From Blastococcus sp. TF02A-35 (lineage in GTDB: Bacteria > Actinomycetota > Actinomycetes > Mycobacteriales > Geodermatophilaceae), in contig NZ_SPQP01000017.1 in NCBI RefSeq assembly GCF_004571075.1, positions 1 to 64,000 on the forward strand: 64,000 nucleotides of DNA, written 5' to 3'. The translations under genes were made by a program, and so were the position numbers. Positions within the stretch are counted from its first letter, which is position 1; the number at the start of each line of letters is the position of its first letter. The notes under the pieces were generated by a model. It saw only the letters and a program-made list of their open reading frames with translations, had not been told where the DNA came from and made no database searches. This document shows, piece after piece, positions 1-64,000 of this stretch.

Positions 1-1
1 G

Positions 2-61
2 GCCGCCGGCCCGCAGGGTACGGCCGCCGCCGAGGCGACGACCGAGAACACGGAGAGCTGA
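2..61 (+). CDS. rpsC: Ribosomal protein S3, C-terminal tail (partial, runs off the left edge)
   Basis: Nineteen codons of an open frame end in TGA at 59-61. The residues are an Ala/Glu/Thr-rich, disordered tail ending ENTES, as found at the C-terminus of actinobacterial S3. The frame is followed after three bases by an ATG that opens with the invariant start of ribosomal protein L16, and S3-L16 is the conserved gene order of the S10 operon. The identification rests mainly on that neighbour, because the tail alone is not diagnostic. Confidence 0.65.
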   Translation, partial: AAGPQGTAAAEATTENTES

Positions 62-64
62 GCC

Positions 65-421
65 ATGCTCATCCCACGACGCGTCAAGCACCGCAAGCAG
101 CACCACCCGAGCCGTTCCGGCCGGGCCGACCGCGGGTGGCTGCTCCGGGCCCGCGGGTGGGACGACGAGGCGTGGGACACCGCGGCCGACCGGCTCGCCG
201 ACCGCGGCTGGCTGGACGGGGACCGGCTCACCACCGCGGGGCGGGCGGCCGTCGCCGGCATCGAGGCCGACACCGACCGGTTGGCCGCCCGCCCCTGGCG
301 TGAGCTGGGGGAGGCCGGCTGCCGGAGGCTCGCGGAGCTGCTCCACCCGCTGCGCCGCGCCGTCGTCGCGGCGGGGGACTGGCCGGAGGGGAACCCGATC
401 GGCGCCCCGGATCCCGGCTAG
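65..421 (+). pseudogene. Chimeric frame: first ~19 codons of ribosomal protein L16 joined to the tail of an SCO6745-type HTH protein
   Basis: The frame begins MLIPRRVKHRKQHHPSRSG, the near-invariant N-terminus of L16, at the expected spacing after rpsC. L16 should continue with an AKGG-type stretch and reach about 138 residues. Instead, from about base 122, the protein becomes a sequence with the features of the C-terminal part of the SCO6745 family: an AWDTAADRLADRGWLD helix-turn-helix segment, then DRLAARPW and AELLHPLRRAV, ending NPIGAP. Neither gene is complete. The join is in frame with no stop. L16 is essential, so this is either an assembly chimera or a rearrangement in a genome with another rplP copy. 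The short GC-rich sequence around 118-130 could have served as microhomology. Confidence 0.8.
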
Positions 422-431
422 CGTGCGGTCC

Positions 432-1865
432 GTGACGCAGCTGCACGACCTCACCGCGCTGGAGCAGGCCGCCGCCGTCGCGGCGAAGGAGGTGAGCCCC
501 ACCGAGCTGGTGGAGCACGCGCTCGCCCGCATCGAGGCGCACGACGCCGGGCTCGGCGCCTTCCTCACGGTCACGCCCGAGCAGGCCCGGGCCCGTGCGG
601 CGGAGGCCGAGGCGCGGGTCCGCGCGGGCGGTGAGCTGCCCCCGCTGCTCGGCGTCCCGACCGCGGTCAAGGACCTGAACAACACCGCCGGGGTGCGGAC
701 GACGTTCGGCTCGGCGGCGCTGGCCGACTTCGTGCCGCAGGTCGACGACGCCGTCGTCACCCGGCTGGCCGCGGCCGGCACGATCAGCGTGGGCAAGACG
801 AACACCCCGGAGTTCGGCTTCCCCTGCTACACCGACAACGACCTGGTCGGGCCGGCCCGCTGCCCCTGGGACACCTCGCGGCTGGCCGGCGGCTCGAGCG
901 GGGGAGCGGGCGTCGCGGTCGCCGCCGGGTTCGTGCCCTTCGCCCAGGGCAGCGACGGCGGGGGCTCGATCCGCATCCCGGCCAGCATCAACGGGCTGTA
1001 CGGCATCAAGCCCACCCGTGGCCGGGTCAGCAACGCGCCCTACGGCAGCGAGGTGACCGGCCTGGGCACCAGCGGGCCGCTCGCCCGGACGGTGCGCGAC
1101 GCCGCCGCCATGCTGGACGCGCTGGCCGGGCCGGAGATCGGCGACCCGTTCTGGGCACCGCCGCTGCCCCCGGGGGAGACGTTCCTCGGCTGCGCCGACC
1201 GCGACCCCGGCCGGCTCCGCGTCGGCCGGTACACCGAGTCGGCGATGCCCGGCGTGGAGCTCGAGCCGGAGGTCGCCGCCGCGTTCGACGACGCCGGGCG
1301 GCTGCTGGAGCAGCTCGGGCACGACGTCGAGGACGTGCCGCACGGACTGCTCGACCCGGCGGTGCTGCCCTCCTTCGAGCGGGTCTGGGCGCTGAGCGCG
1401 ACGACGCTGCCCGTGCCGCCGGGGCGCGAGGACCGCCTGCAGCCGCTCACCCGGTGGATGCGGGACCGCGGCCTGGCGCTCTCGGCCCGGGACGCGATGG
1501 AGGCGATGTTCGCGCTGCGGGTGTTCTCCCGGCAGTTCATCCGCGCGACCGCCGGCTACGACGTGCTGCTCGCCCCGGTCCTGACCATGACGCCCCGCCC
1601 GGTCGGCTGGTTCACCGAGGACGGCGAGGGCGGCCCCGACTTCGAGCGGCAGAAGCGCTACGCCGCGTTCACCGCGCTGTTCAACGTCACCGGCCAGCCC
1701 GCGGTGAGCGTGCCGCTGCACTGGACGGAGGGCGGTCTGCCGGTCGGGACCATGCTCGTCGGGCGCCCCGCCGACGAGGCCACGCTGATCTCGCTGTCGG
1801 CGCAGCTGGAGAGCGCCCGGCCGTGGGCGGGACGCCGCCCCGCCGTCTGGGCGGCGAGCCGGTGA
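432..1865 (+). CDS. Amidase signature family hydrolase
   Basis: A 477-residue amidase (GatA/acetamidase/6-aminohexanoate-cyclic-dimer hydrolase type) that hydrolyses carboxamides with a Ser-cisSer-Lys triad. Visible catalytic elements are Lys about 80 in GVPTAVKDL, the GGSSGG loop at about 153-158 that supplies the cis-serine, and the nucleophile Ser about 179 in GSDGGGSIRIPAS. Length is usual for stand-alone amidases. GTG at 432 is preferred, giving MTQLHDLTALEQA; a second GTG at 423 adds three residues. No gatB or gatC is adjacent, so it is unlikely to be the tRNA amidotransferase subunit. The natural substrate cannot be told from sequence. Confidence 0.9.
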   Translation: MTQLHDLTALEQAAAVAAKEVSPTELVEHALARIEAHDAGLGAFLTVTPEQARARAAEAEARVRAGGELPPLLGVPTAVKDLNNTAGVRTTFGSAALADFVPQVDDAVVTRLAAAGTISVGKTNTPEFGFPCYTDNDLVGPARCPWDTSRLAGGSSGGAGVAVAAGFVPFAQGSDGGGSIRIPASINGLYGIKPTRGRVSNAPYGSEVTGLGTSGPLARTVRDAAAMLDALAGPEIGDPFWAPPLPPGETFLGCADRDPGRLRVGRYTESAMPGVELEPEVAAAFDDAGRLLEQLGHDVEDVPHGLLDPAVLPSFERVWALSATTLPVPPGREDRLQPLTRWMRDRGLALSARDAMEAMFALRVFSRQFIRATAGYDVLLAPVLTMTPRPVGWFTEDGEGGPDFERQKRYAAFTALFNVTGQPAVSVPLHWTEGGLPVGTMLVGRPADEATLISLSAQLESARPWAGRRPAVWAASR

Positions 1866-1895
1866 ACCGGGGCGGCCACCGGTAAGTTGTCGGGC

Positions 1896-2246
1896 GTGAA
1901 CGTCGCCGAAGCCCTCCTCGTGTTCGCGGGCATCCCGCTGGCCATCGTCGTCGTCCTCGCGCTGCTGACCCTCAAGCCCGGCGCCAACCGGCGGCCGCGC
2001 TACAAGCCGGGTCAGGCCTGGGACCACGCGCCGATCTGGTACGAGCCGCACCCCGCGCACGCCCCGGCCGCCGGCCACGGCGGCGAGACCCACGCGATCG
2101 GCTCCTCGGTGTACGGCGAGCGGCACGGCAGCGACGCCGCCGCCACGCACGCCGTCAGCGCCGGCCAGCCGCACTCCGGTGGCGGCAGCACCGCGCACGC
2201 CGCCCGACCCGCCGGCCCGCTCGGCGGCGCCCGCGGCACCTGGTGA
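1896..2246 (+). CDS. Small single-pass membrane protein with His/Gly-rich tail
   Basis: 116 residues from a GTG start (a TTG at 1887 would add three). An N-terminal hydrophobic segment (about 3-27) is followed by a basic stretch and a YKPGQAWDHAPIWYEP motif, then a low-complexity tail rich in Ala, His and Gly. Similar short proteins precede DUF5130 genes in actinobacteria. It lies 54 bp upstream of the DUF5130 gene and may share its transcript. Function is unknown; topology suggests an N-in or N-out anchor with a soluble C-terminal tail. Confidence 0.65.
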   Translation: MNVAEALLVFAGIPLAIVVVLALLTLKPGANRRPRYKPGQAWDHAPIWYEPHPAHAPAAGHGGETHAIGSSVYGERHGSDAAATHAVSAGQPHSGGGSTAHAARPAGPLGGARGTW

Positions 2247-2300
2247 CGGTGACCTGGTGACCCCTTCCGACGTCCTGACGAACACCCCCGGAGACCGGCG

Positions 2301-2759
2301 ATGACCCGCGCGCTCGAAGTTGACTCCCACGACACCGCCACGGCCACGACCGGCGCCGCCCGCACCGACGAGGGCGGCTCGGTCGACGAGGTCTTCAGCT
2401 ACCGCGAGCTGGCCCGCCTCGACGAGGCGCTGACCATGTCCTCCCGGGAGACCGGCCTGCGGTTCACCCTCTACGTCGGGGAGCTGCGCAAGCCCACCCG
2501 CACGCACGCCGAGGAGCTGCACGCCCGCTCCGGCCCGGACGCCTCCGACGCCGTGCTCATCGCCGTCTCGCCCGGCCAGCGCGTGGTCGAGGTCGTCACC
2601 GGCGCCGGTGCCGGCCGTCGGCTGCCCGACCGCGCGTGCGCCCTCGCGGTGCTGTCGATGACCAGCTCGTTCGCCAACGGCGACCTGGTCGGCGGCGTCG
2701 TCAACGGCCTCCGTCAGCTGTCCGACCAGGCCGGCCACCCCGCGTCCCTGCGCCACTGA
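2301..2759 (+). CDS. DUF5130 family protein (TPM-domain-like)
   Basis: 152 residues starting at ATG. The core YRELARLDEALTMSSRETG, then LRFTLYVGEL, AVLIAVSPGQRVVEVVTGAGA and RLPDRACALAVLSMTSSFANGD, is characteristic of the actinobacterial DUF5130 family, which resembles the TPM fold of short envelope-associated proteins. No signal peptide is visible. Its position beside pepN and the DsbA-like gene matches the mycobacterial order around Rv2466c-Rv2468c. A perfect hairpin follows the stop and ends the transcript. The molecular function is not established. Confidence 0.85.
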   Translation: MTRALEVDSHDTATATTGAARTDEGGSVDEVFSYRELARLDEALTMSSRETGLRFTLYVGELRKPTRTHAEELHARSGPDASDAVLIAVSPGQRVVEVVTGAGAGRRLPDRACALAVLSMTSSFANGDLVGGVVNGLRQLSDQAGHPASLRH

Positions 2760-2762
2760 CGG

Positions 2763-2813
2763 CCTCGTTGCAGGACCCCGCCGCGAGCTTGCGAGTGGTG
2801 GGGGGCAACGAGG
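2763..2813. repeat. Intergenic dyad, possible family of GGACCCCGCCG palindromes
   Basis: CCTCGTTGC at 2763-2771 is mirrored by GCAACGAGG at 2805-2813. The interior contains AGGACCCCGCCGC, which recurs in reverse orientation in the hairpin at 8203-8258. Together they may belong to an interspersed palindromic repeat family, or this one may be an extra pause or terminator element behind DUF5130. Confidence 0.4.
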
Positions 2814-2822
2814 TCCTTACGG

Positions 2823-2854
2823 AAGGCGCCGCACCCTTCGGGGTGCGGCGCCTT
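2823..2854. terminator. Bidirectional hairpin terminator
   Basis: A perfect 14-bp stem (AAGGCGCCGCACCC and its complement) closes a TTCG tetraloop at 2837-2840. It lies between the convergent DUF5130 and pepN genes, and the stem ends in A-rich or T-rich pairs suited to termination from either side. Confidence 0.9.
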
Positions 2855-2869
2855 CGTCGTTCCTGAGTG

Positions 2870-5431
<2,562 letters not shown>

Positions 5432-5562
5432 CCCGGCAGCTTTTCACGGGCGGGCGGACGTCTGCCCGGCGCGCACGGGAACAAGCGGTGCGCTGCCCGA
5501 CTTGCCAGCCACCAGACTGCGCCGGGCACCCAGCTGTCCCGGCCACGGAGCGAGGAGTACGG

Positions 5563-6228
5563 ATGACCGAGGCAGTGCAGAGCGCCCCCACGAAGGCCCG
5601 CGTCGACTTCTGGTTCGACCCGCTGTGCCCGTGGGCCTGGCTGACCAGCCGCTGGGTGCTCGAGGCCGCCAAGGTGCGCGAGATCGACCTGCACTGGCAC
5701 GTCATGTCGCTGGCGGTCCTCAACCGCGGGCGGGACCTGCCGGAGGAGTACCAGGAGATGATGAAGCAGGCGATCGGCCCGGTCCGGGTCGCGGTCGCCG
5801 CCGCCCAGCAGCACGGCGACGAGGTGCTCGGCGACCTCTACACCGCCATGGGCACCCTGCGGCACCACGAGCAGCTCGAGCTCGACGAGCTGATCGCCCC
5901 GGCCCTGGAGAAGGCCGGCCTGCCGGCGTCCCTGGCCGAGGCCGCCACGAGCACCGACTACGACGAGGCGCTGGAGAAGAGCCACCACGCCGGCATGGAC
6001 CCGGTCGGCGAGGACGTGGGCACCCCCGTCATGCACATCGACGGCGTGGCCTTCTTCGGCCCGGTCATCAGCAAGGTGCCCACGGGCGAGGACGCCGGCA
6101 AGGCGTTCGACGGCGCCGTGCTGCTGGCGAACCTGCCGGACTTCTGGGAGCTCAAGCGCACCCGCACCGCCGGCCCGGACATGGACTCCGTGCCCGCGCA
6201 CACCCTGGAGCTCACCGGCTCCCGCTGA
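5563..6228 (+). CDS. DsbA-family (mycothiol-type, Rv2466c-like) disulfide oxidoreductase
   Basis: 221 residues starting at ATG, chosen because GAGGAG lies about eight bases upstream. The thioredoxin-like fold with a helical insert is recognisable from [18 protein letters not shown] at the N-terminus and [16 protein letters not shown] (the cis-Pro region) near residue 150. It resembles Rv2466c, which acts with mycothiol in M. tuberculosis, and has the same pepN neighbour. Here the active site reads C22-P-W-A, so the second cysteine of a CxxC pair is absent. This would favour a monothiol (mixed disulfide with mycothiol) mechanism. The family assignment is firm; the physiological substrate is unknown. 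Confidence 0.88.
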
Positions 6229-6260
6229 TCGAGGTGAGGGGGCTGCGGCATGCTGTCGGT

Positions 6261-7022
6261 GTGCCGCACCCCACTCGTCAGCGCATCTTCATCTCCGGCG
6301 CCAGCGCGGGCCTCGGCGAGGGCATGGCCCGCCGGTTCGCCGCGATGGGCCGCGACCTCGCGCTCTGCGCCCGCCGCGTGGACCGCCTCGAGGCGCTCCG
6401 CGATGAGCTGCTGGCCGCGCACCCCGGCATCCGGGTGGAGGTCGCCGCGATGGACGTCGACGACCCCGCGTCGGTCGCCACGGTGCTGCCGGAGCTGGCC
6501 GACCGGCTCGGCGGGCTGGACCGCGTGGTCGTCAACGCCGGGATCGGCGCGGGCTCCTCGATCGGCACGGGCAACGCGGCGGGCAACCGCGCCGTGCTGC
6601 TCACCAACGTGCTCGGCTCGCACGCGCAGTGCGAGGCGGCGATGGAGCTGTTCCGCGCCCAGGGCATGGGCCACCTGGTGCTCATCTCCTCGGTGGCCTC
6701 CGTGCGCGGGATGCCCGGCACCCGGACCGCCTACGGCGCGAGCAAGGCGGCCCTGAACTCGCTGGCCGAGGGCATCCGCTCCGACGTCTACGGCTCGCAG
6801 ATCGTCGTCTCGGCGATCCTGCCCGGCTACATCGCCACCGACATCAACGTCGGCCGCCGCGGGCCGCTCACCGTCGGGCTCGACAAGGGCGTGAAGGCGC
6901 TCACCGAGGTGATCGAGCGCGAGCCGGTGCGCGGCTACGTGCCGGAGCTGCCGTGGCGGCCGGTCGCCGGGCTGCTGCGGGTGCTGCCGCTGTCGGTGGT
7001 CCGCCGGCTCACCGGGAGCTAG
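6261..7022 (+). CDS. Short-chain dehydrogenase/reductase
   Basis: 253 residues from GTG. The Rossmann nucleotide loop is SGASAGLGEG at about 12-21, the NAG motif appears as VVVNAGIGAG, and the catalytic dyad is Y158-GAS-K162 with an upstream SSVAS serine. The C-terminal end (RPVAGLLRVLPLSVVRRL) is hydrophobic and resembles membrane-associated SDRs that process lipids. It starts 32 bp after the DsbA-like gene and overlaps the stop of the opposing DUF429 gene by four bases. The substrate cannot be predicted. Confidence 0.88.
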   Translation: MPHPTRQRIFISGASAGLGEGMARRFAAMGRDLALCARRVDRLEALRDELLAAHPGIRVEVAAMDVDDPASVATVLPELADRLGGLDRVVVNAGIGAGSSIGTGNAAGNRAVLLTNVLGSHAQCEAAMELFRAQGMGHLVLISSVASVRGMPGTRTAYGASKAALNSLAEGIRSDVYGSQIVVSAILPGYIATDINVGRRGPLTVGLDKGVKALTEVIEREPVRGYVPELPWRPVAGLLRVLPLSVVRRLTGS

Positions 7023-7684
7023 AAGGAGATCCGCATCGGGCGGCCGCGGGAGTCGCGGGCGTCGTCTCCCACGCACTCCGCAGTGCCTGCGGCGATGCGC
7101 TGCGCCGACCAGGCGGCCGCGCACGCGTCGAGGGCGTCGACGGCGGGGAGCCGGGGAGGGGCCTCGGCCAGGGCGCGGTCGACGTCCATCACCGGGCGCA
7201 GCGCGGCCAGCCGCTGGGCCAGCCCACGGGCGGTGACCTTCGGGTCGCGCACCCGGTCGTCCAGAGCCCGGAAGGCCAGCTCGGGGTGGACCTCGTGCAC
7301 CCGCGGGTCGGGTGGGTCGCCGAGCGCGTCGTCCACCGACCGGATGGCGGGCACGAGGAACCAGGCCTGCTTCGACAGCGCCCGGCCCGAGGCGGCCACC
7401 GAGAGGCGGCAGGCCTCGGCGTAGTCGGCGGCGGCGAGCACCGGGCGCAGGGGAGCGGGGAACACCGAGCTGCCCGCCCGGCCCAGCAGCCGCCGGGCGG
7501 CGACGTCGCAGGCCCGGGCGCCGTCCTCCGACAGCCCGATCGGCATGTCGACGGCGACGACGTCCACGCCGGGCAGGGCGAGGGCCGTGGCGGCGTCGCC
7601 GAGCGCCAGCAGCGTCACGTCCCCGCCGTCGAGCAGGGCACCGGCCCAGGCGCCCCGCCAGCCGTCCAGCCCCAGCACCGCCAC
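7019..7684 (-). CDS. DUF429 domain protein (predicted RNase H-like nuclease fold)
   Basis: About 221 residues from GTG at 7684 (another GTG at 7678 is equally possible). The N-terminus VAVLGLDGWRGAWAGALL gives the first acidic strand typical of RNase H-like folds, and the middle contains VVAVDMPIGLSEDGARACDVAAR, SSVFPAP and VHEVHPELAF, all hallmarks of DUF429. It is divergent from rpiB, with 27 bp between starts, so the promoters must overlap. Biological role is unknown. Confidence 0.8.
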   Translation of the reverse strand: MAVLGLDGWRGAWAGALLDGGDVTLLALGDAATALALPGVDVVAVDMPIGLSEDGARACDVAARRLLGRAGSSVFPAPLRPVLAAADYAEACRLSVAASGRALSKQAWFLVPAIRSVDDALGDPPDPRVHEVHPELAFRALDDRVRDPKVTARGLAQRLAALRPVMDVDRALAEAPPRLPAVDALDACAAAWSAQRIAAGTAECVGDDARDSRGRPMRISF

Positions 7685-7711
7685 GCCGGGGAGCCTGACA
7701 GACTCGCCGTC

Positions 7712-8191
7712 ATGCGCGTCTTCATCGGTACCGACCACGCGGGCCTGGAGTTCAAGGAGCACCTGAAGAAGGTGCTGGCCGAGGCCGGCCACGAGCCGGT
7801 CGACTGCGGCGCGTTCGAGTACGACGCGCAGGACGACTACCCGCCGTTCTGCTTCGAGGTGGGGGAGCGGACCGTGGCCGAGCCCGGCTCGCTGGGCGTC
7901 GTCATCGGCGGCTCGGGCAACGGCGAGCAGATGGCCGCGAACAAGGTGCCCGGCGTCCGTGCCGCACTCGTCTGGAACACCGCGACGGCCCAGCTGGCAC
8001 GGCAGCACAACAACGCCAACGTCGTCTCCATCGGCGCCCGCCAGCACAGCGACGACGAGGCCGCGGCACTCGTGCTCGAGTTCCTCGCGACGCCGTTCAG
8101 CGAGGACGAGCGGCACGTGCGCCGGATCGGCCTGATCACCGACTACGAGCGCGACCGGCACCGCCCGGCCGGCGGGCTGCCCACCAGGTGA
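7712..8191 (+). CDS. rpiB: Ribose-5-phosphate isomerase B
   Basis: 159 residues; interconverts ribose-5-phosphate and ribulose-5-phosphate in the pentose phosphate pathway. Seen: MRVFIGTDHAGLEFKEHLKK (phosphate-binding and His region), VIGGSGNGEQMAANKVPGVR, and the C-terminal RHVRRI. The catalytic base is Glu72 in GNGEQ, the arrangement of the mycobacterial enzymes in which glutamate replaces the cysteine of E. coli RpiB. Length matches the actinobacterial family. The neighbourhood matches the mycobacterial rpiB-pepN block. Confidence 0.95.
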   Translation: MRVFIGTDHAGLEFKEHLKKVLAEAGHEPVDCGAFEYDAQDDYPPFCFEVGERTVAEPGSLGVVIGGSGNGEQMAANKVPGVRAALVWNTATAQLARQHNNANVVSIGARQHSDDEAAALVLEFLATPFSEDERHVRRIGLITDYERDRHRPAGGLPTR

Positions 8192-8202
8192 GTTGATGGA
8201 AC

Positions 8203-8258
8203 GGCCCCGCCGCAGGGGCCCGCGCCGAGCGGAGCGAGGTGCGGGGAGCGGCGGGGTC
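8203..8258. terminator. GC-rich hairpin between convergent genes
   Basis: GGCCCCGCCG (8203-8212) pairs with CGGCGGGGTC (8249-8258) with one G-T pair, and the interior can fold further. It lies between the rpiB stop and the stop of the opposing acetyltransferase, the expected place for a shared terminator. It also shares its core with the dyad at 2763-2813. Confidence 0.6.
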
Positions 8259-8261
8259 CTT

Positions 8262-9506
8262 TCAGAACTCCTCGGGGCACCAGGGTGCGACCGGCCAGCC
8301 GAACGCGGTGCTCGCGAGCGTGACGGCCCCGGGGCTCACCTCGGTGACCCTGCCCGCCGCGTGGAGCGCCCCGAGCGATATACCGCCCAGGTAGGCCGAG
8401 GAGAGCGCCTCGATGCCGATCACGAGGTCGGGGTCGCGGTCGGTCCTCCCGCAGTAGCCGCCCGCCGGGTGCCCGGACAGGCGCCAGCGCCCGTCGTTCC
8501 AGGGGCAGAAGGGGTCCCGCACCTCGAGCACCAGGTCGATCGGCGCCGGGTACCGGCGCGCGGCGAGCGCCCGGCCGACGTCGACGAGGCGCACCCACAG
8601 CCCGTCGACGGTCCGGGCGTTCAGCGCCCGCCAGTCCTGCAGCAGGTGGAGCAGCGGGTCCTCGGACGACAGGTTCGGCGCCTCGAGCGTCCGCATCAGG
8701 TCGTGGTCGAGCAGGAACTGCCACAGCGCTGCGTAGGCGGAGGACGACGTGGCCCGCACGTCCTCGACGATCAGCGTCCCGTTGGGCTCGGCGGCGTCGG
8801 TCCACCCCTCCTTGACGCGGTACGAGGCGTAGCCGGTCACCGAGCCGTCCACCTCGGTGTGCAGCGCGAACCGGCGGGCCGTGGCGCCGTGCCGCTGCCC
8901 GGGGTCGTCCTGCAGCGCGCGGTCCCACCAGCGCCCGTCGCGGGCGGTGTTCCCCGGCACGAACCGGCGCACCGCTTCCCACACGGCCGCGGCCGGTGCC
9001 CGGAACTCGTCCTGCTCGACGATGCGCACCCGCCCGCTCCCGGTGTCGACGTCGGCGCGCAGCCGCAGCCGCTCCAGCCGTCCCGTCCAGCCCCCGCGCC
9101 GAGTGGCCACGCCGTAGCCGAACCGGCCGTAGATCGGCGCCTCGGCCGCCCACAGCCCGGCGACCGCCTCGCGCTCCTGCTCGTGCAGCTCGGTGAGCTG
9201 CCGGCGCATGATCGCGGTCAGGATGCCGCGACGGCGGTGCGTGGGGGAGACCGTCACCCAGGTGACCCCGGCCATCGGCACCACGGCGCCGGGCACGGTC
9301 AGCTGCATGCTGTAGATCCCCGACGTCGCCACCACGCGGCCGTCCTCGACGATGCCGAGCGAGCGGTCCAGCTCGGCGACCGGCGAGGGCGAGTCCACGT
9401 AGGGGCCGGTCGGGTCGTGGGCGAAGACCGAGCTCATCGCCCGGGAGACCGCCGGCCACTCGTCGGCGGTGAACGGGCGCAGCTGCGAGGAGACGTCGTC
9501 GGTCAC
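8262..9506 (-). CDS. Eis-family GNAT N-acetyltransferase
   Basis: 414 residues from GTG. The order is N-terminal GNAT domain with acetyl-CoA loop VSPTHRRRGILTAIM, a second degenerate GNAT domain, and a SCP2-like C-terminal domain, as in Eis (402-408 residues), which acetylates amines and aminoglycosides. The extreme C-terminus CPEEF keeps the terminal phenylalanine whose carboxylate acts as the base in Eis. The segment LWAAEAPIYGRFGYGVATR is also typical. The family call is strong; the substrate is not known, and Eis homologues outside mycobacteria act on varied amines. Confidence 0.88.
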   Translation of the reverse strand: MTDDVSSQLRPFTADEWPAVSRAMSSVFAHDPTGPYVDSPSPVAELDRSLGIVEDGRVVATSGIYSMQLTVPGAVVPMAGVTWVTVSPTHRRRGILTAIMRRQLTELHEQEREAVAGLWAAEAPIYGRFGYGVATRRGGWTGRLERLRLRADVDTGSGRVRIVEQDEFRAPAAAVWEAVRRFVPGNTARDGRWWDRALQDDPGQRHGATARRFALHTEVDGSVTGYASYRVKEGWTDAAEPNGTLIVEDVRATSSSAYAALWQFLLDHDLMRTLEAPNLSSEDPLLHLLQDWRALNARTVDGLWVRLVDVGRALAARRYPAPIDLVLEVRDPFCPWNDGRWRLSGHPAGGYCGRTDRDPDLVIGIEALSSAYLGGISLGALHAAGRVTEVSPGAVTLASTAFGWPVAPWCPEEF

Positions 9507-9572
9507 GGGTCGTGTCTACCCGTCGGCTCCGACGGGCGGCCAACGGATATCGGTCTGCGCGAGGATGCCCCG

Positions 9573-10139
9573 GTGACGCGCAGCTGGGCCGAGATGCTGA
9601 CCGGGATCGCCGAGCGGCTGCGGGCGACCACCGGCGAGGACGTCGCCACCTGGAACGAGCGGGTGCGCGGCACCGGGCTGGGGACGGAGCCGGAGCTGCG
9701 CGCCTGGCTGGCCGGGCAGGGCGTCACCGGCTACGCGCAGATGCTGCTGGTGATGGAGCGGTTCGGGTACCCCGGCTTCCTCACCGCCTCCGCCGAGGAG
9801 CTGGTCGACGCCCAGTACGCCGACCGGCCGGACCTGCGCCCGGTGCACGACGCGGTCGTCGCGGCCGCACTGGCCCTGGGCGAGGTGCACGTGCAGGCGC
9901 GCAAGGGCTACGTCCCGCTGGTCGGCCCGCGGCGGACGTTCGCCGTCCTGCAGGCCTCCACGAGGAGCCGGGTCGACCTCGGCCTGCGGCTCGACGACCG
10001 GGAGCCCGGTGGGCGGCTGCTCCCCGCGCGCAGCGTGGGCAACCGCGACTGCGCGGTCCGCGTCGCGCTCACCGCGGTGGACGACGTCGACCACGAGGTG
10101 CTCGCCCTCCTCGCCGAGGCCTACCGGGCCAACCTCTGA
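9573..10139 (+). CDS. DUF4287/DUF5655 domain protein
   Basis: 188 residues from GTG (MTRSWAEMLTGIAERL). The first half carries the DUF4287-like pattern TGEDVATWNERVRG..GVTGYAQMLLVMERFGYP, and the second half the DUF5655 pattern GEVHVQARKGYVPLVGPRRTFAVLQASTRSRVDLGLRL. Such proteins are common single-copy actinobacterial cytoplasmic proteins of unknown function. It stands alone between the divergent Eis-like gene and the convergent response regulator. Confidence 0.75.
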   Translation: MTRSWAEMLTGIAERLRATTGEDVATWNERVRGTGLGTEPELRAWLAGQGVTGYAQMLLVMERFGYPGFLTASAEELVDAQYADRPDLRPVHDAVVAAALALGEVHVQARKGYVPLVGPRRTFAVLQASTRSRVDLGLRLDDREPGGRLLPARSVGNRDCAVRVALTAVDDVDHEVLALLAEAYRANL

Positions 10140-10143
10140 GCGG

Positions 10144-10788
10144 TCAGCCGCGCAGGTAGGCCAGCGTGGCCAGCACCCGCCGGTGCTGGTCCTCGTCGGG
10201 AGCCAGGCCGAGCTTGGCGAAGATGTGCTGGGTGTGCTTCTCCACCGCGCCCGGGGTGACCACGAGCAGCCGGGCGATCGCGGTGTTCGAGTGGCCCTCG
10301 GCGATCAGCCCGAGGACCTCCCGCTCGCGCGGCGTCAGCCGCCGCACCGGGTCGTCGGACCGCCGGCGGGCGAACAGCTGGGCCACCACCTGCGGGTCGA
10401 GGACCGTGCCGCCGCCGACGACGTCCTCCAGCGCGGCGAGGAACGTGTCGAGGTCGCCCACCCGGTCCTTGAGCAGGTAGCCCACGCCGCCGGCGCCGTC
10501 GGCGAGCAGCTCGTCGGCGTAGGCGACCTCGACGTACTGGGACAGCACGAGCACGGCCGTCCCGGGCACGGCCCGGCGCGCCTCGACGGCGGCCCGCAGC
10601 CCCTCGTCGGAGTGCGTCGGGGGCATCCGCACGTCGACGACGGCGACGTCCGGCCGGTGCTCGGCGACGGCGCGGACCAGCGACGGGCCGTCGCCCACCG
10701 CGGCGACCACCTCGGTGCCGGCCTCCTCCAGCAGCCGGACCAGGCCCTCCCGGAGGAGCACCGAGTCGTCGGCCAGCGCTACGCGCAC
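10144..10788 (-). CDS. NarL/FixJ-family response regulator
   Basis: 214 residues from GTG (MRVALADDSVLLREG). The receiver domain (1-120) has acidic residues at ADD, the phospho-acceptor Asp52 in VVDVRMP, and the conserved Lys in YLLKDR. A linker leads to a LuxR-type HTH (about 148-205) with LTPREREVLGLIAEGHSNTAIA and VEKHTQHIFAKLGL. Its start overlaps the 3' end of the kinase gene by 10 bp, so translation is coupled and the two form a cognate pair. Confidence 0.93.
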   Translation of the reverse strand: MRVALADDSVLLREGLVRLLEEAGTEVVAAVGDGPSLVRAVAEHRPDVAVVDVRMPPTHSDEGLRAAVEARRAVPGTAVLVLSQYVEVAYADELLADGAGGVGYLLKDRVGDLDTFLAALEDVVGGGTVLDPQVVAQLFARRRSDDPVRRLTPREREVLGLIAEGHSNTAIARLLVVTPGAVEKHTQHIFAKLGLAPDEDQHRRVLATLAYLRG

Positions 10789-12089
10789 GGGAGCTCCGCG
10801 GTGAGCCGGGTGGGGCCGCCCCGGGGGCTGTCGACGGCGAGGGTGCCGTCGACCGCCTGCAGCCGGTCGGCGAGGCCGGCCAGGCCGTGGCCGGGGACCA
10901 GCACCGCGCCGCCGGTGCCGTCGTCCTCGACCACCACGCGCAGCCGCTCGCCGGAGCAGGTGAGGGCGACCCGGCACACCCCGGCGTCGCTGTGCTTGGC
11001 CACGTTCGCCAGCGCCTCGCTGACGACGAAGTAGGCGGTGTTCTCGGTGACCGGCGCGAGCCGCTCCGCGGGCAGGTCGACGGCGAGGTCCACCGGCACG
11101 GGGGAGCGGGCGGCGAGCGCGGCCAGCGCCGCGGCCAGGCCGCGGTCGGCGAGCACCGGCGGGGCGATGCCGCGGGAGAGGGCGCGCAGCTCCTCGAGGG
11201 TCTCGCGGGCCAGGTCGGCGGCCTCACCGAGGGTGTCGCGGGCGGCCTGGGGGTCGCGGTCGAGCTGGCGCCGGGCGCGGGCGAGGTCCATGCCGAGGCG
11301 GACCAGCCGCTGCTGGGGGCCGTCGTGGATGTCCCGCTCGAGCCGCCGCAGCGCCACGGCCTCGGCGGCGACGGCGGCGTCGCGGCCCTCGGCGAGCCGG
11401 CCGATCTCGGCCTGCGCGGCGGCCCGGGAGGTCAGCATGACGCGGCCCAGCTGCGCCTGGAGCAGCGCGACGCCGCGTACGGCGAAGGGGAGGAGGACCG
11501 CGAAGAGCAGCCCGATGACGGTGTAGAGCAGGACCCGCCGTCCAGCCGTCGACTCGAGGCCGAGCAGCTCCAGCAGGTCGGCGTTCCGCGGGTCCCGCGA
11601 GGCGTCGGGCAGGGCCCAGTCCCACGCCCAGTAGGTCAGCCCGCCCAGCGCGCCGGCCCACATGGTGACCGTGACGACGAAGCCGGCGATGGTGAACGGG
11701 AACCGGACGACGGCGTGCAGCACGTCCAGCCACGTCTGCGGGTCGCGCAGCGGCGTCAGCAGCCTGCGGACCGGGCGGCCCTCGGGCCGCAGGTAGGCCG
11801 GCCGCGGCACCGGCCGGTCGAGGACGGCGGGCAGCCAGGCGCGCTCCGCCGTGGCGAAGCCGCGCGCGGCGAGCAGGGTGCCCGCGAGCACCGCGACACC
11901 GGCCCAGACCACCAGGAGGCCGGCGCCGAGCGCGAGCCCGGTGACGGCGACGACGAACGCGGCGATCCCGATCGGGAAGTTGGCCAGCGTGTAGCCGGTG
12001 TCGATGCCGAGCTGGCGGGCGCGCGAGCGGAGGCCCCGCGGTGCGGCGACGGCCGGAGTCGTGGGCTGGACGAGGGTGTCTGCGGTCAT
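10779..12089 (-). CDS. Sensor histidine kinase, HisKA_3 type
   Basis: 436 residues from ATG. The N-terminal half is a putative sensor region with four hydrophobic segments (about 45-90 and 120-210), of the kind annotated as PF13796. The HisKA_3 dimerisation helix RRLERDIHDGPQQRLVRLG holds the phospho-acceptor His about 255. The HATPase region shows VVSEALANVAKHSDA (N box), VEDDGTGG and GHGLAGLADRL (G boxes). It is the partner of the downstream NarL-type regulator. The signal is unknown, but this architecture is frequent among envelope-stress sensors. Confidence 0.92.
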   Translation of the reverse strand: MTADTLVQPTTPAVAAPRGLRSRARQLGIDTGYTLANFPIGIAAFVVAVTGLALGAGLLVVWAGVAVLAGTLLAARGFATAERAWLPAVLDRPVPRPAYLRPEGRPVRRLLTPLRDPQTWLDVLHAVVRFPFTIAGFVVTVTMWAGALGGLTYWAWDWALPDASRDPRNADLLELLGLESTAGRRVLLYTVIGLLFAVLLPFAVRGVALLQAQLGRVMLTSRAAAQAEIGRLAEGRDAAVAAEAVALRRLERDIHDGPQQRLVRLGMDLARARRQLDRDPQAARDTLGEAADLARETLEELRALSRGIAPPVLADRGLAAALAALAARSPVPVDLAVDLPAERLAPVTENTAYFVVSEALANVAKHSDAGVCRVALTCSGERLRVVVEDDGTGGAVLVPGHGLAGLADRLQAVDGTLAVDSPRGGPTRLTAELPCA

Positions 12090-12291
12090 GACGTCGACCC
12101 TGGCCGGGCCGGGGGCGGGAACCCATCCCGCTGCCCGGCCTCTCCCTGGTCGGGCTGGCCCGACCACCCGTCTGCGCTCATCTCGGCGCAGATGCTCCCG
12201 GGTGGCCCGCGGACGTGTCCAGCACCGTGCCCCCGAGAGGTCCCTCGCTAGGGTCGGTCGGTCCACCGCCGCCGAGGAACGGAGACGCCCC

Positions 12292-13908
12292 GTGCGTTCC
12301 CGCACGCTTCCGCTCGTGCTCACGGCGGGCCTGCTGGCCGCCTGCACCGGTACCGACGACGGGCCCGACGAGGGCGACGCGACCGTCACGCTGTCCGCTC
12401 CCGGCGAGCAGCTCACCGTCGTCGCCGACGACGGGCCCGCGGCAGCGTCGGTGAGCACCAGCCGGGTCCTGTTCGAGCGGTCGGACGTCGTCGTCGTCGC
12501 GGAGGCCGACGACCGGGCCGGCACGCTGCTCGGCTCGTCGGCGGCCGTGGCGCTGGGGGTGCCGCTGCTGGTCGTGGAGCCCGGGGCCGCCGAGGTCGCC
12601 GACGAGCTGGACCGCCTCGGCGCGACCCACGTGCTGGCCGTCGGCGAGGTGGAGCCGCCCTCCGACGGTGTCGAGGTCGTCACCGCCCCTGCCACCCCGG
12701 AGGCCGTCGAGCAGGCCACCGGCCTGCGGTTCACCGGCGCGGAGGAGGTGCCGGCCGGCGCCGACGCCGACGCGGTGGCCGGCCTGGTGGCCGACCCGCC
12801 GGTCGCGCTGCGCGGGGACGGGACGGCGTCGTCGGGGACGTCGGCCGAGGGCTCGCTGCCGGCGGTTCAGCGCCCCGACCCGCTGGAGGACACCTTCGTG
12901 CTGGCGACGGGGGAGTCGGTGGCCGGCATCGCGACGGCGCGGGCGGCCGGGGCCCGGGTGGTCCTGACCGGCGGCGCCACCGACCCGCGGGCCTCGGACG
13001 ACGTCGTCACCGCCCTGTCGGAGGCGCCGAGCCCGTCCGTCGTCGCGCTCGGCGCCGGCTTCGCCGCCGAGGACGGGCTGGACTGGAAGACCGCGACCGC
13101 CCTGAAGGGCGACCAGCTGCCCGGCGGTGGGCAGCTGCTGTTCCCGGGCCGGCTGATCGTGGCGCTCTACGGCCACCCCGGCACGTCGTCGCTGGGGCTG
13201 CTGGGGGAGCAGGACCTGCCGGGCGCCATCGACCGGGCGCGGGAGGTGGCCGCCCCCTACGAGGAGGTCGTGGACACCCCCGTGGTGCCCGCCTTCGAGG
13301 TCATCGCGACGGTGGCGTCCTCCGGCGCGGGCGAGGACGGCGACTACTCCTACGAGGCGCCGGTCGAGCAGCTGCGGCCGTGGGTCGAGGCGGCGGGCGA
13401 GGCCGGGCTGTACGTCGTCCTGGACCTGCAGCCGGGCCGCACGGACTTCCTCACGCAGGCGAAGCGCTACGAGGAGCTGCTGCAGCTGCCGCACGTCGGG
13501 CTGGCGCTGGACCCGGAGTGGCGGCTGCGGCCCGACCAGGTGCACCTCACCGAGATCGGCCAGGTCGGCGTGGACGAGGTGAACCAGGTGGTCACCTGGC
13601 TGGCCGACCTGACCCGGGAGGCCGCGCTGCCCCAGAAGCTGCTCGTGCTGCACCAGTTCCAGCTGCGGATGCTGCCCGGCCGCGAGCGCCTGGACCTCGC
13701 CCGGGAGGAGCTGGCGGTGATGGTCCACGCCGACGGCCAGGGCGCGCCGGGGGCGAAGCTGGGCACCTGGGCCGCGCTTCGGGCGGAGGCGCAGCCGGAG
13801 CTGGCCTGGGGCTGGAAGAACTTCATCGACGAGGACGAGCCGATGCTCTCGCCCGCGGAGACGATCGCCCGCGTCTCGCCGACGCCGGACCTGATCAGCT
13901 ACCAGTAG
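12292..13908 (+). CDS. Large secreted lipoprotein with a cell-wall-binding-2-like N-terminal half
   Basis: 538 residues from GTG. The signal peptide ends in a lipobox LLAAC, so Cys is lipidated and the protein sits on the outer face of the membrane. The first half has CWB2-like strand patterns (RVLFERSDVVVVAEADD, GVPLLVVEPGAAEVADELDRLGATHVLAVGEV). The second half reads as a barrel-like domain (LYVVLDLQPGRTDFL, VGLALDPEWRL, LLVLHQFQLRML), which recalls glycoside-hydrolase folds, but no catalytic motif is certain. It is divergent from the kinase gene with a 200-bp intergenic region. Function is unknown. Confidence 0.8.
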   Translation: MRSRTLPLVLTAGLLAACTGTDDGPDEGDATVTLSAPGEQLTVVADDGPAAASVSTSRVLFERSDVVVVAEADDRAGTLLGSSAAVALGVPLLVVEPGAAEVADELDRLGATHVLAVGEVEPPSDGVEVVTAPATPEAVEQATGLRFTGAEEVPAGADADAVAGLVADPPVALRGDGTASSGTSAEGSLPAVQRPDPLEDTFVLATGESVAGIATARAAGARVVLTGGATDPRASDDVVTALSEAPSPSVVALGAGFAAEDGLDWKTATALKGDQLPGGGQLLFPGRLIVALYGHPGTSSLGLLGEQDLPGAIDRAREVAAPYEEVVDTPVVPAFEVIATVASSGAGEDGDYSYEAPVEQLRPWVEAAGEAGLYVVLDLQPGRTDFLTQAKRYEELLQLPHVGLALDPEWRLRPDQVHLTEIGQVGVDEVNQVVTWLADLTREAALPQKLLVLHQFQLRMLPGRERLDLAREELAVMVHADGQGAPGAKLGTWAALRAEAQPELAWGWKNFIDEDEPMLSPAETIARVSPTPDLISYQ

Positions 13909-13980
13909 GCCCCGACCCCTCCCGTTCCGTCGGTGGGCTGTGGTCTGCTTTCGGCCACATCGATCCGGAGGTGGTTGCAG

Positions 13981-14961
13981 GTGACCAGCGTCGCGCTCGG
14001 CCCGGCGGAACAGCTCGACCCGAGGTTGCTCGAGCACCGCCGGGAGCTGACCGGCTACTGCTACCGGATGCTCGGCTCGGTCTTCGACGCCGAGGACGCG
14101 GTGCAGGAGACGATGGTCCGCGCCTGGCGGGGCATCGGGGACTTCGAGGGCCGGTCGGCGCTGCGGTCCTGGCTGTACCGGATCGCCACCAACGTGTGCC
14201 TCGACCAGCTCAACGGCCGGCAGCGGCGGGCGCTGCCGATGGACCTGTCCGGGTCGCCGTACCCGCCGGTGGAGGCCTCGCTGGCCGGCCGGCTCCCGGC
14301 CTCGGCGTGGGTGGAGCCGGTGCTCGACCGGCAGGTCATCCCCGAGGACGGCGACCCCGCCGAGCAGGCGGTGGCGAAGGAGTCGGTGCGGCTGGCGTTC
14401 GTGGCGGCCCTGCAGCACCTGCCGCCGCGCCAGCGGGCGGTGCTGATCCTGCGCGAGGTGCTGCGCTGGAAGGCCGAGGAGGTCGCGCAGCTGCTCGACA
14501 CCACGGTCGCGTCGGTGAACAGCGCGCTGCAGCGGGCGCGGGCGACGCTGGCCGACCTGGACGGGCGCCCGGCGCCGCGGTCGCTGGACTCCGACGACCG
14601 GGCGCTGCTGGCCCGCTACCTCGACGCCTTCGAGCGCTACGACATCGATGCGTTCGTGCAGCTGCTGCACGAGGACGCGACCCAGCACATGCCGCCGTTC
14701 GAGATGTGGCTGAAGGGCCGCCAGGACATCGGCACCTGGATGCTCGGGCCGGGCGCGGGCTGCAGGAACTCGAAGCTGATCCAGACCTCGGCGAACGGGA
14801 CGCCGGCGGTGGCGCAGTACCGCCCCGCGGAGGGTGGTGGCCACGTGCCGTGGGGGTTGCACGTGCTGGAGATCGAGGACGGCCGGATCGCCCACATCTC
14901 CAGCTTCCTGAACCTCGACTGCGAGCTGTTCGCCGCGCTGGGCCTGCCGACGGAGCTGTAG
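13981..14961 (+). CDS. ECF sigma factor with SnoaL-like C-terminal domain (SigG / TIGR02960 type)
   Basis: 326 residues from GTG, chosen for GGAGG eight bases upstream. Region 2 (YCYRMLGSVFDAEDAVQETMVRAW, RSWLYRIATNVCLDQL) and region 4 (LQHLPPRQRAVLILREVLRWKAEEVAQLL) of sigma-70 are clear. A C-terminal SnoaL-like domain (about 195-326, RYLDAFERYDIDAFVQLLHEDAT, EMWLKGRQDI) follows, as in SigG-type ECF factors that are controlled by their own tail rather than by a conventional anti-sigma factor. No anti-sigma gene is adjacent. Confidence 0.9.
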   Translation: MTSVALGPAEQLDPRLLEHRRELTGYCYRMLGSVFDAEDAVQETMVRAWRGIGDFEGRSALRSWLYRIATNVCLDQLNGRQRRALPMDLSGSPYPPVEASLAGRLPASAWVEPVLDRQVIPEDGDPAEQAVAKESVRLAFVAALQHLPPRQRAVLILREVLRWKAEEVAQLLDTTVASVNSALQRARATLADLDGRPAPRSLDSDDRALLARYLDAFERYDIDAFVQLLHEDATQHMPPFEMWLKGRQDIGTWMLGPGAGCRNSKLIQTSANGTPAVAQYRPAEGGGHVPWGLHVLEIEDGRIAHISSFLNLDCELFAALGLPTEL

Positions 14962-14980
14962 GGCGCCGGGCCCCGGCCGC

Positions 14981-16552
14981 TCAGGAGGCGTCGGGCCGCG
15001 CCCCGGTCGGCTCGGGCCCACGGGTCGTCGCGGAGCGGTCCGGCGGGTGCACCGCCGGTCCGGTGACGCCGCAGTGCAGGCACTCGGCCATGCGGACGCC
15101 CTCGCCGGTTTCCGGTCCGGCCGGCGCCGGGGCGGGGGCGGGGGTCGCGCCCAGCGGACGGCGGACGAAGGCCGCCGCGACCAGGCCCCCGGCGACGAGC
15201 AGCCCGGCCATGATCAGCAGCGCGGTCCGGAAGCCCCCGGCGAACGAGCCGGGGTCGGTGTGGTCGGCCCCGCCCAGGCCCGCCGCGACCGGGACGACGG
15301 CGACGGCCAGCAGGCCGGCCGCCCGGGCCACCGCGTTGTTGACCCCCGAGGCGACGCCGGCGAAGCGGTCCTCGGCGGAGTCCAGCACGGTCGCGGTCAG
15401 CGGGGCGACCAGCAGCGTGAGGCCGGCACCGAAGAGGGAGACCGCGGGCAGCACGTCGACCGCGTAGGAGGCGTCCGGGCCGATCCGGAGCATCAGCAGC
15501 ACCCCGCCGGCCGCGACGAGGGGTCCCGCGGTGAGCAGCGCGCGCGGGCCGAACCGCTGGGCGAGCGCCCCGACCCGGGCGGAGAACAGCAGCATCAGCA
15601 CGGTCACCGGGAGCAGCGCGGTGCCGGCCAGCAGCGGGCCGAACCCCGAGACCACCTGCAGGTGCAGCACCAGCAGCACGAAGAGCGCGCCCAGAGCGGC
15701 GTAGACGAACAGCGTGGTCGCGTTGGCGGCGACGAACTGCCGGTCGGCGAAGAGGGCCGGCGGGACGAGGGGGTGCCGGGACCGCCGCTCGACCACGACG
15801 AACGCCACCAGCGCCAGGCCCCCTGCCCCGGCGCCCAGCCACACCGCCGGCCCGCCGCCCTGCTCCCCGGCGGCGGTGAGCGCGTAGGTGAGAGAGCCCA
15901 GGCCGGCGGCCACCAGCGCCGTCCCGGTCCAGTCCAGCCGGGCAGCTGCCTGCGGGTCGCGCGACTCCGGCACGTGCCGGGCGGCCACCGCCACGACGAG
16001 CACGGCCAGCGGCACGTTGACGAGGAACACCGCCCGCCAGCTCCACTCCACCAGCCAGCCGCCGACGAACGGCCCGATCGCCCCCGCGACGCCGGACAGC
16101 CCCGACCAGGCGCCGACCGCGGCCGCGCGGTCGGGCCCGGAGAAGGACGCCGAGATGATGGCCAGGCTGCCCGGCGTCAGCAGCGCGCCCCCCACGCCCT
16201 GCAGCGCGCGGGCGGCCACGAGGGTGCCGATGTCGGGGGCCAGGCCGCACAGCAGCGAGGCCACCGCGAACCAGCAGACGCCGACGAGGAAGACGCGGCG
16301 GCGGCCGTAGCGGTCGCTCAGCGACCCGCCCAGCAGGATCAGCGCGGCGAGCGTGAGCGTGTAGGCGTTGACCGTCCACTGCAGGCCGGCGAAGTCCGCG
16401 CCGAGGTCGGTCCCGACCCGCTCCAGGGCGACGTTGACGACCGTCGCGTCGAGCATGGCCACGCCCGAGCCGAGCACGGTCGCCAGCAGCACCCAGCGCG
16501 CCTGGGGCGTGCCCATGCGCAGGCCGGTCCCGGCAGCGGGCGGCTCGGCCAT
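14981..16552 (-). CDS. DHA2-type MFS drug/H+ exporter (EmrB/QacA family)
   Basis: 523 residues. The start ATG at 16552 has GGAGGAG five bases upstream. Fourteen hydrophobic segments are apparent. Motif A reads GGSLSDRYGRRR after TM2, and the DHA2 signature LDATVVNVAL lies in TM1. The C-terminal tail is unusual: MAECLHCGVTG introduces a CxxC knuckle after a Pro/Ala-rich linker, with no partner cysteines in the rest of the tail. It converges with the sigma gene and diverges from the antiporter gene. Substrates cannot be predicted. Confidence 0.9.
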   Translation of the reverse strand: MAEPPAAGTGLRMGTPQARWVLLATVLGSGVAMLDATVVNVALERVGTDLGADFAGLQWTVNAYTLTLAALILLGGSLSDRYGRRRVFLVGVCWFAVASLLCGLAPDIGTLVAARALQGVGGALLTPGSLAIISASFSGPDRAAAVGAWSGLSGVAGAIGPFVGGWLVEWSWRAVFLVNVPLAVLVVAVAARHVPESRDPQAAARLDWTGTALVAAGLGSLTYALTAAGEQGGGPAVWLGAGAGGLALVAFVVVERRSRHPLVPPALFADRQFVAANATTLFVYAALGALFVLLVLHLQVVSGFGPLLAGTALLPVTVLMLLFSARVGALAQRFGPRALLTAGPLVAAGGVLLMLRIGPDASYAVDVLPAVSLFGAGLTLLVAPLTATVLDSAEDRFAGVASGVNNAVARAAGLLAVAVVPVAAGLGGADHTDPGSFAGGFRTALLIMAGLLVAGGLVAAAFVRRPLGATPAPAPAPAGPETGEGVRMAECLHCGVTGPAVHPPDRSATTRGPEPTGARPDAS

Positions 16553-16659
16553 GGTCGCTCCTCCTCGGCAGCGCGCCGACGGCGTCCCCGGCTGCTCACC
16601 GCTGCCCAACGCCGGGAGCGACCCGGGATTCCCGCCACGGCGTCGTCCATCATGTCGGC

Positions 16660-18708
16660 ATGGCGCCCGAGGCAGAGCTCGTGATCGCGGCCGGTGAGGT
16701 GCCGGGCTACCTGGCCCCGACGGCGGCCCTGGTCGGTGCGGCCGCCGTGATCGGCTACCTCTCGGCCCGGGCCCGCGTCGTCCCGATCGTCGGCTTCCTG
16801 GTGGCCGGCGTCCTCATCGGCCCCGCGCAGCTCGGCATCGTGGAGAACGGCGAGGCGGTCGAGGCGGCCGCGGACATCGGCGTCATCCTCCTGCTGTTCA
16901 CCATCGGGATCGAGTTCTCCCTGGAGCGGCTGGCCCGGGTCTGGACCTGGATCGCCGTCGCCGGCGGCCTGCAGCTGGTGCTCGCGACCGGTGCCGGTCT
17001 CGGGCTCACCCTCGCCCTCGGCGGGGGCTGGCGCGACGGGCTGTTCACGGGGTTCCTGCTCGCGCTGTCGTCCACGGCGATCGTGCTCAAGCTGCTGGGG
17101 GAGCGGCGGGAGTCCTCCGCGGTCCGGGGCCGGCTGGCGCTGGCCGTGCTGATCGCCCAGGACCTGGGCGTGGTCGCCATGGTGCTCGTCGTCCCGCTGC
17201 TCGGTCCCGTCACGGACGGCGAGAGCGCCGGCGGGGCCTCGCTGCTGCGGGCGCTGCTCACCGCGGTCGCCGTCATCGCCGTCGTCCTCGTGGTCGCCCG
17301 GCGGGTGATGCCGGCGGTGCTGGACGTCGTCGCGCGGACCTGCTCCCCAGAGGTCTTCCTCCTCGCGATCGTCGCCGTCTGCTTCGGCACCGCCTACCTG
17401 ACGGCGCTGGCCGGCGTCAGCGTCTCCCTCGGGGCCTTCCTGGCCGGCCTGGTCGTGAGCGAGAGCCGGGCCAGCAGCCAGGCGTTCGCCGAGGTGCTGC
17501 CGCTGCAGATCGTGTTCAGCGCGGTCTTCTTCGTCTCCGTCGGGATGCTGCTCGACCTGGGCTTCGTGCTCGCCCACCTGCCTCTGGTGCTGGGGACCGC
17601 GGCGGTGGTCCTGCTGGCCAAGACGGTGACCACCGCGGTCGCCGCGACCGCCGTCCGCATCCCGGTGCGCACCGCTGCCGCGACCGGCCTGCTGCTGGCC
17701 CAGGTCGGGGAGTTCTCCTTCGTGCTGCTCACCGTGGGCACCGCGGCGGGACTGGCGCCGCTGGGGCTCGCCGAGGACGGCGCGCAGCTCGCCGTCGCCA
17801 CGACGGTCCTCCTCATGCTGGTCACCCCGCAGCTCGCTGCGGCCGGCGCCCGCATCGACCGGGCGCGTGCCGCCTCCGGGGACGTGGGGCCCGGCTCCGG
17901 GGGCAGCGTCCCCACCGGCCACGTCGCGATCATCGGCTGGGGCCCGACCGCGCTGGAGGTCGCCGCGAGCCTGCGCGGCCGCGGGGTGGACGTCGTGATG
18001 ACCACGCTCAACCCCGACGGCGCTGCGCAGGCGGAGCGGGCCGGGCACCGGGTGGTGCGCGGTGACCCGACGAAGGGGGAGATCCTGCGGGCGGCGGGAG
18101 TGCCCGAGGTCCGCCTGGTCGTCGTCGCCGAGGACGACCCCGAGCAGGCCGTGCGGGTCGTCGCCGCCGTCCGGGCGGTCACCGACGCCCCCATCCTGGC
18201 CCGCCCCCTGGGAGCCGTCGACGTCGCCGAGCTGGCCGCGGCCGGCGCCGACCACATCCTCGACCGGGACCGCCTCTCCGGGCAGGTGCTGCTGCACTCC
18301 GTGCTCGGCGAGCTGGGGCACCCGGTCGCGCTGCCCAGCCGCGGCCGGGCGGTCGTCGACACCGCACGGGTGGTCCGCTACGCGTGGCCGGAGGGGAGCG
18401 GGTGCGGGCACGGTGCGATGTCCCGGCCGGTGCTGCCGCTGGCGCCCGGGTGCGTCGGCTGCCTGCAGGAGGGCACCGAGTGGGTGCACCTGCGCACCTG
18501 CCTGAGCTGCGGCTACGTCGGCTGCTGCGACTCCTCGCCCCGCCGGCACGCCCGCGCGCACGCCGGCGAGGAGGACCACCCGCTGGTCGCCTCGGCCGAG
18601 CCGGGGGAGAGCTGGGCCTACTGCTTCCCGGACGACGTCACCGTGCCGGCACCGGCGGGAGCCGCGCCGGAGGCAGAGCCCTCGCGGGCCACGTCCCCGC
18701 CGCAGTGA
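16660..18708 (+). CDS. Kef-type cation/proton antiporter with RCK domain and C-terminal UBP-type zinc finger
   Basis: 682 residues. Residues 1-400 form a CPA2 antiporter core of about 12 helices (GFLVAGVLIGP, LLLFTIGIEFSLERL, LSSTAIVLKLL, AQDLGVVAMV). A TrkA-N/RCK domain starts about 420 (VAIIGWGPTALEVAASLRGRG). Residues about 580-660 are a ZnF_UBP domain: CGH, CVGC, VHLRTCLSCGYVGCCDSS, HARAH, HPL, then GESWAYC. UBP fingers bind the free C-terminal tail of ubiquitin in eukaryotes, and here the finger is fused to a transporter. It probably exports K+ or Na+ against H+; the ligand of the finger is unknown. Confidence 0.9.
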   Translation: MAPEAELVIAAGEVPGYLAPTAALVGAAAVIGYLSARARVVPIVGFLVAGVLIGPAQLGIVENGEAVEAAADIGVILLLFTIGIEFSLERLARVWTWIAVAGGLQLVLATGAGLGLTLALGGGWRDGLFTGFLLALSSTAIVLKLLGERRESSAVRGRLALAVLIAQDLGVVAMVLVVPLLGPVTDGESAGGASLLRALLTAVAVIAVVLVVARRVMPAVLDVVARTCSPEVFLLAIVAVCFGTAYLTALAGVSVSLGAFLAGLVVSESRASSQAFAEVLPLQIVFSAVFFVSVGMLLDLGFVLAHLPLVLGTAAVVLLAKTVTTAVAATAVRIPVRTAAATGLLLAQVGEFSFVLLTVGTAAGLAPLGLAEDGAQLAVATTVLLMLVTPQLAAAGARIDRARAASGDVGPGSGGSVPTGHVAIIGWGPTALEVAASLRGRGVDVVMTTLNPDGAAQAERAGHRVVRGDPTKGEILRAAGVPEVRLVVVAEDDPEQAVRVVAAVRAVTDAPILARPLGAVDVAELAAAGADHILDRDRLSGQVLLHSVLGELGHPVALPSRGRAVVDTARVVRYAWPEGSGCGHGAMSRPVLPLAPGCVGCLQEGTEWVHLRTCLSCGYVGCCDSSPRRHARAHAGEEDHPLVASAEPGESWAYCFPDDVTVPAPAGAAPEAEPSRATSPPQ

Positions 18709-18743
18709 GGCGCGGCGCAGGTCACGTCCCCCGGCGCAGACCC

Positions 18744-18778
18744 TTGTCGATCTTGTCGGTTTGGTTAGGCTAGCCTCA
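18744..18778 (+). promoter_or_regulatory. Iron box (IdeR/DmdR-type operator) over the promoter of the iron ABC operon
   Basis: The 19 bases at 18760-18778 match the IdeR consensus TTAGGTTAGGCTAACCTAA at 16 positions, and the palindromic centre GGTTAGGCTAGCC is nearly intact. A possible -35 TTGTCG (18744-18749) and -10 TAGGCT (18766-18771) are 16 bp apart, so bound repressor would cover the -10. The first gene of the siderophore-iron operon starts 129 bp downstream. Expected behaviour is repression by iron-loaded IdeR. Confidence 0.85.
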
Positions 18779-18906
18779 GTCCGCTTCGCTCCGGCGCAGC
18801 GGCGTCCTCCCGGGTCCGGCCCGCGGAACCGTCGCGGCCGGCCACGCGCCCGACGCGTGGTCCCACCGCGCTGACCGTCAGTGCGGTCCGAGAACGGAAG
18901 GACCCC

Positions 18907-19926
18907 ATGGCCCGCGCCTCGACCCTGGTCGCCCTCTCTGCAGCGGTCGTCCTCACCGGCGGCCTCGCCGCCTGCGGTTCGGACGACGAGTCCGACGCCT
19001 CCGGCAGCGGCGAGTTCACCCCCATCACCATCGAGCACGCGCTCGGCACCACCACCCTCGAGGAGAAGCCCGAGCGGGTGGCGACCGTGGCGTGGGCCAA
19101 CCACGAGGTGCCGCTGGCCCTCGGCGTCGTCCCCGTCGGCATGGCCGCGGCCAACTTCGGCGACGACGACGGCGACGGGCTGCTGCCCTGGGTGAGCGAG
19201 CGGCTCGAGGAGCTCGGCGCGGAGACCCCGGTGCTCTTCGACGAGACCGACGGGATCGACTTCGAGGCCGTCGCCGACACCCAGCCCGACGTGATCCTCG
19301 CCGGCTACTCCGGTCTGACGCAGGAGGACTACGACACCCTGCGCGAGATCGCCCCGGTCGTCGCCTACCCGGAGGGCCCCTGGGCGACCCCGTGGCGCGA
19401 GATGATCGAGATCAACGCAGCGGGCATGGGCATGGCCGAGGAGGGCGAGAAGCTGGTCGCCGACCTCGAGAAGGAGATCGCCGACACCGCCGCCGAGCAC
19501 CCCGAGCTCGAGGGCCGGTCGACGATGTTCCTCACGCACGTGGACACGACCGACCTGAGCGAGGTCAGCTACTACACCCCGTTCGACACCCGGAGCGCGT
19601 TCTTCGAGGACATGGGCCTGGCCACGCCGGCGAGCATCGAGGCGGCCTCGACCGACCCCGAGCAGTTCTCGGGCACGATCAGCGCCGAGCAGATCGACAC
19701 GCTAGACGACGTCGAGATCATCGTGACCTACGGCGACCAGTCGCTGGTCGACGCGCTGGAGGCCGACCCGCTCCTCTCGCAGATGCCGGCGGTCGCCAAC
19801 GGCTCGATCGTCCTGCTGCCCAACACCCCGCTGGGCACCGCGGCGAACCCGACCCCGCTGGCCATCTCCTGGGTGCTCGAGGACTACGTGTCCCTGCTCG
19901 CCGAGGCCGCCGACAAGGCCGCGTGA
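18907..19926 (+). CDS. Iron-siderophore ABC transporter, substrate-binding lipoprotein
   Basis: 339 residues. The signal peptide ends with lipobox GLAAC, followed by a Ser/Asp/Glu linker. The FecB/FepB-type fold is recognised from TIEHALGTTTLEEKPERVATVAW, LALGVVPVGMA, DVILAGYSGLTQEDYDTLREIAPVVAY and a C-terminal NPTPLAISWVL. It captures ferric siderophores outside the membrane for the two permeases downstream. It is the first gene behind the iron box and has GGAAGGA close upstream of the ATG. Confidence 0.93.
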   Translation: MARASTLVALSAAVVLTGGLAACGSDDESDASGSGEFTPITIEHALGTTTLEEKPERVATVAWANHEVPLALGVVPVGMAAANFGDDDGDGLLPWVSERLEELGAETPVLFDETDGIDFEAVADTQPDVILAGYSGLTQEDYDTLREIAPVVAYPEGPWATPWREMIEINAAGMGMAEEGEKLVADLEKEIADTAAEHPELEGRSTMFLTHVDTTDLSEVSYYTPFDTRSAFFEDMGLATPASIEAASTDPEQFSGTISAEQIDTLDDVEIIVTYGDQSLVDALEADPLLSQMPAVANGSIVLLPNTPLGTAANPTPLAISWVLEDYVSLLAEAADKAA

Positions 19927-19936
19927 CGACCTCGCC

Positions 19937-20980
19937 GTGACCTCGGTCGACACCGTCCCGGCCCCGGGCGCCGCCATCGAGCGGCGTCCGGGGTCGGTCC
20001 GGCTCCTGTGGCTGCTGGTGGTCCTCGCGCTGCTGGTGGCGCTGATGGCCGCCTCGGTGGCTATCGGCTCCCGAGGCGTGGGCTGGGCCGACATCGTCGC
20101 CGCGCTGGGCGGATCCTCGGACACCATCGCCGAGGCGGCGGTCACCAAGCGCGTGCCCCGCACCGTGCTCGCCGTCGTCGTCGGCGCGGCGCTCGGCCTA
20201 TCCGGCGCGGTCATGCAGGGCGTCACCCGGAACCCGCTGGCCGACCCCGGCGTCCTCGGCATCAACATGGGCGCGTCGCTGGCCGTGGTGACCGGGCTGG
20301 CCTGGTTCGGCCTGTTCTCGGCGACCAGCATCATCCTCACGGCGATCGCCGGGGCGGCCCTCGCCGCGGTGTTCGTCTACGTCGTCGGGTCGCTGGGACG
20401 CGGCGGCCCGACGCCGCTCAAGCTGGCGCTGGCCGGCGCCGCCACCTCCGCCGCGCTCACCTCCTTCATCACCGCGGTCGCGCTGCCCCGCGGTGACATC
20501 GCCGCCAACGTGCAGTCGTGGCAGGTCGGTGGCGTCGGCGGTGCCACCTTCGCCTCCTTCCTCCCCGTGCTGCCGTTCCTGGCGGCCGGCCTGCTCATCA
20601 GCCTGCTGTCGGCCCGCAGCCTCAACTCCCTCGCCCTGGGCGACGAGCTGGCCGCGGGGCTGGGCGAGCGCGTGGCCCTGGCCCGCGCCGTCGCCGCCGC
20701 CGGCTCCGTGGTGCTCTGCGGAGCCGCCACCGCGGTCGCCGGCCCGATCTGGTTCGTCGGGCTCGTCGTCCCGCACCTGTGCCGGCTGCTGGTCGGCGTG
20801 GACCACCGCTGGCTGCTGCCCTTCTCGGCGCTGACCGGGGCGTGCCTGCTGACCGCCTCCGACGTCGTCGGCCGCATCGTGGCCCGCCCCAGCGAGCTCG
20901 ACGTCGGCATCATCACCGCTCTGATCGGCGCCCCGCTGTTCATCGCCATCGTGCGCCGGCACAAGGTGCGCGAGCTGTGA
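19937..20980 (+). CDS. Iron-siderophore ABC transporter permease (FecCD family)
   Basis: 347 residues from GTG, 10 bp after the binding protein. Typical FecCD sequence: LPRTVLAVVVGAALGLSGAVMQGVTRNPLADPGVLGIN-type segments (here KRVPRT, LSGAVMQGVTRNPLADPGVL), GAATSAALTSFI, and GPIWFVGLVVPHLCRLLVGVDHRWLLP, the cytoplasmic loop that contacts the ATPase. About nine to ten membrane helices. It should form a heterodimer with the next permease. Confidence 0.93.
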   Translation: MTSVDTVPAPGAAIERRPGSVRLLWLLVVLALLVALMAASVAIGSRGVGWADIVAALGGSSDTIAEAAVTKRVPRTVLAVVVGAALGLSGAVMQGVTRNPLADPGVLGINMGASLAVVTGLAWFGLFSATSIILTAIAGAALAAVFVYVVGSLGRGGPTPLKLALAGAATSAALTSFITAVALPRGDIAANVQSWQVGGVGGATFASFLPVLPFLAAGLLISLLSARSLNSLALGDELAAGLGERVALARAVAAAGSVVLCGAATAVAGPIWFVGLVVPHLCRLLVGVDHRWLLPFSALTGACLLTASDVVGRIVARPSELDVGIITALIGAPLFIAIVRRHKVREL

Positions 20981-22029
20981 CCGCCGTCCTCGCGCCGTCG
21001 GCCGCCACCGTGGACGCCGTCGGCCGGGCGCGGGGCCGCCGCTCGTCGCGCCGGCGCCTGGTCATCACCGTGCTCTCGGTGCTGGTGGTCGGCGTCCTCG
21101 CCGCCACGCTGATGGTCGGGCGGACGTTCTACCCGCCCGGCGACGTGCTCCGGGTGGTGCTCGGCGAGCAGGTGCCCGGCGCGAGCTTCACCGTCGGCCG
21201 GCTGCGGCTGCCCCGCGGCGTCCTCGCCGTCGTGGCCGGGCTCAGCTTCGGCCTGGCCGGCGTCACCTTCCAGACGATGCTGCGCAACCCGCTGGCCAGC
21301 CCCGACGTCATCGGCATCTCCTCGGGCGCCAGCGCCGCCGCGGTCTTCGGCATCGTCGTGCTGTCGCTGAGCGGGACGGCGGTCTCGACCCTGGCCGTCG
21401 CCGCGGCGCTGGGCGTCGCGTTGCTGATCTACGGCCTGGCGTACCGGAACGGCGTCGCGGGGTCCCGGCTGGTCCTCATCGGGATCGGCATCGGGGCGAT
21501 GCTCACCAGCGTCGTCAACTACGTGCTCACGCGGGCGGGGCAGTGGGACTACCAGGAGGCGCTGCGCTGGCTGACCGGCAGCCTCAACGGGACCACCTGG
21601 GAGGCGGTGCTGCCGGCGCTGGTCGCCCTGGCGGTCCTGGCCCCGGTCCTGCTGGGCCAGACGCGGAACCTCGGTGCACTGCAGCTCGGCGACGACACCG
21701 CCTCCGCGCTCGGGGTGCGGGTCGAGCGCACCCGCCTCGTCGCGATCGTCACCGCCGTCGGGCTGGTCGCCTTCGCCACGGCCGCGTGCGGGCCGATCGC
21801 CTTTGTGTCGTTCCTCGCCGGGCCCATCGCGGCCCGCGTCGTCGGGCCGAACGGCTCCCTGCTCGTCCCGGCCGCCCTGGTGGGGGCGCTGCTGGTCCTC
21901 GTCGCCGACCTCGTCGGGCAGTTCGGCCTGGGGACCCGCTTCCCCGTGGGCGTCGTCACCGGGGTGCTCGGCGCCCCGTACCTGATCTACCTGATCATCC
22001 GCACCAACCGCGCCGGAGGCTCGCTGTGA
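20977..22029 (+). CDS. Iron-siderophore ABC transporter permease (FecCD family), second subunit
   Basis: 350 residues from GTG at 20977, overlapping the previous stop by four bases (GTGA), which implies coupled translation. A basic N-terminus precedes the first helix. Family marks: RLPRGVLAVVAGLSFGLAG, FQTMLRNPLASPDVIGISSGAS, RLVLIGIGIGAMLTS, and GPIAFVSFLAGPIAARVVG in the ATPase-contact loop, where the usual VPH is replaced by LAGPI as in many FecD-type second subunits. Confidence 0.93.
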   Translation: MTAVLAPSAATVDAVGRARGRRSSRRRLVITVLSVLVVGVLAATLMVGRTFYPPGDVLRVVLGEQVPGASFTVGRLRLPRGVLAVVAGLSFGLAGVTFQTMLRNPLASPDVIGISSGASAAAVFGIVVLSLSGTAVSTLAVAAALGVALLIYGLAYRNGVAGSRLVLIGIGIGAMLTSVVNYVLTRAGQWDYQEALRWLTGSLNGTTWEAVLPALVALAVLAPVLLGQTRNLGALQLGDDTASALGVRVERTRLVAIVTAVGLVAFATAACGPIAFVSFLAGPIAARVVGPNGSLLVPAALVGALLVLVADLVGQFGLGTRFPVGVVTGVLGAPYLIYLIIRTNRAGGSL

Positions 22030-22844
22030 GCGGCACCCATTCCCTGGTCGTCGAGGGCCTGAGCCTCGGTTACGGCGAGCGCACGGTCATCGAGGGCCTG
22101 GACCTCCTCGTCCCGCCGGGGCGGATCACCGCGATCGTGGGTGCCAACGCCTGCGGCAAGTCCACGCTGCTGCGGTCGATGTCGCGGCTGCTCTCCCCGC
22201 GCGCGGGGCACGTGCTCCTCGACGGCCGGGAGGTGCACCGCACGCCGGCCAAGGAGCTCGCCCGCACCCTGGGCCTGCTGCCCCAGTCGCCGATCGCGCC
22301 CGAGGGCATCACCGTCGGCGACCTCGTCGGCCGGGGCCGCCACCCCCACCAGGGGGTCTTCTCCCGGTGGAGCCGGGAGGACGACGCCGCGGTGGCCGCC
22401 GCGCTCGAGGCGACGCAGACGACCGTGCTGGCCGACCGGGCGGTGGACGAGCTCTCCGGCGGCCAGCGTCAGCGGGTGTGGATCGCGATGGCCCTGGCCC
22501 AGCAGACCGACCTGCTCCTGCTCGACGAGCCGACCACGTTCCTCGACGTCGCCCACCAGGTGGAGGTCCTGGACCTGCTGACCGACCTCAACCGGGCGCG
22601 GGGCACGACGATCGTGATGGTGCTGCACGACCTCAACCTCGCCGCGCGCTATGCCGACCACCTGGTCGCCGTCGCGGGGGGCCGCGTGCACGCGTCGGGG
22701 GAGCCGGGCCAGGTGCTCACCGAGGACTGCGTCCGCGCCGTCTTCGGGCTGGAGAGCCGGGTCATCGCCGACCCGACGTCGGGCCGGCCGCTCATGCTGC
22801 CGCTGGGCCGGCACCACACCCAGGCGCCGGCCGGTACCGCCTGA
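22026..22844 (+). CDS. Iron-siderophore ABC transporter ATP-binding protein
   Basis: 272 residues from GTG at 22026, overlapping the permease stop by four bases. Walker A GANACGKST, signature LSGGQRQR, Walker B LLLLDEPTTFLD and the switch His in MVLHDLNLAARYAD are intact. The Y-loop region GYGERTVIEGLDL and the Q-loop LLPQSPIAPEG are also present. It powers the two FecCD permeases and is the last gene of the iron-regulated operon. Confidence 0.95.
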   Translation: MSGTHSLVVEGLSLGYGERTVIEGLDLLVPPGRITAIVGANACGKSTLLRSMSRLLSPRAGHVLLDGREVHRTPAKELARTLGLLPQSPIAPEGITVGDLVGRGRHPHQGVFSRWSREDDAAVAAALEATQTTVLADRAVDELSGGQRQRVWIAMALAQQTDLLLLDEPTTFLDVAHQVEVLDLLTDLNRARGTTIVMVLHDLNLAARYADHLVAVAGGRVHASGEPGQVLTEDCVRAVFGLESRVIADPTSGRPLMLPLGRHHTQAPAGTA

Positions 22845-22847
22845 GGG

Positions 22848-23444
22848 TCAGAGGTTCTGCACCAGGTCCGCGTGCAGGACGTCGTCCGCCGGCAGCGGCG
22901 CGGGCAGCCGGCAGTGGTCCCGGAAGACCTCGCCCATCGGTGCGAGGTCCCCGCGCCCGGGCCACCGCTCCGGGTCCCACAGGCCCGAGCGGAGCAGCGA
23001 CCGGGCGCACTGGAAGTAGGCCCTGCGCACCTGCACCACCAGCGCCGACCGCGGGGGGCGCCCGAACTCGGTGAGGTCCGGGCCCACCTCGTCCGGGGGG
23101 ACGACGGACGCCGCGCCGTAGACCCGCAGGGTCTCCTGGACGCCGGGCACCACGAACATCAGCGCGACGCGCGGGTTGGCCGTCACGTTGCGCAGGCTGT
23201 CGACGCGGTCGTTGCCCGGGCGGTCGGGGAGCACGAGGCGGTGCTCGTCCAGGACCTTGACGAAGCCCGGCTCGCCGCCCCGGGGCGAGACGTCGGGGAA
23301 CCCGCCGGCGTCGGAGGTGGCGAGCGTCAGCCAGGGGGACTGCCTGATGAAGGCCTGGCAGTGCCGGTCGAGCCGGTCGACCTCCTTGTCCAGCGCGGCC
23401 TGGTTCGGGGGCCGGTAACCGGGGAGGGGCTCGGGTGCGCTCAC
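22848..23444 (-). CDS. Pyridoxamine 5'-phosphate oxidase-like FMN-binding protein
   Basis: About 198 residues from GTG at 23444 (MSAPEPLPGYRPPNQAALDKE). The split-barrel flavin fold is recognisable from FIRQSPWLTLATSDAGGFPDVSPRGGEPGFVKVLDE, LVLPDRPGNDRVDSLRNV, and NPRVALMFVVPG. The ARSLLRSGLWDPERW motif at the C-terminus is seen in the MSMEG-type PPOX-like subfamily, which reduces small substrates. It is unlikely to be the vitamin B6 enzyme itself. It converges with the ABC operon, three bases from its stop. Confidence 0.85.
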   Translation of the reverse strand: MSAPEPLPGYRPPNQAALDKEVDRLDRHCQAFIRQSPWLTLATSDAGGFPDVSPRGGEPGFVKVLDEHRLVLPDRPGNDRVDSLRNVTANPRVALMFVVPGVQETLRVYGAASVVPPDEVGPDLTEFGRPPRSALVVQVRRAYFQCARSLLRSGLWDPERWPGRGDLAPMGEVFRDHCRLPAPLPADDVLHADLVQNL

Positions 23445-23515
23445 GCGGGAACGGTAGAGGCGCCCCCGCGGGGCCCGCCGACGAGGCCGCGTCGTGGCGG
23501 CACGCCGTGTGACCC

Positions 23516-23555
23516 TTGACACATCGGCACCGGCGGTAGTCAATCACTCAACTAC
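23516..23555 (+). promoter_or_regulatory. Putative promoter with overlapping dyad upstream of the flavoprotein hydroxylase
   Basis: A consensus -35 TTGACA sits at 23516-23521. About 15-17 bases downstream a weak -10 (TAGTCA or GTCAAT) lies inside an interrupted dyad, GTAGT (23536-23540) and ACTAC (23551-23555), with internal TCAA repeats. A repressor of the TetR or MarR type bound there would block the polymerase. The start codon is 41 bp downstream. Confidence 0.4.
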
Positions 23556-23595
23556 CCGCGGGTGCGCGCCCGCGCCGGTCCCACGAGAGGACGTC

Positions 23596-25383
23596 ATGAC
23601 CGCTTCGCCCACGCCTCCGACCCCCGCCGTGACGACCGACGTGCTGGTGGTCGGCTCCGGGCCGGCGGGCGCGTCCGCCGTCCTCTTCCTGGCCACCTAC
23701 GGCACCTCGGCGCTCCTGGTCACCAAGTACTCCCGGCTCTCCGACACCCCCCGGGCGCACATCACCAACCAGCGCACGATGGAGGCGATGCGGGACATGG
23801 GGCTGGAGGACCGGCTCCTGCGCGAGGCCACGCCCTGGGAGTACATGGGCAACACGACCTTCTGCACCAGCCTCGCCGGCGAGGAGCTGGGCCGGATCCC
23901 GTCCTGGGGCACCGACACCGTCCGGCACGCCGACTACGAGCTGCAGAGCCCGTGCACGATGCTCGACGCGCCGCAGACGATCACCGAGCCCGTCCTGGTG
24001 CAGGCCGCGCAGGAGCGCGGTGCCCACGTGCGGTTCGACACCGAGTACCTCGGCCACGTGCAGGACGAGGAGGGGGTCACCACCACCGTCCGCGACCGGC
24101 TCACCGGGGCGCAGTACGCGATCCGGTCGAAGTACCTCGTCGGTTCCGACGGCGCCCGCAGCAAGGTCGCCGCCGACCTGGGCCTGCCCTTCGAGGGGCC
24201 CGGCGCCGTGGGCGGTGCGCTGAGCATCGTCTTCGAGGCCGACCTCTCCCGGTTCGTCGCCCACCGGCCCTCGGTCCTCTACTGGATGCTGCGGCCGGGC
24301 GCCGAGAAGGAGGGCGTCGGGCTGGGCGTGCTGCGCATGATCAAGCCCTGGACCGAGTGGATGCTCATGTGGGGCTACGAGGTCGCCGCCGGGCCGCCGG
24401 AGCTCACCGACGACGTCGTCCGGGAGCTGGCCGTGAAGCTCGTCGGCACCGACGACTTCCAGATGCGGGTGAAGTCCCGCTCGCCCTGGACGGTCAACCA
24501 CCACTTCGCCACGACGATCGCCCGGGGCCGCGTCTTCTGCGCCGGTGACGCGATCCACCGCCACCCGCCGACGAACGGCCTGGGGTCCAACACCTCCATC
24601 CAGGACTCATACAACCTGGCCTGGAAGCTCGCCCACGTGCTCTCCGGCGCCGCCTCCCCGGCCCTCCTGGAGACCTACGACGCCGAGCGGGCGCCGGTCG
24701 CCCGCCAGATCGTGGAGCGGGCCAACCAGAGCATCGCCGACACGGGGAAGATCATCACCGCGCTCGACCTGACCGACACCACGGACGTCGACAAGCTCGA
24801 CGCCCAGCTCGCGCTCCGCAAGGCGCCGGGGCCGGAGGGGGAGAAGGTGCGGGCGGCGCTGCGGGAGGCGATCGCCTACAAGGCCTACGAGTTCGACGCC
24901 CACGGCGTCGAGCACAACCACCGGTACGCGTCGTCCGCGGTCGTGCCCGACGGCACGCCGATGCCGGAGTTCCGCCGCGACCCGCAGCTGTACGCCCAGC
25001 CCACGACCTGGCCCGGCGCGAAGATCCCGCACACCTGGGTGACCCGCGAGGGCCACCGGGTCTCCACGCTCGACCTGGTCGGGCGCGGCCGGTTCAGCGT
25101 CGTCACCGGCATCGGGGGGGAGGCGTGGCTGGAGGCGGCCGAGGCCCTCGGTGCGGAGCTGGGGCTGCCGATCACGCCCGTGGCGATCGGGCCGGGGCGG
25201 GAGTTCGAGGACCCGTACGGCACCTGGGCGGAGCTCGGCGAGATCGACGACGGCGGCGTGCTGCTGGTGCGCCCGGACGGGGTGGTCGCCGCTCGCCACC
25301 GGTCGGCGCCGTCCTCGCCGCAGGCGGCCTCGGACTGGCTGCGGGACGCGCTGGTCACCGTTCTCCACCGCGCAGCCGGCTGA
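23596..25383 (+). CDS. FAD-dependent aromatic monooxygenase (phenol 2-monooxygenase / TfdB type)
   Basis: 595 residues from ATG, with GAGAGG seven bases upstream. Group A flavoprotein hydroxylase: GxGxxG motif VVGSGPAGASA at about 18-28, the DG motif YLVGSDGARSKVA at about 185, and the GD motif FCAGDAIHRHPPTNGLGSN at about 314, followed by a thioredoxin-like C-terminal domain. The length and the HRHPPTNGLGSNTSIQDS stretch fit the 2,4-dichlorophenol hydroxylase branch. It uses NAD(P)H and O2 to ortho-hydroxylate phenols. No ring-cleavage dioxygenase is adjacent, so the pathway context is missing. Confidence 0.9.
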   Translation: MTASPTPPTPAVTTDVLVVGSGPAGASAVLFLATYGTSALLVTKYSRLSDTPRAHITNQRTMEAMRDMGLEDRLLREATPWEYMGNTTFCTSLAGEELGRIPSWGTDTVRHADYELQSPCTMLDAPQTITEPVLVQAAQERGAHVRFDTEYLGHVQDEEGVTTTVRDRLTGAQYAIRSKYLVGSDGARSKVAADLGLPFEGPGAVGGALSIVFEADLSRFVAHRPSVLYWMLRPGAEKEGVGLGVLRMIKPWTEWMLMWGYEVAAGPPELTDDVVRELAVKLVGTDDFQMRVKSRSPWTVNHHFATTIARGRVFCAGDAIHRHPPTNGLGSNTSIQDSYNLAWKLAHVLSGAASPALLETYDAERAPVARQIVERANQSIADTGKIITALDLTDTTDVDKLDAQLALRKAPGPEGEKVRAALREAIAYKAYEFDAHGVEHNHRYASSAVVPDGTPMPEFRRDPQLYAQPTTWPGAKIPHTWVTREGHRVSTLDLVGRGRFSVVTGIGGEAWLEAAEALGAELGLPITPVAIGPGREFEDPYGTWAELGEIDDGGVLLVRPDGVVAARHRSAPSSPQAASDWLRDALVTVLHRAAG

Positions 25384-25384
25384 G

Positions 25385-25429
25385 CGTCGCCGGGTGGGCC
25401 CGCCGCTCCGGTGGGCCCACCCGGCGACG
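25385..25429. terminator. Strong hairpin terminator
   Basis: A perfect 17-bp stem (CGTCGCCGGGTGGGCCC and its complement at 25413-25429) encloses an 11-base loop. It starts one base after the hydroxylase stop and seven bases before the tRNA-Gly remnant, so it can end transcription from both sides. Confidence 0.9.
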
Positions 25430-25435
25430 GCAGCG

Positions 25436-25482
25436 TGGAGCGGGTGACCGGGATCGAACCGGCATGGCCAGCTTGGAAGGCT
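25436..25482 (-). tRNA. 3' half of a tRNA-Gly(UCC) gene (attachment-site remnant)
   Basis: Read on the minus strand, the bases from 25482 to 25436 give the anticodon loop CTTCCAA, the 3' anticodon stem GCTGG, a variable loop, a complete T arm with GGTTCGATCC, the acceptor strand CACCCGC, U73 and an encoded CCA. The 5' half is absent. From 25483 outward there is no D arm or 5' acceptor strand GCGGGTG. Tyrosine integrases commonly recombine within such anticodon-loop-to-3'-end segments. The intact copy should lie at the other end of the element, to the right, and was not found in the window. Confidence 0.85.
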
Positions 25483-25774
25483 TGAGCTCTTGGGTCGATC
25501 TCGGCTGGTCAGCACTGGCGCAGGTGGATCCCGTGCCTTTCGTGTGCCTTTAACCACGAGCGCACCAAGGGCACTCTCGGCTGCTCATCACCGTCCACCG
25601 TCCACCGACGCCGTCGGCGCGAGCACGGCCTCGTCACGAGAAGGCGGGGTCCGGCGAACACCTACCGGCGACGGCGCGCAGGGCCCGCTGGAGCATCAGG
25701 TCGCCTGGACCTGATGAGCGGTCGCCCGTCACTGCCCCTTGGAGACGATGTGGCCGGTGCTGGGGGGCGCGTTC
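25483..25774. other. Island-end intergenic region without a gene
   Basis: No convincing coding region is seen between the tRNA-Gly remnant and the stop of the Asp23-type anti-sigma gene. The left part holds the paired GGCAC repeats. The rest includes a short CAGGTCGCCTGGACCTGAT dyad near 25697-25715. No integrase gene or remnant could be recognised. Confidence 0.5.
25533..25551 (-). repeat. Paired 8-bp direct repeats, candidate integrase arm sites
   Basis: On the minus strand AAAGGCAC occurs twice, separated by ACG (25544-25551 and 25533-25540). Short GGCAC-type direct repeats beside the core site are typical arm-binding sites of actinobacterial tyrosine integrases. They lie about 50 bp from the tRNA-Gly remnant, on the island side. 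Confidence 0.45.
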
Positions 25775-26434
25775 TCAGGTCTCCGTAGGAGGCGATGCGA
25801 GGACGTCGACGACGATCACGTTCACCTCGCTGGTGATCAACCCGGTGTGCGCCACGAGGTGCTCGGTGATCCGGTTTCGAACCTCCTGCGCGACGCGAAT
25901 GATAGGAACGCCGTAGTCGACGGCGATCTGGACGTCGATGACGACGTGAGAGCCCGCGATCCCGACGTCGGTAGCAGGTTCTCCCGCAGCGCCGGCGATC
26001 TCGGTGGGGGAGGGCGACTGTCCGGCCCCGGTCTCGGGGCGACCGTTGCCGAGGGCGACCGAGACGTGCGGAACGGACTCGGCGGCCAGTCGTGCGACGG
26101 CGCCGACGACGCGTGCCGCGATGCGGGTCTGCCCGGTCGGGTCGGTCAGGACGGCGTGCCATGCGTTGCGGGACAGTTCGCGGATCTGTGTCATGACTTC
26201 CTGCAGCAGGCCGGCCGGTGCGCGGACGTCTTCCGCTGCCAGTTCGGTGACGGGGGCCCACAGGTCGGCCAGCTCCGCCAGGGCGGCCCGGCAGTGCGGA
26301 CAGCTGCGTTGGTGTGCCGGGTCACGGGGGGGAGCATGCTCGGCCACCTGGGTGAGCAGATCGTCGACGCCTGCGCCGCAGGGCAGGCGGTCGTCGTCCT
26401 CGCTGTTGCTCGGGAACACGGGAGTCACCTCCAT
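25775..26434 (-). CDS. ZAS-type zinc anti-sigma factor fused to an Asp23/Gls24 domain
   Basis: 219 residues from ATG. The N-terminus has a zinc anti-sigma signature: Cys19, then HQRSCPHC giving His41, Cys45 and Cys48 (C-x21-H-x3-C-x2-C). Residues about 95-215 form an Asp23/Gls24 domain: ARVVGAVARLAAESVPHVSVAL, then VVIDVQIAVDYGVPIIRVAQEV and GLITSEVNVIVVDV. There is no membrane helix. It overlaps the sigma gene's 3' end by 10 bp, so the two are co-translated and probably form a pair. By inference the Asp23 part would couple sigma release to the state of the Asp23 proteins made by the divergent operon. Confidence 0.85.
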   Translation of the reverse strand: MEVTPVFPSNSEDDDRLPCGAGVDDLLTQVAEHAPPRDPAHQRSCPHCRAALAELADLWAPVTELAAEDVRAPAGLLQEVMTQIRELSRNAWHAVLTDPTGQTRIAARVVGAVARLAAESVPHVSVALGNGRPETGAGQSPSPTEIAGAAGEPATDVGIAGSHVVIDVQIAVDYGVPIIRVAQEVRNRITEHLVAHTGLITSEVNVIVVDVLASPPTET

Positions 26435-27003
26435 TCCTGGAGCCGGGACAGCAGGGTCTTGCGCCCACGATGCGCCCTTACCTTGGCTGCTGTCTCGGAG
26501 ATGCCGAGAATGCGCCCCATTTCAGCGTGTGTGTAACCGCCGAAGACGGTCAGGACAAGTGGCGCGCGTTGGTCGAAAGGTAGCGACAGCACCGCGGTGC
26601 GGACGGCGTCCCTGCGCTGAGCACGCACGGCCAGGTCCTCTGCCGACGTCGCCTGGGGTAGTCCTTCGGCTGATCCGATGTCGTCGGGCAGGGGCACGGT
26701 GAGCTTGCGAGCCCGCAGCACGTTGTGGCAGCGGTTGATCAGGATGCGCGTAACCCACGTCGAGAACTGCGCCTCACCGCGGAAGCCGTCCAGGTGCTGC
26801 CAAGCCTGCAGGAGGCACTCCTGCACCGCGTCCTGGGCGTCCGCTGGATGCCCCACCAGGCGCAGCGCCACGTGGTAGAGCCGGTCCTGGTGCGCGCGGA
26901 CGAGCGATGCGAAGGCGTCCTCGTCGCCCTCCCTCGCCAGCGAGACCCAGCGCTCCTCCATCGGGTCGGTGCGGCCGGCGATGGGGTTTGCGTCCCGGGT
27001 CAC
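26425..27003 (-). CDS. ECF RNA polymerase sigma factor (RpoE-like)
   Basis: About 192 residues from GTG at 27003 (MTRDANPIAGRTDPMEERW); ATG at 26961 would give a shorter form starting just before the first helix. Region 2: EDAFASLVRAHQDRLYHVALRLVGHPADAQDAVQECLLQAW split over helices. Region 4: LSLPFDQRAPLVLTVFGGYTHAEMGRILGISETAAKVRAHRGRKTL. It is followed by, and overlaps, the zinc anti-sigma gene and is divergent from the Asp23 operon, its most likely target. Confidence 0.92.
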   Translation of the reverse strand: MTRDANPIAGRTDPMEERWVSLAREGDEDAFASLVRAHQDRLYHVALRLVGHPADAQDAVQECLLQAWQHLDGFRGEAQFSTWVTRILINRCHNVLRARKLTVPLPDDIGSAEGLPQATSAEDLAVRAQRRDAVRTAVLSLPFDQRAPLVLTVFGGYTHAEMGRILGISETAAKVRAHRGRKTLLSRLQEWR

Positions 27004-27024
27004 CGGTGAAGCCCACGCTTCCGC

Positions 27025-27052
27025 GGAACCTTTTTCGCCATGAGCTGTAACC
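27025..27052 (+). promoter_or_regulatory. Candidate ECF-type promoter for the Asp23 operon
   Basis: GGAACC at 27025-27030 has the form of an ECF -35 element (GGAAC). After the GGAAC core there are 17 bases to GTAACC at 27047, a possible -10 (ECF consensus GTT or CGTC). It reads toward the Asp23 operon, whose first start is at 27164, from within the upstream region of the divergent sigma gene. If correct, the operon is controlled by the adjacent sigma factor. Confidence 0.35.
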
Positions 27053-27163
27053 CTTCCACATCCAGTTGTGTCCAACTGGTGTAAGTCGGCGACCCGAGGG
27101 CACAGCCCCGGTCGCCCGTCGGTTTACGACGTTATCCCCCATCCCGGAAGAAGAGGTTCCCCA

Positions 27164-27625
27164 GTGACGCAGTCTCCGAGCTCTAGCACCTCCGCGTCGT
27201 CGAGCGCTGTCACCCAGGCGTCGCCGTCGGCTCTGCAGACCAGCCAGGGCACCACCACCGTCGCCGACAACGTCGTCCAGAAGATCGCCGGCCTGGCTGC
27301 GCGCGAGGTGTCCGGCGTCTACGCTCTCGGCGGCGGCGCGGCACGCACCCTCGGCGCGCTCCGCGAGCGCATCCCGGGCGCCACGCAGTCGGCCGGTCAG
27401 GGCGTTTCGGTCGAGGTCGGGGAGAAGCAGGCAGCGGTCGACCTGGACCTGGTCACCGAGTACGGCGCCCCCATCGCCGATGTCGCCCGGTCGGTCCGGC
27501 GAAACGTCATCGCGTCGGTCGAGGGGATGACCGGTCTGCAGGTCACCGAGGTCAACATCTCGGTCAACGACATCCACCTGCCGTCCGACGACGAGGGCTC
27601 CCAGGAGCCTCCGCGGGTCCAGTGA
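27164..27625 (+). CDS. Asp23/Gls24 family envelope stress protein (first copy)
   Basis: 153 residues from GTG. A Ser/Thr-rich N-terminal 30 residues leads into a full Asp23 domain: TTVADNVVQKIAGLAAREVSG, then VYALGG, GVSVEVGEKQAAVDLDLVTEYG, PIADVARSVRRNVIASVEGMTGLQVTEVNISVNDIHLP. In Staphylococcus Asp23 forms filaments under the membrane, held by AmaP, and affects envelope stress. Here it begins an operon with two more Asp23-type genes, DUF2273 and an AmaP-like anchor, and diverges from the sigma/anti-sigma pair. Confidence 0.92.
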   Translation: MTQSPSSSTSASSSAVTQASPSALQTSQGTTTVADNVVQKIAGLAAREVSGVYALGGGAARTLGALRERIPGATQSAGQGVSVEVGEKQAAVDLDLVTEYGAPIADVARSVRRNVIASVEGMTGLQVTEVNISVNDIHLPSDDEGSQEPPRVQ

Positions 27626-27999
27626 CCTCAGCGTCCAGTGCTTCGGCCGCGGTCGCGGCGATGTCGGAGGCCGAGCTTGCCGACGCCATCGCCGCTGCCG
27701 CGGTCGCCTGCCCCGCCGTCGCATCGCTGTCCCGCGGCAGCGGCCTGCGGAACGTCGCAACGTACCTACCGGGGCGTCGGGTCGACGGGGTGCGGATCGA
27801 ACCCAGCCGCGTGTTGGTGTCGGTCGTGGCCGTCCAGGGCGTTCCGATCATCGCGATCGCCGACCAGGTGCGTCGCGCGGTCGAGCCGCTCGTGGCCGGA
27901 CAGCCGGTGGACGTGCACATCGCGGACCTCCAGCTGCCCGAAGAACAGCCGCCGGCCCTGCCCCCCGGGCCGTCCGGTGTGGGGGTTGCGCAGGCCTGA
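27622..27999 (+). CDS. Asp23/Gls24-like protein (second copy, shortened)
   Basis: 125 residues from GTG, overlapping the preceding stop by four bases. It has a helical lead (MSEAELADAIAAAAVACPAV) and a condensed Asp23 pattern: RVDGVRIEPSRVLVSVVAVQGVPIIAIADQVRRAV and VAGQPVDVHIADLQLP. The glycine-rich repeat of the first copy is missing and the C-terminus is proline-rich. Probably a diverged paralogue that assembles with its neighbours. Confidence 0.75.
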   Translation: MTSASSASAAVAAMSEAELADAIAAAAVACPAVASLSRGSGLRNVATYLPGRRVDGVRIEPSRVLVSVVAVQGVPIIAIADQVRRAVEPLVAGQPVDVHIADLQLPEEQPPALPPGPSGVGVAQA

Positions 28000-28238
28000 T
28001 GCCTGAGACCACCGACCCGGAGGAGCGTCGCCGACGGCGCGCGCTGCTCCGCGCGCACCATCCCGACCTCGGGGGCGATCCGTCCGAGTTCCTCCGGGTC
28101 ATGGCGGAACTCGAGGGGCGAGCCCGCAGAGCAGGTCCCCGGCCGGCGGACGACATCCGCTTCGTCCGCCGGCCCCGGGGTCTCGCCAGGATCGCCGCCT
28201 GGTTCCACCGGCGCCGCAGACCACGGCGCGTTGTCTGA
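27999..28238 (+). CDS. Miniature HPD protein (J-domain-like fragment)
   Basis: 79 residues from ATG, sharing its first base with the preceding TGA. The stretch ALLRAHHPDLGGDPSEFLRV matches the end of helix II, the HPD loop (residues 21-23) and helix III of a DnaJ J domain; helix I and most of helix II are absent. The C-terminus is very basic (HRRRRPRR). HPD is the motif that stimulates DnaK ATPase, so this could be a reduced cochaperone or a decoy. Its fixed place among Asp23 genes suggests a role in their folding or assembly; this is inference. Confidence 0.7.
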   Translation: MPETTDPEERRRRRALLRAHHPDLGGDPSEFLRVMAELEGRARRAGPRPADDIRFVRRPRGLARIAAWFHRRRRPRRVV

Positions 28239-28272
28239 ACTGCCCTGAACCCGTCTTGTCCTGGAGGTTGCC

Positions 28273-28452
28273 ATGCCACCCACCGTCGTGGGTCTGTTCA
28301 CCGGTCTGCTGCTCGGTATCGCCTGGGTCATCGGCGGCTTCGACGCCTTCGTCGGAACCGCGGTGCTCGGTGTCATCGGCTTCGTGATCGGCAAGGTGGT
28401 GTCCGGTCAGCTCGACCTCACGCCCTACCTCGGTGGGCGCGGTCCGCGGTGA
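28273..28452 (+). CDS. DUF2273-like small membrane protein
   Basis: 59 residues, from ATG with GGAGG seven bases upstream to TGA at 28450. Two hydrophobic hairpin segments, VVGLFTGLLLGIAWVIGGFD and AVLGVIGFVIGKVVSG, end in a short polar tail. Proteins of this kind (DUF2273) accompany Asp23 and AmaP in Firmicutes and actinobacteria. It overlaps the next Asp23 gene by four bases. Confidence 0.8.
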   Translation: MPPTVVGLFTGLLLGIAWVIGGFDAFVGTAVLGVIGFVIGKVVSGQLDLTPYLGGRGPR

Positions 28453-28895
28453 GCAGCGCCGTCACACTTCCCCCCGATGGCCCGCAGGCCACCTCCGGGC
28501 CGGACGAACACGGCGCCGCCCTCCCGGAGCTCGGCGACCCCGCCGAGCGGGGCACCCTCGAGATCGCCGACCGTGTCGTCGAGCGAGTCGCCGGCTATGC
28601 GGTCACGCAGGTCGAGGGTGCGACCGCCGCTCCACGCCGGCTGCTCGGCATCAACGTCGGGGACGCCCGCCCGGACAAGGAGGCGTCCGTCGACGCTCGC
28701 GTCGACGGGCACACCGCCACGGTCGACGCGACCGTGGCGATCGGCTGGCCCGCCTCGGTCCGCACCGTAGCCAGCCGGGTGCGCGAGCGGGTCCGCAAGG
28801 ATGTCGAGCACATCACCGGCGTCCGGGTCGCCCACGTCGACATCGACGTCGTCAGCCTGAGCACGCCCTCCGCCCATCGGCGACGCGTCCAGTGA
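28449..28895 (+). CDS. Asp23/Gls24 family protein (third copy)
   Basis: 148 residues from GTG at 28449, inside the stop of the DUF2273 gene (GTGA overlap). A Pro/Gly-rich lead of about 35 residues is followed by GTLEIADRVVERVAGYAVTQVEG, then ARVDGHTATVDATVAIGWPASVRTVASRVRERVRKDVEHITG and VRVAHVDIDVVSL. The usual YGxPI segment is replaced by GWPAS. It lies between the small membrane protein and the two larger membrane proteins. Confidence 0.88.
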   Translation: MSSAVTLPPDGPQATSGPDEHGAALPELGDPAERGTLEIADRVVERVAGYAVTQVEGATAAPRRLLGINVGDARPDKEASVDARVDGHTATVDATVAIGWPASVRTVASRVRERVRKDVEHITGVRVAHVDIDVVSLSTPSAHRRRVQ

Positions 28896-28920
28896 GCCCC
28901 GACTCGACCAAGGAGTGTCC

Positions 28921-29451
28921 ATGTCCATCGTGAACCGGGTCATCGCGACGGTGCTGGCGCTGGCGCTCCTCTTCGGCGGCCTCCTCGCCGTCGTGGAGAT
29001 CGTCCTGGCCGCCCTGGGGCGTCCGTACTGGTTGGTCCCCCACCCGATGTGGAGCACGTGGCTGGGTGAACAGTCCTTCACCGGCGGCGTCGTCCGCGCC
29101 ATCCTCATCGGCCTGATCATCATCGGGCTGCTCCTGCTGGTGGTCGCCCTCCGCCGCGGCAAGCCCGGCTCTCTCACCCTGCCGGGTCGCACCGACGGGG
29201 TTCGCGTCACCGCCTCGCGCCGCGGTATCGAGCGATCCCTGTCCACCGCTGCGCGTCGAGCTGACGGCGTGAAGACCGCCAGCGCCAAGGCCGGACGTCG
29301 CACCGTGCGGGTGAAGGCAGCCACGGCCATGCGCTCCCCGCAAGAGCTGCAGCAGCCGGTCACCGCAGCTGTGACCGAGCGGCTCGACGAGCTCGGGCTG
29401 TCCGACGTCCTCCGTCCGCGCGTCACCGTCTCTGGAAAGTCCTCGCGATGA
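28921..29451 (+). CDS. DUF6286-type membrane protein
   Basis: 176 residues from ATG at 28921, with AAGGAG five bases upstream. Two membrane helices (about 5-30 and 58-82) flank a short segment that contains RPYWLVPHPMWSTWLGE. The C-terminal 90 residues are basic and Asp23-binding-protein-like (RTDGVRVTASRRGIERSLSTAARRADGV). This architecture fits DUF6286 proteins found in actinobacterial Asp23 clusters. It overlaps the next gene by four bases. Confidence 0.75.
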   Translation: MSIVNRVIATVLALALLFGGLLAVVEIVLAALGRPYWLVPHPMWSTWLGEQSFTGGVVRAILIGLIIIGLLLLVVALRRGKPGSLTLPGRTDGVRVTASRRGIERSLSTAARRADGVKTASAKAGRRTVRVKAATAMRSPQELQQPVTAAVTERLDELGLSDVLRPRVTVSGKSSR

Positions 29452-30020
29452 GCTCACGTGTCAATGGCGTCAACCGCACGATCCTGGCATTGCTGGGGTT
29501 GCTCCTGCTCGCGGCCGGCGGGCTCGGGCTGGCCCTGGGTTTCGGGGCCTTCGGCGATGGCGATCAGCCCGTTCTGCCGCAGCCCGTGCGCGACTTCGCC
29601 CGGAATCAGCCGTGGTTCTGGTGGGCCGTCGCTACCGTCTGCCTCCTGCTGGCCCTGCTCGGGCTCCGATGGCTGCTGGCCCAGCTGCGCACCGACCGGA
29701 TCGGGCGCCTGGAGCTGACCACCGACGACCGCGACGGACTCACGACCGTCCACACCAGTGCGCTCGCCGATGCCATGGAGGCCGAGGCCGAGAGCCTGCG
29801 CGGCGTCGCCGGGGCATCGGCGCACGTGCTCGACCGAGGGGGTCGACGGGTCGCCCTGGCCGTGGACCTGACCGACTACGCCGACATCGCCGAGGTCCGG
29901 CAGGCCTTGGAGGACCGGTTGGTCAGCAACATGCGGCAGGCTCTGGACGACCCGCAGCTGCCCATCGACATCGAGCTCCGGCCGGGTCGGACCCGGTCGG
30001 GTGGACGCGGCCTCCTCTGA
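29448..30020 (+). CDS. amaP: AmaP-like alkaline shock membrane anchor protein
   Basis: 190 residues from ATG. Two N-terminal membrane helices (about 9-33 and 55-75) are joined by a loop with FARNQPWFWWAVA. The cytoplasmic part (RIGRLELTTDDRDGLTTVHTSALADAMEAE, ASAHVLDRGGRRVALAVDLTDYADIAEVRQALEDRL) resembles half an Asp23 domain, as in AmaP, which recruits Asp23 to the membrane. It is the last gene of the Asp23 operon. The symbol is used by analogy with Staphylococcus. Confidence 0.75.
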   Translation: MSSRVNGVNRTILALLGLLLLAAGGLGLALGFGAFGDGDQPVLPQPVRDFARNQPWFWWAVATVCLLLALLGLRWLLAQLRTDRIGRLELTTDDRDGLTTVHTSALADAMEAEAESLRGVAGASAHVLDRGGRRVALAVDLTDYADIAEVRQALEDRLVSNMRQALDDPQLPIDIELRPGRTRSGGRGLL

Positions 30021-30452
30021 CCCACGATCCCGGCTGTGGCACGCCTTGCGCTGGTCGAAATTCTGGGAATTCGCCTATGACTGGGTGACAACTCGGCGTG
30101 TTGTGGGCATGGGCGTTTACGTCGTATCCGCGTTCCGGGTGCCGCCGCCTGCTAGGACCTCTCGTGCAGCTTTCAAGGACTAGATCCTCGAGCTCCTCCG
30201 CTCCTAGAGGGTCGACACGGACGAGGACGCCGGGCTGGTCAGCAAGTTCGGCATCGACCCGAAGCAGCTGCTCGGCGACGTCGGCAGTGGTCTGGGCGGC
30301 AAGCCCGGTCTCTGACCGCCGGCACCGGCAGTACCGCCGATCCGCTGCCGGCTCGGGGTTGCACGACCTGCAGCAGACATGACGTGCGGCAAGTCATCAC
30401 CCGTTCACCGGGCACTCGTCGAACTCGTCCCGGTCCATCCCCAGGAGACATC
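30021..30452 (+). other. Long intergenic stretch with one gene remnant
   Basis: 432 bp between the AmaP-like gene and the GlsB-type gene. Apart from the 3' gene remnant at 30208-30315, nothing coding is convincing. The left part has several near-miss stress-promoter strings (GTTTAC at 30115) without a good -10 partner. Confidence 0.5.
30208..30315 (+). pseudogene. 3' remnant of a small gene
   Basis: A codon-like stretch ending in TGA at 30313 reads DTDEDAGLVSKFGIDPKQLL, then GDVGSGLGGKPGL. It has no start codon: an in-frame TAG lies at 30205-30207 just upstream. The Gly-rich end and the segment KFGIDPKQLLG look like a real small cytoplasmic protein. I do not recognise the family with certainty. 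Confidence 0.35.
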
Positions 30453-30725
30453 GTGATCTGGAACATCATCGTCCTGCTCGTCATCGGCCTCGTCGCCGGC
30501 CTCATCGCCCGAGCGGTCATCCCCGGCAAGCAGGACCTCAGCATCGCCATGACCATCGTGCTGGGCGTCATCGGTTCGCTGGTCGGCAACCTGCTCGGGG
30601 GCCTCATCAGCGGTCGAGGCTTCGAACTCGGCACCGCCGGATGGATCGGCTCCATCTTCGGCGCCATCGTGGTGCTCGGCGTCTACCTCGCCGTCACCGG
30701 GCGACGAGGCGCGCGATCCCGCTGA
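30453..30725 (+). CDS. GlsB/YeaQ/YmgE family stress membrane protein
   Basis: 90 residues from GTG, with CAGGAG six bases upstream. Three hydrophobic segments carry family marks: IIVLLVIGLVAGLIARAVIPG, MTIVLGVIGSLVGNLLGG and GTAGWIGSIFGAIVVLGVYL. These transglycosylase-associated proteins are induced by stress together with Gls24/Asp23 in enterococci (glsB beside gls24), so its place here fits. Role in the envelope is not established. Confidence 0.93.
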   Translation: MIWNIIVLLVIGLVAGLIARAVIPGKQDLSIAMTIVLGVIGSLVGNLLGGLISGRGFELGTAGWIGSIFGAIVVLGVYLAVTGRRGARSR

Positions 30726-30770
30726 CCACCGGTTCGACGAACCCGAGACTGCGCCGGAGCTGACGAGCCC

Positions 30771-31081
30771 ATGACGGTGGCACTCTTCGCCCTGGCCGCT
30801 CTGCTCTCGGCGTTCGCCGCACCGATCATGGTCCAGGCCGGAAAGAAGCAGCCTCCGAGGACGTCGCGGTGGAGACCGCGTCGTTGGGGTTGAGCCTGGC
30901 GGCCGCGGGTGCGGTCGCCGCGATGTCCGGGGCAGCGATCTTGTCGTCCGGCGAACTGTCGCCCGCGGGAATCGCACCGTTCATGCTTGCCGTGCTGGCG
31001 GTGGGGCTGCCGATCTCGATCAGCGTCCTCAGGACCGGCTCCGCACGAGAAACGGGTGACGATGGCTCTGCGGGCGACTGA
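30771..31081 (+). pseudogene. Small membrane protein split by a probable frameshift near 30840
   Basis: From ATG 30771 the frame reads MTVALFALAALLSAFAAPIM then VQAGKKQPP and stops after 40 codons in an Arg/Pro run. The -1 frame from about 30840 reads RKEAASEDVAVETASLGLSL and continues with two more hydrophobic segments (AAGAVAAMSGAAILSSG, APFMLAVLAVGLPISISVL) to TGA at 31079. Joined at the GGAAAGAAG tract, the two make a coherent three-helix protein of about 104 residues. Either a base is missing or the gene is decaying; a GTG at 30869 could give the distal part alone. Confidence 0.55.
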
Positions 31082-31478
31082 GGAGCAGCTGCACCACGAG
31101 GTCCTGGCTCTCGTCGACGCTCCGTCGTGTCGAGCCATGCCGGCCGACGGCCTCCGTGCGACGTGAATTCCGCTACGCGGCGGAAGTCGTCGCACTTCTG
31201 CTGAGTGTGCTCCTCCGGCTGGTTGCCACCGAGCTTGTCCTGGCGCTGGCTCCCTCGGTGGCCTTCCGCTGGCGCGCTGGGCCGTGCGTCACGCCTCGAA
31301 GTTCGGTTGAGATCCGCTTGCCCAGGCCCGGGACGAAGCTGACTCCGCGGGTTGATGCGCGGCAGCAGCAGGACGCCCACGTCGAGCCAGACCTGACCGG
31401 CTTCCCGCGGCTTCGCGGAGTGGGCCTCACGACCGTGAGCCAGCGCGACCTGATCATCCAGATGTGAGAGGCAGCACC
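31082..31478. other. Intergenic stretch with no supported gene
   Basis: A 104-codon frame (31156-31467, plus strand) starts with a hydrophobic stretch but lacks a ribosome site and ends in a composition typical of chance frames. No RNA gene or clear hairpin was seen. Base composition is lower in GC than in the flanking genes. Confidence 0.45.
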
Positions 31479-31637
31479 ATGACGACACCAGCGGAGCAGA
31501 ACCCCAGAGCTACCGCTGCAAGCGACGTCTCTCCAGGGTTGAGCGGCGAAGCCGAGGCTGATATTTCGGGGGTCACCTTGACCAGGGAGGACGACTCCCA
31601 GGACGACGACTTGCCCTCTGACCCTGACAACGCCTGA
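31479..31637 (+). CDS. Small acidic disordered protein
   Basis: 52 residues from ATG, with GAGAGG about eight bases upstream, to TGA at 31635. The composition is strongly acidic in the second half (LTREDDSQDDDLPSDPDNA) with no hydrophobic core. It is followed by a strong hairpin. A similar short acidic protein lies at 62094-62312. Such proteins are often stress-induced in this group, but no function is known. Confidence 0.6.
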   Translation: MTTPAEQNPRATAASDVSPGLSGEAEADISGVTLTREDDSQDDDLPSDPDNA

Positions 31638-31650
31638 CCTGGTCCACATG

Positions 31651-31695
31651 AGCGGCAGCGGGTGGTCCCCATCGTGGGGAGCACCCGCTGCCGCT
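31651..31695. terminator. Bidirectional hairpin terminator
   Basis: AGCGGCAGCGGGTG (31651-31664) pairs perfectly with 31682-31695, and an inner GTCCCC/GGGGAC-like stem closes the loop. It lies between the convergent small acidic gene and the following membrane-anchored protein gene. Confidence 0.9.
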
Positions 31696-31716
31696 GTTGA
31701 GTGTGTCGGGCCGCCG

Positions 31717-32382
31717 TCAGTCGGCCAGGGTGACGGACGTCTTATCAACCTCGAGGTGGTGGCCTTGGGCGTCGAGCTGAGCGGCGCCTTCTGCCTCTTC
31801 GAGACCCACCTGCTGGGCGAACCCGGAGGAGTGGGCGACGACGGTGCCTTGGAAGTCCACGGTGTCGCCTTCCTGCACCTGGTAGGGCGACTCGCCGCTG
31901 CCGGTCAGCTGGACCCAGATCCGCTCCGTGTCGGAGGTGCCCACCCAGAATCCTTCGTCGGCAGGGACCGACAGCACCTGCACCGCGCTGCCCTGGGCCG
32001 GGCGGCCCGAGACCTGTGCCAGGGCGGGGGCCGGATCGGCGCCTGCGGTCAACGGCAGCACGGAGGTGTCGCCGGCCGTGATGGTGCCGGGCTGGCCGCT
32101 CGCGCCGCCGTCGCTCGGGCTTGCGGTGCTCGATCCGCTGGGGGAGGTGCTGCCGGACTCGGGAGACGTGGATGCGCTGCTACCCGTGCCCGCGGACGAG
32201 TCGCTGGTGCCGGAGTCGCCGCCGTCGCCGCACTGACTGAGCAGCAGCGAGCCGATCACGACGGCAGCGAGGAGGAGCAGCAGCGGAAGGAGCCAGCCAG
32301 CCCGTCTCCGTGTCGGCTTTCGGCCGCTGACCGGGGTGGCGCCGGCCTGCGGGCCGGTGGAGGAAGGGGGTGTCGAGGGCAT
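31717..32382 (-). CDS. Membrane-anchored protein with Ser/Thr-rich linker and C-terminal beta domain
   Basis: 221 residues from ATG. A basic N-terminus (GRKPTRRRAGW) precedes one helix (LLPLLLLLAAVVIGSLLLSQ), giving a type II anchor with the rest outside. Then comes a low-complexity Ser/Gly/Thr stretch (about 50-100), and finally a compact domain (VQVLSVPADEGFWVGTSDTERIWVQLTG, EGDTVDFQGTVV) like an OB-fold or BON-adjacent SH3 domain. Homologues occur beside stress genes in Geodermatophilaceae-type genomes. Function unknown. Confidence 0.75.
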   Translation of the reverse strand: MPSTPPSSTGPQAGATPVSGRKPTRRRAGWLLPLLLLLAAVVIGSLLLSQCGDGGDSGTSDSSAGTGSSASTSPESGSTSPSGSSTASPSDGGASGQPGTITAGDTSVLPLTAGADPAPALAQVSGRPAQGSAVQVLSVPADEGFWVGTSDTERIWVQLTGSGESPYQVQEGDTVDFQGTVVAHSSGFAQQVGLEEAEGAAQLDAQGHHLEVDKTSVTLAD

Positions 32383-32578
32383 GTGTCAGCTCCGAGCGTA
32401 GGTGTCTTGAGAACGGCCGCGCGGGGGATGCGCGGACGATGATGTGGGTCGAGCGGTCAGTGATTCAGCCGGGCGAGCCCCGCGTCGTCGAGGTGGGCCC
32501 CGGAGTTCCTGCAGCGAGTCACCCCGCAGCTGCTGGCCGAGCTCGTGGCGGAAGAAGGCGTCTGGCTTGGCGGCTCTC

Positions 32579-34069
32579 CTAGTCCCGGATGAGTTCGTCG
32601 CGCTTGGCCGCGATGCCGGCCATGAGCTCACCGAAGGACGCGACGAACTCCTCCACGCCCTCCTGCTCCAGCACCGCGGTCAGGTCGTCATAGTCGACGC
32701 CGGCCTCGGTGAACGCTTCCAGCGTGCGGCGGGCGCCGTCGACATCGGCCGTCAGCGTCTCGGCGACCGTGCCGTGGTCGAGGAAGGCCTCGGCTGTGTC
32801 GCGAGGCAGGCAGGTCACCGTCTGCGGGCCGACCAGGTTCTCGAGGTAGCGGACGTCGCGGTAGGCCGAGTTCTTCGCTTCAGTGGATGCCCACAGGCAG
32901 CGCTGGGGCGAGGCGCCGGCGGCTGCCAGGTCATCCCATACCGCGCCGGTGAACATCAGCAGATACGTCTGGTAGGCCAGCTTGGCGGTGGCGATGGCCA
33001 GCGTGCCCTTGAGGTGTTCGTGGCTGCCGAGGTCGTCGAGCCAGCGGTCGGCCTCGGTGTCGATCCGGGACACGGAGAAGGAGGCGACCGACGCCACTGA
33101 CTGCAGGTCGCCACCGGCCGACTGCAGCTTGCGGAGCCCGCGGATGTAGGCGTGCGCGGCGGCCCGGTGCCGGTCCAGGGAGAACAGCATACTGACGTTG
33201 ACCGGGATGCCGGCGGCGATCGTCTCTTCGATGGCGGCGACCCCCTCGTCCGTGCCCGGGATCTCGATCAACAGGTTGGGCCGGTCGATGAGCCGGTGCA
33301 GCCTGACCGCCTCGGCAACGGTGGCTTCGGTGTCGTGCGCCAGGTGCGGATCCACTCTCGTGGAGACCCAGCCGTCCCGCGTCTGATCGCTGCGGGTGTG
33401 CACCCCGGCCAAGGCGTCGCAGGCCGCGCGGATGTCGTCGATGGCCAGCGCCAAGAACACCTCCTTGGGGTCGGTCTCGGCGGCGAGCGCGTCGCGCAGC
33501 TGCTCGTCGTAGGCGTCTCCCTCGACGATCGCGGTGCGAAAGGTCGTCAGGTTCGAGGTGAGCCCGGTGACGCCGCGGTCCAGCAGCGATGCAAGACCGC
33601 CGTCCTTGAGGAATCGGCGGGACAGGTGGTCGATCCAGGCGCTCTGGCCGGTTTCTGCCAGGCGCTGCAGCGAGGTGCTCACGTGGCTCTCTTCGTCGTC
33701 TTCGCCGTCGGCTGCATGCCGGTCTCGGCGGATGCGCGTCGGCGGGTCGATGCCGATGGAGGATGGAGGCGACGAGCTGTCCGGCGTTCGTCCGTCCATC
33801 GGCTCGTGAGGGGCATCCGTCATGGGGACGTACAGGTAGTTGCCGAGCTGATCACGCGCAGGCCGGTGTGAGCGGGGCTGGCGGACCAGGCGATACAGCG
33901 CTGACGCGGCGCCGACCGGCAGCTCGACCCAGGCGGGCGGCTCCGGATCGATCACCTGCCATTGCTGGCCGTGAGCCGGGCCGCTGTAGGCCCGGGCCTC
34001 GTGGCCACGGTCCCAGCTGTCCGGACCACGGATGACGTTGCCTGAGGGCTCGCCGTCGGAGTTCGACAT
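32579..34069 (-). CDS. tal: Transaldolase with a ~126-residue N-terminal extension
   Basis: 496 residues from ATG at 34069, which has GAAGAG nine bases upstream. Residues from about 130 match an actinobacterial transaldolase of normal size (367 residues): VSTSLQRLAETGQSAWIDHL, GVTGLTSNLTTFR, NLLIEIPGTDEG, NVSMLFSLDRHRAAAHAY and RCLWASTEAKN, with the Schiff-base Lys in the last or its neighbour strand. The added N-terminal part (RGPDSWDRGHEARAYSG, PAWVELPVGAASALYRLV) is unrelated to transaldolase, and no stop separates them. A GTG at 33682 with GAGAG upstream could start the classical enzyme separately. It acts in the pentose phosphate pathway. Confidence 0.88.
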   Translation of the reverse strand: MSNSDGEPSGNVIRGPDSWDRGHEARAYSGPAHGQQWQVIDPEPPAWVELPVGAASALYRLVRQPRSHRPARDQLGNYLYVPMTDAPHEPMDGRTPDSSSPPSSIGIDPPTRIRRDRHAADGEDDEESHVSTSLQRLAETGQSAWIDHLSRRFLKDGGLASLLDRGVTGLTSNLTTFRTAIVEGDAYDEQLRDALAAETDPKEVFLALAIDDIRAACDALAGVHTRSDQTRDGWVSTRVDPHLAHDTEATVAEAVRLHRLIDRPNLLIEIPGTDEGVAAIEETIAAGIPVNVSMLFSLDRHRAAAHAYIRGLRKLQSAGGDLQSVASVASFSVSRIDTEADRWLDDLGSHEHLKGTLAIATAKLAYQTYLLMFTGAVWDDLAAAGASPQRCLWASTEAKNSAYRDVRYLENLVGPQTVTCLPRDTAEAFLDHGTVAETLTADVDGARRTLEAFTEAGVDYDDLTAVLEQEGVEEFVASFGELMAGIAAKRDELIRD

Positions 34070-34087
34070 GGTCGCTCTTCCCACTGG

Positions 34088-34130
34088 GACGCCCGTCGGA
34101 CCGCTCGAGGAGACCGGTCCGACGGGCGTC
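34088..34130 (-). terminator. Hairpin terminator after the YrzE-like gene
   Basis: GACGCCCGTCGGACC (34088-34102) pairs perfectly with 34116-34130 around a 13-base loop. It lies 13 bp beyond the stop of the membrane protein gene and 19 bp before the transaldolase start, both on the minus strand, so it separates their transcripts. Confidence 0.85.
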
Positions 34131-34142
34131 GGCCGGCTGCGC

Positions 34143-34778
34143 TCAGGCGCCGAAGCCGGCGCGGTCGACCTTACGGTGGTAGCGCTCACCGAGCTTGCCG
34201 CCGAGGAGGGCGCCGAGCAGCGTGATCAACAGGGCCACGATGCCGGCGATGATGCCAGCGGTGGTGAGGGTATCGCCGCTGACCGGGACGGTGGGCATGT
34301 TGAGCTGGGAGAGCACGTTGTACTCCGAGCCGAGGACGGCACCGGCAATGGCCAGGGCGGCGACGATGAGCAGACCGATCAACCAGACGGCGAGTCCCTG
34401 CTTGAGGCCGTCGAAGCGGGCCATCCGACCGGCCACGTAGCCGCCGGCGAGGTAGGCCAGGAAGAGGACGACGGTCAGGGCGATGCCACCGGCGATGCCG
34501 ATGGTGTCGGCCTGGTCGGTCGCCTGCTGGGCGGCCTGGTCGGCGGAGGAGATCTGGGTGAGGCCGAAGGCGACGCCGGCCGCCGACAGGATGGCGAGAA
34601 GGATGACGGCCAGGCCGTTCGCCGAGAGCCAGCCGAAGAAGGCCGCTCCCCACTTGATGCCACCGTAGCGGTCGTGCTGGGCATCAACGGCGTCACGGGC
34701 GGCGCCGCGGGTGGCGTGCGCCCCCTCGGTGGAGGCGGTGGCGTCGAGATCGGATCGCGTGCGGTCGTGGTCGGGCAT
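34143..34778 (-). CDS. YrzE-like multi-pass membrane protein
   Basis: 211 residues from ATG, with AGGAGC five bases upstream. A polar, basic/acidic N-terminal 40 residues (RYGGIKWGAAFFGWLSANG) leads to four or five helices: LAVILLAILSAAGVAFGL, GGIALTVVLFLAYLAGGYVAGRMARFDG, LAVWLIGLLIVAALAIAGAVLG, and IIAGIVALLITLLGALLGGKLG. The GGYVAGRMARFDGLKQG segment is the family mark. No transport motif is visible. Confidence 0.8.
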   Translation of the reverse strand: MPDHDRTRSDLDATASTEGAHATRGAARDAVDAQHDRYGGIKWGAAFFGWLSANGLAVILLAILSAAGVAFGLTQISSADQAAQQATDQADTIGIAGGIALTVVLFLAYLAGGYVAGRMARFDGLKQGLAVWLIGLLIVAALAIAGAVLGSEYNVLSQLNMPTVPVSGDTLTTAGIIAGIVALLITLLGALLGGKLGERYHRKVDRAGFGA

Positions 34779-34861
34779 GGTTGCTCCTGAGTGCGGTGGG
34801 GGCGGGGCAGCGGTCACCGGGGCTGGATGTCCGCCGACCTGGTCGTGCAGCTCTGCTGGGG

Positions 34862-35023
34862 TCATCGCTGGCAGCCCGTGTCGCCGCCGTCGGGGCGGCT
34901 CCGGGGTGCACTGATGGTGCGGGTGGCTCCGTCGTGCCACTGGGTCTCGATGCGGACGCCATCGACCGGTGGTCCCGCGAGGTTCGGCGTCGGCGCGGGG
35001 CGCCGCTGCTTCCCCTCGGCCAC
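34862..35023 (-). CDS. Possible small protein (53 residues)
   Basis: From GTG at 35023, preceded by GCGAGGACC, to TGA at 34862. It reads VAEGKQRRPAPTPNLAGPPV, then DGVRIETQWHDGATRTISAP. The frame sits in a 340-bp gap between two stress genes, and its composition is compatible with coding. No family is recognised, and it may be a chance frame. The rest of the gap (34779-34861 and 35024-35078) shows nothing. Confidence 0.3.
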   Translation of the reverse strand: MAEGKQRRPAPTPNLAGPPVDGVRIETQWHDGATRTISAPRSRPDGGDTGCQR

Positions 35024-35078
35024 AGTGGTCCTCGCTCCAGGTTCGAGCCCAGCTGATCGTGTGGCAGGGAGCCATCGC

Positions 35079-35113
35079 GGAGCCAGACGGAGAGGACCCC
35101 TCCGTCTGGCTCC
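35079..35113 (-). terminator. Hairpin terminator after the PRC-barrel gene
   Basis: GGAGCCAGACGGAG (35079-35092) pairs perfectly with 35100-35113 around a 7-base loop, ten bases beyond the stop of the minus-strand PRC-barrel/DUF2382 gene. Confidence 0.85.
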
Positions 35114-35122
35114 AGCGGTGAC

Positions 35123-35944
35123 TCAGCGGTTGCGGTCGACCGCGTCGGTGTCGAGCTCGATCTGCTCCTTGCGCACCGTTTCGCTTACCTGCTGCTGCTC
35201 GGTCACCGTGTCGACGTCAAGGCGAACGCGCTCCACCGGCACAGCCTCCTTCTGCACGACCGGACGCTCGGCGTGCAGCACCACCTCGTGCTCCTCCTCG
35301 GAGATCGCCGGGCCATCCATCGCGTTGCCGACGTTGGCGTCGGTGATCGGCTCCCGCTCCAGGCGCACCTCTTCGCGCGACACGGGGACGTTCACGGTCT
35401 GGTTCTCGGTGACCACGTACTTGCGCAGCCGCGCCTTGCCCGTCTCCACCCGCTGGGTGCCGACCTTGAGCTGCTCCTCGGAGCGGGTCATCGCGTCGTC
35501 GGTGGTGAGGCCGGAGGTGTCGTGGCCGACCGTGCGGCCCTGGACGTCGTCGAACACGCCGTCGCCGTCAGCGTCGCGGCGCTCAGGTCGGTCGCTCCCG
35601 CCAGCAGCCAGGCCGGTGTCCGGCTGGGTGCCGCCGAGTCCGTAGTAGCGGTAGAGCTCCGACTCCTCCTCCGGAGACAGGTGGCCGCTCTCGTCATCGA
35701 CGCGGGGAGCGTCCTTGACCGTCGCCTTCTCGTACGGGAAGCGGACCTGGTCACCGGAGAACTCGGCTTGGGCCAGCGGGATGAAGGTTTCCTTGGTGCC
35801 GAACAGGCCGGTGTTCACCGTCGCCCATTCCGGCTGCCCGGTCTCGTCGTCGAGGTAGACCTCGCCGACCTTGCCCAGCTTGCCGCCGTCGCTGGCGACC
35901 GCGGTGCTGCCGATGACCTGGCTGATCTGCTGTTCGGTGATCAT
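35123..35944 (-). CDS. PRC-barrel and DUF2382 domain stress protein
   Basis: 273 residues from ATG, with GAGGAG six bases upstream. Residues 1-75 are a PRC-barrel: IGSTAVASDGGKLGKVGEVYLDD, PEWATVNTGLFGTKETFIPL, FPYEKATVKDAPR. A DUF2382 domain follows from about 165 (RSEEQLKVGTQRVETGKARLRKYVVTE, NVPVSREEVRLEREPI, EHEVVLHAERPVVQKEAVPVERVRL). This pair is common in desiccation- and radiation-resistant actinobacteria and is often under SigB-type control. A matching promoter lies upstream. Confidence 0.93.
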   Translation of the reverse strand: MITEQQISQVIGSTAVASDGGKLGKVGEVYLDDETGQPEWATVNTGLFGTKETFIPLAQAEFSGDQVRFPYEKATVKDAPRVDDESGHLSPEEESELYRYYGLGGTQPDTGLAAGGSDRPERRDADGDGVFDDVQGRTVGHDTSGLTTDDAMTRSEEQLKVGTQRVETGKARLRKYVVTENQTVNVPVSREEVRLEREPITDANVGNAMDGPAISEEEHEVVLHAERPVVQKEAVPVERVRLDVDTVTEQQQVSETVRKEQIELDTDAVDRNR

Positions 35945-36054
35945 GAGACTCCTCGCGGGTGAGGGTGGGACAGAAAGTTGCGCCGCGCATCCCTCTAGGG
36001 GGTGACGCCGGGGGCGCTGCAGGCGGCCTGGGATCTCAAGCCGCGGGCACTCAA

Positions 36055-36079
36055 CTGCCCATCTGCTTACGGGGTAAAC
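36055..36079 (-). promoter_or_regulatory. SigB/SigF-type stress promoter for the PRC-barrel gene
   Basis: On the minus strand GTTT (36079-36076) is followed after 15 bases by GGGCAG (36060-36055), close to the actinobacterial general-stress consensus GTTT-N14-18-GGGTAT. It lies about 110 bp upstream of the start codon. Confidence 0.6.
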
Positions 36080-36235
36080 ATGGCGATCTGCGACTTCGCA
36101 GCGCAAGGGCCGAACCCGGATGACTGGATCTCTCCACCGTCGCTGGGGGTTGGCGGCGTTCGGTACAAGGGGGCCGCATGGTCGGTGACGCCTTCACGGG
36201 GCGAGCAGCGGCCGACGTCGGGAAGACTGGGCGCC

Positions 36236-37054
36236 ATGGCTGCAGAGGAATCAGACAGGCGACGTGGGGGTTCCGTGAGCGGATCAGACGGTCCCGTCGA
36301 TGCAGATACCCCAGAGGCGCGTGGCGGGGCGGCTGCGACCATCCCGGCGGCACCACCAGGAGCTGGGCGAACCTCGTTGGATCGGAGGCGGGTGCTGGGA
36401 GCGGCGCTCGCGTTCATCGACGAGAACGGCCTCGACGCCCTGACGATGCGCGGTCTGGGGGCCTATCTCGGCGTGGAGGGCATGGCGCTGTATCGCCACG
36501 TCTCGGGCCGGGACGCACTGCTCGACGGGGTGGTGGAGATCGTCATCGACGAGCTCTACGGAGACCCGGACGTCCACCTGCGGCCGACGCACGGTTGGCA
36601 GGACTTTTTGCAGCGCCTCGCGCACGGTTTGCGGCGCATCGCGCTGGCCCATCCCGCCGTCTTTCCGCTGATCGCCACGAGGCCACCGGCGGCTCCCTGG
36701 GTCCGCCCTCCGCTGCGCAGCCTGCGCTGGGTGGAGTCCTTCCTCGACGCGCTCGCCGAGCACGGGTTCACCGACGAGTCTGCGGTGGCCGCCTACCGGG
36801 CCTACACCAGCTTCCTTCTCGGTCACCTCCTGCTGGAGGTGTCCCAGTTGGGCGTTCCGATCAGCTCGCGGGACAAGGAGGCTGCCGAGCAGGAGTCGAC
36901 CACGGATCTGAGCGAGTACCCCCACCTTCTGCGGGTGGAACCGCTCCTGTCCCGGGATGAGTCCGCAGCCGAGTTCGAGGAGTCTCTGGAGAACCTTCTC
37001 GACCGCCTCGAGCGGTTGCTGCAGTCTCAGCGTTCCGGCCGACGCAGTCGCTGA
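36236..37054 (+). CDS. TetR-family transcriptional regulator (TetR_C_1 type)
   Basis: 272 residues from ATG at 36236; the frame stays open upstream but the extra sequence has no family match. After a disordered 45-residue lead, the HTH domain is clear: RTSLDRRRVLGAALAFIDENG, LDALTMRGLGAYLGVEGMALYRHVSGRDALLDGVVE. The C-terminal ligand domain (IALAHPAVFPLIATRPPAAPW, AYTSFLLGHLLLEV) fits the ActII/TetR class with drug-like ligands. The target may be itself or a neighbour; no classical operator was recognised. Confidence 0.9.
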   Translation: MAAEESDRRRGGSVSGSDGPVDADTPEARGGAAATIPAAPPGAGRTSLDRRRVLGAALAFIDENGLDALTMRGLGAYLGVEGMALYRHVSGRDALLDGVVEIVIDELYGDPDVHLRPTHGWQDFLQRLAHGLRRIALAHPAVFPLIATRPPAAPWVRPPLRSLRWVESFLDALAEHGFTDESAVAAYRAYTSFLLGHLLLEVSQLGVPISSRDKEAAEQESTTDLSEYPHLLRVEPLLSRDESAAEFEESLENLLDRLERLLQSQRSGRRSR

Positions 37055-37473
37055 CGCCTCGCGGTGCCACCGACACCAGCGTGAAGGTCCGGCAGCCCAG
37101 CCATTGCCAGGTCAGCTGGGTCGCCGGCGAGCCCGTCGAGCCGGGCATCTGCAGACTGCAGCTGGCACTCGACCAAGGGCTCTGAGAAGAGGTCCTCACG
37201 CTCGACCCCGGCGGAGCGGGCAGGCAGCAGGTCCTGGCCGACATCGGCTTCGTGCATCACGACATCGAGCGCTGGGTGCTGATGCTCAGCGCGCCTTCCG
37301 CCGGCAGCTGATCGTCGCGGGGCTCGGGGTCCGCCTCCCGCGCCCTCATGCCGTCGTCCTGGAGCAGGTCGGATGGTGCTGCAGGACACGCCGACGACGG
37401 CGGTCCTGATCAGCGTCGAGCGGCTTGCTCGGCGACCATGCGGACTGGACGAAGCCTCCACCTTGAGCCAGAG
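37055..37473 (+). other. Intergenic stretch containing a decayed coding frame
   Basis: 419 bp between the TetR gene and the OhrR-like gene. It holds the interrupted frame described at 37081-37311. Nothing else was seen to the right of 37311. Confidence 0.5.
37081..37311 (+). pseudogene. Interrupted small coding frame (internal stop)
   Basis: From GTG 37081 the frame reads coherently (GEPVEPGICRLQLALDQGL), meets a TGA at 37183, and continues in the same frame with EEVLTLDPGGAGRQQVLADI and GFVHHDIERWVLMLSAPSAG to TGA at 37309. The composition on both sides of the stop looks coding, while the opposite strand does not. I do not recognise the family. It could be a pseudogene of a conserved small actinobacterial protein. 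Confidence 0.4.
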
Positions 37474-37935
37474 CTAGGTGCGGCTCGTGGACATCGGGCG
37501 GCCCATGCGCTGGGCGATGTTCTCCAAGACGGACTTGAGCTCGGCGAACTCGGCGACGGTCATGCCCAGCTCGTCGATCATCATCTGCGACAGCGAGCAC
37601 GAGGGGTCCTCGAGGGCGCGGCCGGCGTCCGTGAGTCGCACCAGGACCAGCCGCTCGTCGTCAGTGGAACGGTGCCTGGTGATCAGGTCGAGCGCTTCGA
37701 GGCGCTTGATGAGCGGGGACATCGTGCCCGAGTCCAGGCCTAGCCGGGCACCGAGCCCGTTGACTGTCATGCCGTCGGTCTCCCACAGCGCCATCAACGC
37801 CAGCCACTGCGGGTAGGTGATGCCCAGGTCGTCGAGCATCGGGCGGTAGCGGGCGGTCACTGCTCTCGAGGCTGAGTACAGCGCGAAGCAGATTTGGTCG
37901 TCGAGGAGCGTGCTCGGCTGCGGAACCGTGTCCAT
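37474..37935 (-). CDS. OhrR-like MarR-family regulator (organic peroxide sensor)
   Basis: 153 residues from ATG at 37935 (GTG at 37953 adds six). The N-terminal LLDDQICFALYSASRAV carries the reactive Cys16 of OhrR, which is oxidised by organic hydroperoxides. The winged helix GITYPQWLALMALWETDGMTVNGLGARLGLDSGTMSPLIKRL and the wing STDDERLVLVRLTDAGRAL are typical. The usual partner gene ohr is not adjacent, so its target is elsewhere or differs. Confidence 0.88.
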   Translation of the reverse strand: MDTVPQPSTLLDDQICFALYSASRAVTARYRPMLDDLGITYPQWLALMALWETDGMTVNGLGARLGLDSGTMSPLIKRLEALDLITRHRSTDDERLVLVRLTDAGRALEDPSCSLSQMMIDELGMTVAEFAELKSVLENIAQRMGRPMSTSRT

Positions 37936-38173
37936 GGGGGCAGTCAACGGCACAAAGGTTGCGCGCGAGCGAAATCGAACGTGTCACGGTGCCCCTGGTG
38001 CAGATGGGGCAAACGCCCACTGAGGGACGGCCCCCTCTAAAGAGTGACCGCCGCACGCCGAAAATTTCTCAAGCAACTCTTATGCGTGCCGATGTCTTGT
38101 GTACGAGAGAACCATACCGGTTCCGAAACTCCGACCACCACGGACGGTGGTCGACCAAGGAATGGAGACCGCC

Positions 38174-38710
38174 ATGTGCGCCTGCACCCACAACCACGGC
38201 ACGCCCGCTCGTCGCACCCGCAAGCGCGTCGGCGTCGTCCTCTCCACCACCGTGCTGCTCATCGGCGGCGGCGTCGCCTGGGCAGCCTGGACGACGAGTG
38301 GGACCGGTGCCGCCACCGCGCAGGCCACCACCGCCGACAGCCTGGTCGTCGGCCCGGGAACACCGGTCGGCACGCTGTACCCCAAGCCCGCCGGCGGCTA
38401 CGGCAACGGCACCGTCGGCGCCGTGCACACCACGGTGGCCAACCCCAATGCCTATCCGGTGCGGATCACGCAGGCCACCGTCGGCGCGATCACCATCACA
38501 CCGGCCAGCGGCAAGACCTGCGCCGCCGGAAGCGTCATCGCCTCCACCCCCGGGCCGATGACGCTGACCACGCCCATCAGCCTCGCGGCCAACTCCTCGC
38601 CCACGGCCGTGGACATCCCCGGCGCGATCGAGATGATCTCCTCCGCCGAGGACGGCTGCCAGGGCGCCGCGATCAGCCTGACGCTGACGCTCACCGCGGC
38701 GTCGGCCTGA
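38174..38710 (+). CDS. SipW-type signal peptide exported protein (TasA/camelysin-like)
   Basis: 178 residues from ATG at 38174 with GGAG six bases upstream; an ATG at 38162 is an alternative. An N-terminal cluster CACTHNH and a basic stretch lead to RVGVVLSTTVLLIGGGVAWAAW, a hydrophobic core of the SipW-dependent type. The mature part is Thr/Ala/Gly-rich and beta-stranded (VVGPGTPVGTLYPKPAGGYG, VHTTVANPNAYPVRITQATV) with two cysteines that could pair. It probably assembles on the cell surface. No SipW peptidase gene is in the window. Confidence 0.78.
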   Translation: MCACTHNHGTPARRTRKRVGVVLSTTVLLIGGGVAWAAWTTSGTGAATAQATTADSLVVGPGTPVGTLYPKPAGGYGNGTVGAVHTTVANPNAYPVRITQATVGAITITPASGKTCAAGSVIASTPGPMTLTTPISLAANSSPTAVDIPGAIEMISSAEDGCQGAAISLTLTLTAASA

Positions 38711-38738
38711 CGGCACCACCGACCGAGAGGACCCTCCC

Positions 38739-39209
38739 GTGCTGGCCCGTCTCGCGAGCCTGCTGCTCGCCGCCTCCGCCGTGCTCGTGCTCGGCGTCAC
38801 GCCCTCGGCGGAGGCGGCCTGGGCCACGACCGGCGTCGGGCCGGCCACCCAGAAGGCCATGGCCATGCCGACCGGCACCATACCCGTGAGCGTTCACGGC
38901 GTGAGCCTCGGTGCGGTCGGACGGGCCTACACGATCACCTGGCCCACCGCCTGGCTGCAGGCCGGACGACCCGCCACGGGGTACATCATCAATCGCAGCT
39001 CCAGTCTGCTGGGTCAGGCCCTGCTGTCCGGCGGCAGCTGCGCCGGCCTGTCCACCAGCAGTCGGTACGTGCCCGTGGACACCATGGCATCCACCCAGAC
39101 CTGCACCGACGAATCACTGGTCACCCTCGGAACCGTCCGCTACTCGGTCACCCCCGTCTACGGCAACTGGCGAGGACAGCCGTCGGACTGGACCCCAGCG
39201 TTCAACTGA
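38739..39209 (+). CDS. Secreted protein, partner of the preceding exported protein
   Basis: 156 residues from GTG, 28 bp after the previous gene. A signal peptide (LARLASLLLAASAVLVLGVTPSAEA) is followed by a beta-rich mature domain: YTITWPTAWLQAGRPATGYI, SVTPVYGNWRGQPSDWTPAF, with a Cys pair (GSCAGL, TQTCTD). Fibronectin-III-like strand pattern; no catalytic motif. Likely co-transcribed and co-exported with its neighbour. Confidence 0.75.
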   Translation: MLARLASLLLAASAVLVLGVTPSAEAAWATTGVGPATQKAMAMPTGTIPVSVHGVSLGAVGRAYTITWPTAWLQAGRPATGYIINRSSSLLGQALLSGGSCAGLSTSSRYVPVDTMASTQTCTDESLVTLGTVRYSVTPVYGNWRGQPSDWTPAFN

Positions 39210-39369
39210 CGCAAGAGGAACGCCAGGCGTGCTGCCCCCTATCGACGCTATTGGGAGGAGCCAAGGCGCGGCTGCCGACGGTGCGGGAGCGGCGACGAAC
39301 GCTGGGCACGTCAAGTTTCACGAGATCGCTTCCAGTTCGCTCTCACCGGCTCGCCGGTGCGATAGGGGA

Positions 39370-40584
39370 CTAGGCCGTGGTGGGCCCGAGGTCGGCGAGT
39401 TGCCGCTCGTTGCCGGTCCGCCACTCCAGCAGCACGATGCTGGCGTCGTCCTGCAGGTGGTCGGCCTGGTGGTCCAGCACGCGGCGCATGAGCCGGCGGA
39501 GAGTCTCCGGTGCCGGGTCGCCGTCGGCCGCGGCGCGGTCGATGAAATCGCCCAGCCTGTCCTCGCCGAAGAACTCCCCCTCCGGGGAGCGGGCCTCCAC
39601 GATGCCGTCGGTGTAGAGGACGACGCGGTCGCCGGGGTGGAGCTGGGTCACGCAGACGTCGGGCTTTCGGAGCTGGAGCCCCAGTGGTGGGTGTGGCTTG
39701 CACGGCCCGGGGTCCAGCAGGGCGCCGTCGCGGACGATGAGCGGCGTGGGGTGGCCTGCGTTGACCCATCGCAGCTGGCCGGTGTCCAGATGCAGGCGGG
39801 CGATGGCGGCGGTGGCGAACCGGCTGCCGCTGAACTCGCTGGCGATGACGCGGTTGATGGCTGCGGCGATGTCGGGCAGGTCCCATGCGTTACGGCGGGC
39901 GTGGCGGTAGGCGCCGACCGCGGCCGAGGCCAGCAGAGCAGCGGGCAGGCCGTGCCCGACCGCATCCAGCACCATGAGGTCTGCATTGGGGCCGTTGACG
40001 GCGTAGTCGAAGGTGTCCCCGCCGATGTCGTAGGCCGGCTCCAGCGCGCCGGCGATCACCACGCGGTCGGAGGCGAAGGTCAGCGGCGGCAGCAGGTCCC
40101 ACTGGATCTCCGCGGCCAGGCTGAGGGTCTTTCGGCGGCGGAGCTGGGCGAAGATGTCGGTGTACTGGCCGTTGACGACGAGCAGCTCGGCGACCAGGCC
40201 TGCGAACGCCCGCAGTCGGCCCTCCAGCTCCGGCGTGAGATCCGTGACCAGCATCTCGACGACGCCCACGCGCTGCACCCCGTCGACCAGGGGGATCCAC
40301 AGTCGGCGCGCGCGTGGGTTGATGCGGGTGGACTGCACCTCGACCCGGCGGAACGCCCGGCCGCCGACCGTGCCGTCGACGCTGAGCTCCTGCCGCACGG
40401 GCACGCCTTCGCCGCGGATGGGTTGCAGAAGGAGCTGCTCGTAATCGGTCAGGTAGATGACGGTCTCGGCGGCGCCGAGCTGGCCGGCACGACGCGCGAC
40501 CACCGCTGAGAGTTGGTCGGGTGCCAGCAGGTGGATGTCGTCGAGCAGAGCCTGCAGTGGGTCGACGTCGATCACGTCGGGCAA
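39370..40584 (-). CDS. PP2C/SpoIIE-type serine phosphatase with N-terminal GAF-like domain
   Basis: 404 residues from TTG at 40584; GTG at 40575 is an alternative. The first 145 residues resemble a GAF fold (AAETVIYLTDYEQLLLQPI, RRLWIPLVDGVQRVGVVEML). The PP2C_SIG domain has EIQWDLLPPLTFASDRVVIAGALEPAYDIGGDTFDY, LMVLDAVGHGLPAALLASAA, GHPTPLIVRDG, VLYTDGIVEARS and DDASIVLLEW, so the metal-binding aspartates are intact. Such RsbU/RsbP-like enzymes dephosphorylate STAS antagonists in partner-switching. Two STAS proteins and two RsbW-like kinases lie within 12 kb. Confidence 0.92.
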   Translation of the reverse strand: MPDVIDVDPLQALLDDIHLLAPDQLSAVVARRAGQLGAAETVIYLTDYEQLLLQPIRGEGVPVRQELSVDGTVGGRAFRRVEVQSTRINPRARRLWIPLVDGVQRVGVVEMLVTDLTPELEGRLRAFAGLVAELLVVNGQYTDIFAQLRRRKTLSLAAEIQWDLLPPLTFASDRVVIAGALEPAYDIGGDTFDYAVNGPNADLMVLDAVGHGLPAALLASAAVGAYRHARRNAWDLPDIAAAINRVIASEFSGSRFATAAIARLHLDTGQLRWVNAGHPTPLIVRDGALLDPGPCKPHPPLGLQLRKPDVCVTQLHPGDRVVLYTDGIVEARSPEGEFFGEDRLGDFIDRAAADGDPAPETLRRLMRRVLDHQADHLQDDASIVLLEWRTGNERQLADLGPTTA

Positions 40585-40671
40585 CGTATCCGGATAAGCG
40601 GGGTGTCACATCATGGCGGGCCACCTGATTGGTTCCTGCGGAATGCGACGTTGCTCACTACTCTGAGTCGG

Positions 40672-40905
40672 GTGCCTACCTACCGCCTCGTAGCGCTCGA
40701 GCGGACGCAGTCCGTTGTCTTCGACGCCGTCGACGATGACGCCGCCGAACAGCAGGCCCGCGAGACGTCCTGCCGACTCCCGGAGCCTCCTCGAGGCTGC
40801 TTCGCGACGTTCCTGCTGGAGCGGGAGATCGACCGTCGTTGGTCGACGGTGCGTGCCTGGGTGCCGGAGCGGGGGGTTCTGCCGCTGCGCGGCTACGGGA
40901 CCTAG
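40672..40905 (+). CDS. Small DUF protein, paralogue of 41474-41698
   Basis: 77 residues from GTG. It shares a pattern with the protein at 41474: YRLVALERTQSVVFDAVDDD here against YRLVDDEDKELVSFETDDD there, and WSTVRAWVPER against WAELRTWVPRP. The sequence suggests a small alpha/beta domain. Its stop overlaps the convergent MarR gene by four bases. Function unknown. Confidence 0.65.
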   Translation: MPTYRLVALERTQSVVFDAVDDDAAEQQARETSCRLPEPPRGCFATFLLEREIDRRWSTVRAWVPERGVLPLRGYGT

Positions 40906-41348
40906 GGCGCGCTGCGGCCGGTTCCGATCGCCGGGAGGTTGGTCAGCAGCCCGTGCAGCTGGTCGACGACATCGGCGTCGGCCAGCTGTTCCTCGAGCTC
41001 GAGCAGGATGGCGTAGGCGTCCCTGGCCAGCTGCAGTCCCCGCTGGGGCACACAGACGAGCCGGCCGCCGCGGCGAGTCGGGTCATCGAGCATCTCCAGC
41101 AGCCCGAGCCGGACGAGGCCCTGGACGAGGTCGGCAGTGGCCTGCCTGGTGTTGCCCAGTCGCCGCGCGAGCTCGGCGGGATGGACGGGGAAGTCGCTGA
41201 GATGAGCAAACACGGCGGTCTGCGCCGCGGACAGTTTCGGCCAGCCGCGACGTTCGAGTTCGGCGCGCGACTGCTCGTCGAACCAGCGGCTGGCCAGGAG
41301 TAGCAGTCGCGCGAGTGGGGGCCGTGCGCCAACTCGCCGTGCCGTCAT
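40902..41348 (-). CDS. MarR-family transcriptional regulator
   Basis: 148 residues from ATG at 41348; GTG or ATG starts at 41357-41366 are possible. The winged helix is visible: WPKLSAAQTAVFAHLSDFPV, PAELARRLGNTRQATADLVQGLVRLGLLEMLDDPTRRGG. The long N-terminal helix RLLLLASRWFDEQSRAELE forms the dimer interface. No reactive cysteine is present. It lies between the two small paralogous genes, which it might control. Confidence 0.85.
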   Translation of the reverse strand: MTARRVGARPPLARLLLLASRWFDEQSRAELERRGWPKLSAAQTAVFAHLSDFPVHPAELARRLGNTRQATADLVQGLVRLGLLEMLDDPTRRGGRLVCVPQRGLQLARDAYAILLELEEQLADADVVDQLHGLLTNLPAIGTGRSAP

Positions 41349-41473
41349 CTCACCCACCATAAGCACCCGTGACGAAAACGCATTGTCGTGGCGCGAATTA
41401 CCCGGTCAAGGCTCTGGAGTGTCATGTAACCTGACACGCGTTTCACGGATGAGTTGTGGCAACGTGAAGGCAA

Positions 41474-41698
41474 GTGGGGGATTGGGGCGCGTCCGTGGGG
41501 TTGTACCGGCTCGTCGACGACGAGGACAAGGAGCTGGTCTCGTTCGAGACCGACGACGACGCGAAGGCTGTTCGCGAGGCTCGAGACTGGACGCACGGGC
41601 GCGTCGGTGTGGCCGCGGTGTTCACCCTGCAGGTGCAGCGGGGCGACGAGGGCGCCTGGGCCGAGCTCCGCACATGGGTTCCCCGCCCGCAGAAGTAA
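41474..41698 (+). CDS. Small DUF protein, paralogue of 40672-40905
   Basis: 74 residues from GTG, with GAAGG four bases upstream. Conserved with its paralogue at YRLV, the acidic DDD, a central AR and WxxxRxWVP near the C-terminus. The two genes flank the MarR gene, one on each side. No known fold was recognised. Confidence 0.65.
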   Translation: MGDWGASVGLYRLVDDEDKELVSFETDDDAKAVREARDWTHGRVGVAAVFTLQVQRGDEGAWAELRTWVPRPQK

Positions 41699-41790
41699 GT
41701 GTGGCAAGAGGCGAACACCTGGTCGGACGGCAGGGTCGTCAAGAAGTCCGGTATCGCGCGGCCGTCGTCCACCGACACCTCCTGACCTCC

Positions 41791-42099
41791 ATGTCAGTTG
41801 CAGATCTTTGGTCCTCGGCCGTCCGCCGTGTACGCAACGACCCGGCCGCCATCGCTGAGCTCCGGGCTGGGCTGCGCGCAGCGGCCGAGGCGCTAACCGC
41901 GGCCGGGCTGACGTTTGACCTTCCCGACGTGGACGCTTGGCTGCTAGCCGGCTCGCCCGACGAGTGCCGCCTTGCGTTGACTGGACGCGGACAGCCGCTG
42001 GTCTGGCAGCACCCAGCATGGGTCGAGTGCCGATCGGCTCGCCAACTCGCTAATGCACTCGAGCGGGCGGCCGACCGGTACGTGCACGACATCGTCTAG
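41791..42099 (+). CDS. Hypothetical protein
   Basis: 102 residues from ATG (MSVADLWSSAVRRVRNDPAA). It is mainly helical: IAELRAGLRAAAEALTAAG, then LPDVDAWLLAGSPDECRLAL and ARQLANALERAADRYVHDIV. No signal peptide or membrane segment. Family unknown; coding is supported by composition and clear ends. Confidence 0.6.
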   Translation: MSVADLWSSAVRRVRNDPAAIAELRAGLRAAAEALTAAGLTFDLPDVDAWLLAGSPDECRLALTGRGQPLVWQHPAWVECRSARQLANALERAADRYVHDIV

Positions 42100-42550
42100 G
42101 TGGTCATGGGGTGCGTCGGTTGGTGGGCGGTTCCTCGACTTGGGGTGCAAGCCATAGCTCAGCTCCATAGTCAATAAGTCGCTGCTGTCGCACCAGCGCG
42201 TCGAGCGCCATCGGAACGCGCCGGCGAGGCGACCGGGGCCCGGGCACTACGGACCAGTCTTCGTCGGATCTCCGCCGCCGTGCGGCGGTAGACGGCGTCG
42301 GAAGACTGATCGACGTGACCGTCCGGTTCGCCGAGGCGTCAGACGGTTGTGGTCAGAGATTAGAGGAAATGGCGGTCGAGCCGCAGGCGGGTCAATTCGT
42401 GCCGAAGCGACGTCGGTGCTCGTGTCAGCGCTATACGCCGGTTGGAAGAAAGAGCATGTGCACCTCAACGCAGGTGCCAGGTCACCACGGAGATCGACGC
42501 GCAGGGGTAACGGGTCATTTGTGCGGGGCGTCTGAACCCATCCGCAGATG
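42100..42550. other. Long intergenic stretch with a composite hairpin
   Basis: About 450 bp of reduced GC content. The only structure seen is a nested dyad: CAGTCTTC (42255-42262) with GAAGACTG (42301-42308), enclosing CCGCCGC-CGT-GCGGCGG (42272-42288). It could be a terminator, an RNA element or a small palindromic repeat. No coding frame is convincing. Confidence 0.5.
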
Positions 42551-43426
42551 TCAGGTTTTGCCAGCCGAATCGGTTCCGTATTGGGGTGCAGAAGCCTCGG
42601 CGTCTGGCCAGCCCCATCCGTCCGGGTCCACAGCATCGTGAACATGAAGCCCGGAGCGTGTGCGCTTCGCGTGATACATGGCAGCGTCGGCTTGTCGCAG
42701 CAGTGCCGCAGCGCGAGCCGTTGGCTGCTCGGGACGAGGGACCTGGTCCGGCGCCCCTGACGCGTCGTATCCAGTCACGCGCGCGACCCCAACGCTGGCG
42801 CCGATGGTCACGCGATGGCCGTCCACCGCGTAGGGCTGCCGAATGACTTCGATGAGACGGCGTGCAACGTCCGCCACCAACGGAAGGCTCGATTCCGGGA
42901 GCACGATGACGAACTCATCGCCGCCGAGCCGCCCGACCCGGGCATCGGCGCGAAACTCGCCCGACATGCGTAAGGCAACCGCAGCCAGGACCCGATCGCC
43001 CGCGTGGTGGCCGAAGCTGTCGTTGACCCCCTTGAATCCATCGAGGTCGATGAGCAGTACAGCTCCTCGCCAGACTGGGTCGGTTTCTGCCAGGGCCTCT
43101 TCGAGGTGAGAAATGATTTCTGACCGGTTGTAGAGGTTAGTCAGGGGATCGTGGGTTGCGCGATGTCGCAGCTCCGCGACCGCAGATTGCCGCTCTGCCG
43201 CCTGACTTCTCAGGTCCTTCGCGCGTCGAAGACCGAATATCAACATGAAGGCGTGCGCGCCGGCGATCACCAGAATGACGTCGTCACCGAGTGGAAAGTG
43301 CGCTGCGGACCAGGTGGCGATGTGCGCAGGCAGGTCACGAGCGAGGCTCAGGCAAGCAAGGATCACCGTCGCCAGTGCTACCGCTCCTGCGTCACGGCGT
43401 ACTCGTTTCCGCAGTGGGTCGATCAT
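42551..43426 (-). CDS. Membrane-bound GGDEF diguanylate cyclase
   Basis: 291 residues from ATG. Two N-terminal helices (GAVALATVILACLSLARDL, VILVIAGAHAFMLIFGL) and a coiled linker precede the GGDEF domain: HDPLTNLYNRSEIISHLEEAL, LLIDLDGFKGVNDSFGHHAGD, RLGGDEFVIVLPES. The active-site GGDEF is intact. The inhibitory I-site position (RxxD, six to nine residues before) reads RADA, so product inhibition is probably lost. It would make cyclic-di-GMP at the membrane. Confidence 0.9.
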   Translation of the reverse strand: MIDPLRKRVRRDAGAVALATVILACLSLARDLPAHIATWSAAHFPLGDDVILVIAGAHAFMLIFGLRRAKDLRSQAAERQSAVAELRHRATHDPLTNLYNRSEIISHLEEALAETDPVWRGAVLLIDLDGFKGVNDSFGHHAGDRVLAAVALRMSGEFRADARVGRLGGDEFVIVLPESSLPLVADVARRLIEVIRQPYAVDGHRVTIGASVGVARVTGYDASGAPDQVPRPEQPTARAAALLRQADAAMYHAKRTRSGLHVHDAVDPDGWGWPDAEASAPQYGTDSAGKT

Positions 43427-43780
43427 GTGGCGACCTGCTGACGAGGTGTGACGCAGCGTCCGGCGACCACTGTGCCCACCTCCCGCGCTCGTTGTCCTTG
43501 GACTCTGAAGATCGGCTCCGATCGATCGTTACTTGAGCGCCTTGGGTTGCTTCAGCAAGAGCATCCGCTCGGCATCGAGTGCTCAGGCCAACAGTGCGCA
43601 CCCATGCGTCGCCGCACTTGAGGAGATGCACGCTGGTGGAGCTCCGTGCTGGATCAGGGCATCCGGTTCCATACGCGCGCACGAAGCTGCGTCGAATGGG
43701 CTCGAGCGAGCGGAGCGGTGGCTCGAAAGGCTGGGGTGACCGTCAGGAGGCCGAGCGTGCCCGCGAGACGGTCGGCTTCC
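43427..43780. other. Intergenic stretch, no gene seen
   Basis: 354 bp between the GGDEF gene and the STAS gene. Short open frames exist on both strands but none has a ribosome site or family resemblance. No hairpin of note. Confidence 0.5.
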
Positions 43781-44119
43781 TCACGGTTTTACGTCGAACA
43801 AGCCATGGAGTCCAGTCAGATCCAGGATCTTCCGTACGGATTTGCTCGGACGGTGCAGCGCAGGGCGTCCGCCATCGGCCCGGCTCGCCAGCGTCATGCG
43901 GACCAAAAAAGCTAGTCCGCTGGAGTCCATGAACGTGACAGCGGACGCATTCACCGAGAGGCGGGTGTCGTTCCTCAGTGCTGCGATGTCGTCAGGCGCG
44001 GAGGCGTTGAATGCAGCGACCACAGCCACATCGATCTCGCCATGCAGCTGCAGGACGGGACCGGCGTCCGTGTAGCCGACCACGATGGACCCTGGTGGAT
44101 GTGGGGGTGCGGAGTTCAC
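43781..44119 (-). CDS. STAS-domain anti-sigma factor antagonist
   Basis: 112 residues from GTG. The STAS fold is recognised from VLQLHGEIDVAVVAAFNA, NASAVTFMDSSGLAFLVRM and KILDLTGLHGLFDV. The phosphorylatable serine is present in DSSGLAFL. It would bind an RsbW-like kinase when unphosphorylated and so free a sigma factor or other partner. The kinase gene at 44294 is its nearest upstream neighbour on the same strand, 174 bp away. Confidence 0.9.
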   Translation of the reverse strand: MNSAPPHPPGSIVVGYTDAGPVLQLHGEIDVAVVAAFNASAPDDIAALRNDTRLSVNASAVTFMDSSGLAFLVRMTLASRADGGRPALHRPSKSVRKILDLTGLHGLFDVKP

Positions 44120-44293
44120 GGATCGTGCTTCCTTCTGCTCATGGAGCGTTGCGTGTACATCGTAAACAGCCGCTCGGGAAGCAGGTGTACCGGCCGAGGA
44201 GTGCGACCAAGGCAGCGAATGAGCCCGAGTTGCGGGGATCTTCCTGCTGCGTACGCCGGCGGCGGGATACCCCCGTACCGGTCGAGTGCTCGG

Positions 44294-44755
44294 TCAGCCG
44301 AAGGCGCCGCGACGTCGCGGAGCCATCCTTCGGCAGAACGCCCACACAAGCTTGCGCTCGGCCTGCGTCACCCATCCGTGCGCAGAGGCCAGTGCAGCCA
44401 CGAGCCCGAGACCCAGGCCACCCTGAGATGGGTCTCGGCCGACGGCCGGCGTCGGCGGACTGGTGGCGGCGGAGTCACTTACTTCGACCAGTAGCCCTTC
44501 GGAGCCAAATGAGACTCGAGCGCGCACGGGGCGGCCGCCGTGCCGCAGTGCGTTGGACGCCAACTCATCGAAGGCCAGCAGAAACTTTTCCTCGAACTCG
44601 ATGTCGCTCACCGGCTCAAGACGGCTCACCAGCGAGAGCAGGCCACGAAGCTCCGCACGCACGGCAGGCAGTTGATCGGTGCTTTCCAGTTGCCAGGTCC
44701 AGATGTTGCCCGTGATCACGGGAGGCGGCTGCTGCACCCAATGTTGCTCGCTCAC
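44294..44755 (-). CDS. RsbW-like HATPase (anti-sigma / serine kinase)
   Basis: 153 residues from GTG at 44755, preferred because GGAAG lies five bases upstream; ATG at 44767 is an alternative. The GHKL fold has the N box FDELASNALRHGG, then LLVEVSDSAATSPPT and the G box GGLGLGLVAALASAHGW. It lacks a DNA- or membrane-binding part. It probably phosphorylates the STAS protein encoded just downstream, with the PP2C enzyme at 39370 as the opposing phosphatase. Confidence 0.88.
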   Translation of the reverse strand: MSEQHWVQQPPPVITGNIWTWQLESTDQLPAVRAELRGLLSLVSRLEPVSDIEFEEKFLLAFDELASNALRHGGRPVRARVSFGSEGLLVEVSDSAATSPPTPAVGRDPSQGGLGLGLVAALASAHGWVTQAERKLVWAFCRRMAPRRRGAFG

Positions 44756-45087
44756 ATTCACTTCCATCGGAATCGGTTTCCGCTGACCTACCCCTGCGCG
44801 CGATCGATAAGCTGGCTGGTGACGCGACGTCTCCGGCCGTGAGGTCCGGCACGCCGCCGTCCGCTTGTCGGCGTTCGCCCATACCGCCACGAGGTCGGCA
44901 CACGCGGCCGCCCAGAGCGCCGCGGGTCCAGCGCAGCAGCGTCATGGAGGCTCGAGCGATCGTTCTTGCTCAGTGCGGTGGCGGCCCCCGGCGCAGGAGA
45001 GCGCAGTGGCTCTGGGAGGCCGCCATGATGGGGGAGCCCTCCGGGGCGAAGGCGTAGATGAACCGGGGAGCGGGCATCACAGAGTAG
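44756..45087. other. Intergenic stretch between divergent signalling genes
   Basis: 332 bp between the starts of the RsbW-like and PAS-GGDEF genes; the promoters of both must lie here. A short frame on the plus strand (44839-45057) has a basic, Arg-rich composition and is not convincing. No operator motif was recognised. Confidence 0.45.
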
Positions 45088-45969
45088 ATGTTGGACCCAT
45101 CCGATGGCCTCAGCGCCAGCCAGCTCGTCGGCTTTGAGTTCGCCCCCGTTGGTATGGCGGTCACGTCAACGTCCGGTGTGCTGATACATGTCAATGGCGC
45201 GCTGAGTCGGCTTCTCGGCGACCAGCCGGCCGCTCTGCGCGGCCGGTCGATGATCGACTTCACCCACCCGGACGACGTCCCGGCCGCTACGCAGTCATGC
45301 GTCGACTTGAATGAGCGCCGAAGCCGCCTGTGGCGGCACGAGTGCCGCCTGGTTCGCGTGACCGGGGAGGCCGTGCCGGTGCGAGTCATCACCTCGTGGG
45401 TGCACGAGCGTGACGAGGTGGACCTCCTCGTCATGGTCGTGGATGACATCAGCGAACGGAAGGCCATCGAGGCGCACCTCGAGCATCGCGCGCTGCATGA
45501 CTCACTCACGGGCCTAGCCAATCGCCGCTTGTTCGAGGACCGGCTTCGTCACGCCCTCGACCGCGGCGCCCGCCAGCGAACCTCGACATGCGTACTGATG
45601 ATCGACTTGGATGAGTTCAAGTCGGTCAACGACAACCACGGTCACTTGCTCGGCGACGCAGTGCTGGTTGCCTTCGCCCACCGCTTGGCCTCGGTACTTC
45701 GCACCAGCGACACGGCTGCCCGAATCGGCGGGGACGAGTTCGCAGTCGTCCTCGAGGACAGCGACCCGGCGCGGGCGCGCGGACTGGTCGTCCGGTTACG
45801 AGCAGCGATGGCTGCGCCCTTGCACGCCAGCCTGGCGGACGAGCCCATCCAGTTCTCTGCAGGAATTGCGCACGTGCCCAGCGCAGTGGCGCTCGATGTC
45901 GACCGCAGCCGGATCCTGGGCGAGGCAGATAGGTCGATGTATGCCGACAAGGCTCGCCGCCGGACGTAG
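45088..45969 (+). CDS. PAS-GGDEF diguanylate cyclase
   Basis: 293 residues from ATG. The PAS domain (about 8-125) is recognised from FEFAPVGMAVTSTSGVLIHVN, ALRGRSMIDFTHPDD and the PAC strand LLVMVVDDISERKAIE. The GGDEF domain has HDSLTGLANRRLFEDRL, LMIDLDEFKSVNDNHGHLLGD and RIGGDEFAVVLED. Unlike the cyclase at 42551, it keeps the I-site RTSD, so product inhibition is expected. No membrane helix: a cytosolic sensor-cyclase. Confidence 0.92.
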   Translation: MLDPSDGLSASQLVGFEFAPVGMAVTSTSGVLIHVNGALSRLLGDQPAALRGRSMIDFTHPDDVPAATQSCVDLNERRSRLWRHECRLVRVTGEAVPVRVITSWVHERDEVDLLVMVVDDISERKAIEAHLEHRALHDSLTGLANRRLFEDRLRHALDRGARQRTSTCVLMIDLDEFKSVNDNHGHLLGDAVLVAFAHRLASVLRTSDTAARIGGDEFAVVLEDSDPARARGLVVRLRAAMAAPLHASLADEPIQFSAGIAHVPSAVALDVDRSRILGEADRSMYADKARRRT

Positions 45970-46327
45970 GGCTCGTGCGAACCGTCGGCATGCGCCTCGA
46001 CGGTGCTCTCTCAGAGGTCCTCGTAGGACCGGTTCTCGTAACTGGCTGGGTCGTCCTGAACATCGGGACTGCACCCTGAGAGTTGACTCGAAGCCGTCTT
46101 GCGTTCAACTGAGTTGGGCGATGTCTGCCGCGGTCGACGGTGCGGCACCTCACCCGGTGAAGCGAGGGCGATCAGTCGCCGCTGCAGACCGCCGACAGTG
46201 CCGGTGCCTGACTCGATGTGGTGGTCAGCTGTGTCGTCGTCAAGCTCAGCGACCGAACTGTCGATATCGAGAGGGACTGCACCGGCGTGGTGCGTCAGCC
46301 GAGTCAGTTGACGGGAGCGGTGAACTC
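45970..46327. other. Intergenic stretch, no gene seen
   Basis: 358 bp between the cyclase and the EAL gene. Frames on both strands are short and lack start signals. No repeat or hairpin was noticed. Confidence 0.5.
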
Positions 46328-47572
46328 ATGGGAGGCGCGATCGAGGCCGGTTCCAGCGTCGCGAGTGATGCGGCGGCGTGGCGCTCGGCTATCGCCCGGG
46401 CTCTTTGCGACCCGGACGAACCGACCCTCGTGTTCCAGCCCATCGTCGACCTCCGGCGCGGCGTGGTGGCTGGGTACGAGGCGTTGTCTCGTTTCGCGGG
46501 CCCGCCGACTGCTTCCCCCGACGCGTGGTTCGCGGCCGCAGACCGCTTGGGTCTCGCCGCTCAGCTCGAAGCGAGGGTGGTGACCGCCGCCATCGCCGCC
46601 CGGGACCGACTGCCCGCGGGCTGTTTCCTCACCGTCAACGTAAGCCCGCACCTGATGCATCAACCAGAGTTGGCCGACGTCCTCACGGCGGCGCCTGACC
46701 TGAGCCGGCTGGTGCTGGAGCTGACCGAGCACGTTCAGATCGACGATCATGCACGGCTCAACGCGCTCCTCGATCAACTGCGCGCCGTCGGTGCGACAGT
46801 GGCTCTGGACGATGCGGGATCGGGCTACTCCGGTCTTCAACAGCTGGCTCTCGTCCGACCCGAGCTGGTAAAGATCGACCGGGCGCTCGTGGATCACGCC
46901 GATCGTGACGAGGTGAAGCTGGCCCTTGCTGAACTGCTGGGTAGCTATGCAGGTCGCCTCGACGCCGCGCTCATCGCCGAAGGTATCGAGCGTCCGGAGG
47001 AGCTCGAGGCGTTCATCCGCATGGGCGTGCCGCTCGGGCAGGGCTGGCTCTTCGGTCGCCCGACACCGACCTGGACAACCCTGGCTCCCGAGCTGGGGGA
47101 GTGGATTCGCGCTCTCGCCGATGACCGCAGCCGGGGCGACCGCATCGCCAGCCTGGTGGAGCGGACCACGTCGATCAGCGACTCCGAGCTCGGTCAGGTC
47201 TCGACCATCCTCTGCGCCGATCCGAGTCTGGAGTTCATCGCGGTGCTGGACCGGAACGACCGCGCAGTCTGCCTGGTCCGCCGTCAACTGCGGAGTGGCG
47301 ATTCCCTCGGTGAGACCCACGTCCTCTCCGTGAGCCTGCGCGCTTCCGCCGACGCCGAAGTCGCGGACGTCGCGACGCGCGCCATGACTCGTCCGACAGG
47401 TTCGCGGTTCGACCCGGTGGTGTGCGAGGACAGCTTCGGCGGCTACGCCGGCATCGTCCGCCCCGAACGCATGATGTTGCGTCTCGCTCAGCTCACGAGT
47501 GCCCCTGCGAGTGCCGATGGTCCGGACCGAGAGCTGTGGCTGGTGGGCGCTGCGGCGAGGAATGAGGGGTAG
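46328..47572 (+). CDS. EAL-domain cyclic-di-GMP phosphodiesterase with C-terminal sensory extension
   Basis: 414 residues from ATG. The EAL domain (about 20-255) keeps the catalytic set: YEALSRF, the Asn in LTVNVSP, LELTEH, VALDDAGSGYSGL, the Lys in LVKIDRAL, and IAEGIE. So hydrolysis is expected. The C-terminal 150 residues (LVERTTSISDSELGQVSTIL, LEFIAVLDRNDRAVCLVRR) resemble the CBS-like domains fused to EAL in some actinobacteria. It faces the two cyclases in the same block and could oppose them. Confidence 0.92.
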   Translation: MGGAIEAGSSVASDAAAWRSAIARALCDPDEPTLVFQPIVDLRRGVVAGYEALSRFAGPPTASPDAWFAAADRLGLAAQLEARVVTAAIAARDRLPAGCFLTVNVSPHLMHQPELADVLTAAPDLSRLVLELTEHVQIDDHARLNALLDQLRAVGATVALDDAGSGYSGLQQLALVRPELVKIDRALVDHADRDEVKLALAELLGSYAGRLDAALIAEGIERPEELEAFIRMGVPLGQGWLFGRPTPTWTTLAPELGEWIRALADDRSRGDRIASLVERTTSISDSELGQVSTILCADPSLEFIAVLDRNDRAVCLVRRQLRSGDSLGETHVLSVSLRASADAEVADVATRAMTRPTGSRFDPVVCEDSFGGYAGIVRPERMMLRLAQLTSAPASADGPDRELWLVGAAARNEG

Positions 47573-47576
47573 GGCA

Positions 47577-47759
47577 GTGAAGGAATACGCCTGCGGCGAC
47601 GTCGTCCCTGGCTGTGGCGCCAGCTTCCGTGTCAGCAGCGAGAAGGAGATGCTGGCGGTGTGCACCGTTCATGCGCAGCATGACCACGGGCTCGCTGAAC
47701 CCCAGATGGCGGATGATCTGATCGCACGCATTCGAGCCGTCATCCGTTCGGTCGCCTAA
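47577..47759 (+). CDS. DUF1059 small protein
   Basis: 60 residues from GTG, four bases after the EAL stop. Signature: YACGDVVPGCGASFRVSSEK, then EMLAVCTVHAQHDHGL. The Cys/His pattern (CG, PGC, CTVHAQHDH) is that of DUF1059 and suggests metal or redox binding. Likely co-transcribed with the EAL gene. Confidence 0.85.
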   Translation: MKEYACGDVVPGCGASFRVSSEKEMLAVCTVHAQHDHGLAEPQMADDLIARIRAVIRSVA

Positions 47760-48362
47760 GAGGTCACCCGTCCCGGTAGGTGGCCCGGTCCGCGGCTCGA
47801 GCGGCACATGCCGGTCCGGTATGTGGATCGAACATTCCGATCAACCGCTGGGCGGCCACGACAGACGTGCACGGCCAGCGTGGGGTCGTGTCCCTGCCGC
47901 GAATGCGACCTGCGCTGTGGTGAGAGCGGGTCCGTCAACGGTTTATCCCGGCTGGGCGTCTGATGACAGCCTCGCGCCGTTAGGCGCCAAATGGTTTAGC
48001 GCTGCACCCGACACGTCAGCGTGTGCCTACGGCGGGTACGTCGCATGGTGCCTGGGCTCCCTTTCGGGCCTGCTCCGCCGGGACGAGCTGGACGTCACCG
48101 ATGTCGCAGGCGGCGTCCTCCTACCCTCAGAGCTGGTGCTTGTACCCTCAGAGCTGGTACTTGGTGCGGAAAGCAGGGGAGTCCTTCGTCCGCCACGCGC
48201 GGAAGCTGCAGTGCGTCCAGAGACGGTGCTGTCTCGGCATAGATCCGGAGCATCAACTGGTCGAACCACCGGCCGGGCATCGCGCATCTGGTCGCGGCGA
48301 TGCGATTGCGTCGCCGATCGTGCTCGCCGGGAGATTGCAGTGCAACCAGCAACTGGCCCCCT
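47760..48362 (+). other. Long intergenic stretch with a possible decayed frame and a tandem repeat
   Basis: About 600 bp. A plus-strand frame reads briefly like protein (YGGYVAWCLGSLSGLL, RRDELDVTDVAGGVLLPSEL) but lacks a plausible start and turns to Arg-rich noise after 48180. A 21-bp tandem duplication at 48122-48163 lies inside it. Probably a remnant. No RNA gene seen. Confidence 0.45.
48122..48163 (+). repeat. 21-bp tandem duplication
   Basis: TACCCTCAGAGCTGGTGCTTG at 48122-48142 is one copy; only one base differs in the adjoining copy at 48143-48163. In the plausible reading frame it duplicates seven codons (PSELVLV / PSELVLG). Recent slippage or expansion in a decayed gene would explain it. 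Confidence 0.85.
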
Positions 48363-48689
48363 GTGGCCTCAGTCCATCTTCCAGCCGCTGCGGCTGACAG
48401 TGATCGGCAGGCAGGCACCATTCGGCTGGCCGGCGAGCTCGACCGCTCCTGCGCGGAGCGCGTGACGGACGCCGTCGCGACGCTGACGCTCACCACCCGT
48501 CGCGCGTTGGTGATCGACGTGGCGAAGCTGACCTTCTGCGATGTGGAGGGAGTGCGTGCCCTGGCGCGTGCCCGAGGCCTTGCGCTCGAGCGCGGATGCG
48601 GAATGCGGCTGGTGAACCCGAGCCCCTGGCTGGCCCAGTTGCTGCGCCTAGCCGGAATCGCAGCCCTCGTCGGAACCCCCTCTTCCTGA
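48363..48689 (+). CDS. STAS-domain protein with glutamate at the phosphorylation site
   Basis: 108 residues from GTG at 48363; ATG at 48300 would add an Arg-rich lead that looks non-coding. The domain runs AGTIRLAGELDRSCAERVTD, RRALVIDVAKLTFCDVEGVR, then GCGMRLVNPSPWLAQLLRL. At the place of the conserved DxSG serine it has D-V-E-G, so the site cannot be phosphorylated and glutamate may mimic phosphoserine. It would then be permanently unable to bind an RsbW-like kinase, or bind a different partner. Confidence 0.8.
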   Translation: MASVHLPAAAADSDRQAGTIRLAGELDRSCAERVTDAVATLTLTTRRALVIDVAKLTFCDVEGVRALARARGLALERGCGMRLVNPSPWLAQLLRLAGIAALVGTPSS

Positions 48690-49033
48690 CCGGTCGGGAC
48701 CGGCGCAGGGGTCGGACATTCGCACGGAAGCCCGCCACGGATCCGTGAAGTTGCCGAGCCCGTGCTGGTGCTCAGCGAACCGCCGGTAGCGATCGACCAA
48801 CCGACGCCCCGCATCTGCTGGCGTCCAGTACGGCCTCGTCCACCCGCCGACAGCACACTCAAGTCGTGCAACCTCGTGGCGCGAGCACGGCATGGTGATG
48901 TCGATAGGGGGTGTGGTTCGACTTGAGGGCGAGCCGTGCTCGCCGATGATCAGTCGGAGCTACCAAGTGTTCGGGGCGATGCGGCTGCACTGCTGCTGCC
49001 CTGCGACCATCGCCAACTTTGCAGGAGAACTAC
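48690..49033. other. Intergenic stretch upstream of the chemoreceptor-like gene
   Basis: 344 bp. An 81-codon minus-strand frame (48648-48893) has mixed composition and overlaps the STAS gene; it cannot be confirmed. No operator or hairpin was recognised. Confidence 0.45.
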
Positions 49034-50587
49034 ATGCGTCGTCGTCCTCAGGTCGCTGCGGTCCCGTCAGCCGCTGAGATGCCACGCGACGTGGAGGCGG
49101 TCGAGAAGGTGATCGCGGCCCTCGACGGCGTCCGAGATCGGACCGCGGCATTTCGAACCGTGGGGGCCACCCTGGTGGAGGCACTCGGTCTCGGCTACGG
49201 GGCGGTGTGGATGGCCGACGACGCCGGGGCCTATCACATGGTGGGTGAGTCGGGCCCGCTGTCGGGTGTGATGGCTGAATTCGCCGGCCAGCGGGTGGAG
49301 CGGCTCCGGGCAGGAGATGGATTCGGCGGCGAGGCGATCAGGACGCGCCGGGTGGTGCTGACGGACGCCAGCAGCAATCCGTCGGAGTGTCTGCGGTGGC
49401 AGGCTGCGCAGGCCGCTGGGGCGACGCATGGGGTGCTCGTCCCGGTGATCGAGGACGGTCGGGTGGTGGCGTTGAAGGAGTACTACAACGCCGGGTCGAT
49501 GACCTTCTCCGGTGCCCGTCGGGAGAAGTGGGAGGCGCTGGACCGGCTCGTGGCCCATGCCCGTCGCGCCGCCCTGGACAGGGCCGCGCTGCGGGAAACT
49601 CTCGACGATCGGGCCGCCGTTACCGCTGTGGTCACCGAGATTGGGTCTGCTGGGACCGCTGAGGCGGCGCTACGAGTGGCGCTGGACACCGTGCGTACCG
49701 CCTTCGGCTGGGCATACGGCTCCTACTGGAAGCTCGACGAGGACGCGCAGCTGCTGCGATTCCAGCAGGAGTCCGGCTCCGCCGGCAAGGAATTCCGTGA
49801 GGTGACCCTGGCCGCCAGTTTTGCCGAAGGGGTCGGGCTGTCGGGCCGGGCGTGGCGGGCGCGAGACCTCTACTTCGTCCGCGATCTGGCCGAGGTGACC
49901 GACTGCGTGCGCGCTCCTGCCGCGCAGCGTGCCGGCGTCCGCTCAGGCGTGTGTTTCCCCCTGGTGGTCGGCGGGCGCGTGATCGGCACGATGGATTTCT
50001 TCGTCACCGAGACGATCGAACTGTCCGAGTCGCGGGCCGCTGCGCTGCGCAATGTCCAGCAACTGGTCTCCCAGCGGCTGGACGTGCTGCGCCGCACCGA
50101 GTCCTCGGCCGACAGTGCTCGGGATCTGCTGGACACCGTCGCCCGGCTGCGGGATGCGGCCGGGGAGGCCGGCCGGGTCGCCGAACAAGCGGTAACGCAG
50201 GCCTCCACCATGAGCGACGAGGTCGACGCCCTCACTCAGGCGTCGACGGCCATCGGCGAGGTCATTCGCATCATCTCCGGCATCGCGGAGCAGACCAATC
50301 TGCTGGCACTCAACGCCACGATCGAGGCCGCCCGCGCCGGGGAGGCAGGTAAGGGATTCGCCGTCGTCGCCAGCGAGGTCAAAGACCTTGCCCGGGAAAC
50401 TGCGAAGGCAACACAGCGCGTTGCCGACCAGATCGCCGCGATCCAGGCGACCAGTCAGACCGTCACCGCGGGCATCGGTGCCACCAGCGACATCATCGGC
50501 CGACTCGACGCCGTACAAGCACGCATCGGAGACGTTCTAGAGGAGCAGGCAAGCATGGCCGCAGCCTTCGAAGAGATGGCCTCCTGA
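49034..50587 (+). CDS. Soluble GAF-GAF methyl-accepting chemotaxis-type receptor
   Basis: 517 residues from ATG, with GGAG seven bases upstream. Two GAF domains (about 25-175: [22 protein letters not shown]; about 195-340: [31 protein letters not shown]) precede a coiled-coil signalling domain. The hairpin tip [20 protein letters not shown], then [17 protein letters not shown], is intact. There is no membrane segment or HAMP domain. No che genes are near. It may signal to a distant CheA or act as a cytosolic scaffold; many actinobacteria of this group are motile. Confidence 0.9.
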
Positions 50588-51229
50588 CCCCCGGGTGCCG
50601 AGGGGCATCGGCGGCCGTCGAACACGGTCAGCGGAAGGCGCTCACATACGCGACCCCAACCTAGTAGTGGGCGCCACGTGCATGGATGAAGGGGTCTTCG
50701 TGCACGGCGACGAGCTGGGCTGAGGCCAAAGGCGCAACGTTCGCCGTCAGTGGGCGGAGGCCCCTTCATCTCGTACACGCGCGCGTCGGCCACGTGCAGC
50801 AGAGCGGGGTCGACGGCTGCTTTACGAGGTCGAGCACCAGGCCCGGGACACGGGCGTCCGCACCCTGCGGGTGGAGACGAACAGGACGCTGGTGGAGGCG
50901 ATCGGCCTGTACCGCAGCGCGGGGTTTGTGAAGGTTTCGGCGTTCAACGACGAACCGTTCGCGCACCACTGGTTCGAGAAGCAGCTGCTGCGACCCTTGC
51001 GGCTCAGCCGACCCCTGCCAGGCCGATCGTGCGTGCTGACGACGTCCTTACGGGCGCAGCCGCCGCCGAACTCAGCGGTGCTCGGTCGTGTCGCCCGGGG
51101 GCTCCGCGGCGGGAGATCGCCAGGGCTGCACGGAGCCGGCGGCGCCCACGATGCGCTGGGTGATGTCGCGGAGCTGCCGGCGCTGAGCTGCGGTCAAGGG
51201 TGCCAGGACCAGTTGCCGGACGACTAGGT
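50588..51229 (+). other. Long intergenic stretch with a GNAT gene remnant
   Basis: 642 bp. The middle holds the acetyltransferase remnant described at 50780-50985. To its right the frame continues into Pro/Arg/Gly-rich sequence with no family resemblance. A weak GC-rich dyad near 51090-51140 is not convincing. Confidence 0.5.
50780..50985 (+). pseudogene. 5'-truncated GNAT acetyltransferase remnant
   Basis: The frame reads RAAERGRRLLYEVEHQARDT, a degenerate acetyl-CoA-binding motif A. It continues as GVRTLRVETNRTLVEAIGLY, RSAGFVKVSAFNDEP and FAHHWFEKQL, a complete GNAT motif B and C-terminus. The N-terminal half of the domain is missing, and no start codon with a ribosome site is present. 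Clear remnant of a small-molecule acetyltransferase. Confidence 0.7.
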
Positions 51230-51646
51230 TCACTGAGTTGACCAGGGGCGAACGGCCAGCGGAAGGCTGAGCGGTATCGGAGTTCGAGAGGGAGAAACCG
51301 ATACCTCGACCGTGTGCAGCCCGGTAGAGGTGACGGTCATCTCAACATCGACCGGCAAGGTGAGCGCGACCGGACGTACGGACTCGTCGTTTTCACCTTC
51401 GATGAATGCGTGAGATCCCACGGACCAGACTTGACCGTCGGGATAGCGAAGAGAGACATCGATGGTGGCCGACTCCAGCGGGTTGAAGGGCTCGCGGTCG
51501 GTCCGCGCGATGGTCACGATCACGGCCATGCGACCCGTCGTCGGGAAGTGCACGTGCACGGCATGAATGCCAGCGCCCCGGAGATCAAGGTCCACGGCAT
51601 GTTCGGTGTAGCCGTGGCACAGCAAGGCGGAAAGGACCTCATACAC
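51230..51646 (-). CDS. DUF6941-like beta-sandwich protein
   Basis: 138 residues from GTG. The pattern LLCHGYTEHAVDLDLRGAGI, then HVHFPTTGRMAVIVTIARTD, PLESATIDVSLRYPDGQVW and a closing TGLHTVEVSVSPSRTPIPLS resembles DUF6941 proteins, which have one small beta-sandwich. The N-terminus is a little shorter than usual. It is divergent from the RsbW-like gene. Function unknown. Confidence 0.6.
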   Translation of the reverse strand: MYEVLSALLCHGYTEHAVDLDLRGAGIHAVHVHFPTTGRMAVIVTIARTDREPFNPLESATIDVSLRYPDGQVWSVGSHAFIEGENDESVRPVALTLPVDVEMTVTSTGLHTVEVSVSPSRTPIPLSLPLAVRPWSTQ

Positions 51647-51840
51647 GCGCGCCTCCGTCGATACTTGCTACTAGCTGGGAAGCAGTTCGTACCCGCCGTC
51701 GAGTTGGTAATCCGCAGGTTCGCTGGCGTCGTTGCTAGCATCGCCCGCGACGACAGGTGCCGTCGGGTTGTCGGGCGGCGCACGTGAGTGGTTCTGAGCG
51801 GGTCATCCGTGACTCGGTAGAGACCAACGGGGGAGCTGCG

Positions 51841-52392
51841 ATGAGCGACGTCCTGTGGGCTCAGCGCCCAGTTCCGACTGTGGGGTCGGACGCAGTCCAT
51901 GTTTCCCACTGGGCGCCGACGACTCTGCTTGACCTGAGCTACAGCCGGCGCGAGCTCGCCGCTTCACTCCAGGACGCTGACCGACGCTGGGCCGCTGCCT
52001 CGGTGGCCCAGGGAGCGGAAGAGCGTCTGCTTCTGTGCGTTGAGGAACTGGGGTCCAATGCCCTCAGACACGGTCGGGCGCCGGTTCTGATGGATCTCAC
52101 CGCCTTTGATCACCACTGGTTGCTGGTGGTCAGCGACGCCGCCGCCGAGACGCCGCCAGTGCCGGCCATGGATCGTGATGCCGCGGCTGGTGGCTTGGGC
52201 TTGTATCTGGTCGCTCGCATCTGTGGCGCGCACGGCTGGACCACGCATCGTCGCCGGAAGGTCGTCTGGGTGCGCATCGACTACACGCTGACGGAGCCAC
52301 CGCCGGAGGTGGTGGATCGCCTTCCGCGTCCGCCGCTGGAGGCGACGCGGTGCAACCTGTCGGCCGCCAGCTCGCTGCGGAAGCGGGATTGA
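51841..52392 (+). CDS. RsbW-like HATPase (anti-sigma / serine kinase), second copy
   Basis: 183 residues from ATG, with GGGGGAG six bases upstream. GHKL features: LCVEELGSNALRHGRAPV (N box), LLVVSDAAAETPPVPAM, and GGLGLYLVARICGAHGW (G box). It is related to the protein at 44294 but has a longer, Pro/Arg-rich C-terminus. No STAS gene lies directly beside it. Confidence 0.88.
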   Translation: MSDVLWAQRPVPTVGSDAVHVSHWAPTTLLDLSYSRRELAASLQDADRRWAAASVAQGAEERLLLCVEELGSNALRHGRAPVLMDLTAFDHHWLLVVSDAAAETPPVPAMDRDAAAGGLGLYLVARICGAHGWTTHRRRKVVWVRIDYTLTEPPPEVVDRLPRPPLEATRCNLSAASSLRKRD

Positions 52393-52815
52393 GCAGCGGC
52401 TCGAGCCGGTGATCATCGTCCGCGGCTGCGCTTCATGTGGACGCTGCACGAGAGGGGGCAGCTGCTGCGGCTCGAGTCGACTCGTGCTGATGACCTCGCT
52501 GAGGCTGGCTGTACGGTTGATCTTGCTTCCACCTCCGGGCTGCAAAGACCGGCACCGGGTCGAGCAGGGCGCACCGCGCGCGGCAATCGGAACCCTTCGA
52601 CCCGAGGTGGTTGGCACGCCGTCAAGATCCGGCCGCGCGAGGTCGATGCCCGTCGGGCCCGAAGGTGACCCGGCCGGGTTGCGGTGAACGACCTGGGCTC
52701 GGACGGCGGGCCGTGTGATGACCTGATGACGGCGTTGTCCTGGTCGTTTCGCCCCGGCCGTCTACGCCGACCCGACCGCCCCACTCGGTTGGCACCGACA
52801 CCGGACCGTTCGAGG
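52393..52815. other. Intergenic stretch, no supported gene
   Basis: About 420 bp between the kinase stop and the formal end of the GGDEF-EAL frame. Plus-strand frames (52435-52668, 52684-52899) have Arg/Pro-rich composition and no ribosome sites. Nothing was identified. Confidence 0.5.
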
Positions 52816-55050
52816 TCACCGTGGTGCATGGCAGTTCGGGGCCACCCCCGGAGGCATTCGCAGCGCACTGGGCGGGGAATCCGGCGCTGGCCGGCATAGA
52901 CGCCTCGCCGTCCGCCTGGTCGCGGGATCCCGCCGGCCGTCGCCCCAGCGCTGGCCGGGCTCAGCCTCCTCGGCATCGGCGTCGGACCTGAGTCGCCCGG
53001 GTGGGGGCGCACGCTCGCCGACACCCGGGCGACTCAGGCACGGCCCAGGGTGGTCGCGAGCCTGGTCCGGACTGAACGGTGATTCGCTGCTGAGCAGAGA
53101 GCACACGCTGCGCTCATGCCGGTCGTGGGCTGGCGCCAGGAGGGTCAAGCCGCCCGAGGTCGTGGGCGCGCGGATCGGCCGCCTGTCCGCAGCGGGGCTC
53201 AGCCGGCCAGGGCCGCCACGGCCGGGCTGATCGCGGATCGCGCCGATATGCCTCGGGTCGAGGGCGTGCGGATCGGTCGGACGGCCGTACAGGTAGCCCT
53301 GGGCGTGCGCGCAGCCGAGCCGGCGCAGCACCACCGCCTGATGGGCGTGCTCTACGCCTTCGGCGATCACGTCGAGACCGAGGGCGTTAGCGAGTGCCAC
53401 GACGGCCTGCACCACGGGAGCGGCGTCGTCGGCCCGGCGAATCTGCTGGACGAAGGACCGGTCGATCTTCAGGATGTCGACCGGCAGCCGGATCAACCGG
53501 GCCAGGCTGGAGTACCCGGTGCCGAAGTCGTCGACCGCGATGGCGACGCCCAGAGCGCGCAGCCGGCGCAGGGTGGTCAGCGCGGCGTCCGACTCGCCGG
53601 CCAGCGACGACTCGGTCACCTCCAGCACCAGAGCCGACGGCGGCAGCCCGATCTGCTCGAGCAGCGCGGCCACCCGGTCGGCGTAGGCGGGGTCCACCAG
53701 TTCCTCGCCACTGACGTTGACGGCCACCGTGGCCGGGCCGCCGCGACCGCGCCACGTCTGTACCTGTCGGCAGGCCTCCGCGAGAACGAAGAAGTCGATC
53801 TCGGCCAGGACGTCGGAGCCCTCCAGCACGGGCAGGAACTCAGCGGGGGAGAGCAGCCCCCGCTGAGGGTGTCGCCATCGCAGCAGCGCCTCGGCACCCA
53901 CCGTGGCGCCGTCGGAGAGGTCGACGACCGGCTGGTAGTGAATGATCAGCTGGCCCTCGGCCAGGGCGCGCCGCACCTCACCGCGAACAGCGGCCGCAGA
54001 CTCATGGTGAACCACGCGGTTGCGACCGGCACGCTTGGCCTCGTACAGGGCGTGGTCCGCGTCGGCCAGCACGCTGGACGGCGACTCCGGATCCCACTGC
54101 GCGACGCCGACGGAGACAGTGTGCGGCGCCGGGGTGGCTGCGCGGAGACGCTGCAGCACGACCAGTGCGGTGGGCAGCGGGTGGCCGGGCAGGAGGACGA
54201 CGAATTCGTCGCCGCCGAGCCGTGCCAGCGTGGCGCCTCGCGGAAGCGTTGACTGCCATGAGGTCGACAGCTGGACCAGTAGCCGGTCGCCCGTGCGATG
54301 GCCCGCCCGGTCGTTGACCTGCTTGAAGTCGTCGAGATCGATGACGGCCACGCTGAGGGGCCGCGCCGACTGTGCGGCGTCTGACAGCGCCGCGTCGAGC
54401 AGCCGGTCCAGACCTCGACGGTTCACCGTCCCGGTCAGCGGGTCGATCTCCGCGGCGCCCGCCGCCCGTACCAGCCACACGACCACGGCAGCGGTGAGCA
54501 CGGACACGCCGCCGACCACAAGGGCCACCGCGGCGCCCGGCTGCCCTGGCCCGACCAACGCGAGCGTGCAGGCGGCCACGGCCGCGGCCAGGTGCAGCAC
54601 GGCTGCGGGCCAGGCGAAGAAGAAAGCGCTGTCGACTGCGACGAGGACGATCAGACAGGCGAGCGCCGTCGCAACGGCGGGGGAGCCGGCCAGGGCCACG
54701 GCGGTGCTGACGAGGCAGGTGCCCGCGCCGAGGAAGACGTGCGTGGTCCATGTCGGCAACCGGGAGCCGACCAGCGTGCATGCAGCGCCGAGGGCGACGG
54801 CTACGGTCGCCAGCAGGCGGATCACCGCCTCGGAACCGAAACCCGCGGGGTCGAGCAGGGTGGCCACCCCGACCACGACCCCGCCGACCGTGAACAGGCC
54901 ACCGGTCGTCATCGCCACCACCCGGGGGGTCGCCACGACCGGTCGGGCGACCGTGGTGATCCGGCGGAGGTCGATGAGCGTGCGAGCGAGCAGGCGCCCG
55001 GATGACGGCACCGCGAGTGAATGGATCACGCACAACCGATCGGCCGCCAT
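52816..55050 (-). CDS. Membrane GGDEF-EAL protein with an abnormal C-terminal run-on
   Basis: 744 residues from ATG. Five or six N-terminal helices (about 45-195) precede a GGDEF domain (EIDPLTGTVNRRGLDRLL, VIDLDDFKQVNDRAG, RLGGDEFVVLLPG; no RxxD I-site) and an EAL domain (GAEALLRWRHP, AVNVSGEELVD, LEVTESS, VDDFGTGYSSL, LKIDRSF, VIAEGVEH). Both active sites are intact, so it could make or break cyclic-di-GMP. The EAL domain should end near residue 610. The last 130 residues are Pro/Arg-rich and run over a terminator hairpin. A one-base shift near 53240 would end the protein at TGA 53201-53199. Confidence 0.88.
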   Translation of the reverse strand: MAADRLCVIHSLAVPSSGRLLARTLIDLRRITTVARPVVATPRVVAMTTGGLFTVGGVVVGVATLLDPAGFGSEAVIRLLATVAVALGAACTLVGSRLPTWTTHVFLGAGTCLVSTAVALAGSPAVATALACLIVLVAVDSAFFFAWPAAVLHLAAAVAACTLALVGPGQPGAAVALVVGGVSVLTAAVVVWLVRAAGAAEIDPLTGTVNRRGLDRLLDAALSDAAQSARPLSVAVIDLDDFKQVNDRAGHRTGDRLLVQLSTSWQSTLPRGATLARLGGDEFVVLLPGHPLPTALVVLQRLRAATPAPHTVSVGVAQWDPESPSSVLADADHALYEAKRAGRNRVVHHESAAAVRGEVRRALAEGQLIIHYQPVVDLSDGATVGAEALLRWRHPQRGLLSPAEFLPVLEGSDVLAEIDFFVLAEACRQVQTWRGRGGPATVAVNVSGEELVDPAYADRVAALLEQIGLPPSALVLEVTESSLAGESDAALTTLRRLRALGVAIAVDDFGTGYSSLARLIRLPVDILKIDRSFVQQIRRADDAAPVVQAVVALANALGLDVIAEGVEHAHQAVVLRRLGCAHAQGYLYGRPTDPHALDPRHIGAIRDQPGRGGPGRLSPAADRRPIRAPTTSGGLTLLAPAHDRHERSVCSLLSSESPFSPDQARDHPGPCLSRPGVGERAPPPGRLRSDADAEEAEPGQRWGDGRRDPATRRTARRLCRPAPDSPPSALRMPPGVAPNCHAPR
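52987..53038 (-). terminator. Hairpin terminator inside the run-on frame of the GGDEF-EAL gene
   Basis: CCTGAGTCGCCCGGGTG (52987-53003) pairs perfectly over 17 bp with 53022-53038 around an 18-base loop. It reads naturally as the terminator of the minus-strand EAL gene, 160 bp beyond the alternative stop at 53199. Confidence 0.8.
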
Positions 55051-55563
55051 CGGCCTTCACTGGACGTGGATCAGAGGTCTCATCACCCAGGCGGGGGGAG
55101 CCCGCCGATTCCTTCCCGGCGATGATCCGGCAGCGCACGCCTCCGGGTGGGTACAGCCCTCATGGCAGTCTCGGCGAATCACTTCCGCCGGACGCCTAGC
55201 AGCACCCGGTCGTTCGGGTCTTGCCAGGCGGTCCTGGGGGCGAAGCCGCCTTCCTCCAAGGCTGCGGTGTCCGGGCCGTCCCGAGTGCGCCGGGTGCCGG
55301 GCTAGTAGTCGTCCGGCCCGGGGCCACCGTTGCGCAGGCGCAGTAGTCGGGAGAGACGTCGGCCTGGCGAACGAGCACTCCAACACACCCCATCGAGCCG
55401 GCTTGGAAGTAGCGCTTGGCTCCTGTGGTGAACCCGTTGAGCAGGCATCAGCCATGGCTGGCCTCGTGCGTGGTACTAGTGGATCTTGGTCTCGACGTGA
55501 GTGTTGCCAGGCAATGCTGCCGGGGTTGAACCAGGAAAGCGGAGGTTTGAGGCGGACACCGGC
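55051..55563 (-). other. Long intergenic stretch with possible gene fragments
   Basis: 513 bp. On the minus strand a short frame reads RLSRLLRLRNGGPGPDDY and stops, and the same frame continues GGFAPRTAWQDPNDRVLLGV before another stop near 55194. Both look faintly coding but too short to name. No RNA gene or strong hairpin was seen. Confidence 0.4.
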
Positions 55564-56886
55564 TCACTCGGTCACGGATACCGACCGGAGTGGAGGCGCG
55601 GCTGTGACGTCGGCGCCCGATCCGATGCCCTCGGTGTCAGGCGTGAGTGCTGCCGTGACGTCCTCCTCGTCCTCGTAGGCTCGTCGGACGGCGGCGTCCA
55701 TCAGCCGGAGCTGGCGGTCCAGAGGCGCCTGCCGGTCGGGCGGTGCCACTCCCTTGAGGTCGGCCAGGGCTGCGCACAACCTGCGGGTCACCTGCGGCTC
55801 GGACGCCCCGGCCAGGCGGATCTCGTCGAAGGCCAGCCGCACATAGCCGTCCCAGCTGACGGTCCGCTCGAGCAGCCGCAGGACGCCATCCTGGTCGAGG
55901 TGCTCCCCGCTGGGCAGGGGGCGAGGAGCCATCGCGCGCAGCAGGTCGTGCAGCCGGTGCAGCGCCTGGACCGTCGTGGTCGGGTCGTCGAACGGTTGCG
56001 CAATCGACCGCACCGCGATGTCCACCAGCTTGCGGAAGCCGTAGGCGAGGTCCTCGGTGTGCACGCGCTCCGGGCCGAGCAGGACGTGCCGGGTGATCTC
56101 GGCCGGCCGGAGCCGCGGCGCCGGTCTGCCGTCGGCCCCCGCCGTCGACAGCGGGTCTGGGTGCACGCGCAGCAGCGGGGCGCCGCCGACGACGAAGTCC
56201 CCGATGACCGGGACCAGCTCCAGCACGCAGTCCGCCCGTCGGGCCGCGGCGACCAGCGCGGCGCGATCGACCCGCACGAGGTTGCCGGGCTCCGCGGCGG
56301 CGATCTCGTCCCCGCTCGCGGTGACGACGGGCGAGTTCCCGTGCTCGCGGACGATGAACTCGCGGCTGCGGTCGCCGACGAGGTCGATCAGCCCGGCGAC
56401 CCGCAGCCCCTGGCTGGCGTGCTGCACGAACAGCACGAGGACGACGAGACTGGTCAGCATCAGGAGGTAGCAGAGCATCATCGACAGGCCGGGCACCGTG
56501 CCGCGGTCTGACCCGCGGACCTCCCGGAGGGTCAGCACCGCCACCAGGAAGGTGGTGCCGAACAGCCCGATGGCCAGCTGGCTGAACCGGTCGTTGAGCA
56601 GCGCGCCGACGATCCGGGGCGAGAACTGACCCATGGCCAGCTGCACCGCGACCAGTGTCACCGTCAGCACCAGGGTGGTCAGCGAGACCATGGCGGTCGC
56701 GAAGGACGACAGGATCGTCTGGGCGTCGGACGGGGTCCCGGTGAGGGCCTGCGGGACGAGCCGGTAGTCCGTGGCGCGGTCCACCGCGAGCGTCCCGACG
56801 ACGACGAGGACGCCCGCGACCAGGCAGCTGAGCGGCAGCAGCCACAGGCTCGTGCGGACGAAGTGCCTGAAACGCATCGTGCTCAT
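55564..56886 (-). CDS. DUF2254 membrane protein
   Basis: 440 residues from ATG at 56886 (MSTMRFRHFVRTSLW; ATG at 56877 is an alternative). Four helices in the first 170 residues (LSCLVAGVLVVVGTLAV, AMVSLTTLVLTVTLVAVQLA, LAIGLFGTTFLVAVLTL, YLLMLTSLVVLVLFVQHAS) precede a soluble part. Family marks are FSPRIVGALLNDRFSQLAIG, EPGNLVRVDRAALV, DLAYGFRKLVDIAVRSI and QPFDDPTTTVQALHRL. Function unknown, possibly a channel or sensor. It is downstream of the LuxR gene with a 166-bp gap carrying a palindrome. Confidence 0.92.
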   Translation of the reverse strand: MSTMRFRHFVRTSLWLLPLSCLVAGVLVVVGTLAVDRATDYRLVPQALTGTPSDAQTILSSFATAMVSLTTLVLTVTLVAVQLAMGQFSPRIVGALLNDRFSQLAIGLFGTTFLVAVLTLREVRGSDRGTVPGLSMMLCYLLMLTSLVVLVLFVQHASQGLRVAGLIDLVGDRSREFIVREHGNSPVVTASGDEIAAAEPGNLVRVDRAALVAAARRADCVLELVPVIGDFVVGGAPLLRVHPDPLSTAGADGRPAPRLRPAEITRHVLLGPERVHTEDLAYGFRKLVDIAVRSIAQPFDDPTTTVQALHRLHDLLRAMAPRPLPSGEHLDQDGVLRLLERTVSWDGYVRLAFDEIRLAGASEPQVTRRLCAALADLKGVAPPDRQAPLDRQLRLMDAAVRRAYEDEEDVTAALTPDTEGIGSGADVTAAPPLRSVSVTE

Positions 56887-57035
56887 GCGATCGAGGCATG
56901 CGGGCGCGCCGCCCGGATGCACGACTCGTTCCTGATCATGGTCTCCCCTCCGCGTGGACCCGCGTAGAGCGGGCGCGTTCGACCCCGCCGACCGTCCGGT
57001 TCCCTGATGGAATCGAGGCGGGCGGCACTGCGCCA

Positions 57036-57053
57036 TCGGCAGAACGGCCCATT
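57036..57053. promoter_or_regulatory. 18-bp palindrome-like site, copy 1 (ATCGGCA-N4-GGCCCAT)
   Basis: ATCGGCA GAAC GGCCCAT. It is the least symmetric of three related sites (others at 60139 and 62367). It lies in the upstream region of the minus-strand DUF2254 gene, directly at the stop codon of the LuxR gene. Possible operator of a shared regulator. Confidence 0.4.
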
Positions 57054-58066
57054 CAGCCCCGGCAGGCCGACGACGGCAGAGGGACGTAGAGGCCCTCGCG
57101 CTCGGCTCGCACCGCGGCCAGCGTCCGCGAGTGTGCGTCGAGCTTGACGAGGATGTGCTCCAGGTGGGCGGCGACGGTCCTCGGTGCGACGACCAGTGCG
57201 CGGGCGATCTGCTGGTTGGAACACCCGTCGATGAGCAACCCGAGCACCTCCAGCTCCCGCGGCGTCAGCCCCCGGAGATCGGTCACGGGGGAGAGGACGA
57301 CCGTTCCGAGCAGGCTCGCCGCTGTCTTCTCGGGACTGGCCAGGACGGTGACGCGGACGTGCCCGTCCGGGGCGTGGCGGCCTCCGCGCGGCCAGAGGAA
57401 CGACGCGAACACCTGGCCGTCGTCGATGTAGGAGTGTGCGAGCGCGATGACGGGCGACCCCTGGGCCAGCAGGGCGTCGCCGTCCATACCGGGCAGCGGC
57501 CGGGTGGCGCCGTAGCGGTACAGCACCGTGCCTGCGGTCGCCCCCCGCACCACCCGAGATGCCGCGGCCAGCGAGCGCAGCGGGTCGATTCCGGGCGCTA
57601 AGACCCGGGTCAGACGGTGCAACCGGCGCCGCACGACCGTGGAGGGTGGCTCCGTGCCGCCGTAGAACAGCGCGAGAAAGCCGACGTGGCGCCCGCCTCC
57701 GTCGAACAGTGCGACGGAAAGGTTCTCGTGAATGCCGGCGGGGAGGAGGCACTCGGCCCAGGTCCTCAGGTTGGCGGCCGGGTAGGGGAGGTCGGACACG
57801 CTCAATGGAGGGCGGGAGCGGTCGGTCCCCGTCACCTCGATGTCGTGCGCCGTCGTGGGACCGCTCAGGTACCCGAGGGTCCCTGGATCGAGGTCTGTGC
57901 TGGCTACGGGCGTGTAGCTGCTGCCCACCGGGTCGGCGAGGGCCAGCCACGCTGCGTCGAACGGCACGTGACGCCGGAGGGTCTCCAGCGTGTCCCGCGC
58001 GCGGCTGGGGAGGGGGGCTGCCGAGCCAGCGATCTCGGCCAGTTCGAGGGACGCCGCTGCGCTCAT
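57053..58066 (-). CDS. GAF-like/LuxR-type HTH regulator
   Basis: 337 residues from ATG. The N-terminal 230 residues form a GAF-like sensor (RDTLETLRRHVPFDAAWLAL, LLPAGIHENLSVALFDGGGR, HVGFLALFYGG). The C-terminal LuxR HTH is intact: RGLTPRELEVLGLLIDGCSN, QQIARALVVAPRTVAAHLEH, ILVKLDAHSRTLAAVRA. There is no receiver domain, so it probably senses a ligand. A paralogue of the same length lies immediately upstream at 58250. Candidate regulator of the palindromic sites nearby. Confidence 0.9.
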   Translation of the reverse strand: MSAAASLELAEIAGSAAPLPSRARDTLETLRRHVPFDAAWLALADPVGSSYTPVASTDLDPGTLGYLSGPTTAHDIEVTGTDRSRPPLSVSDLPYPAANLRTWAECLLPAGIHENLSVALFDGGGRHVGFLALFYGGTEPPSTVVRRRLHRLTRVLAPGIDPLRSLAAASRVVRGATAGTVLYRYGATRPLPGMDGDALLAQGSPVIALAHSYIDDGQVFASFLWPRGGRHAPDGHVRVTVLASPEKTAASLLGTVVLSPVTDLRGLTPRELEVLGLLIDGCSNQQIARALVVAPRTVAAHLEHILVKLDAHSRTLAAVRAEREGLYVPLPSSACRG

Positions 58067-58249
58067 GGATGCTCCCCGGGAACCGCACCGCCGGCTGGAC
58101 GCTGCTTGTTCAACGGTGCCGACGCCCGACTCCAGCTGTTAGGTACCGCACATCAGAGGAGGTAGTCCTGTTCGCCGCAGAATTCGGTGCCAGGGGCACT
58201 GGGCCTCGCCGGGGTCATCGTGCGCCCGGTCGACGTCGCCTCGCAGCGT

Positions 58250-59260
58250 TCACGCCGGCGGCACCCCCGGCGGGATGCGCAAGCCGCCACGGAGGGCGCG
58301 GACCGCGGTGGCCGTGAGGTCGCTCGTCTGCAGGGCGGCCAGGCTCCGCCCCAGGGAGCGGGCCACCGCATCCGTGCCGACGCGCAGCCTCCGCCCGAGT
58401 GCCGGGATGTCGATCACCCCTTCGACCAACAGGCCCAGGATCCGGAGGTCGAGAACGGTGAGGCCGTGCGAGTCGCCCGGCGGACCGAGGAGCACCGCGG
58501 CGGCGAGGTGGTCGAGCTCGGGACGGGCGACGTCGAGGGCGGTGACCCGGACGAGCCGATCGCCGGCCGCGCCCGGCGCGGGGGCCAGGAAGCCGATGCA
58601 AGCCCCGCCCACTGCCAACTCGTCCGCCGCGACCGCGAGGATCGGTGAGCCCGGCGCGAGCAGACGGTGGTCGGGCAGTCCCGGGAGCGGCAGGACGTCG
58701 CCCCCGCGGGTGAGCACCACACCTGCGTCGGCCTTTTCGACGGCGCGGGCGGTCTCGGCGATGTCCCCTGTGCGGTCCAGCTCGTCGGCGATCACCGTGG
58801 TGACGGTCGCGACCACCCTGCGGTCGGCCTCGCGCGGCTGCGGGGCATCGGCGGTCAGCAGGCTGAGGAAGCCGACGTGGCGCCCGCTCGACGTGAACAG
58901 CCCAGCCGCCACACCTCCGCGGAAGCCGGCCGGCAGCAGGTGGTCGGACCAGGCGCGGACCTCGCGCAGCGGGATCGGGATGTCGCTGGCCAGCATCGGT
59001 GGACAGCGTCGGTTGAGGCCGAGTGAGTCCACCTCGTCGTCCGCCTCGGGCCGGCCGAAGTAGTCGCGCAGGGGTCCGGCCGGGCCCGTGGTGGCGAGGG
59101 CGACGTGGCGCTGCCGCTCGGGGTCGCGCAGGGCGACCCAGCCGGCATCAAAGGGAACGATCCGACCCAGCCGGTGCAGCACCTCCGCAGCGCGTTCCGC
59201 CACCGCGTCTCGCGACACGGCCACCGGATCAGGCCGTCGTCCCGGGTCCTCCCCGTCCAT
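58250..59260 (-). CDS. GAF-like/LuxR-type protein with degenerate HTH (paralogue)
   Basis: 336 residues from ATG at 59260, aligning end to end with the protein at 57053: RIVPFDAGWVALRDP, LLPAGFRGGVAAGLFTSSGR, HVGFLSLL, LRILGLLVEGV. The HTH is eroded: the usual LTPREXEVLxLLA is HGLTVLDLRILGLLVEGVID, and the recognition helix TVAxHLxxIxxKL is TDAVARSLGRSLAAL. DNA binding may be lost or changed, so it could act as a dimer partner or antagonist of its neighbour. Confidence 0.85.
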   Translation of the reverse strand: MDGEDPGRRPDPVAVSRDAVAERAAEVLHRLGRIVPFDAGWVALRDPERQRHVALATTGPAGPLRDYFGRPEADDEVDSLGLNRRCPPMLASDIPIPLREVRAWSDHLLPAGFRGGVAAGLFTSSGRHVGFLSLLTADAPQPREADRRVVATVTTVIADELDRTGDIAETARAVEKADAGVVLTRGGDVLPLPGLPDHRLLAPGSPILAVAADELAVGGACIGFLAPAPGAAGDRLVRVTALDVARPELDHLAAAVLLGPPGDSHGLTVLDLRILGLLVEGVIDIPALGRRLRVGTDAVARSLGRSLAALQTSDLTATAVRALRGGLRIPPGVPPA

Positions 59261-59331
59261 CCGGACCGCCCTTCCCCCGCCGCGCTGCACGGCCAGCACT
59301 GCCGTCAGTGTGACCCGCGCGCCGGCGTCCG

Positions 59332-60056
59332 TCAGTTTTGCGCAGCTCGGTTCCGCAGGACGCGCTGGCGGGCAGCGGCCACGCCGATGCCCGTCACAGC
59401 AGCGGCCGAGGGTTTCGGCGACCACCGCAGCGCGGCGATCGCCCAGCCGACCGGTGCGTCGCGCTGCCGGTCCGACGTCCGGGGCAGCGCGGTGACCGGC
59501 GCGGGTGCCGACTGCGCGAAGGCGTCCAGCATCCCCCGGACGAAGGCGGCCATGTCCTGAGGTCCCCGGCTCGTCGTCAGATTCCCGTCACGGACGAGCT
59601 CGACGTCCAGCCAGGTTGCGCCGGCGTTCACGAGGTCGTCGCGGATCCCCGGCCACGAGGTGAGCGTTCGGCCGTCGAGCAGGCCCGCGGAGGCGAGCAC
59701 CCATGGTCCGTGGCACAGGCTCGCGACCGGTTTGTCCTGGGCGGCGAAGGCGCGGACGAACTGCCGCGCGGGCGCGGACTGCCGGAGGAGGTCCGGATTG
59801 ATGAACCCGCCGGGCAGGAGCAGCCCGTCGTAGTCGCCGGGATCGGCGCGTCGTCCACCCTCCGGTCGACGCGCACCCGGCTGGCCGGCACGTGCAGGTT
59901 CACACCGCGAATCCGTCCACGGCGGAGCGGGACGACGTCCACCGTGGCGCCGGCCGCCTTCAGCGCGCGAAGCGGGGCCACCAGCTCGACCTTCTCGAAG
60001 CCGTCGGCCGCGAGAGCCGCGATCCTGCGGCCCCTCAGCCTGCGTCTCATGCCCAT
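59332..60056 (-). pseudogene. DJ-1/PfpI family protein with a one-base frameshift
   Basis: From ATG 60056 (GGAGG seven bases upstream) the frame reads GRRIAALAADGFEKVELVAP, LRALKAAGATVDVVPLRRGR and VRVDRRVDD. Near 59855 it must shift to continue DPGDYDGLLLPGGFINPDLL, KPVASLCHGPWVLASAGLL (nucleophile Cys), SWPGIRDDLVNAGATW. One base is missing there relative to an intact PfpI gene. An extra C-terminal tail of about 60 residues follows. These proteins are glyoxalase/deglycase or chaperone-like. It is divergent from the dehydrogenase gene, which is also frameshifted. Confidence 0.85.
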
Positions 60057-60138
60057 GCCGATCCCTCCGCGCGAGTCGGGCCCGCTGAGTGCCGTGAGCC
60101 GCCGAGCCCATGGAAACCGGGCGGAAACGATGTCGGGC

Positions 60139-60156
60139 ATCGGCAGATCTGCCCAT
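60139..60156. promoter_or_regulatory. 18-bp palindrome-like site, copy 2 (ATCGGCA-N4-TGCCCAT)
   Basis: ATCGGCA GATC TGCCCAT, in the divergent region between the PfpI gene and the dehydrogenase gene. One mismatch to perfect symmetry. It lies 83 bp upstream of the PfpI start and 113 bp upstream of the dehydrogenase start, so it could control both. Confidence 0.5.
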
Positions 60157-60268
60157 TCGAGCGGCCAACGGCCGGGGCAGGGTCGGTTCCAGGTGGGCAC
60201 GAGCCGGCCGTTCGGACGCCCTGCGGTGCTCATCCCACGCCGCAGGACCCGCCCTAGGAGAGGATCCG

Positions 60269-61416
60269 ATGCGAGCGATGGTCTACCGAGGTCCTACAAG
60301 GTGAGGGTCGAGGAGAAGGACCGGCCGAAGACCGAGCACCCCAACGACGCCATCGTCCGGGTGCAGCTTGCCGCGATCTGCGGCTCTGACCTGCACCCTC
60401 ACCACGGCATGATGCCGGACACCCGGATCGGCCACACGTTCGGCCACGAGTTCATCGGCGTGGTCGACGAGGTGGGGTCCTCCGTGCGGAACCTCTCCGT
60501 CGGCGACCGGGTGATGGTGCCGTTCAACATCTTCTGCGGCACCTGCTGGTACTGCGCGCGAGGTCTGTACTCCAACTGCCACAACGTCAACCCGAACGCC
60601 ACCGCTGTCGGCGGCATCTACGGCTACTCCCACACGACCGGCGGGTACGACGGCGGCCAGGCCGAGTTCGTGCGGGTGCCGTTCGCCGACGTCGGCCCGT
60701 CCACGATCCCCGACTGGATGTCCGACGAGGACGCCGTCCTGCTCACCGACGCCACGGCGACCGGCTACTTCGGCGCCCAGCTCGGCGACATCGTCGAGGG
60801 TGACGTCGTCATCGTCTTCGGCGCCGGACCGGTCGGACTCATCGCCGCGAAGTCGGCCTGGCTGATGGGCGCCGGCCGGGTCATCGTCATCGACCACCTG
60901 GAGCACCGGTTGGAGAAGGCTCGCACCTTCGCCCACGCCGAGACCTACAACTTCACCGAGTACGGCGACATCGTCCTGGAGATGAAGAAGACGACGGACT
61001 GGCTCGGGGCCGACGTCGCCATCGACGCCGTGGGCGCCGAGGCGGACGGCAACTTCACCCAGCACGTCACCTCGGCCAAGTTCAAGCTGCAGGGCGGCTC
61101 GCCCGTGGCACTGAACTGGGCGATCGACTCCGTCCGCAAGGGCGCGACCATCTCGGTGATGGGCGCCTACGGCCCGCTGTTCAGCGCGGTCAAGTTCGGC
61201 GACGCGATGAACAAGGGGCTGACGATCCACACCAACCGGGCCCCGGTGAAGCGGCAGTGGCCGCGCCTCTTCGAGCACGTGCGCAACGGCTACCTCAAGC
61301 CCAGCGAGCTCGTCACGCACCGGATCCCGCTCGACGACATCGCCGAGGGCTATCACATGTTCTCGGCCAAGCTCGACGGAATGATCAAGCCCCTCGTCGT
61401 CCCGAGCGCCGCGTGA
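60269..61416 (+). pseudogene. Zinc-dependent alcohol dehydrogenase with a frameshift after codon 9
   Basis: ATG 60269 follows a strong GGAGAGG site and gives MRAMVYRGP, the normal N-terminus, but then runs to a stop after TR. The body is in another frame: YKVRVEEKDRPKTEHPNDAI, CGSDLHPHHG, FGHEFIGVVDEVG, FNIFCGTCWYCARGLYSNC (structural zinc cysteines), VFGAGPVGLIAAKSAW (Rossmann). One T is missing in GGTCCTACAAGG. A GTG at 60301, with GAGG eight bases upstream, could restart translation and yield a 371-residue protein lacking the first strand. Otherwise about 382 residues, a formaldehyde dehydrogenase-type medium-chain enzyme. Confidence 0.85.
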
Positions 61417-61432
61417 GCGACAGGAGAACCCG

Positions 61433-62035
61433 ATGACCTACACACCGCACAAGCCCCCGATCGCCGAGTCGCCCGACGAGCTGAGGAAGCGAATTCCCGG
61501 CTGGGGCGTGGACCTCGATGCCAAGGACCGGCCGTCGGTGCCGAAGCTGCAGTTCCAGGAGGACTTCACCGGCGCGCACTGGGAGTTTCCGGAGCGGCAG
61601 CCGGAGAAGTACCCGAGGGAGCGCTCGGTCGAGCACGGGATGCTCACCCCGGTCTTCGGCATCGCCCAGCCGCCGTCGGGCGTCGCCGGTGCCATCCGCC
61701 GTTACGCCTACACGTACAGCGAGGGCCGGACGGCGCACTGGCTGCTGCTCATCGCCGCTGACCGGGTGGATGCGTGGGAGCACCACCTGAAGTCGTTCCT
61801 GACGCTGCGCCCGGACAACCCGATCACCGAGACCGGGGTGAAGGCCGAGTTCACCCACAACGGCCTCTCGTCGCGGTTCGGCCAGAACCGCGCCGACGTG
61901 AAGCACCAGTGGTTGGACCCGGTGATCGTCGGAGGCCCGTGGATCGCCGCGGCGGGAATCGTCTACAGCGGCGCCCGGAGCGTGGCGAGGTCGCTGTCCC
62001 TCGTGGGGTCCGACGGGCACCGGCAGGTGCACTGA
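61433..62035 (+). CDS. Conserved protein downstream of the alcohol dehydrogenase
   Basis: 200 residues from ATG, with AGGAGAA five bases upstream, 16 bp after the dehydrogenase stop. No membrane segment or signal. Distinct parts are ESPDELRKRIPGWGVDLDAK, LQFQEDFTGAHWEFPERQPE and AGIVYSGARSVARSL. Its place after a zinc dehydrogenase suggests a linked role. I do not recognise a named family. A strong terminator follows. Confidence 0.75.
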   Translation: MTYTPHKPPIAESPDELRKRIPGWGVDLDAKDRPSVPKLQFQEDFTGAHWEFPERQPEKYPRERSVEHGMLTPVFGIAQPPSGVAGAIRRYAYTYSEGRTAHWLLLIAADRVDAWEHHLKSFLTLRPDNPITETGVKAEFTHNGLSSRFGQNRADVKHQWLDPVIVGGPWIAAAGIVYSGARSVARSLSLVGSDGHRQVH

Positions 62036-62052
62036 GTCGCGTCGCCACCGTC

Positions 62053-62093
62053 CGCCGACGGCCCCGCAGTCACCCGCTGCGGGGCCGTCGGCG
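62053..62093. terminator. Bidirectional hairpin terminator
   Basis: CGCCGACGGCCCCGCAG (62053-62069) pairs perfectly over 17 bp with 62077-62093 around a 7-base loop, 17 bases after the preceding stop and directly before the stop of the opposing small gene. Confidence 0.92.
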
Positions 62094-62312
62094 TCAGACC
62101 AGCCCCTCGTTGTGCGGCTCAATGCTGGCCGAGGGGTTCACCCCCTCGTCGGCGTCCGGACGCACGGGCCCCACGCCGGGCTCGGAACCGGAGCCGGCGG
62201 CGGTGTTCCGGGAGGACCGCTCCGGATCGGTCACTTCCGTGGTCGTCGGCGCCTGGCCGATCCGCTTCGCGGCATCCCCGGTGCCGGTCTCCTCCAGCTC
62301 TGACTCGCTCAT
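62094..62312 (-). CDS. Small acidic disordered protein
   Basis: 72 residues from ATG with a strong GGAGGAGG site five bases upstream. Composition is rich in Glu, Ser, Thr, Pro and Gly (MSESELEETGTGDAAKRIGQ) with no hydrophobic core. It is divergent from the dehydrogenase gene at 62463, and the shared region holds the best palindrome. Similar in character to the acidic protein at 31479. Confidence 0.7.
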   Translation of the reverse strand: MSESELEETGTGDAAKRIGQAPTTTEVTDPERSSRNTAAGSGSEPGVGPVRPDADEGVNPSASIEPHNEGLV

Positions 62313-62361
62313 GACTCCTCCTCCAGCAGGTCCCCCCACGGTGGTCGACCCTGCCGACGGC

Positions 62362-62389
62362 CGGTATCGGCATGTCTGCCGATACCGGT
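62362..62389. promoter_or_regulatory. Perfect palindrome, copy 3 of the ATCGGCA-N4-TGCCGAT site
   Basis: Twelve-base arms (CCGGTATCGGCA and its complement) flank TGTC; the 18-bp core is 62367-62384. It lies between divergent genes, 50 bp upstream of the small acidic gene start and 74 bp upstream of the dehydrogenase start. It lacks a coding neighbour to terminate, so an operator is more likely than a terminator. Confidence 0.6.
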
Positions 62390-62462
62390 CGCCCGCGGAC
62401 GCAGGTGGAATCGAGTTCCCGGTCCGGATCGGGGTCGGGAACACCGACGACGAGGAGGCACC

Positions 62463-63617
62463 GTGAAGGCAGTGGTGTACGACGGACCCCGCCAGGTCAG
62501 CGTGAAGGACGTCCCGGACGCGCGGATCGAGCGGCCGACCGACGTCCTGGTGCGAATCACCTCGACGAACATCTGCGGCTCGGACCTGCACATGTACGAG
62601 GGCCGCACCGACTTCGAGACCGGCCGCTGGTTCGGCCACGAGAACATGGGCCAGGTGATCGAGGTCGGCGACGGGGTCGACAAGGTGAAGGTGGGCGATT
62701 GGGTCGTCCTGCCGTTCAACATCGCCTGCGGGTTCTGCAAGAACTGCGAGCGCCAGCTCACGAACTACTGCCTCACCGCGCAGCCCGAGCCGAAGATGGC
62801 CGGCGCGGCCTACGGCTTCGCCGACATGGGCCCCTGGGCCGGTGGGCAGGCGGAGCTGCTGCGCGTGCCCTGGGGCGACTTCAACTGCCTGCGGCTGGGT
62901 GAGGACGCCGAGCAGCGCCAGACCGACTACGTGATGCTCGCCGACATCTTCCCGACCGGCTACCACGCCACCGAGATGGCCGGCGTCAAGCCCGGTGACC
63001 AGACGGTCATCTACGGCGCCGGACCGGTCGGGTTGATGGCCGCGCTGTCGGCGACCATCCGCGGGGCCGGCAAGGTGATGGTCGTCGACCGGCACCCCGA
63101 CCGGCTGCGGCTGGCCGAGTCGATCGGCGCGATCGCCATCGACGACTCGAAGGTCGACCCGGTCGAGGCGGTGCTCGAGCAGACGATGGGGCTGGGCGCG
63201 GACAACGGCTGCGAGTGCGTCGGCTACCAGGCGCACGAGCCCGACGGGCAGGAGCAGGCCAACCTGACGATGAACCGGCTGGTCTCCTCGGTGCGCTTCA
63301 CCGGGACGATCGGCACGGTCGGTGTCTTCGTGCCGCAGGACCCCGGCGCCAGCGACGAGCTGGCGAAGGAGGGCAAGCTCGCCTTCGACTTCGGCATGTT
63401 CTGGTTCAAGGGTCAGCACATCGGCAGCGGCCAGGCGCCGATCAAGAAGTACAACCGGCAGCTGCGCGACCTGATCGCCGGAGGCAGGGCCGAGCCGTCG
63501 TTCATCGTCAGCCACGAGCTGCCGCTGGACCAGGCGCCCGAGGCCTACGAGCACTTCGACGCCCGGGACGACGGCTGGACCAAGGTCGTCCTGCACCCGG
63601 CGATGGCGGGGGCCTGA
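62463..63617 (+). CDS. Zinc-dependent glutathione-independent formaldehyde dehydrogenase type enzyme
   Basis: 384 residues from GTG. Medium-chain dehydrogenase: MKAVVYDGPRQVSVKDVPD, ICGSDLHMYEGR and FGHENMGQVIEVG (catalytic zinc site), FNIACGFCKNCERQLTNYC (structural zinc cysteines), IYGAGPVGLMAALSA (NAD-binding loop), and GCECVGYQAHE, a mark of the Pseudomonas putida-type formaldehyde dismutase/dehydrogenase branch. It oxidises aldehydes or alcohols with NAD. The gene overlaps nothing and is followed at once by a PfpI gene. Confidence 0.93.
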   Translation: MKAVVYDGPRQVSVKDVPDARIERPTDVLVRITSTNICGSDLHMYEGRTDFETGRWFGHENMGQVIEVGDGVDKVKVGDWVVLPFNIACGFCKNCERQLTNYCLTAQPEPKMAGAAYGFADMGPWAGGQAELLRVPWGDFNCLRLGEDAEQRQTDYVMLADIFPTGYHATEMAGVKPGDQTVIYGAGPVGLMAALSATIRGAGKVMVVDRHPDRLRLAESIGAIAIDDSKVDPVEAVLEQTMGLGADNGCECVGYQAHEPDGQEQANLTMNRLVSSVRFTGTIGTVGVFVPQDPGASDELAKEGKLAFDFGMFWFKGQHIGSGQAPIKKYNRQLRDLIAGGRAEPSFIVSHELPLDQAPEAYEHFDARDDGWTKVVLHPAMAGA

Positions 63618-63618
63618 C

Positions 63619-64000
63619 ATGGCGGGACAGCTGAACGGACGACGAGTCGCGATCCTGGCTGCCGACGGCGTGGAGCACGTCGAGCTTGAGCAGCCGCGGC
63701 GCGCCCTCGACGACGCAGGTGCCCGGACCGACGTGCTCTCGATCCACGACGGGGAGATCGCGGCACGCAACAACGACCTGGAGGACGCCGGCACCTTCGC
63801 GGTGGACCGCCTGGTCGGCGCGGTCTCGGTCGATGAGTACGACGCGCTGCTGCTGCCGGGCGGCACGGTCAACCCCGATCAGCTGCGCATGCAGCCGACG
63901 GCGGTGGAGTTCGTGCGGAACTTCGTGCAGTCGGGCAAGCCCGTCGCCTCGATCTGCCACGGGCCGTGGAACTTCGTCGAGGCCGGCGTGGCGCGTGGCC
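63619..64000 (+). CDS. DJ-1/PfpI family protein (partial, runs off the right edge)
   Basis: 127 residues are visible from ATG, one base after the dehydrogenase stop. The fold is clear: GRRVAILAADGVEHVELEQP, GTFAVDRLVGAVSVDEYDAL, LLPGGTVNPDQLRMQPTAVE and SGKPVASICHGPWNFVEAG, with the nucleophile Cys in ICHGP. It is paralogous to the frameshifted gene at 59332. Coupling to the dehydrogenase suggests a role in aldehyde (glyoxal-type) damage repair; this is inference. Confidence 0.9.
   Translation, partial: MAGQLNGRRVAILAADGVEHVELEQPRRALDDAGARTDVLSIHDGEIAARNNDLEDAGTFAVDRLVGAVSVDEYDALLLPGGTVNPDQLRMQPTAVEFVRNFVQSGKPVASICHGPWNFVEAGVARG

Follow-up and report, generated by a model that had tools for sequence, protein, structure and literature searches.

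We read the locus at positions 25775-30725 of a stretch of Blastococcus sp. TF02A-35 DNA (the window, 64,000 nucleotides) as a product-sensing sigma/anti-sigma switch, a reading to which we assign about even odds (a probability of roughly 0.5). The protein predicted to turn the switch off carries a copy of the building block of the Asp23 layer, and therefore the switch can probably sense the amount or the state of that layer. All of the Asp23 genes that Pfam detects in this genome lie at the locus.

The sigma factor and its predicted anti-sigma factor

The regulatory half of the locus consists of two genes on the minus strand, the second of which encodes two domains:

26425-26961, minus strand: ECF sigma factor, 178 aa, ATG start; Pfam Sigma70_r2 3e-19 and r4_2 1.3e-13
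25775-26434, minus strand: predicted anti-sigma factor, a fusion of a zinc anti-sigma domain and an Asp23 domain, 219 aa
26165-26389, minus strand: zinc anti-sigma domain of the fusion, residues 16-90, with ligands C19/H41/C45/C48 and helices in the predicted model
25799-26158, minus strand: Asp23 domain of the fusion, residues 93-212; PF03780 at 42 bits (curated cut-off 28 bits), 98.6% in hhalign with AspA, and a predicted fold

The two genes share 10 bp, with the ATG of the fusion at 26434 and the sigma stop codon ending at 26425. (For the sigma gene, a start upstream of the annotated ATG is possible.) In a comparison with the PDB, the nearest relative of the sigma factor is SigW (5wuq_A, E=2e-23). 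No Pfam anti-sigma model matches the N-terminal domain of the fusion, there being no zf-HC2-like match even at E 0.5, and therefore PDB profiles were used. With the N-terminal profile (A6), RslA (2e-4) and RsiW (0.0044) are the sole PDB sequences below E 0.01, and both are anti-sigma factors. The domain is thus homologous to those of RsiW and RslA, and binding and inhibition of sigma are predicted for it. The sequence-only reading had proposed an ECF sigma gene overlapping a gene in which a full zinc anti-sigma motif is joined to an Asp23 domain; the overlap and the Pfam Sigma70 matches, the C19-x21-H41-x3-C45-x2-C48 motif, the PDB profile matches and the Asp23 score bear out each part of this proposal. 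Judged by sequence, the pair comprises an ECF sigma factor and a predicted soluble zinc anti-sigma factor with an Asp23 sensor part.

Pfam matches an Asp23 domain in 46 of 47 homologues. The Asp23 domains of the fusions cluster as one group, beside AspA and AspB and apart from the operon's own, which is consistent with a single old fusion event. A C-terminal R-V-x tail, present in nearly all AspA, most AspB and most HPD proteins, occurs in none of 52 fusions; the fusion is therefore not simply another subunit of the layer.

The divergent Asp23/AmaP operon

The genes on the other side of the sigma gene are as follows:

27164-27625, plus strand: AspA, the main Asp23 protein; GTG start at 27164, PF03780 at 103 bits, ends in RVQ
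27622-27999, plus strand: divergent Asp23-like protein ('mini'); no Pfam match, 94.9% in a profile-profile comparison (hhalign) with AspA
27999-28238, plus strand: mini HPD protein, truncated and J-domain-like, ends in RVV
28273-28452, plus strand: DUF2273-like small membrane protein; PF10031 at 15.2 bits, under the 25.4 cut-off
28449-28895, plus strand: AspB, the second Asp23 protein; PF03780 at 55.5 bits, ends in RVQ
28921-29451, plus strand: DUF6286 membrane protein; PF19803 at 82 bits
29448-30020, plus strand: AmaP-like Asp23 membrane anchor; NCBIfam NF033218 at 60.6 bits (cut-off 55)
30453-30725, plus strand: GlsB/YeaQ-like (Transgly_assoc) membrane protein; PF04226 at 26.1 bits

This agrees with the content given in the sequence-only reading, namely three Asp23-type proteins (AspA, 'mini' and AspB), a mini HPD protein, a DUF2273-like protein, a DUF6286 protein and AmaP. 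From the asp23-amaP operon set, AmaP and Asp23 score above their cut-offs; DUF2273 scores below its own and is conserved in place and sequence. The HHPD-x-GG motif of the mini HPD protein is retained in 10 of 10 homologues. The GlsB/YeaQ-like gene, whose product belongs to gls operons elsewhere, including that of Enterococcus, is the probable end of the operon, or else a separate unit. The start of AspA was set from the ribosome-binding site and from homologues; an alternative start at 27068 was rejected, that position falling inside the -10 element of the promoter described next.

A single candidate promoter

27046-27075, plus strand: predicted ECF-type promoter of the Asp23 operon, TGTAACC-N15-GTGTCCAA, conserved in relatives and upstream of AspA

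When the 3.93 Mb genome is searched with a 14- or 15-base spacer and up to 2 mismatches, this site is the sole match with fewer than 2 mismatches, and GTAACC-N13-17-GTGTC likewise occurs once in the whole genome. The motif is found once per locus in 12 of 12 relatives of the sigma clade, always upstream of AspA, a conservation that among close relatives reflects shared ancestry in part; no further copy is present elsewhere in the 318 kb of these 12 loci on either strand. A different sigma clade has a different motif, so the promoter motif tracks the sigma clade, and a related motif is kept by some Asp23 operons that are unlinked to the pair. Control of the Asp23 operon by the sigma factor, as proposed from the sequence at the outset, is supported by this one conserved, clade-tracking promoter; the site then suggested for it, 27025-27052 (GGAACC), was the wrong place and was rejected, as the close relatives L084, L085 and L087 do not conserve it.

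The remaining sites in the genome all have 2 mismatches and none is otherwise supported, and none was accepted as evidence of a regulon beyond the operon. With a 15-base spacer there are 15 such sites versus 6 in a reversed control, and with a 14-base spacer 3 versus 6; on these counts, a wider regulon of weak sites may still exist alongside the Asp23 operon. Because the motif is unique in the genome, occurs once and upstream of AspA in all 12 relatives, and is specific to the clade, the sigma factor very probably drives essentially one target, the Asp23 operon.

Distribution of the gene set

A survey of the same gene order in other genomes, suggested in the sequence-only reading, finds the set again. 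In a class sample of 297 Actinomycetes genomes, a full-length or nearly full-length fusion is present in 28; every one of these 28 also has a stand-alone Asp23 protein (within about 5 kb in 26), and the sigma gene adjoins the fusion gene in 25 of 25 class loci. The pair is linked to the operon in divergent, upstream and downstream arrangements. Since dozens of genomes have the same set of genes, chance association is ruled out, and by genome comparison the sigma/fusion/Asp23-operon architecture is an old one, conserved across the Actinomycetes. In some genomes of Pseudonocardia and Actinomycetospora the pair is distant from the Asp23 operon, and many Asp23 operons have no fusion.

Proposed mechanism and alternatives

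In the proposed switch, the sigma factor would transcribe the divergent Asp23/AmaP operon from 27046-27075, a step for which the promoter evidence argues strongly, while its own gene pair would lack that promoter; no copy of the same motif was found upstream of the sigma gene in the window's clade. Since the anti-sigma gene would not be induced with the operon in this clade, feedback would have to run through the products. The Asp23 domain of the fusion would touch the Asp23 proteins of the operon, or the AmaP/DUF6286 anchors, through contacts of the kind that Asp23 proteins use to pair and to polymerise, and whether this domain is occupied or free would decide whether the zinc domain holds sigma. 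Such a reading of the Asp23 layer by an anti-sigma factor that co-assembles with it is plausible. In favour of the proposed switch, staphylococcal Asp23 forms filaments and is tethered by AmaP (PMC6954212), and the fusion and AspA domains have predicted folds that resemble a dimerising domain, as described below. The sign of the response is a guess: the anti-sigma factor might stay active as long as the layer is intact and well supplied, and damage to the layer or a shortage of it might free sigma until it is rebuilt. More tentatively, the anti-sigma factor may be a dedicated reporter subunit of the submembrane Asp23 layer, whose joining or displacement would turn the completeness of the polymer into transcription of the operon, making a self-measuring protein coat.

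The signal could instead be read by the zinc domain, as in RsrA, with oxidation or loss of zinc freeing sigma and the Asp23 domain merely dimerising the protein. The C-H-C-C ligand set is invariant in 14 of 14 homologues from a protein search and complete in nearly all homologues of the fusion, although in one locus set retrieved by pattern the ligand count is biased because the pattern already contained H, C and C; in addition, zinc motifs are enriched among the anti-sigma factors that are soluble, and have been linked to cytoplasmic redox sensing (PMC7406223). Loss of the ligands in homologues, named at the outset as evidence that would count against the proposal, does occur in some (L075 and L077), but these retain the Asp23-like part and the neighbouring sigma gene, and zinc is therefore not essential to the arrangement. 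The best PDB matches, moreover, are RslA and RsiW, and the zinc of RsiW is described as structural (PMC7406223). Sensing by zinc, which accounts neither for the conserved fusion to Asp23 nor for a target confined to Asp23, is in our view unlikely.

It is quite unlikely that the Asp23 domain is a mere address tag, bringing the protein to AmaP/DUF6286 at the membrane, where the signal would be something other than Asp23 amount or assembly, such as proteolysis or lipid state. The filament-forming Asp23 of staphylococci is indeed tethered by AmaP in S. aureus (PMC6954212), and the Asp23 domain of the fusion has a weak profile similarity (87% probability) to the soluble part of AmaP. However, an address tag explains neither why the Asp23 operon should be the sole target nor why every genome of the class sample that has the fusion also has a separate Asp23 gene.

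In a structure search whose query was the Asp23 domain (the zinc domain being barely covered), the predicted folds of the fusion and AspA domains both resemble the C-terminal domain through which CDF transporters dimerise (Z about 11), and both match that of MamM with an rmsd of 1.4-2 over about 77 residues. Chemical sensing, through a small ligand or metal ion bound as in the C-terminal domains of MamM/MamB and YiiP, is nevertheless very improbable even with weak Pfam ZT_dimer matches in 2 of 47 fusion homologues, as a common fold proves no function and the homologue alignments have no Cys or His among the invariant or nearly invariant residues of the Asp23 domain.

Relation to known systems

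The proposed product-sensing switch shares parts with several known systems. Its sigma factor is closest in the PDB to that of the SigW/RsiW system, and its anti-sigma domain is related to those of SigW/RsiW and SigL/RslA. RsiW and RslA are membrane proteins, whereas the sensor part here is a predicted cytoplasmic Asp23 domain. RsrA and ChrR, the latter with a C-terminal sensor domain, are soluble zinc anti-sigma factors, as is predicted for the fusion; they rely on a thiol switch or a cupin, whereas here the sensor would be a paralogue of the product of sigma's own target. Asp23, AmaP, DUF2273-like and GlsB-like proteins are common to the locus and to the staphylococcal asp23-amaP and enterococcal gls24 operons, as a membrane-tethered Asp23 would be, but the extra Asp23 paralogues, the DUF6286 and HPD proteins and a dedicated ECF sigma factor are features of the locus. 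In S. aureus, asp23 is under the control of SigB.

The sequence-only reading knew of no characterised system of this kind. This holds across the open papers searched, in which no experimental study of a pairing between a sigma factor and an Asp23-family anti-sigma factor was found, and the passage of a review that treats ECF286 and ECF292 reports none for them (PMC8999054). The kind itself, however, has already been described: ECF286 and ECF292 are encoded beside soluble proteins of the Asp23 family for which an anti-sigma role is predicted, which by description matches the locus, and the pairing is not unprecedented. That passage mentions no fusion of a zinc anti-sigma domain to Asp23, no Asp23/AmaP operon as target and no promoter (PMC8999054).

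Implications

The molecular function of Asp23 has been called unclear (PMC6954212), and how cells gauge their Asp23 proteins is an open question that the locus could help to address. With a single-operon switch whose inhibitor bears an Asp23 domain, the state of the layer could be read out directly by genetic means, and the locus supplies a defined promoter and a few parts with which to probe how cells measure a protein coat bound to the membrane.

A zinc anti-sigma factor fused to an Asp23 domain

The sequence-only reading described an ECF sigma gene that overlaps the gene for an Asp23-fused anti-sigma factor and lies divergent from an operon with three more Asp23-type proteins. This arrangement is borne out, with the following features:

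25775-26434, minus strand: fusion gene (219 residues), zinc motif followed by a Pfam Asp23 domain
26425-26961, minus strand: ECF sigma gene, overlapping the fusion gene by 10 bp
27046-27075, upstream of AspA: candidate ECF-type promoter, TGTAACC-N15-GTGTCCAA
27164-30020, or on to 30725, plus strand: Asp23 operon, divergent from the sigma/fusion pair
27611-27625 (AspA), 28224-28238 (HPD) and 28881-28895 (AspB), plus strand: ends encoding R-V-x tails

The closest PDB relative of the sigma factor is SigW (2e-23). Its partner carries the full zinc motif, C19-x21-H41-x3-C45-x2-C48, and an Asp23 domain (42 bits; Pfam cut-off 28). At E up to 5, a profile of the N-terminal part matches three PDB sequences. 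Both matches below 0.01 are zinc anti-sigma factors, RsiW (0.0044) and RslA (2e-4; chain 3hug_B, which is RslA although labelled 'probable conserved membrane protein'), and their alignments span H-x3-C-x2-C and the helices after it. In the AlphaFold2 model (mean pLDDT 83), residues 23-89 are helical, and the alpha/beta Asp23 domain (residues 93-212) is separate from the N-terminal part. The zinc ligands are invariant in 14 of 14 homologues, a count from which the GTDB scan loci are left out because the scan pattern itself contained H, C and C. Ligand loss, which had been named as evidence against the proposal, does occur at two class loci (L075, L077), yet both retain an Asp23-like part and a sigma neighbour.

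The Asp23 operon encodes AspA (Pfam Asp23, 103 bits), the mini protein (Asp23-like solely by profile-profile comparison, 95% with AspA), AspB (Asp23), a DUF2273-like protein scoring under the cut-off, a DUF6286 protein, AmaP (60.6 bits; cut-off 55) and a short HPD protein whose HPD is kept in 10/10 homologues. The AmaP gene is followed by a GlsB/YeaQ-like gene, a type that the gls operon of E. faecium also carries. The names AspA, AspB, mini and HPD are coined here. All three Pfam-detectable Asp23 domains of the genome are at this locus. Translations at 20518-22844 resemble the FecCD-type permease and ATPase of a siderophore ABC transporter and have no bearing on the present finding.

Conservation and linkage

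A BLAST-type search (61 relatives) and a GTDB genome scan (47 loci, L084-L130) found the fusion in Blastococcus, Geodermatophilus, Modestobacter, Cellulomonas, Pseudonocardia, Actinomycetospora, Dactylosporangium, Streptomyces and others. Among 297 evenly drawn genomes of the class, counted by hand from the search table, 28 have a full-length or nearly full-length fusion; all 28 have a separate Asp23 match, which in 26 lies no more than about 5 kb away on the same contig. Outside the class, the phylum sample yielded a full-length match in a single genome. The sigma/fusion pair recurs beside the Asp23 operon and may be divergent, upstream or downstream, so the linkage is independent of any single inherited layout. 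On an unrooted tree, the Asp23 domains of the fusions, AspA and AspB form one group each (95/79, 98/97 and 99/96), consistent with a single old fusion event.

On Streptomyces anulatus linear plasmid NZ_CP109253.1, an annotated sigma gene overlaps an 'Asp23/Gls24' gene, with Asp23 and DUF6286 genes divergent; an IS5-family transposase is nearby, and thus the locus can be mobile. Some Actinomycetospora and Pseudonocardia genomes (L104-L128) have several Asp23 operons, with up to 11 Asp23 matches, and some sigma/anti-sigma pairs there lie about 10 kb to more than 1 Mb from an Asp23 operon. In Blastococcus sp. TF02A-26 (L086, L036), the AspA and sigma genes meet in a head-to-head overlap, each without its N-terminal part, as though the promoter region had been removed by deletion, or through assembly error.

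The promoter and target of the sigma factor

ECF promoters have an AAC-type -35 and a GTC-type -10 element. The promoter first proposed, at 27025-27052, is absent from close relatives; the sequence that fits this ECF form is at 27046-27075. GTAACC-N13-17-GTGTC matches once in the 3.93 Mb genome and a reversed control pattern twice, so match number alone proves nothing, and the argument rests on place and conservation. When up to two mismatches are allowed and the spacer is 14 or 15 bases long, every other genomic site carries two mismatches. Each of the 12 loci of this sigma clade has a single copy of [GTC]GTAAC[CT]-N14/15-GTGTC, in every case upstream of AspA, and their 318 kb contain no other on either strand; within the clade the motif was not found at the sigma/anti-sigma pair itself. 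Nor was it seen at five operons that have no sigma gene close by (L042, L048-L051); a related motif persists at some Asp23 operons remote from their sigma gene, and another sigma clade pairs with a different one, TGCGAGGATC-like followed by GTGTCTAAC. This is strong sequence evidence that the sigma factor drives the Asp23 operon and little else.

The Asp23 fold and the R-V-x tail

CDF metal transporters dimerise through their C-terminal domain. The fusion Asp23 domain and AspA share a predicted fold near that domain as found in MamM, with Z about 11 and an rmsd of 1.4-2.1 across 76-79 residues. Taken as a whole the AspA model is weak (mean pLDDT 68), but the matched domain is well modelled. 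Pfam ZT_dimer matches weakly in 2 of 47 fusions. For the Asp23 domains at 25799-26158 and 27164-27625, the predicted likeness extends, again at Z about 11, to the C-terminal domains of MamB and YiiP.

Across L034-L130, a C-terminal R-V-x tail ends AspA (37/39), AspB (29/35), the unrelated HPD mini-protein (20/25) and AmaP (8/36), and may be a docking tag common to operon proteins. Such a tail is also present on Gls24 of E. faecium (PRVE) and Asp23 of Leuconostoc (NRVK). Its absence from all 52 anti-sigma fusions counts against the fusion as a simple layer member.

Relation to known systems and proposed mechanism

No characterised system of this kind was found in the literature searched, as had been supposed, but the pairing itself is not new: a review (PMC8999054) has ECF286 and ECF292 encoded beside soluble proteins of the Asp23 family, which it gives as predicted anti-sigma factors, so a sigma factor with an Asp23-family anti-sigma factor is of an already predicted kind. 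The papers searched yielded no account of the fused architecture, of the single-operon target and its promoter, or of the product-sensing reading.

Staphylococcus aureus Asp23 forms filaments and is tethered by AmaP (PMC6954212). In the simplest reading, the Asp23 domain of the anti-sigma factor would touch proteins of the layer or the anchors that hold them, and this contact would set the grip on the sigma factor. The contact is inferred, as is the feedback's sign. In this clade the anti-sigma gene is not induced together with the operon, which makes shut-off through the operon's own products attractive.
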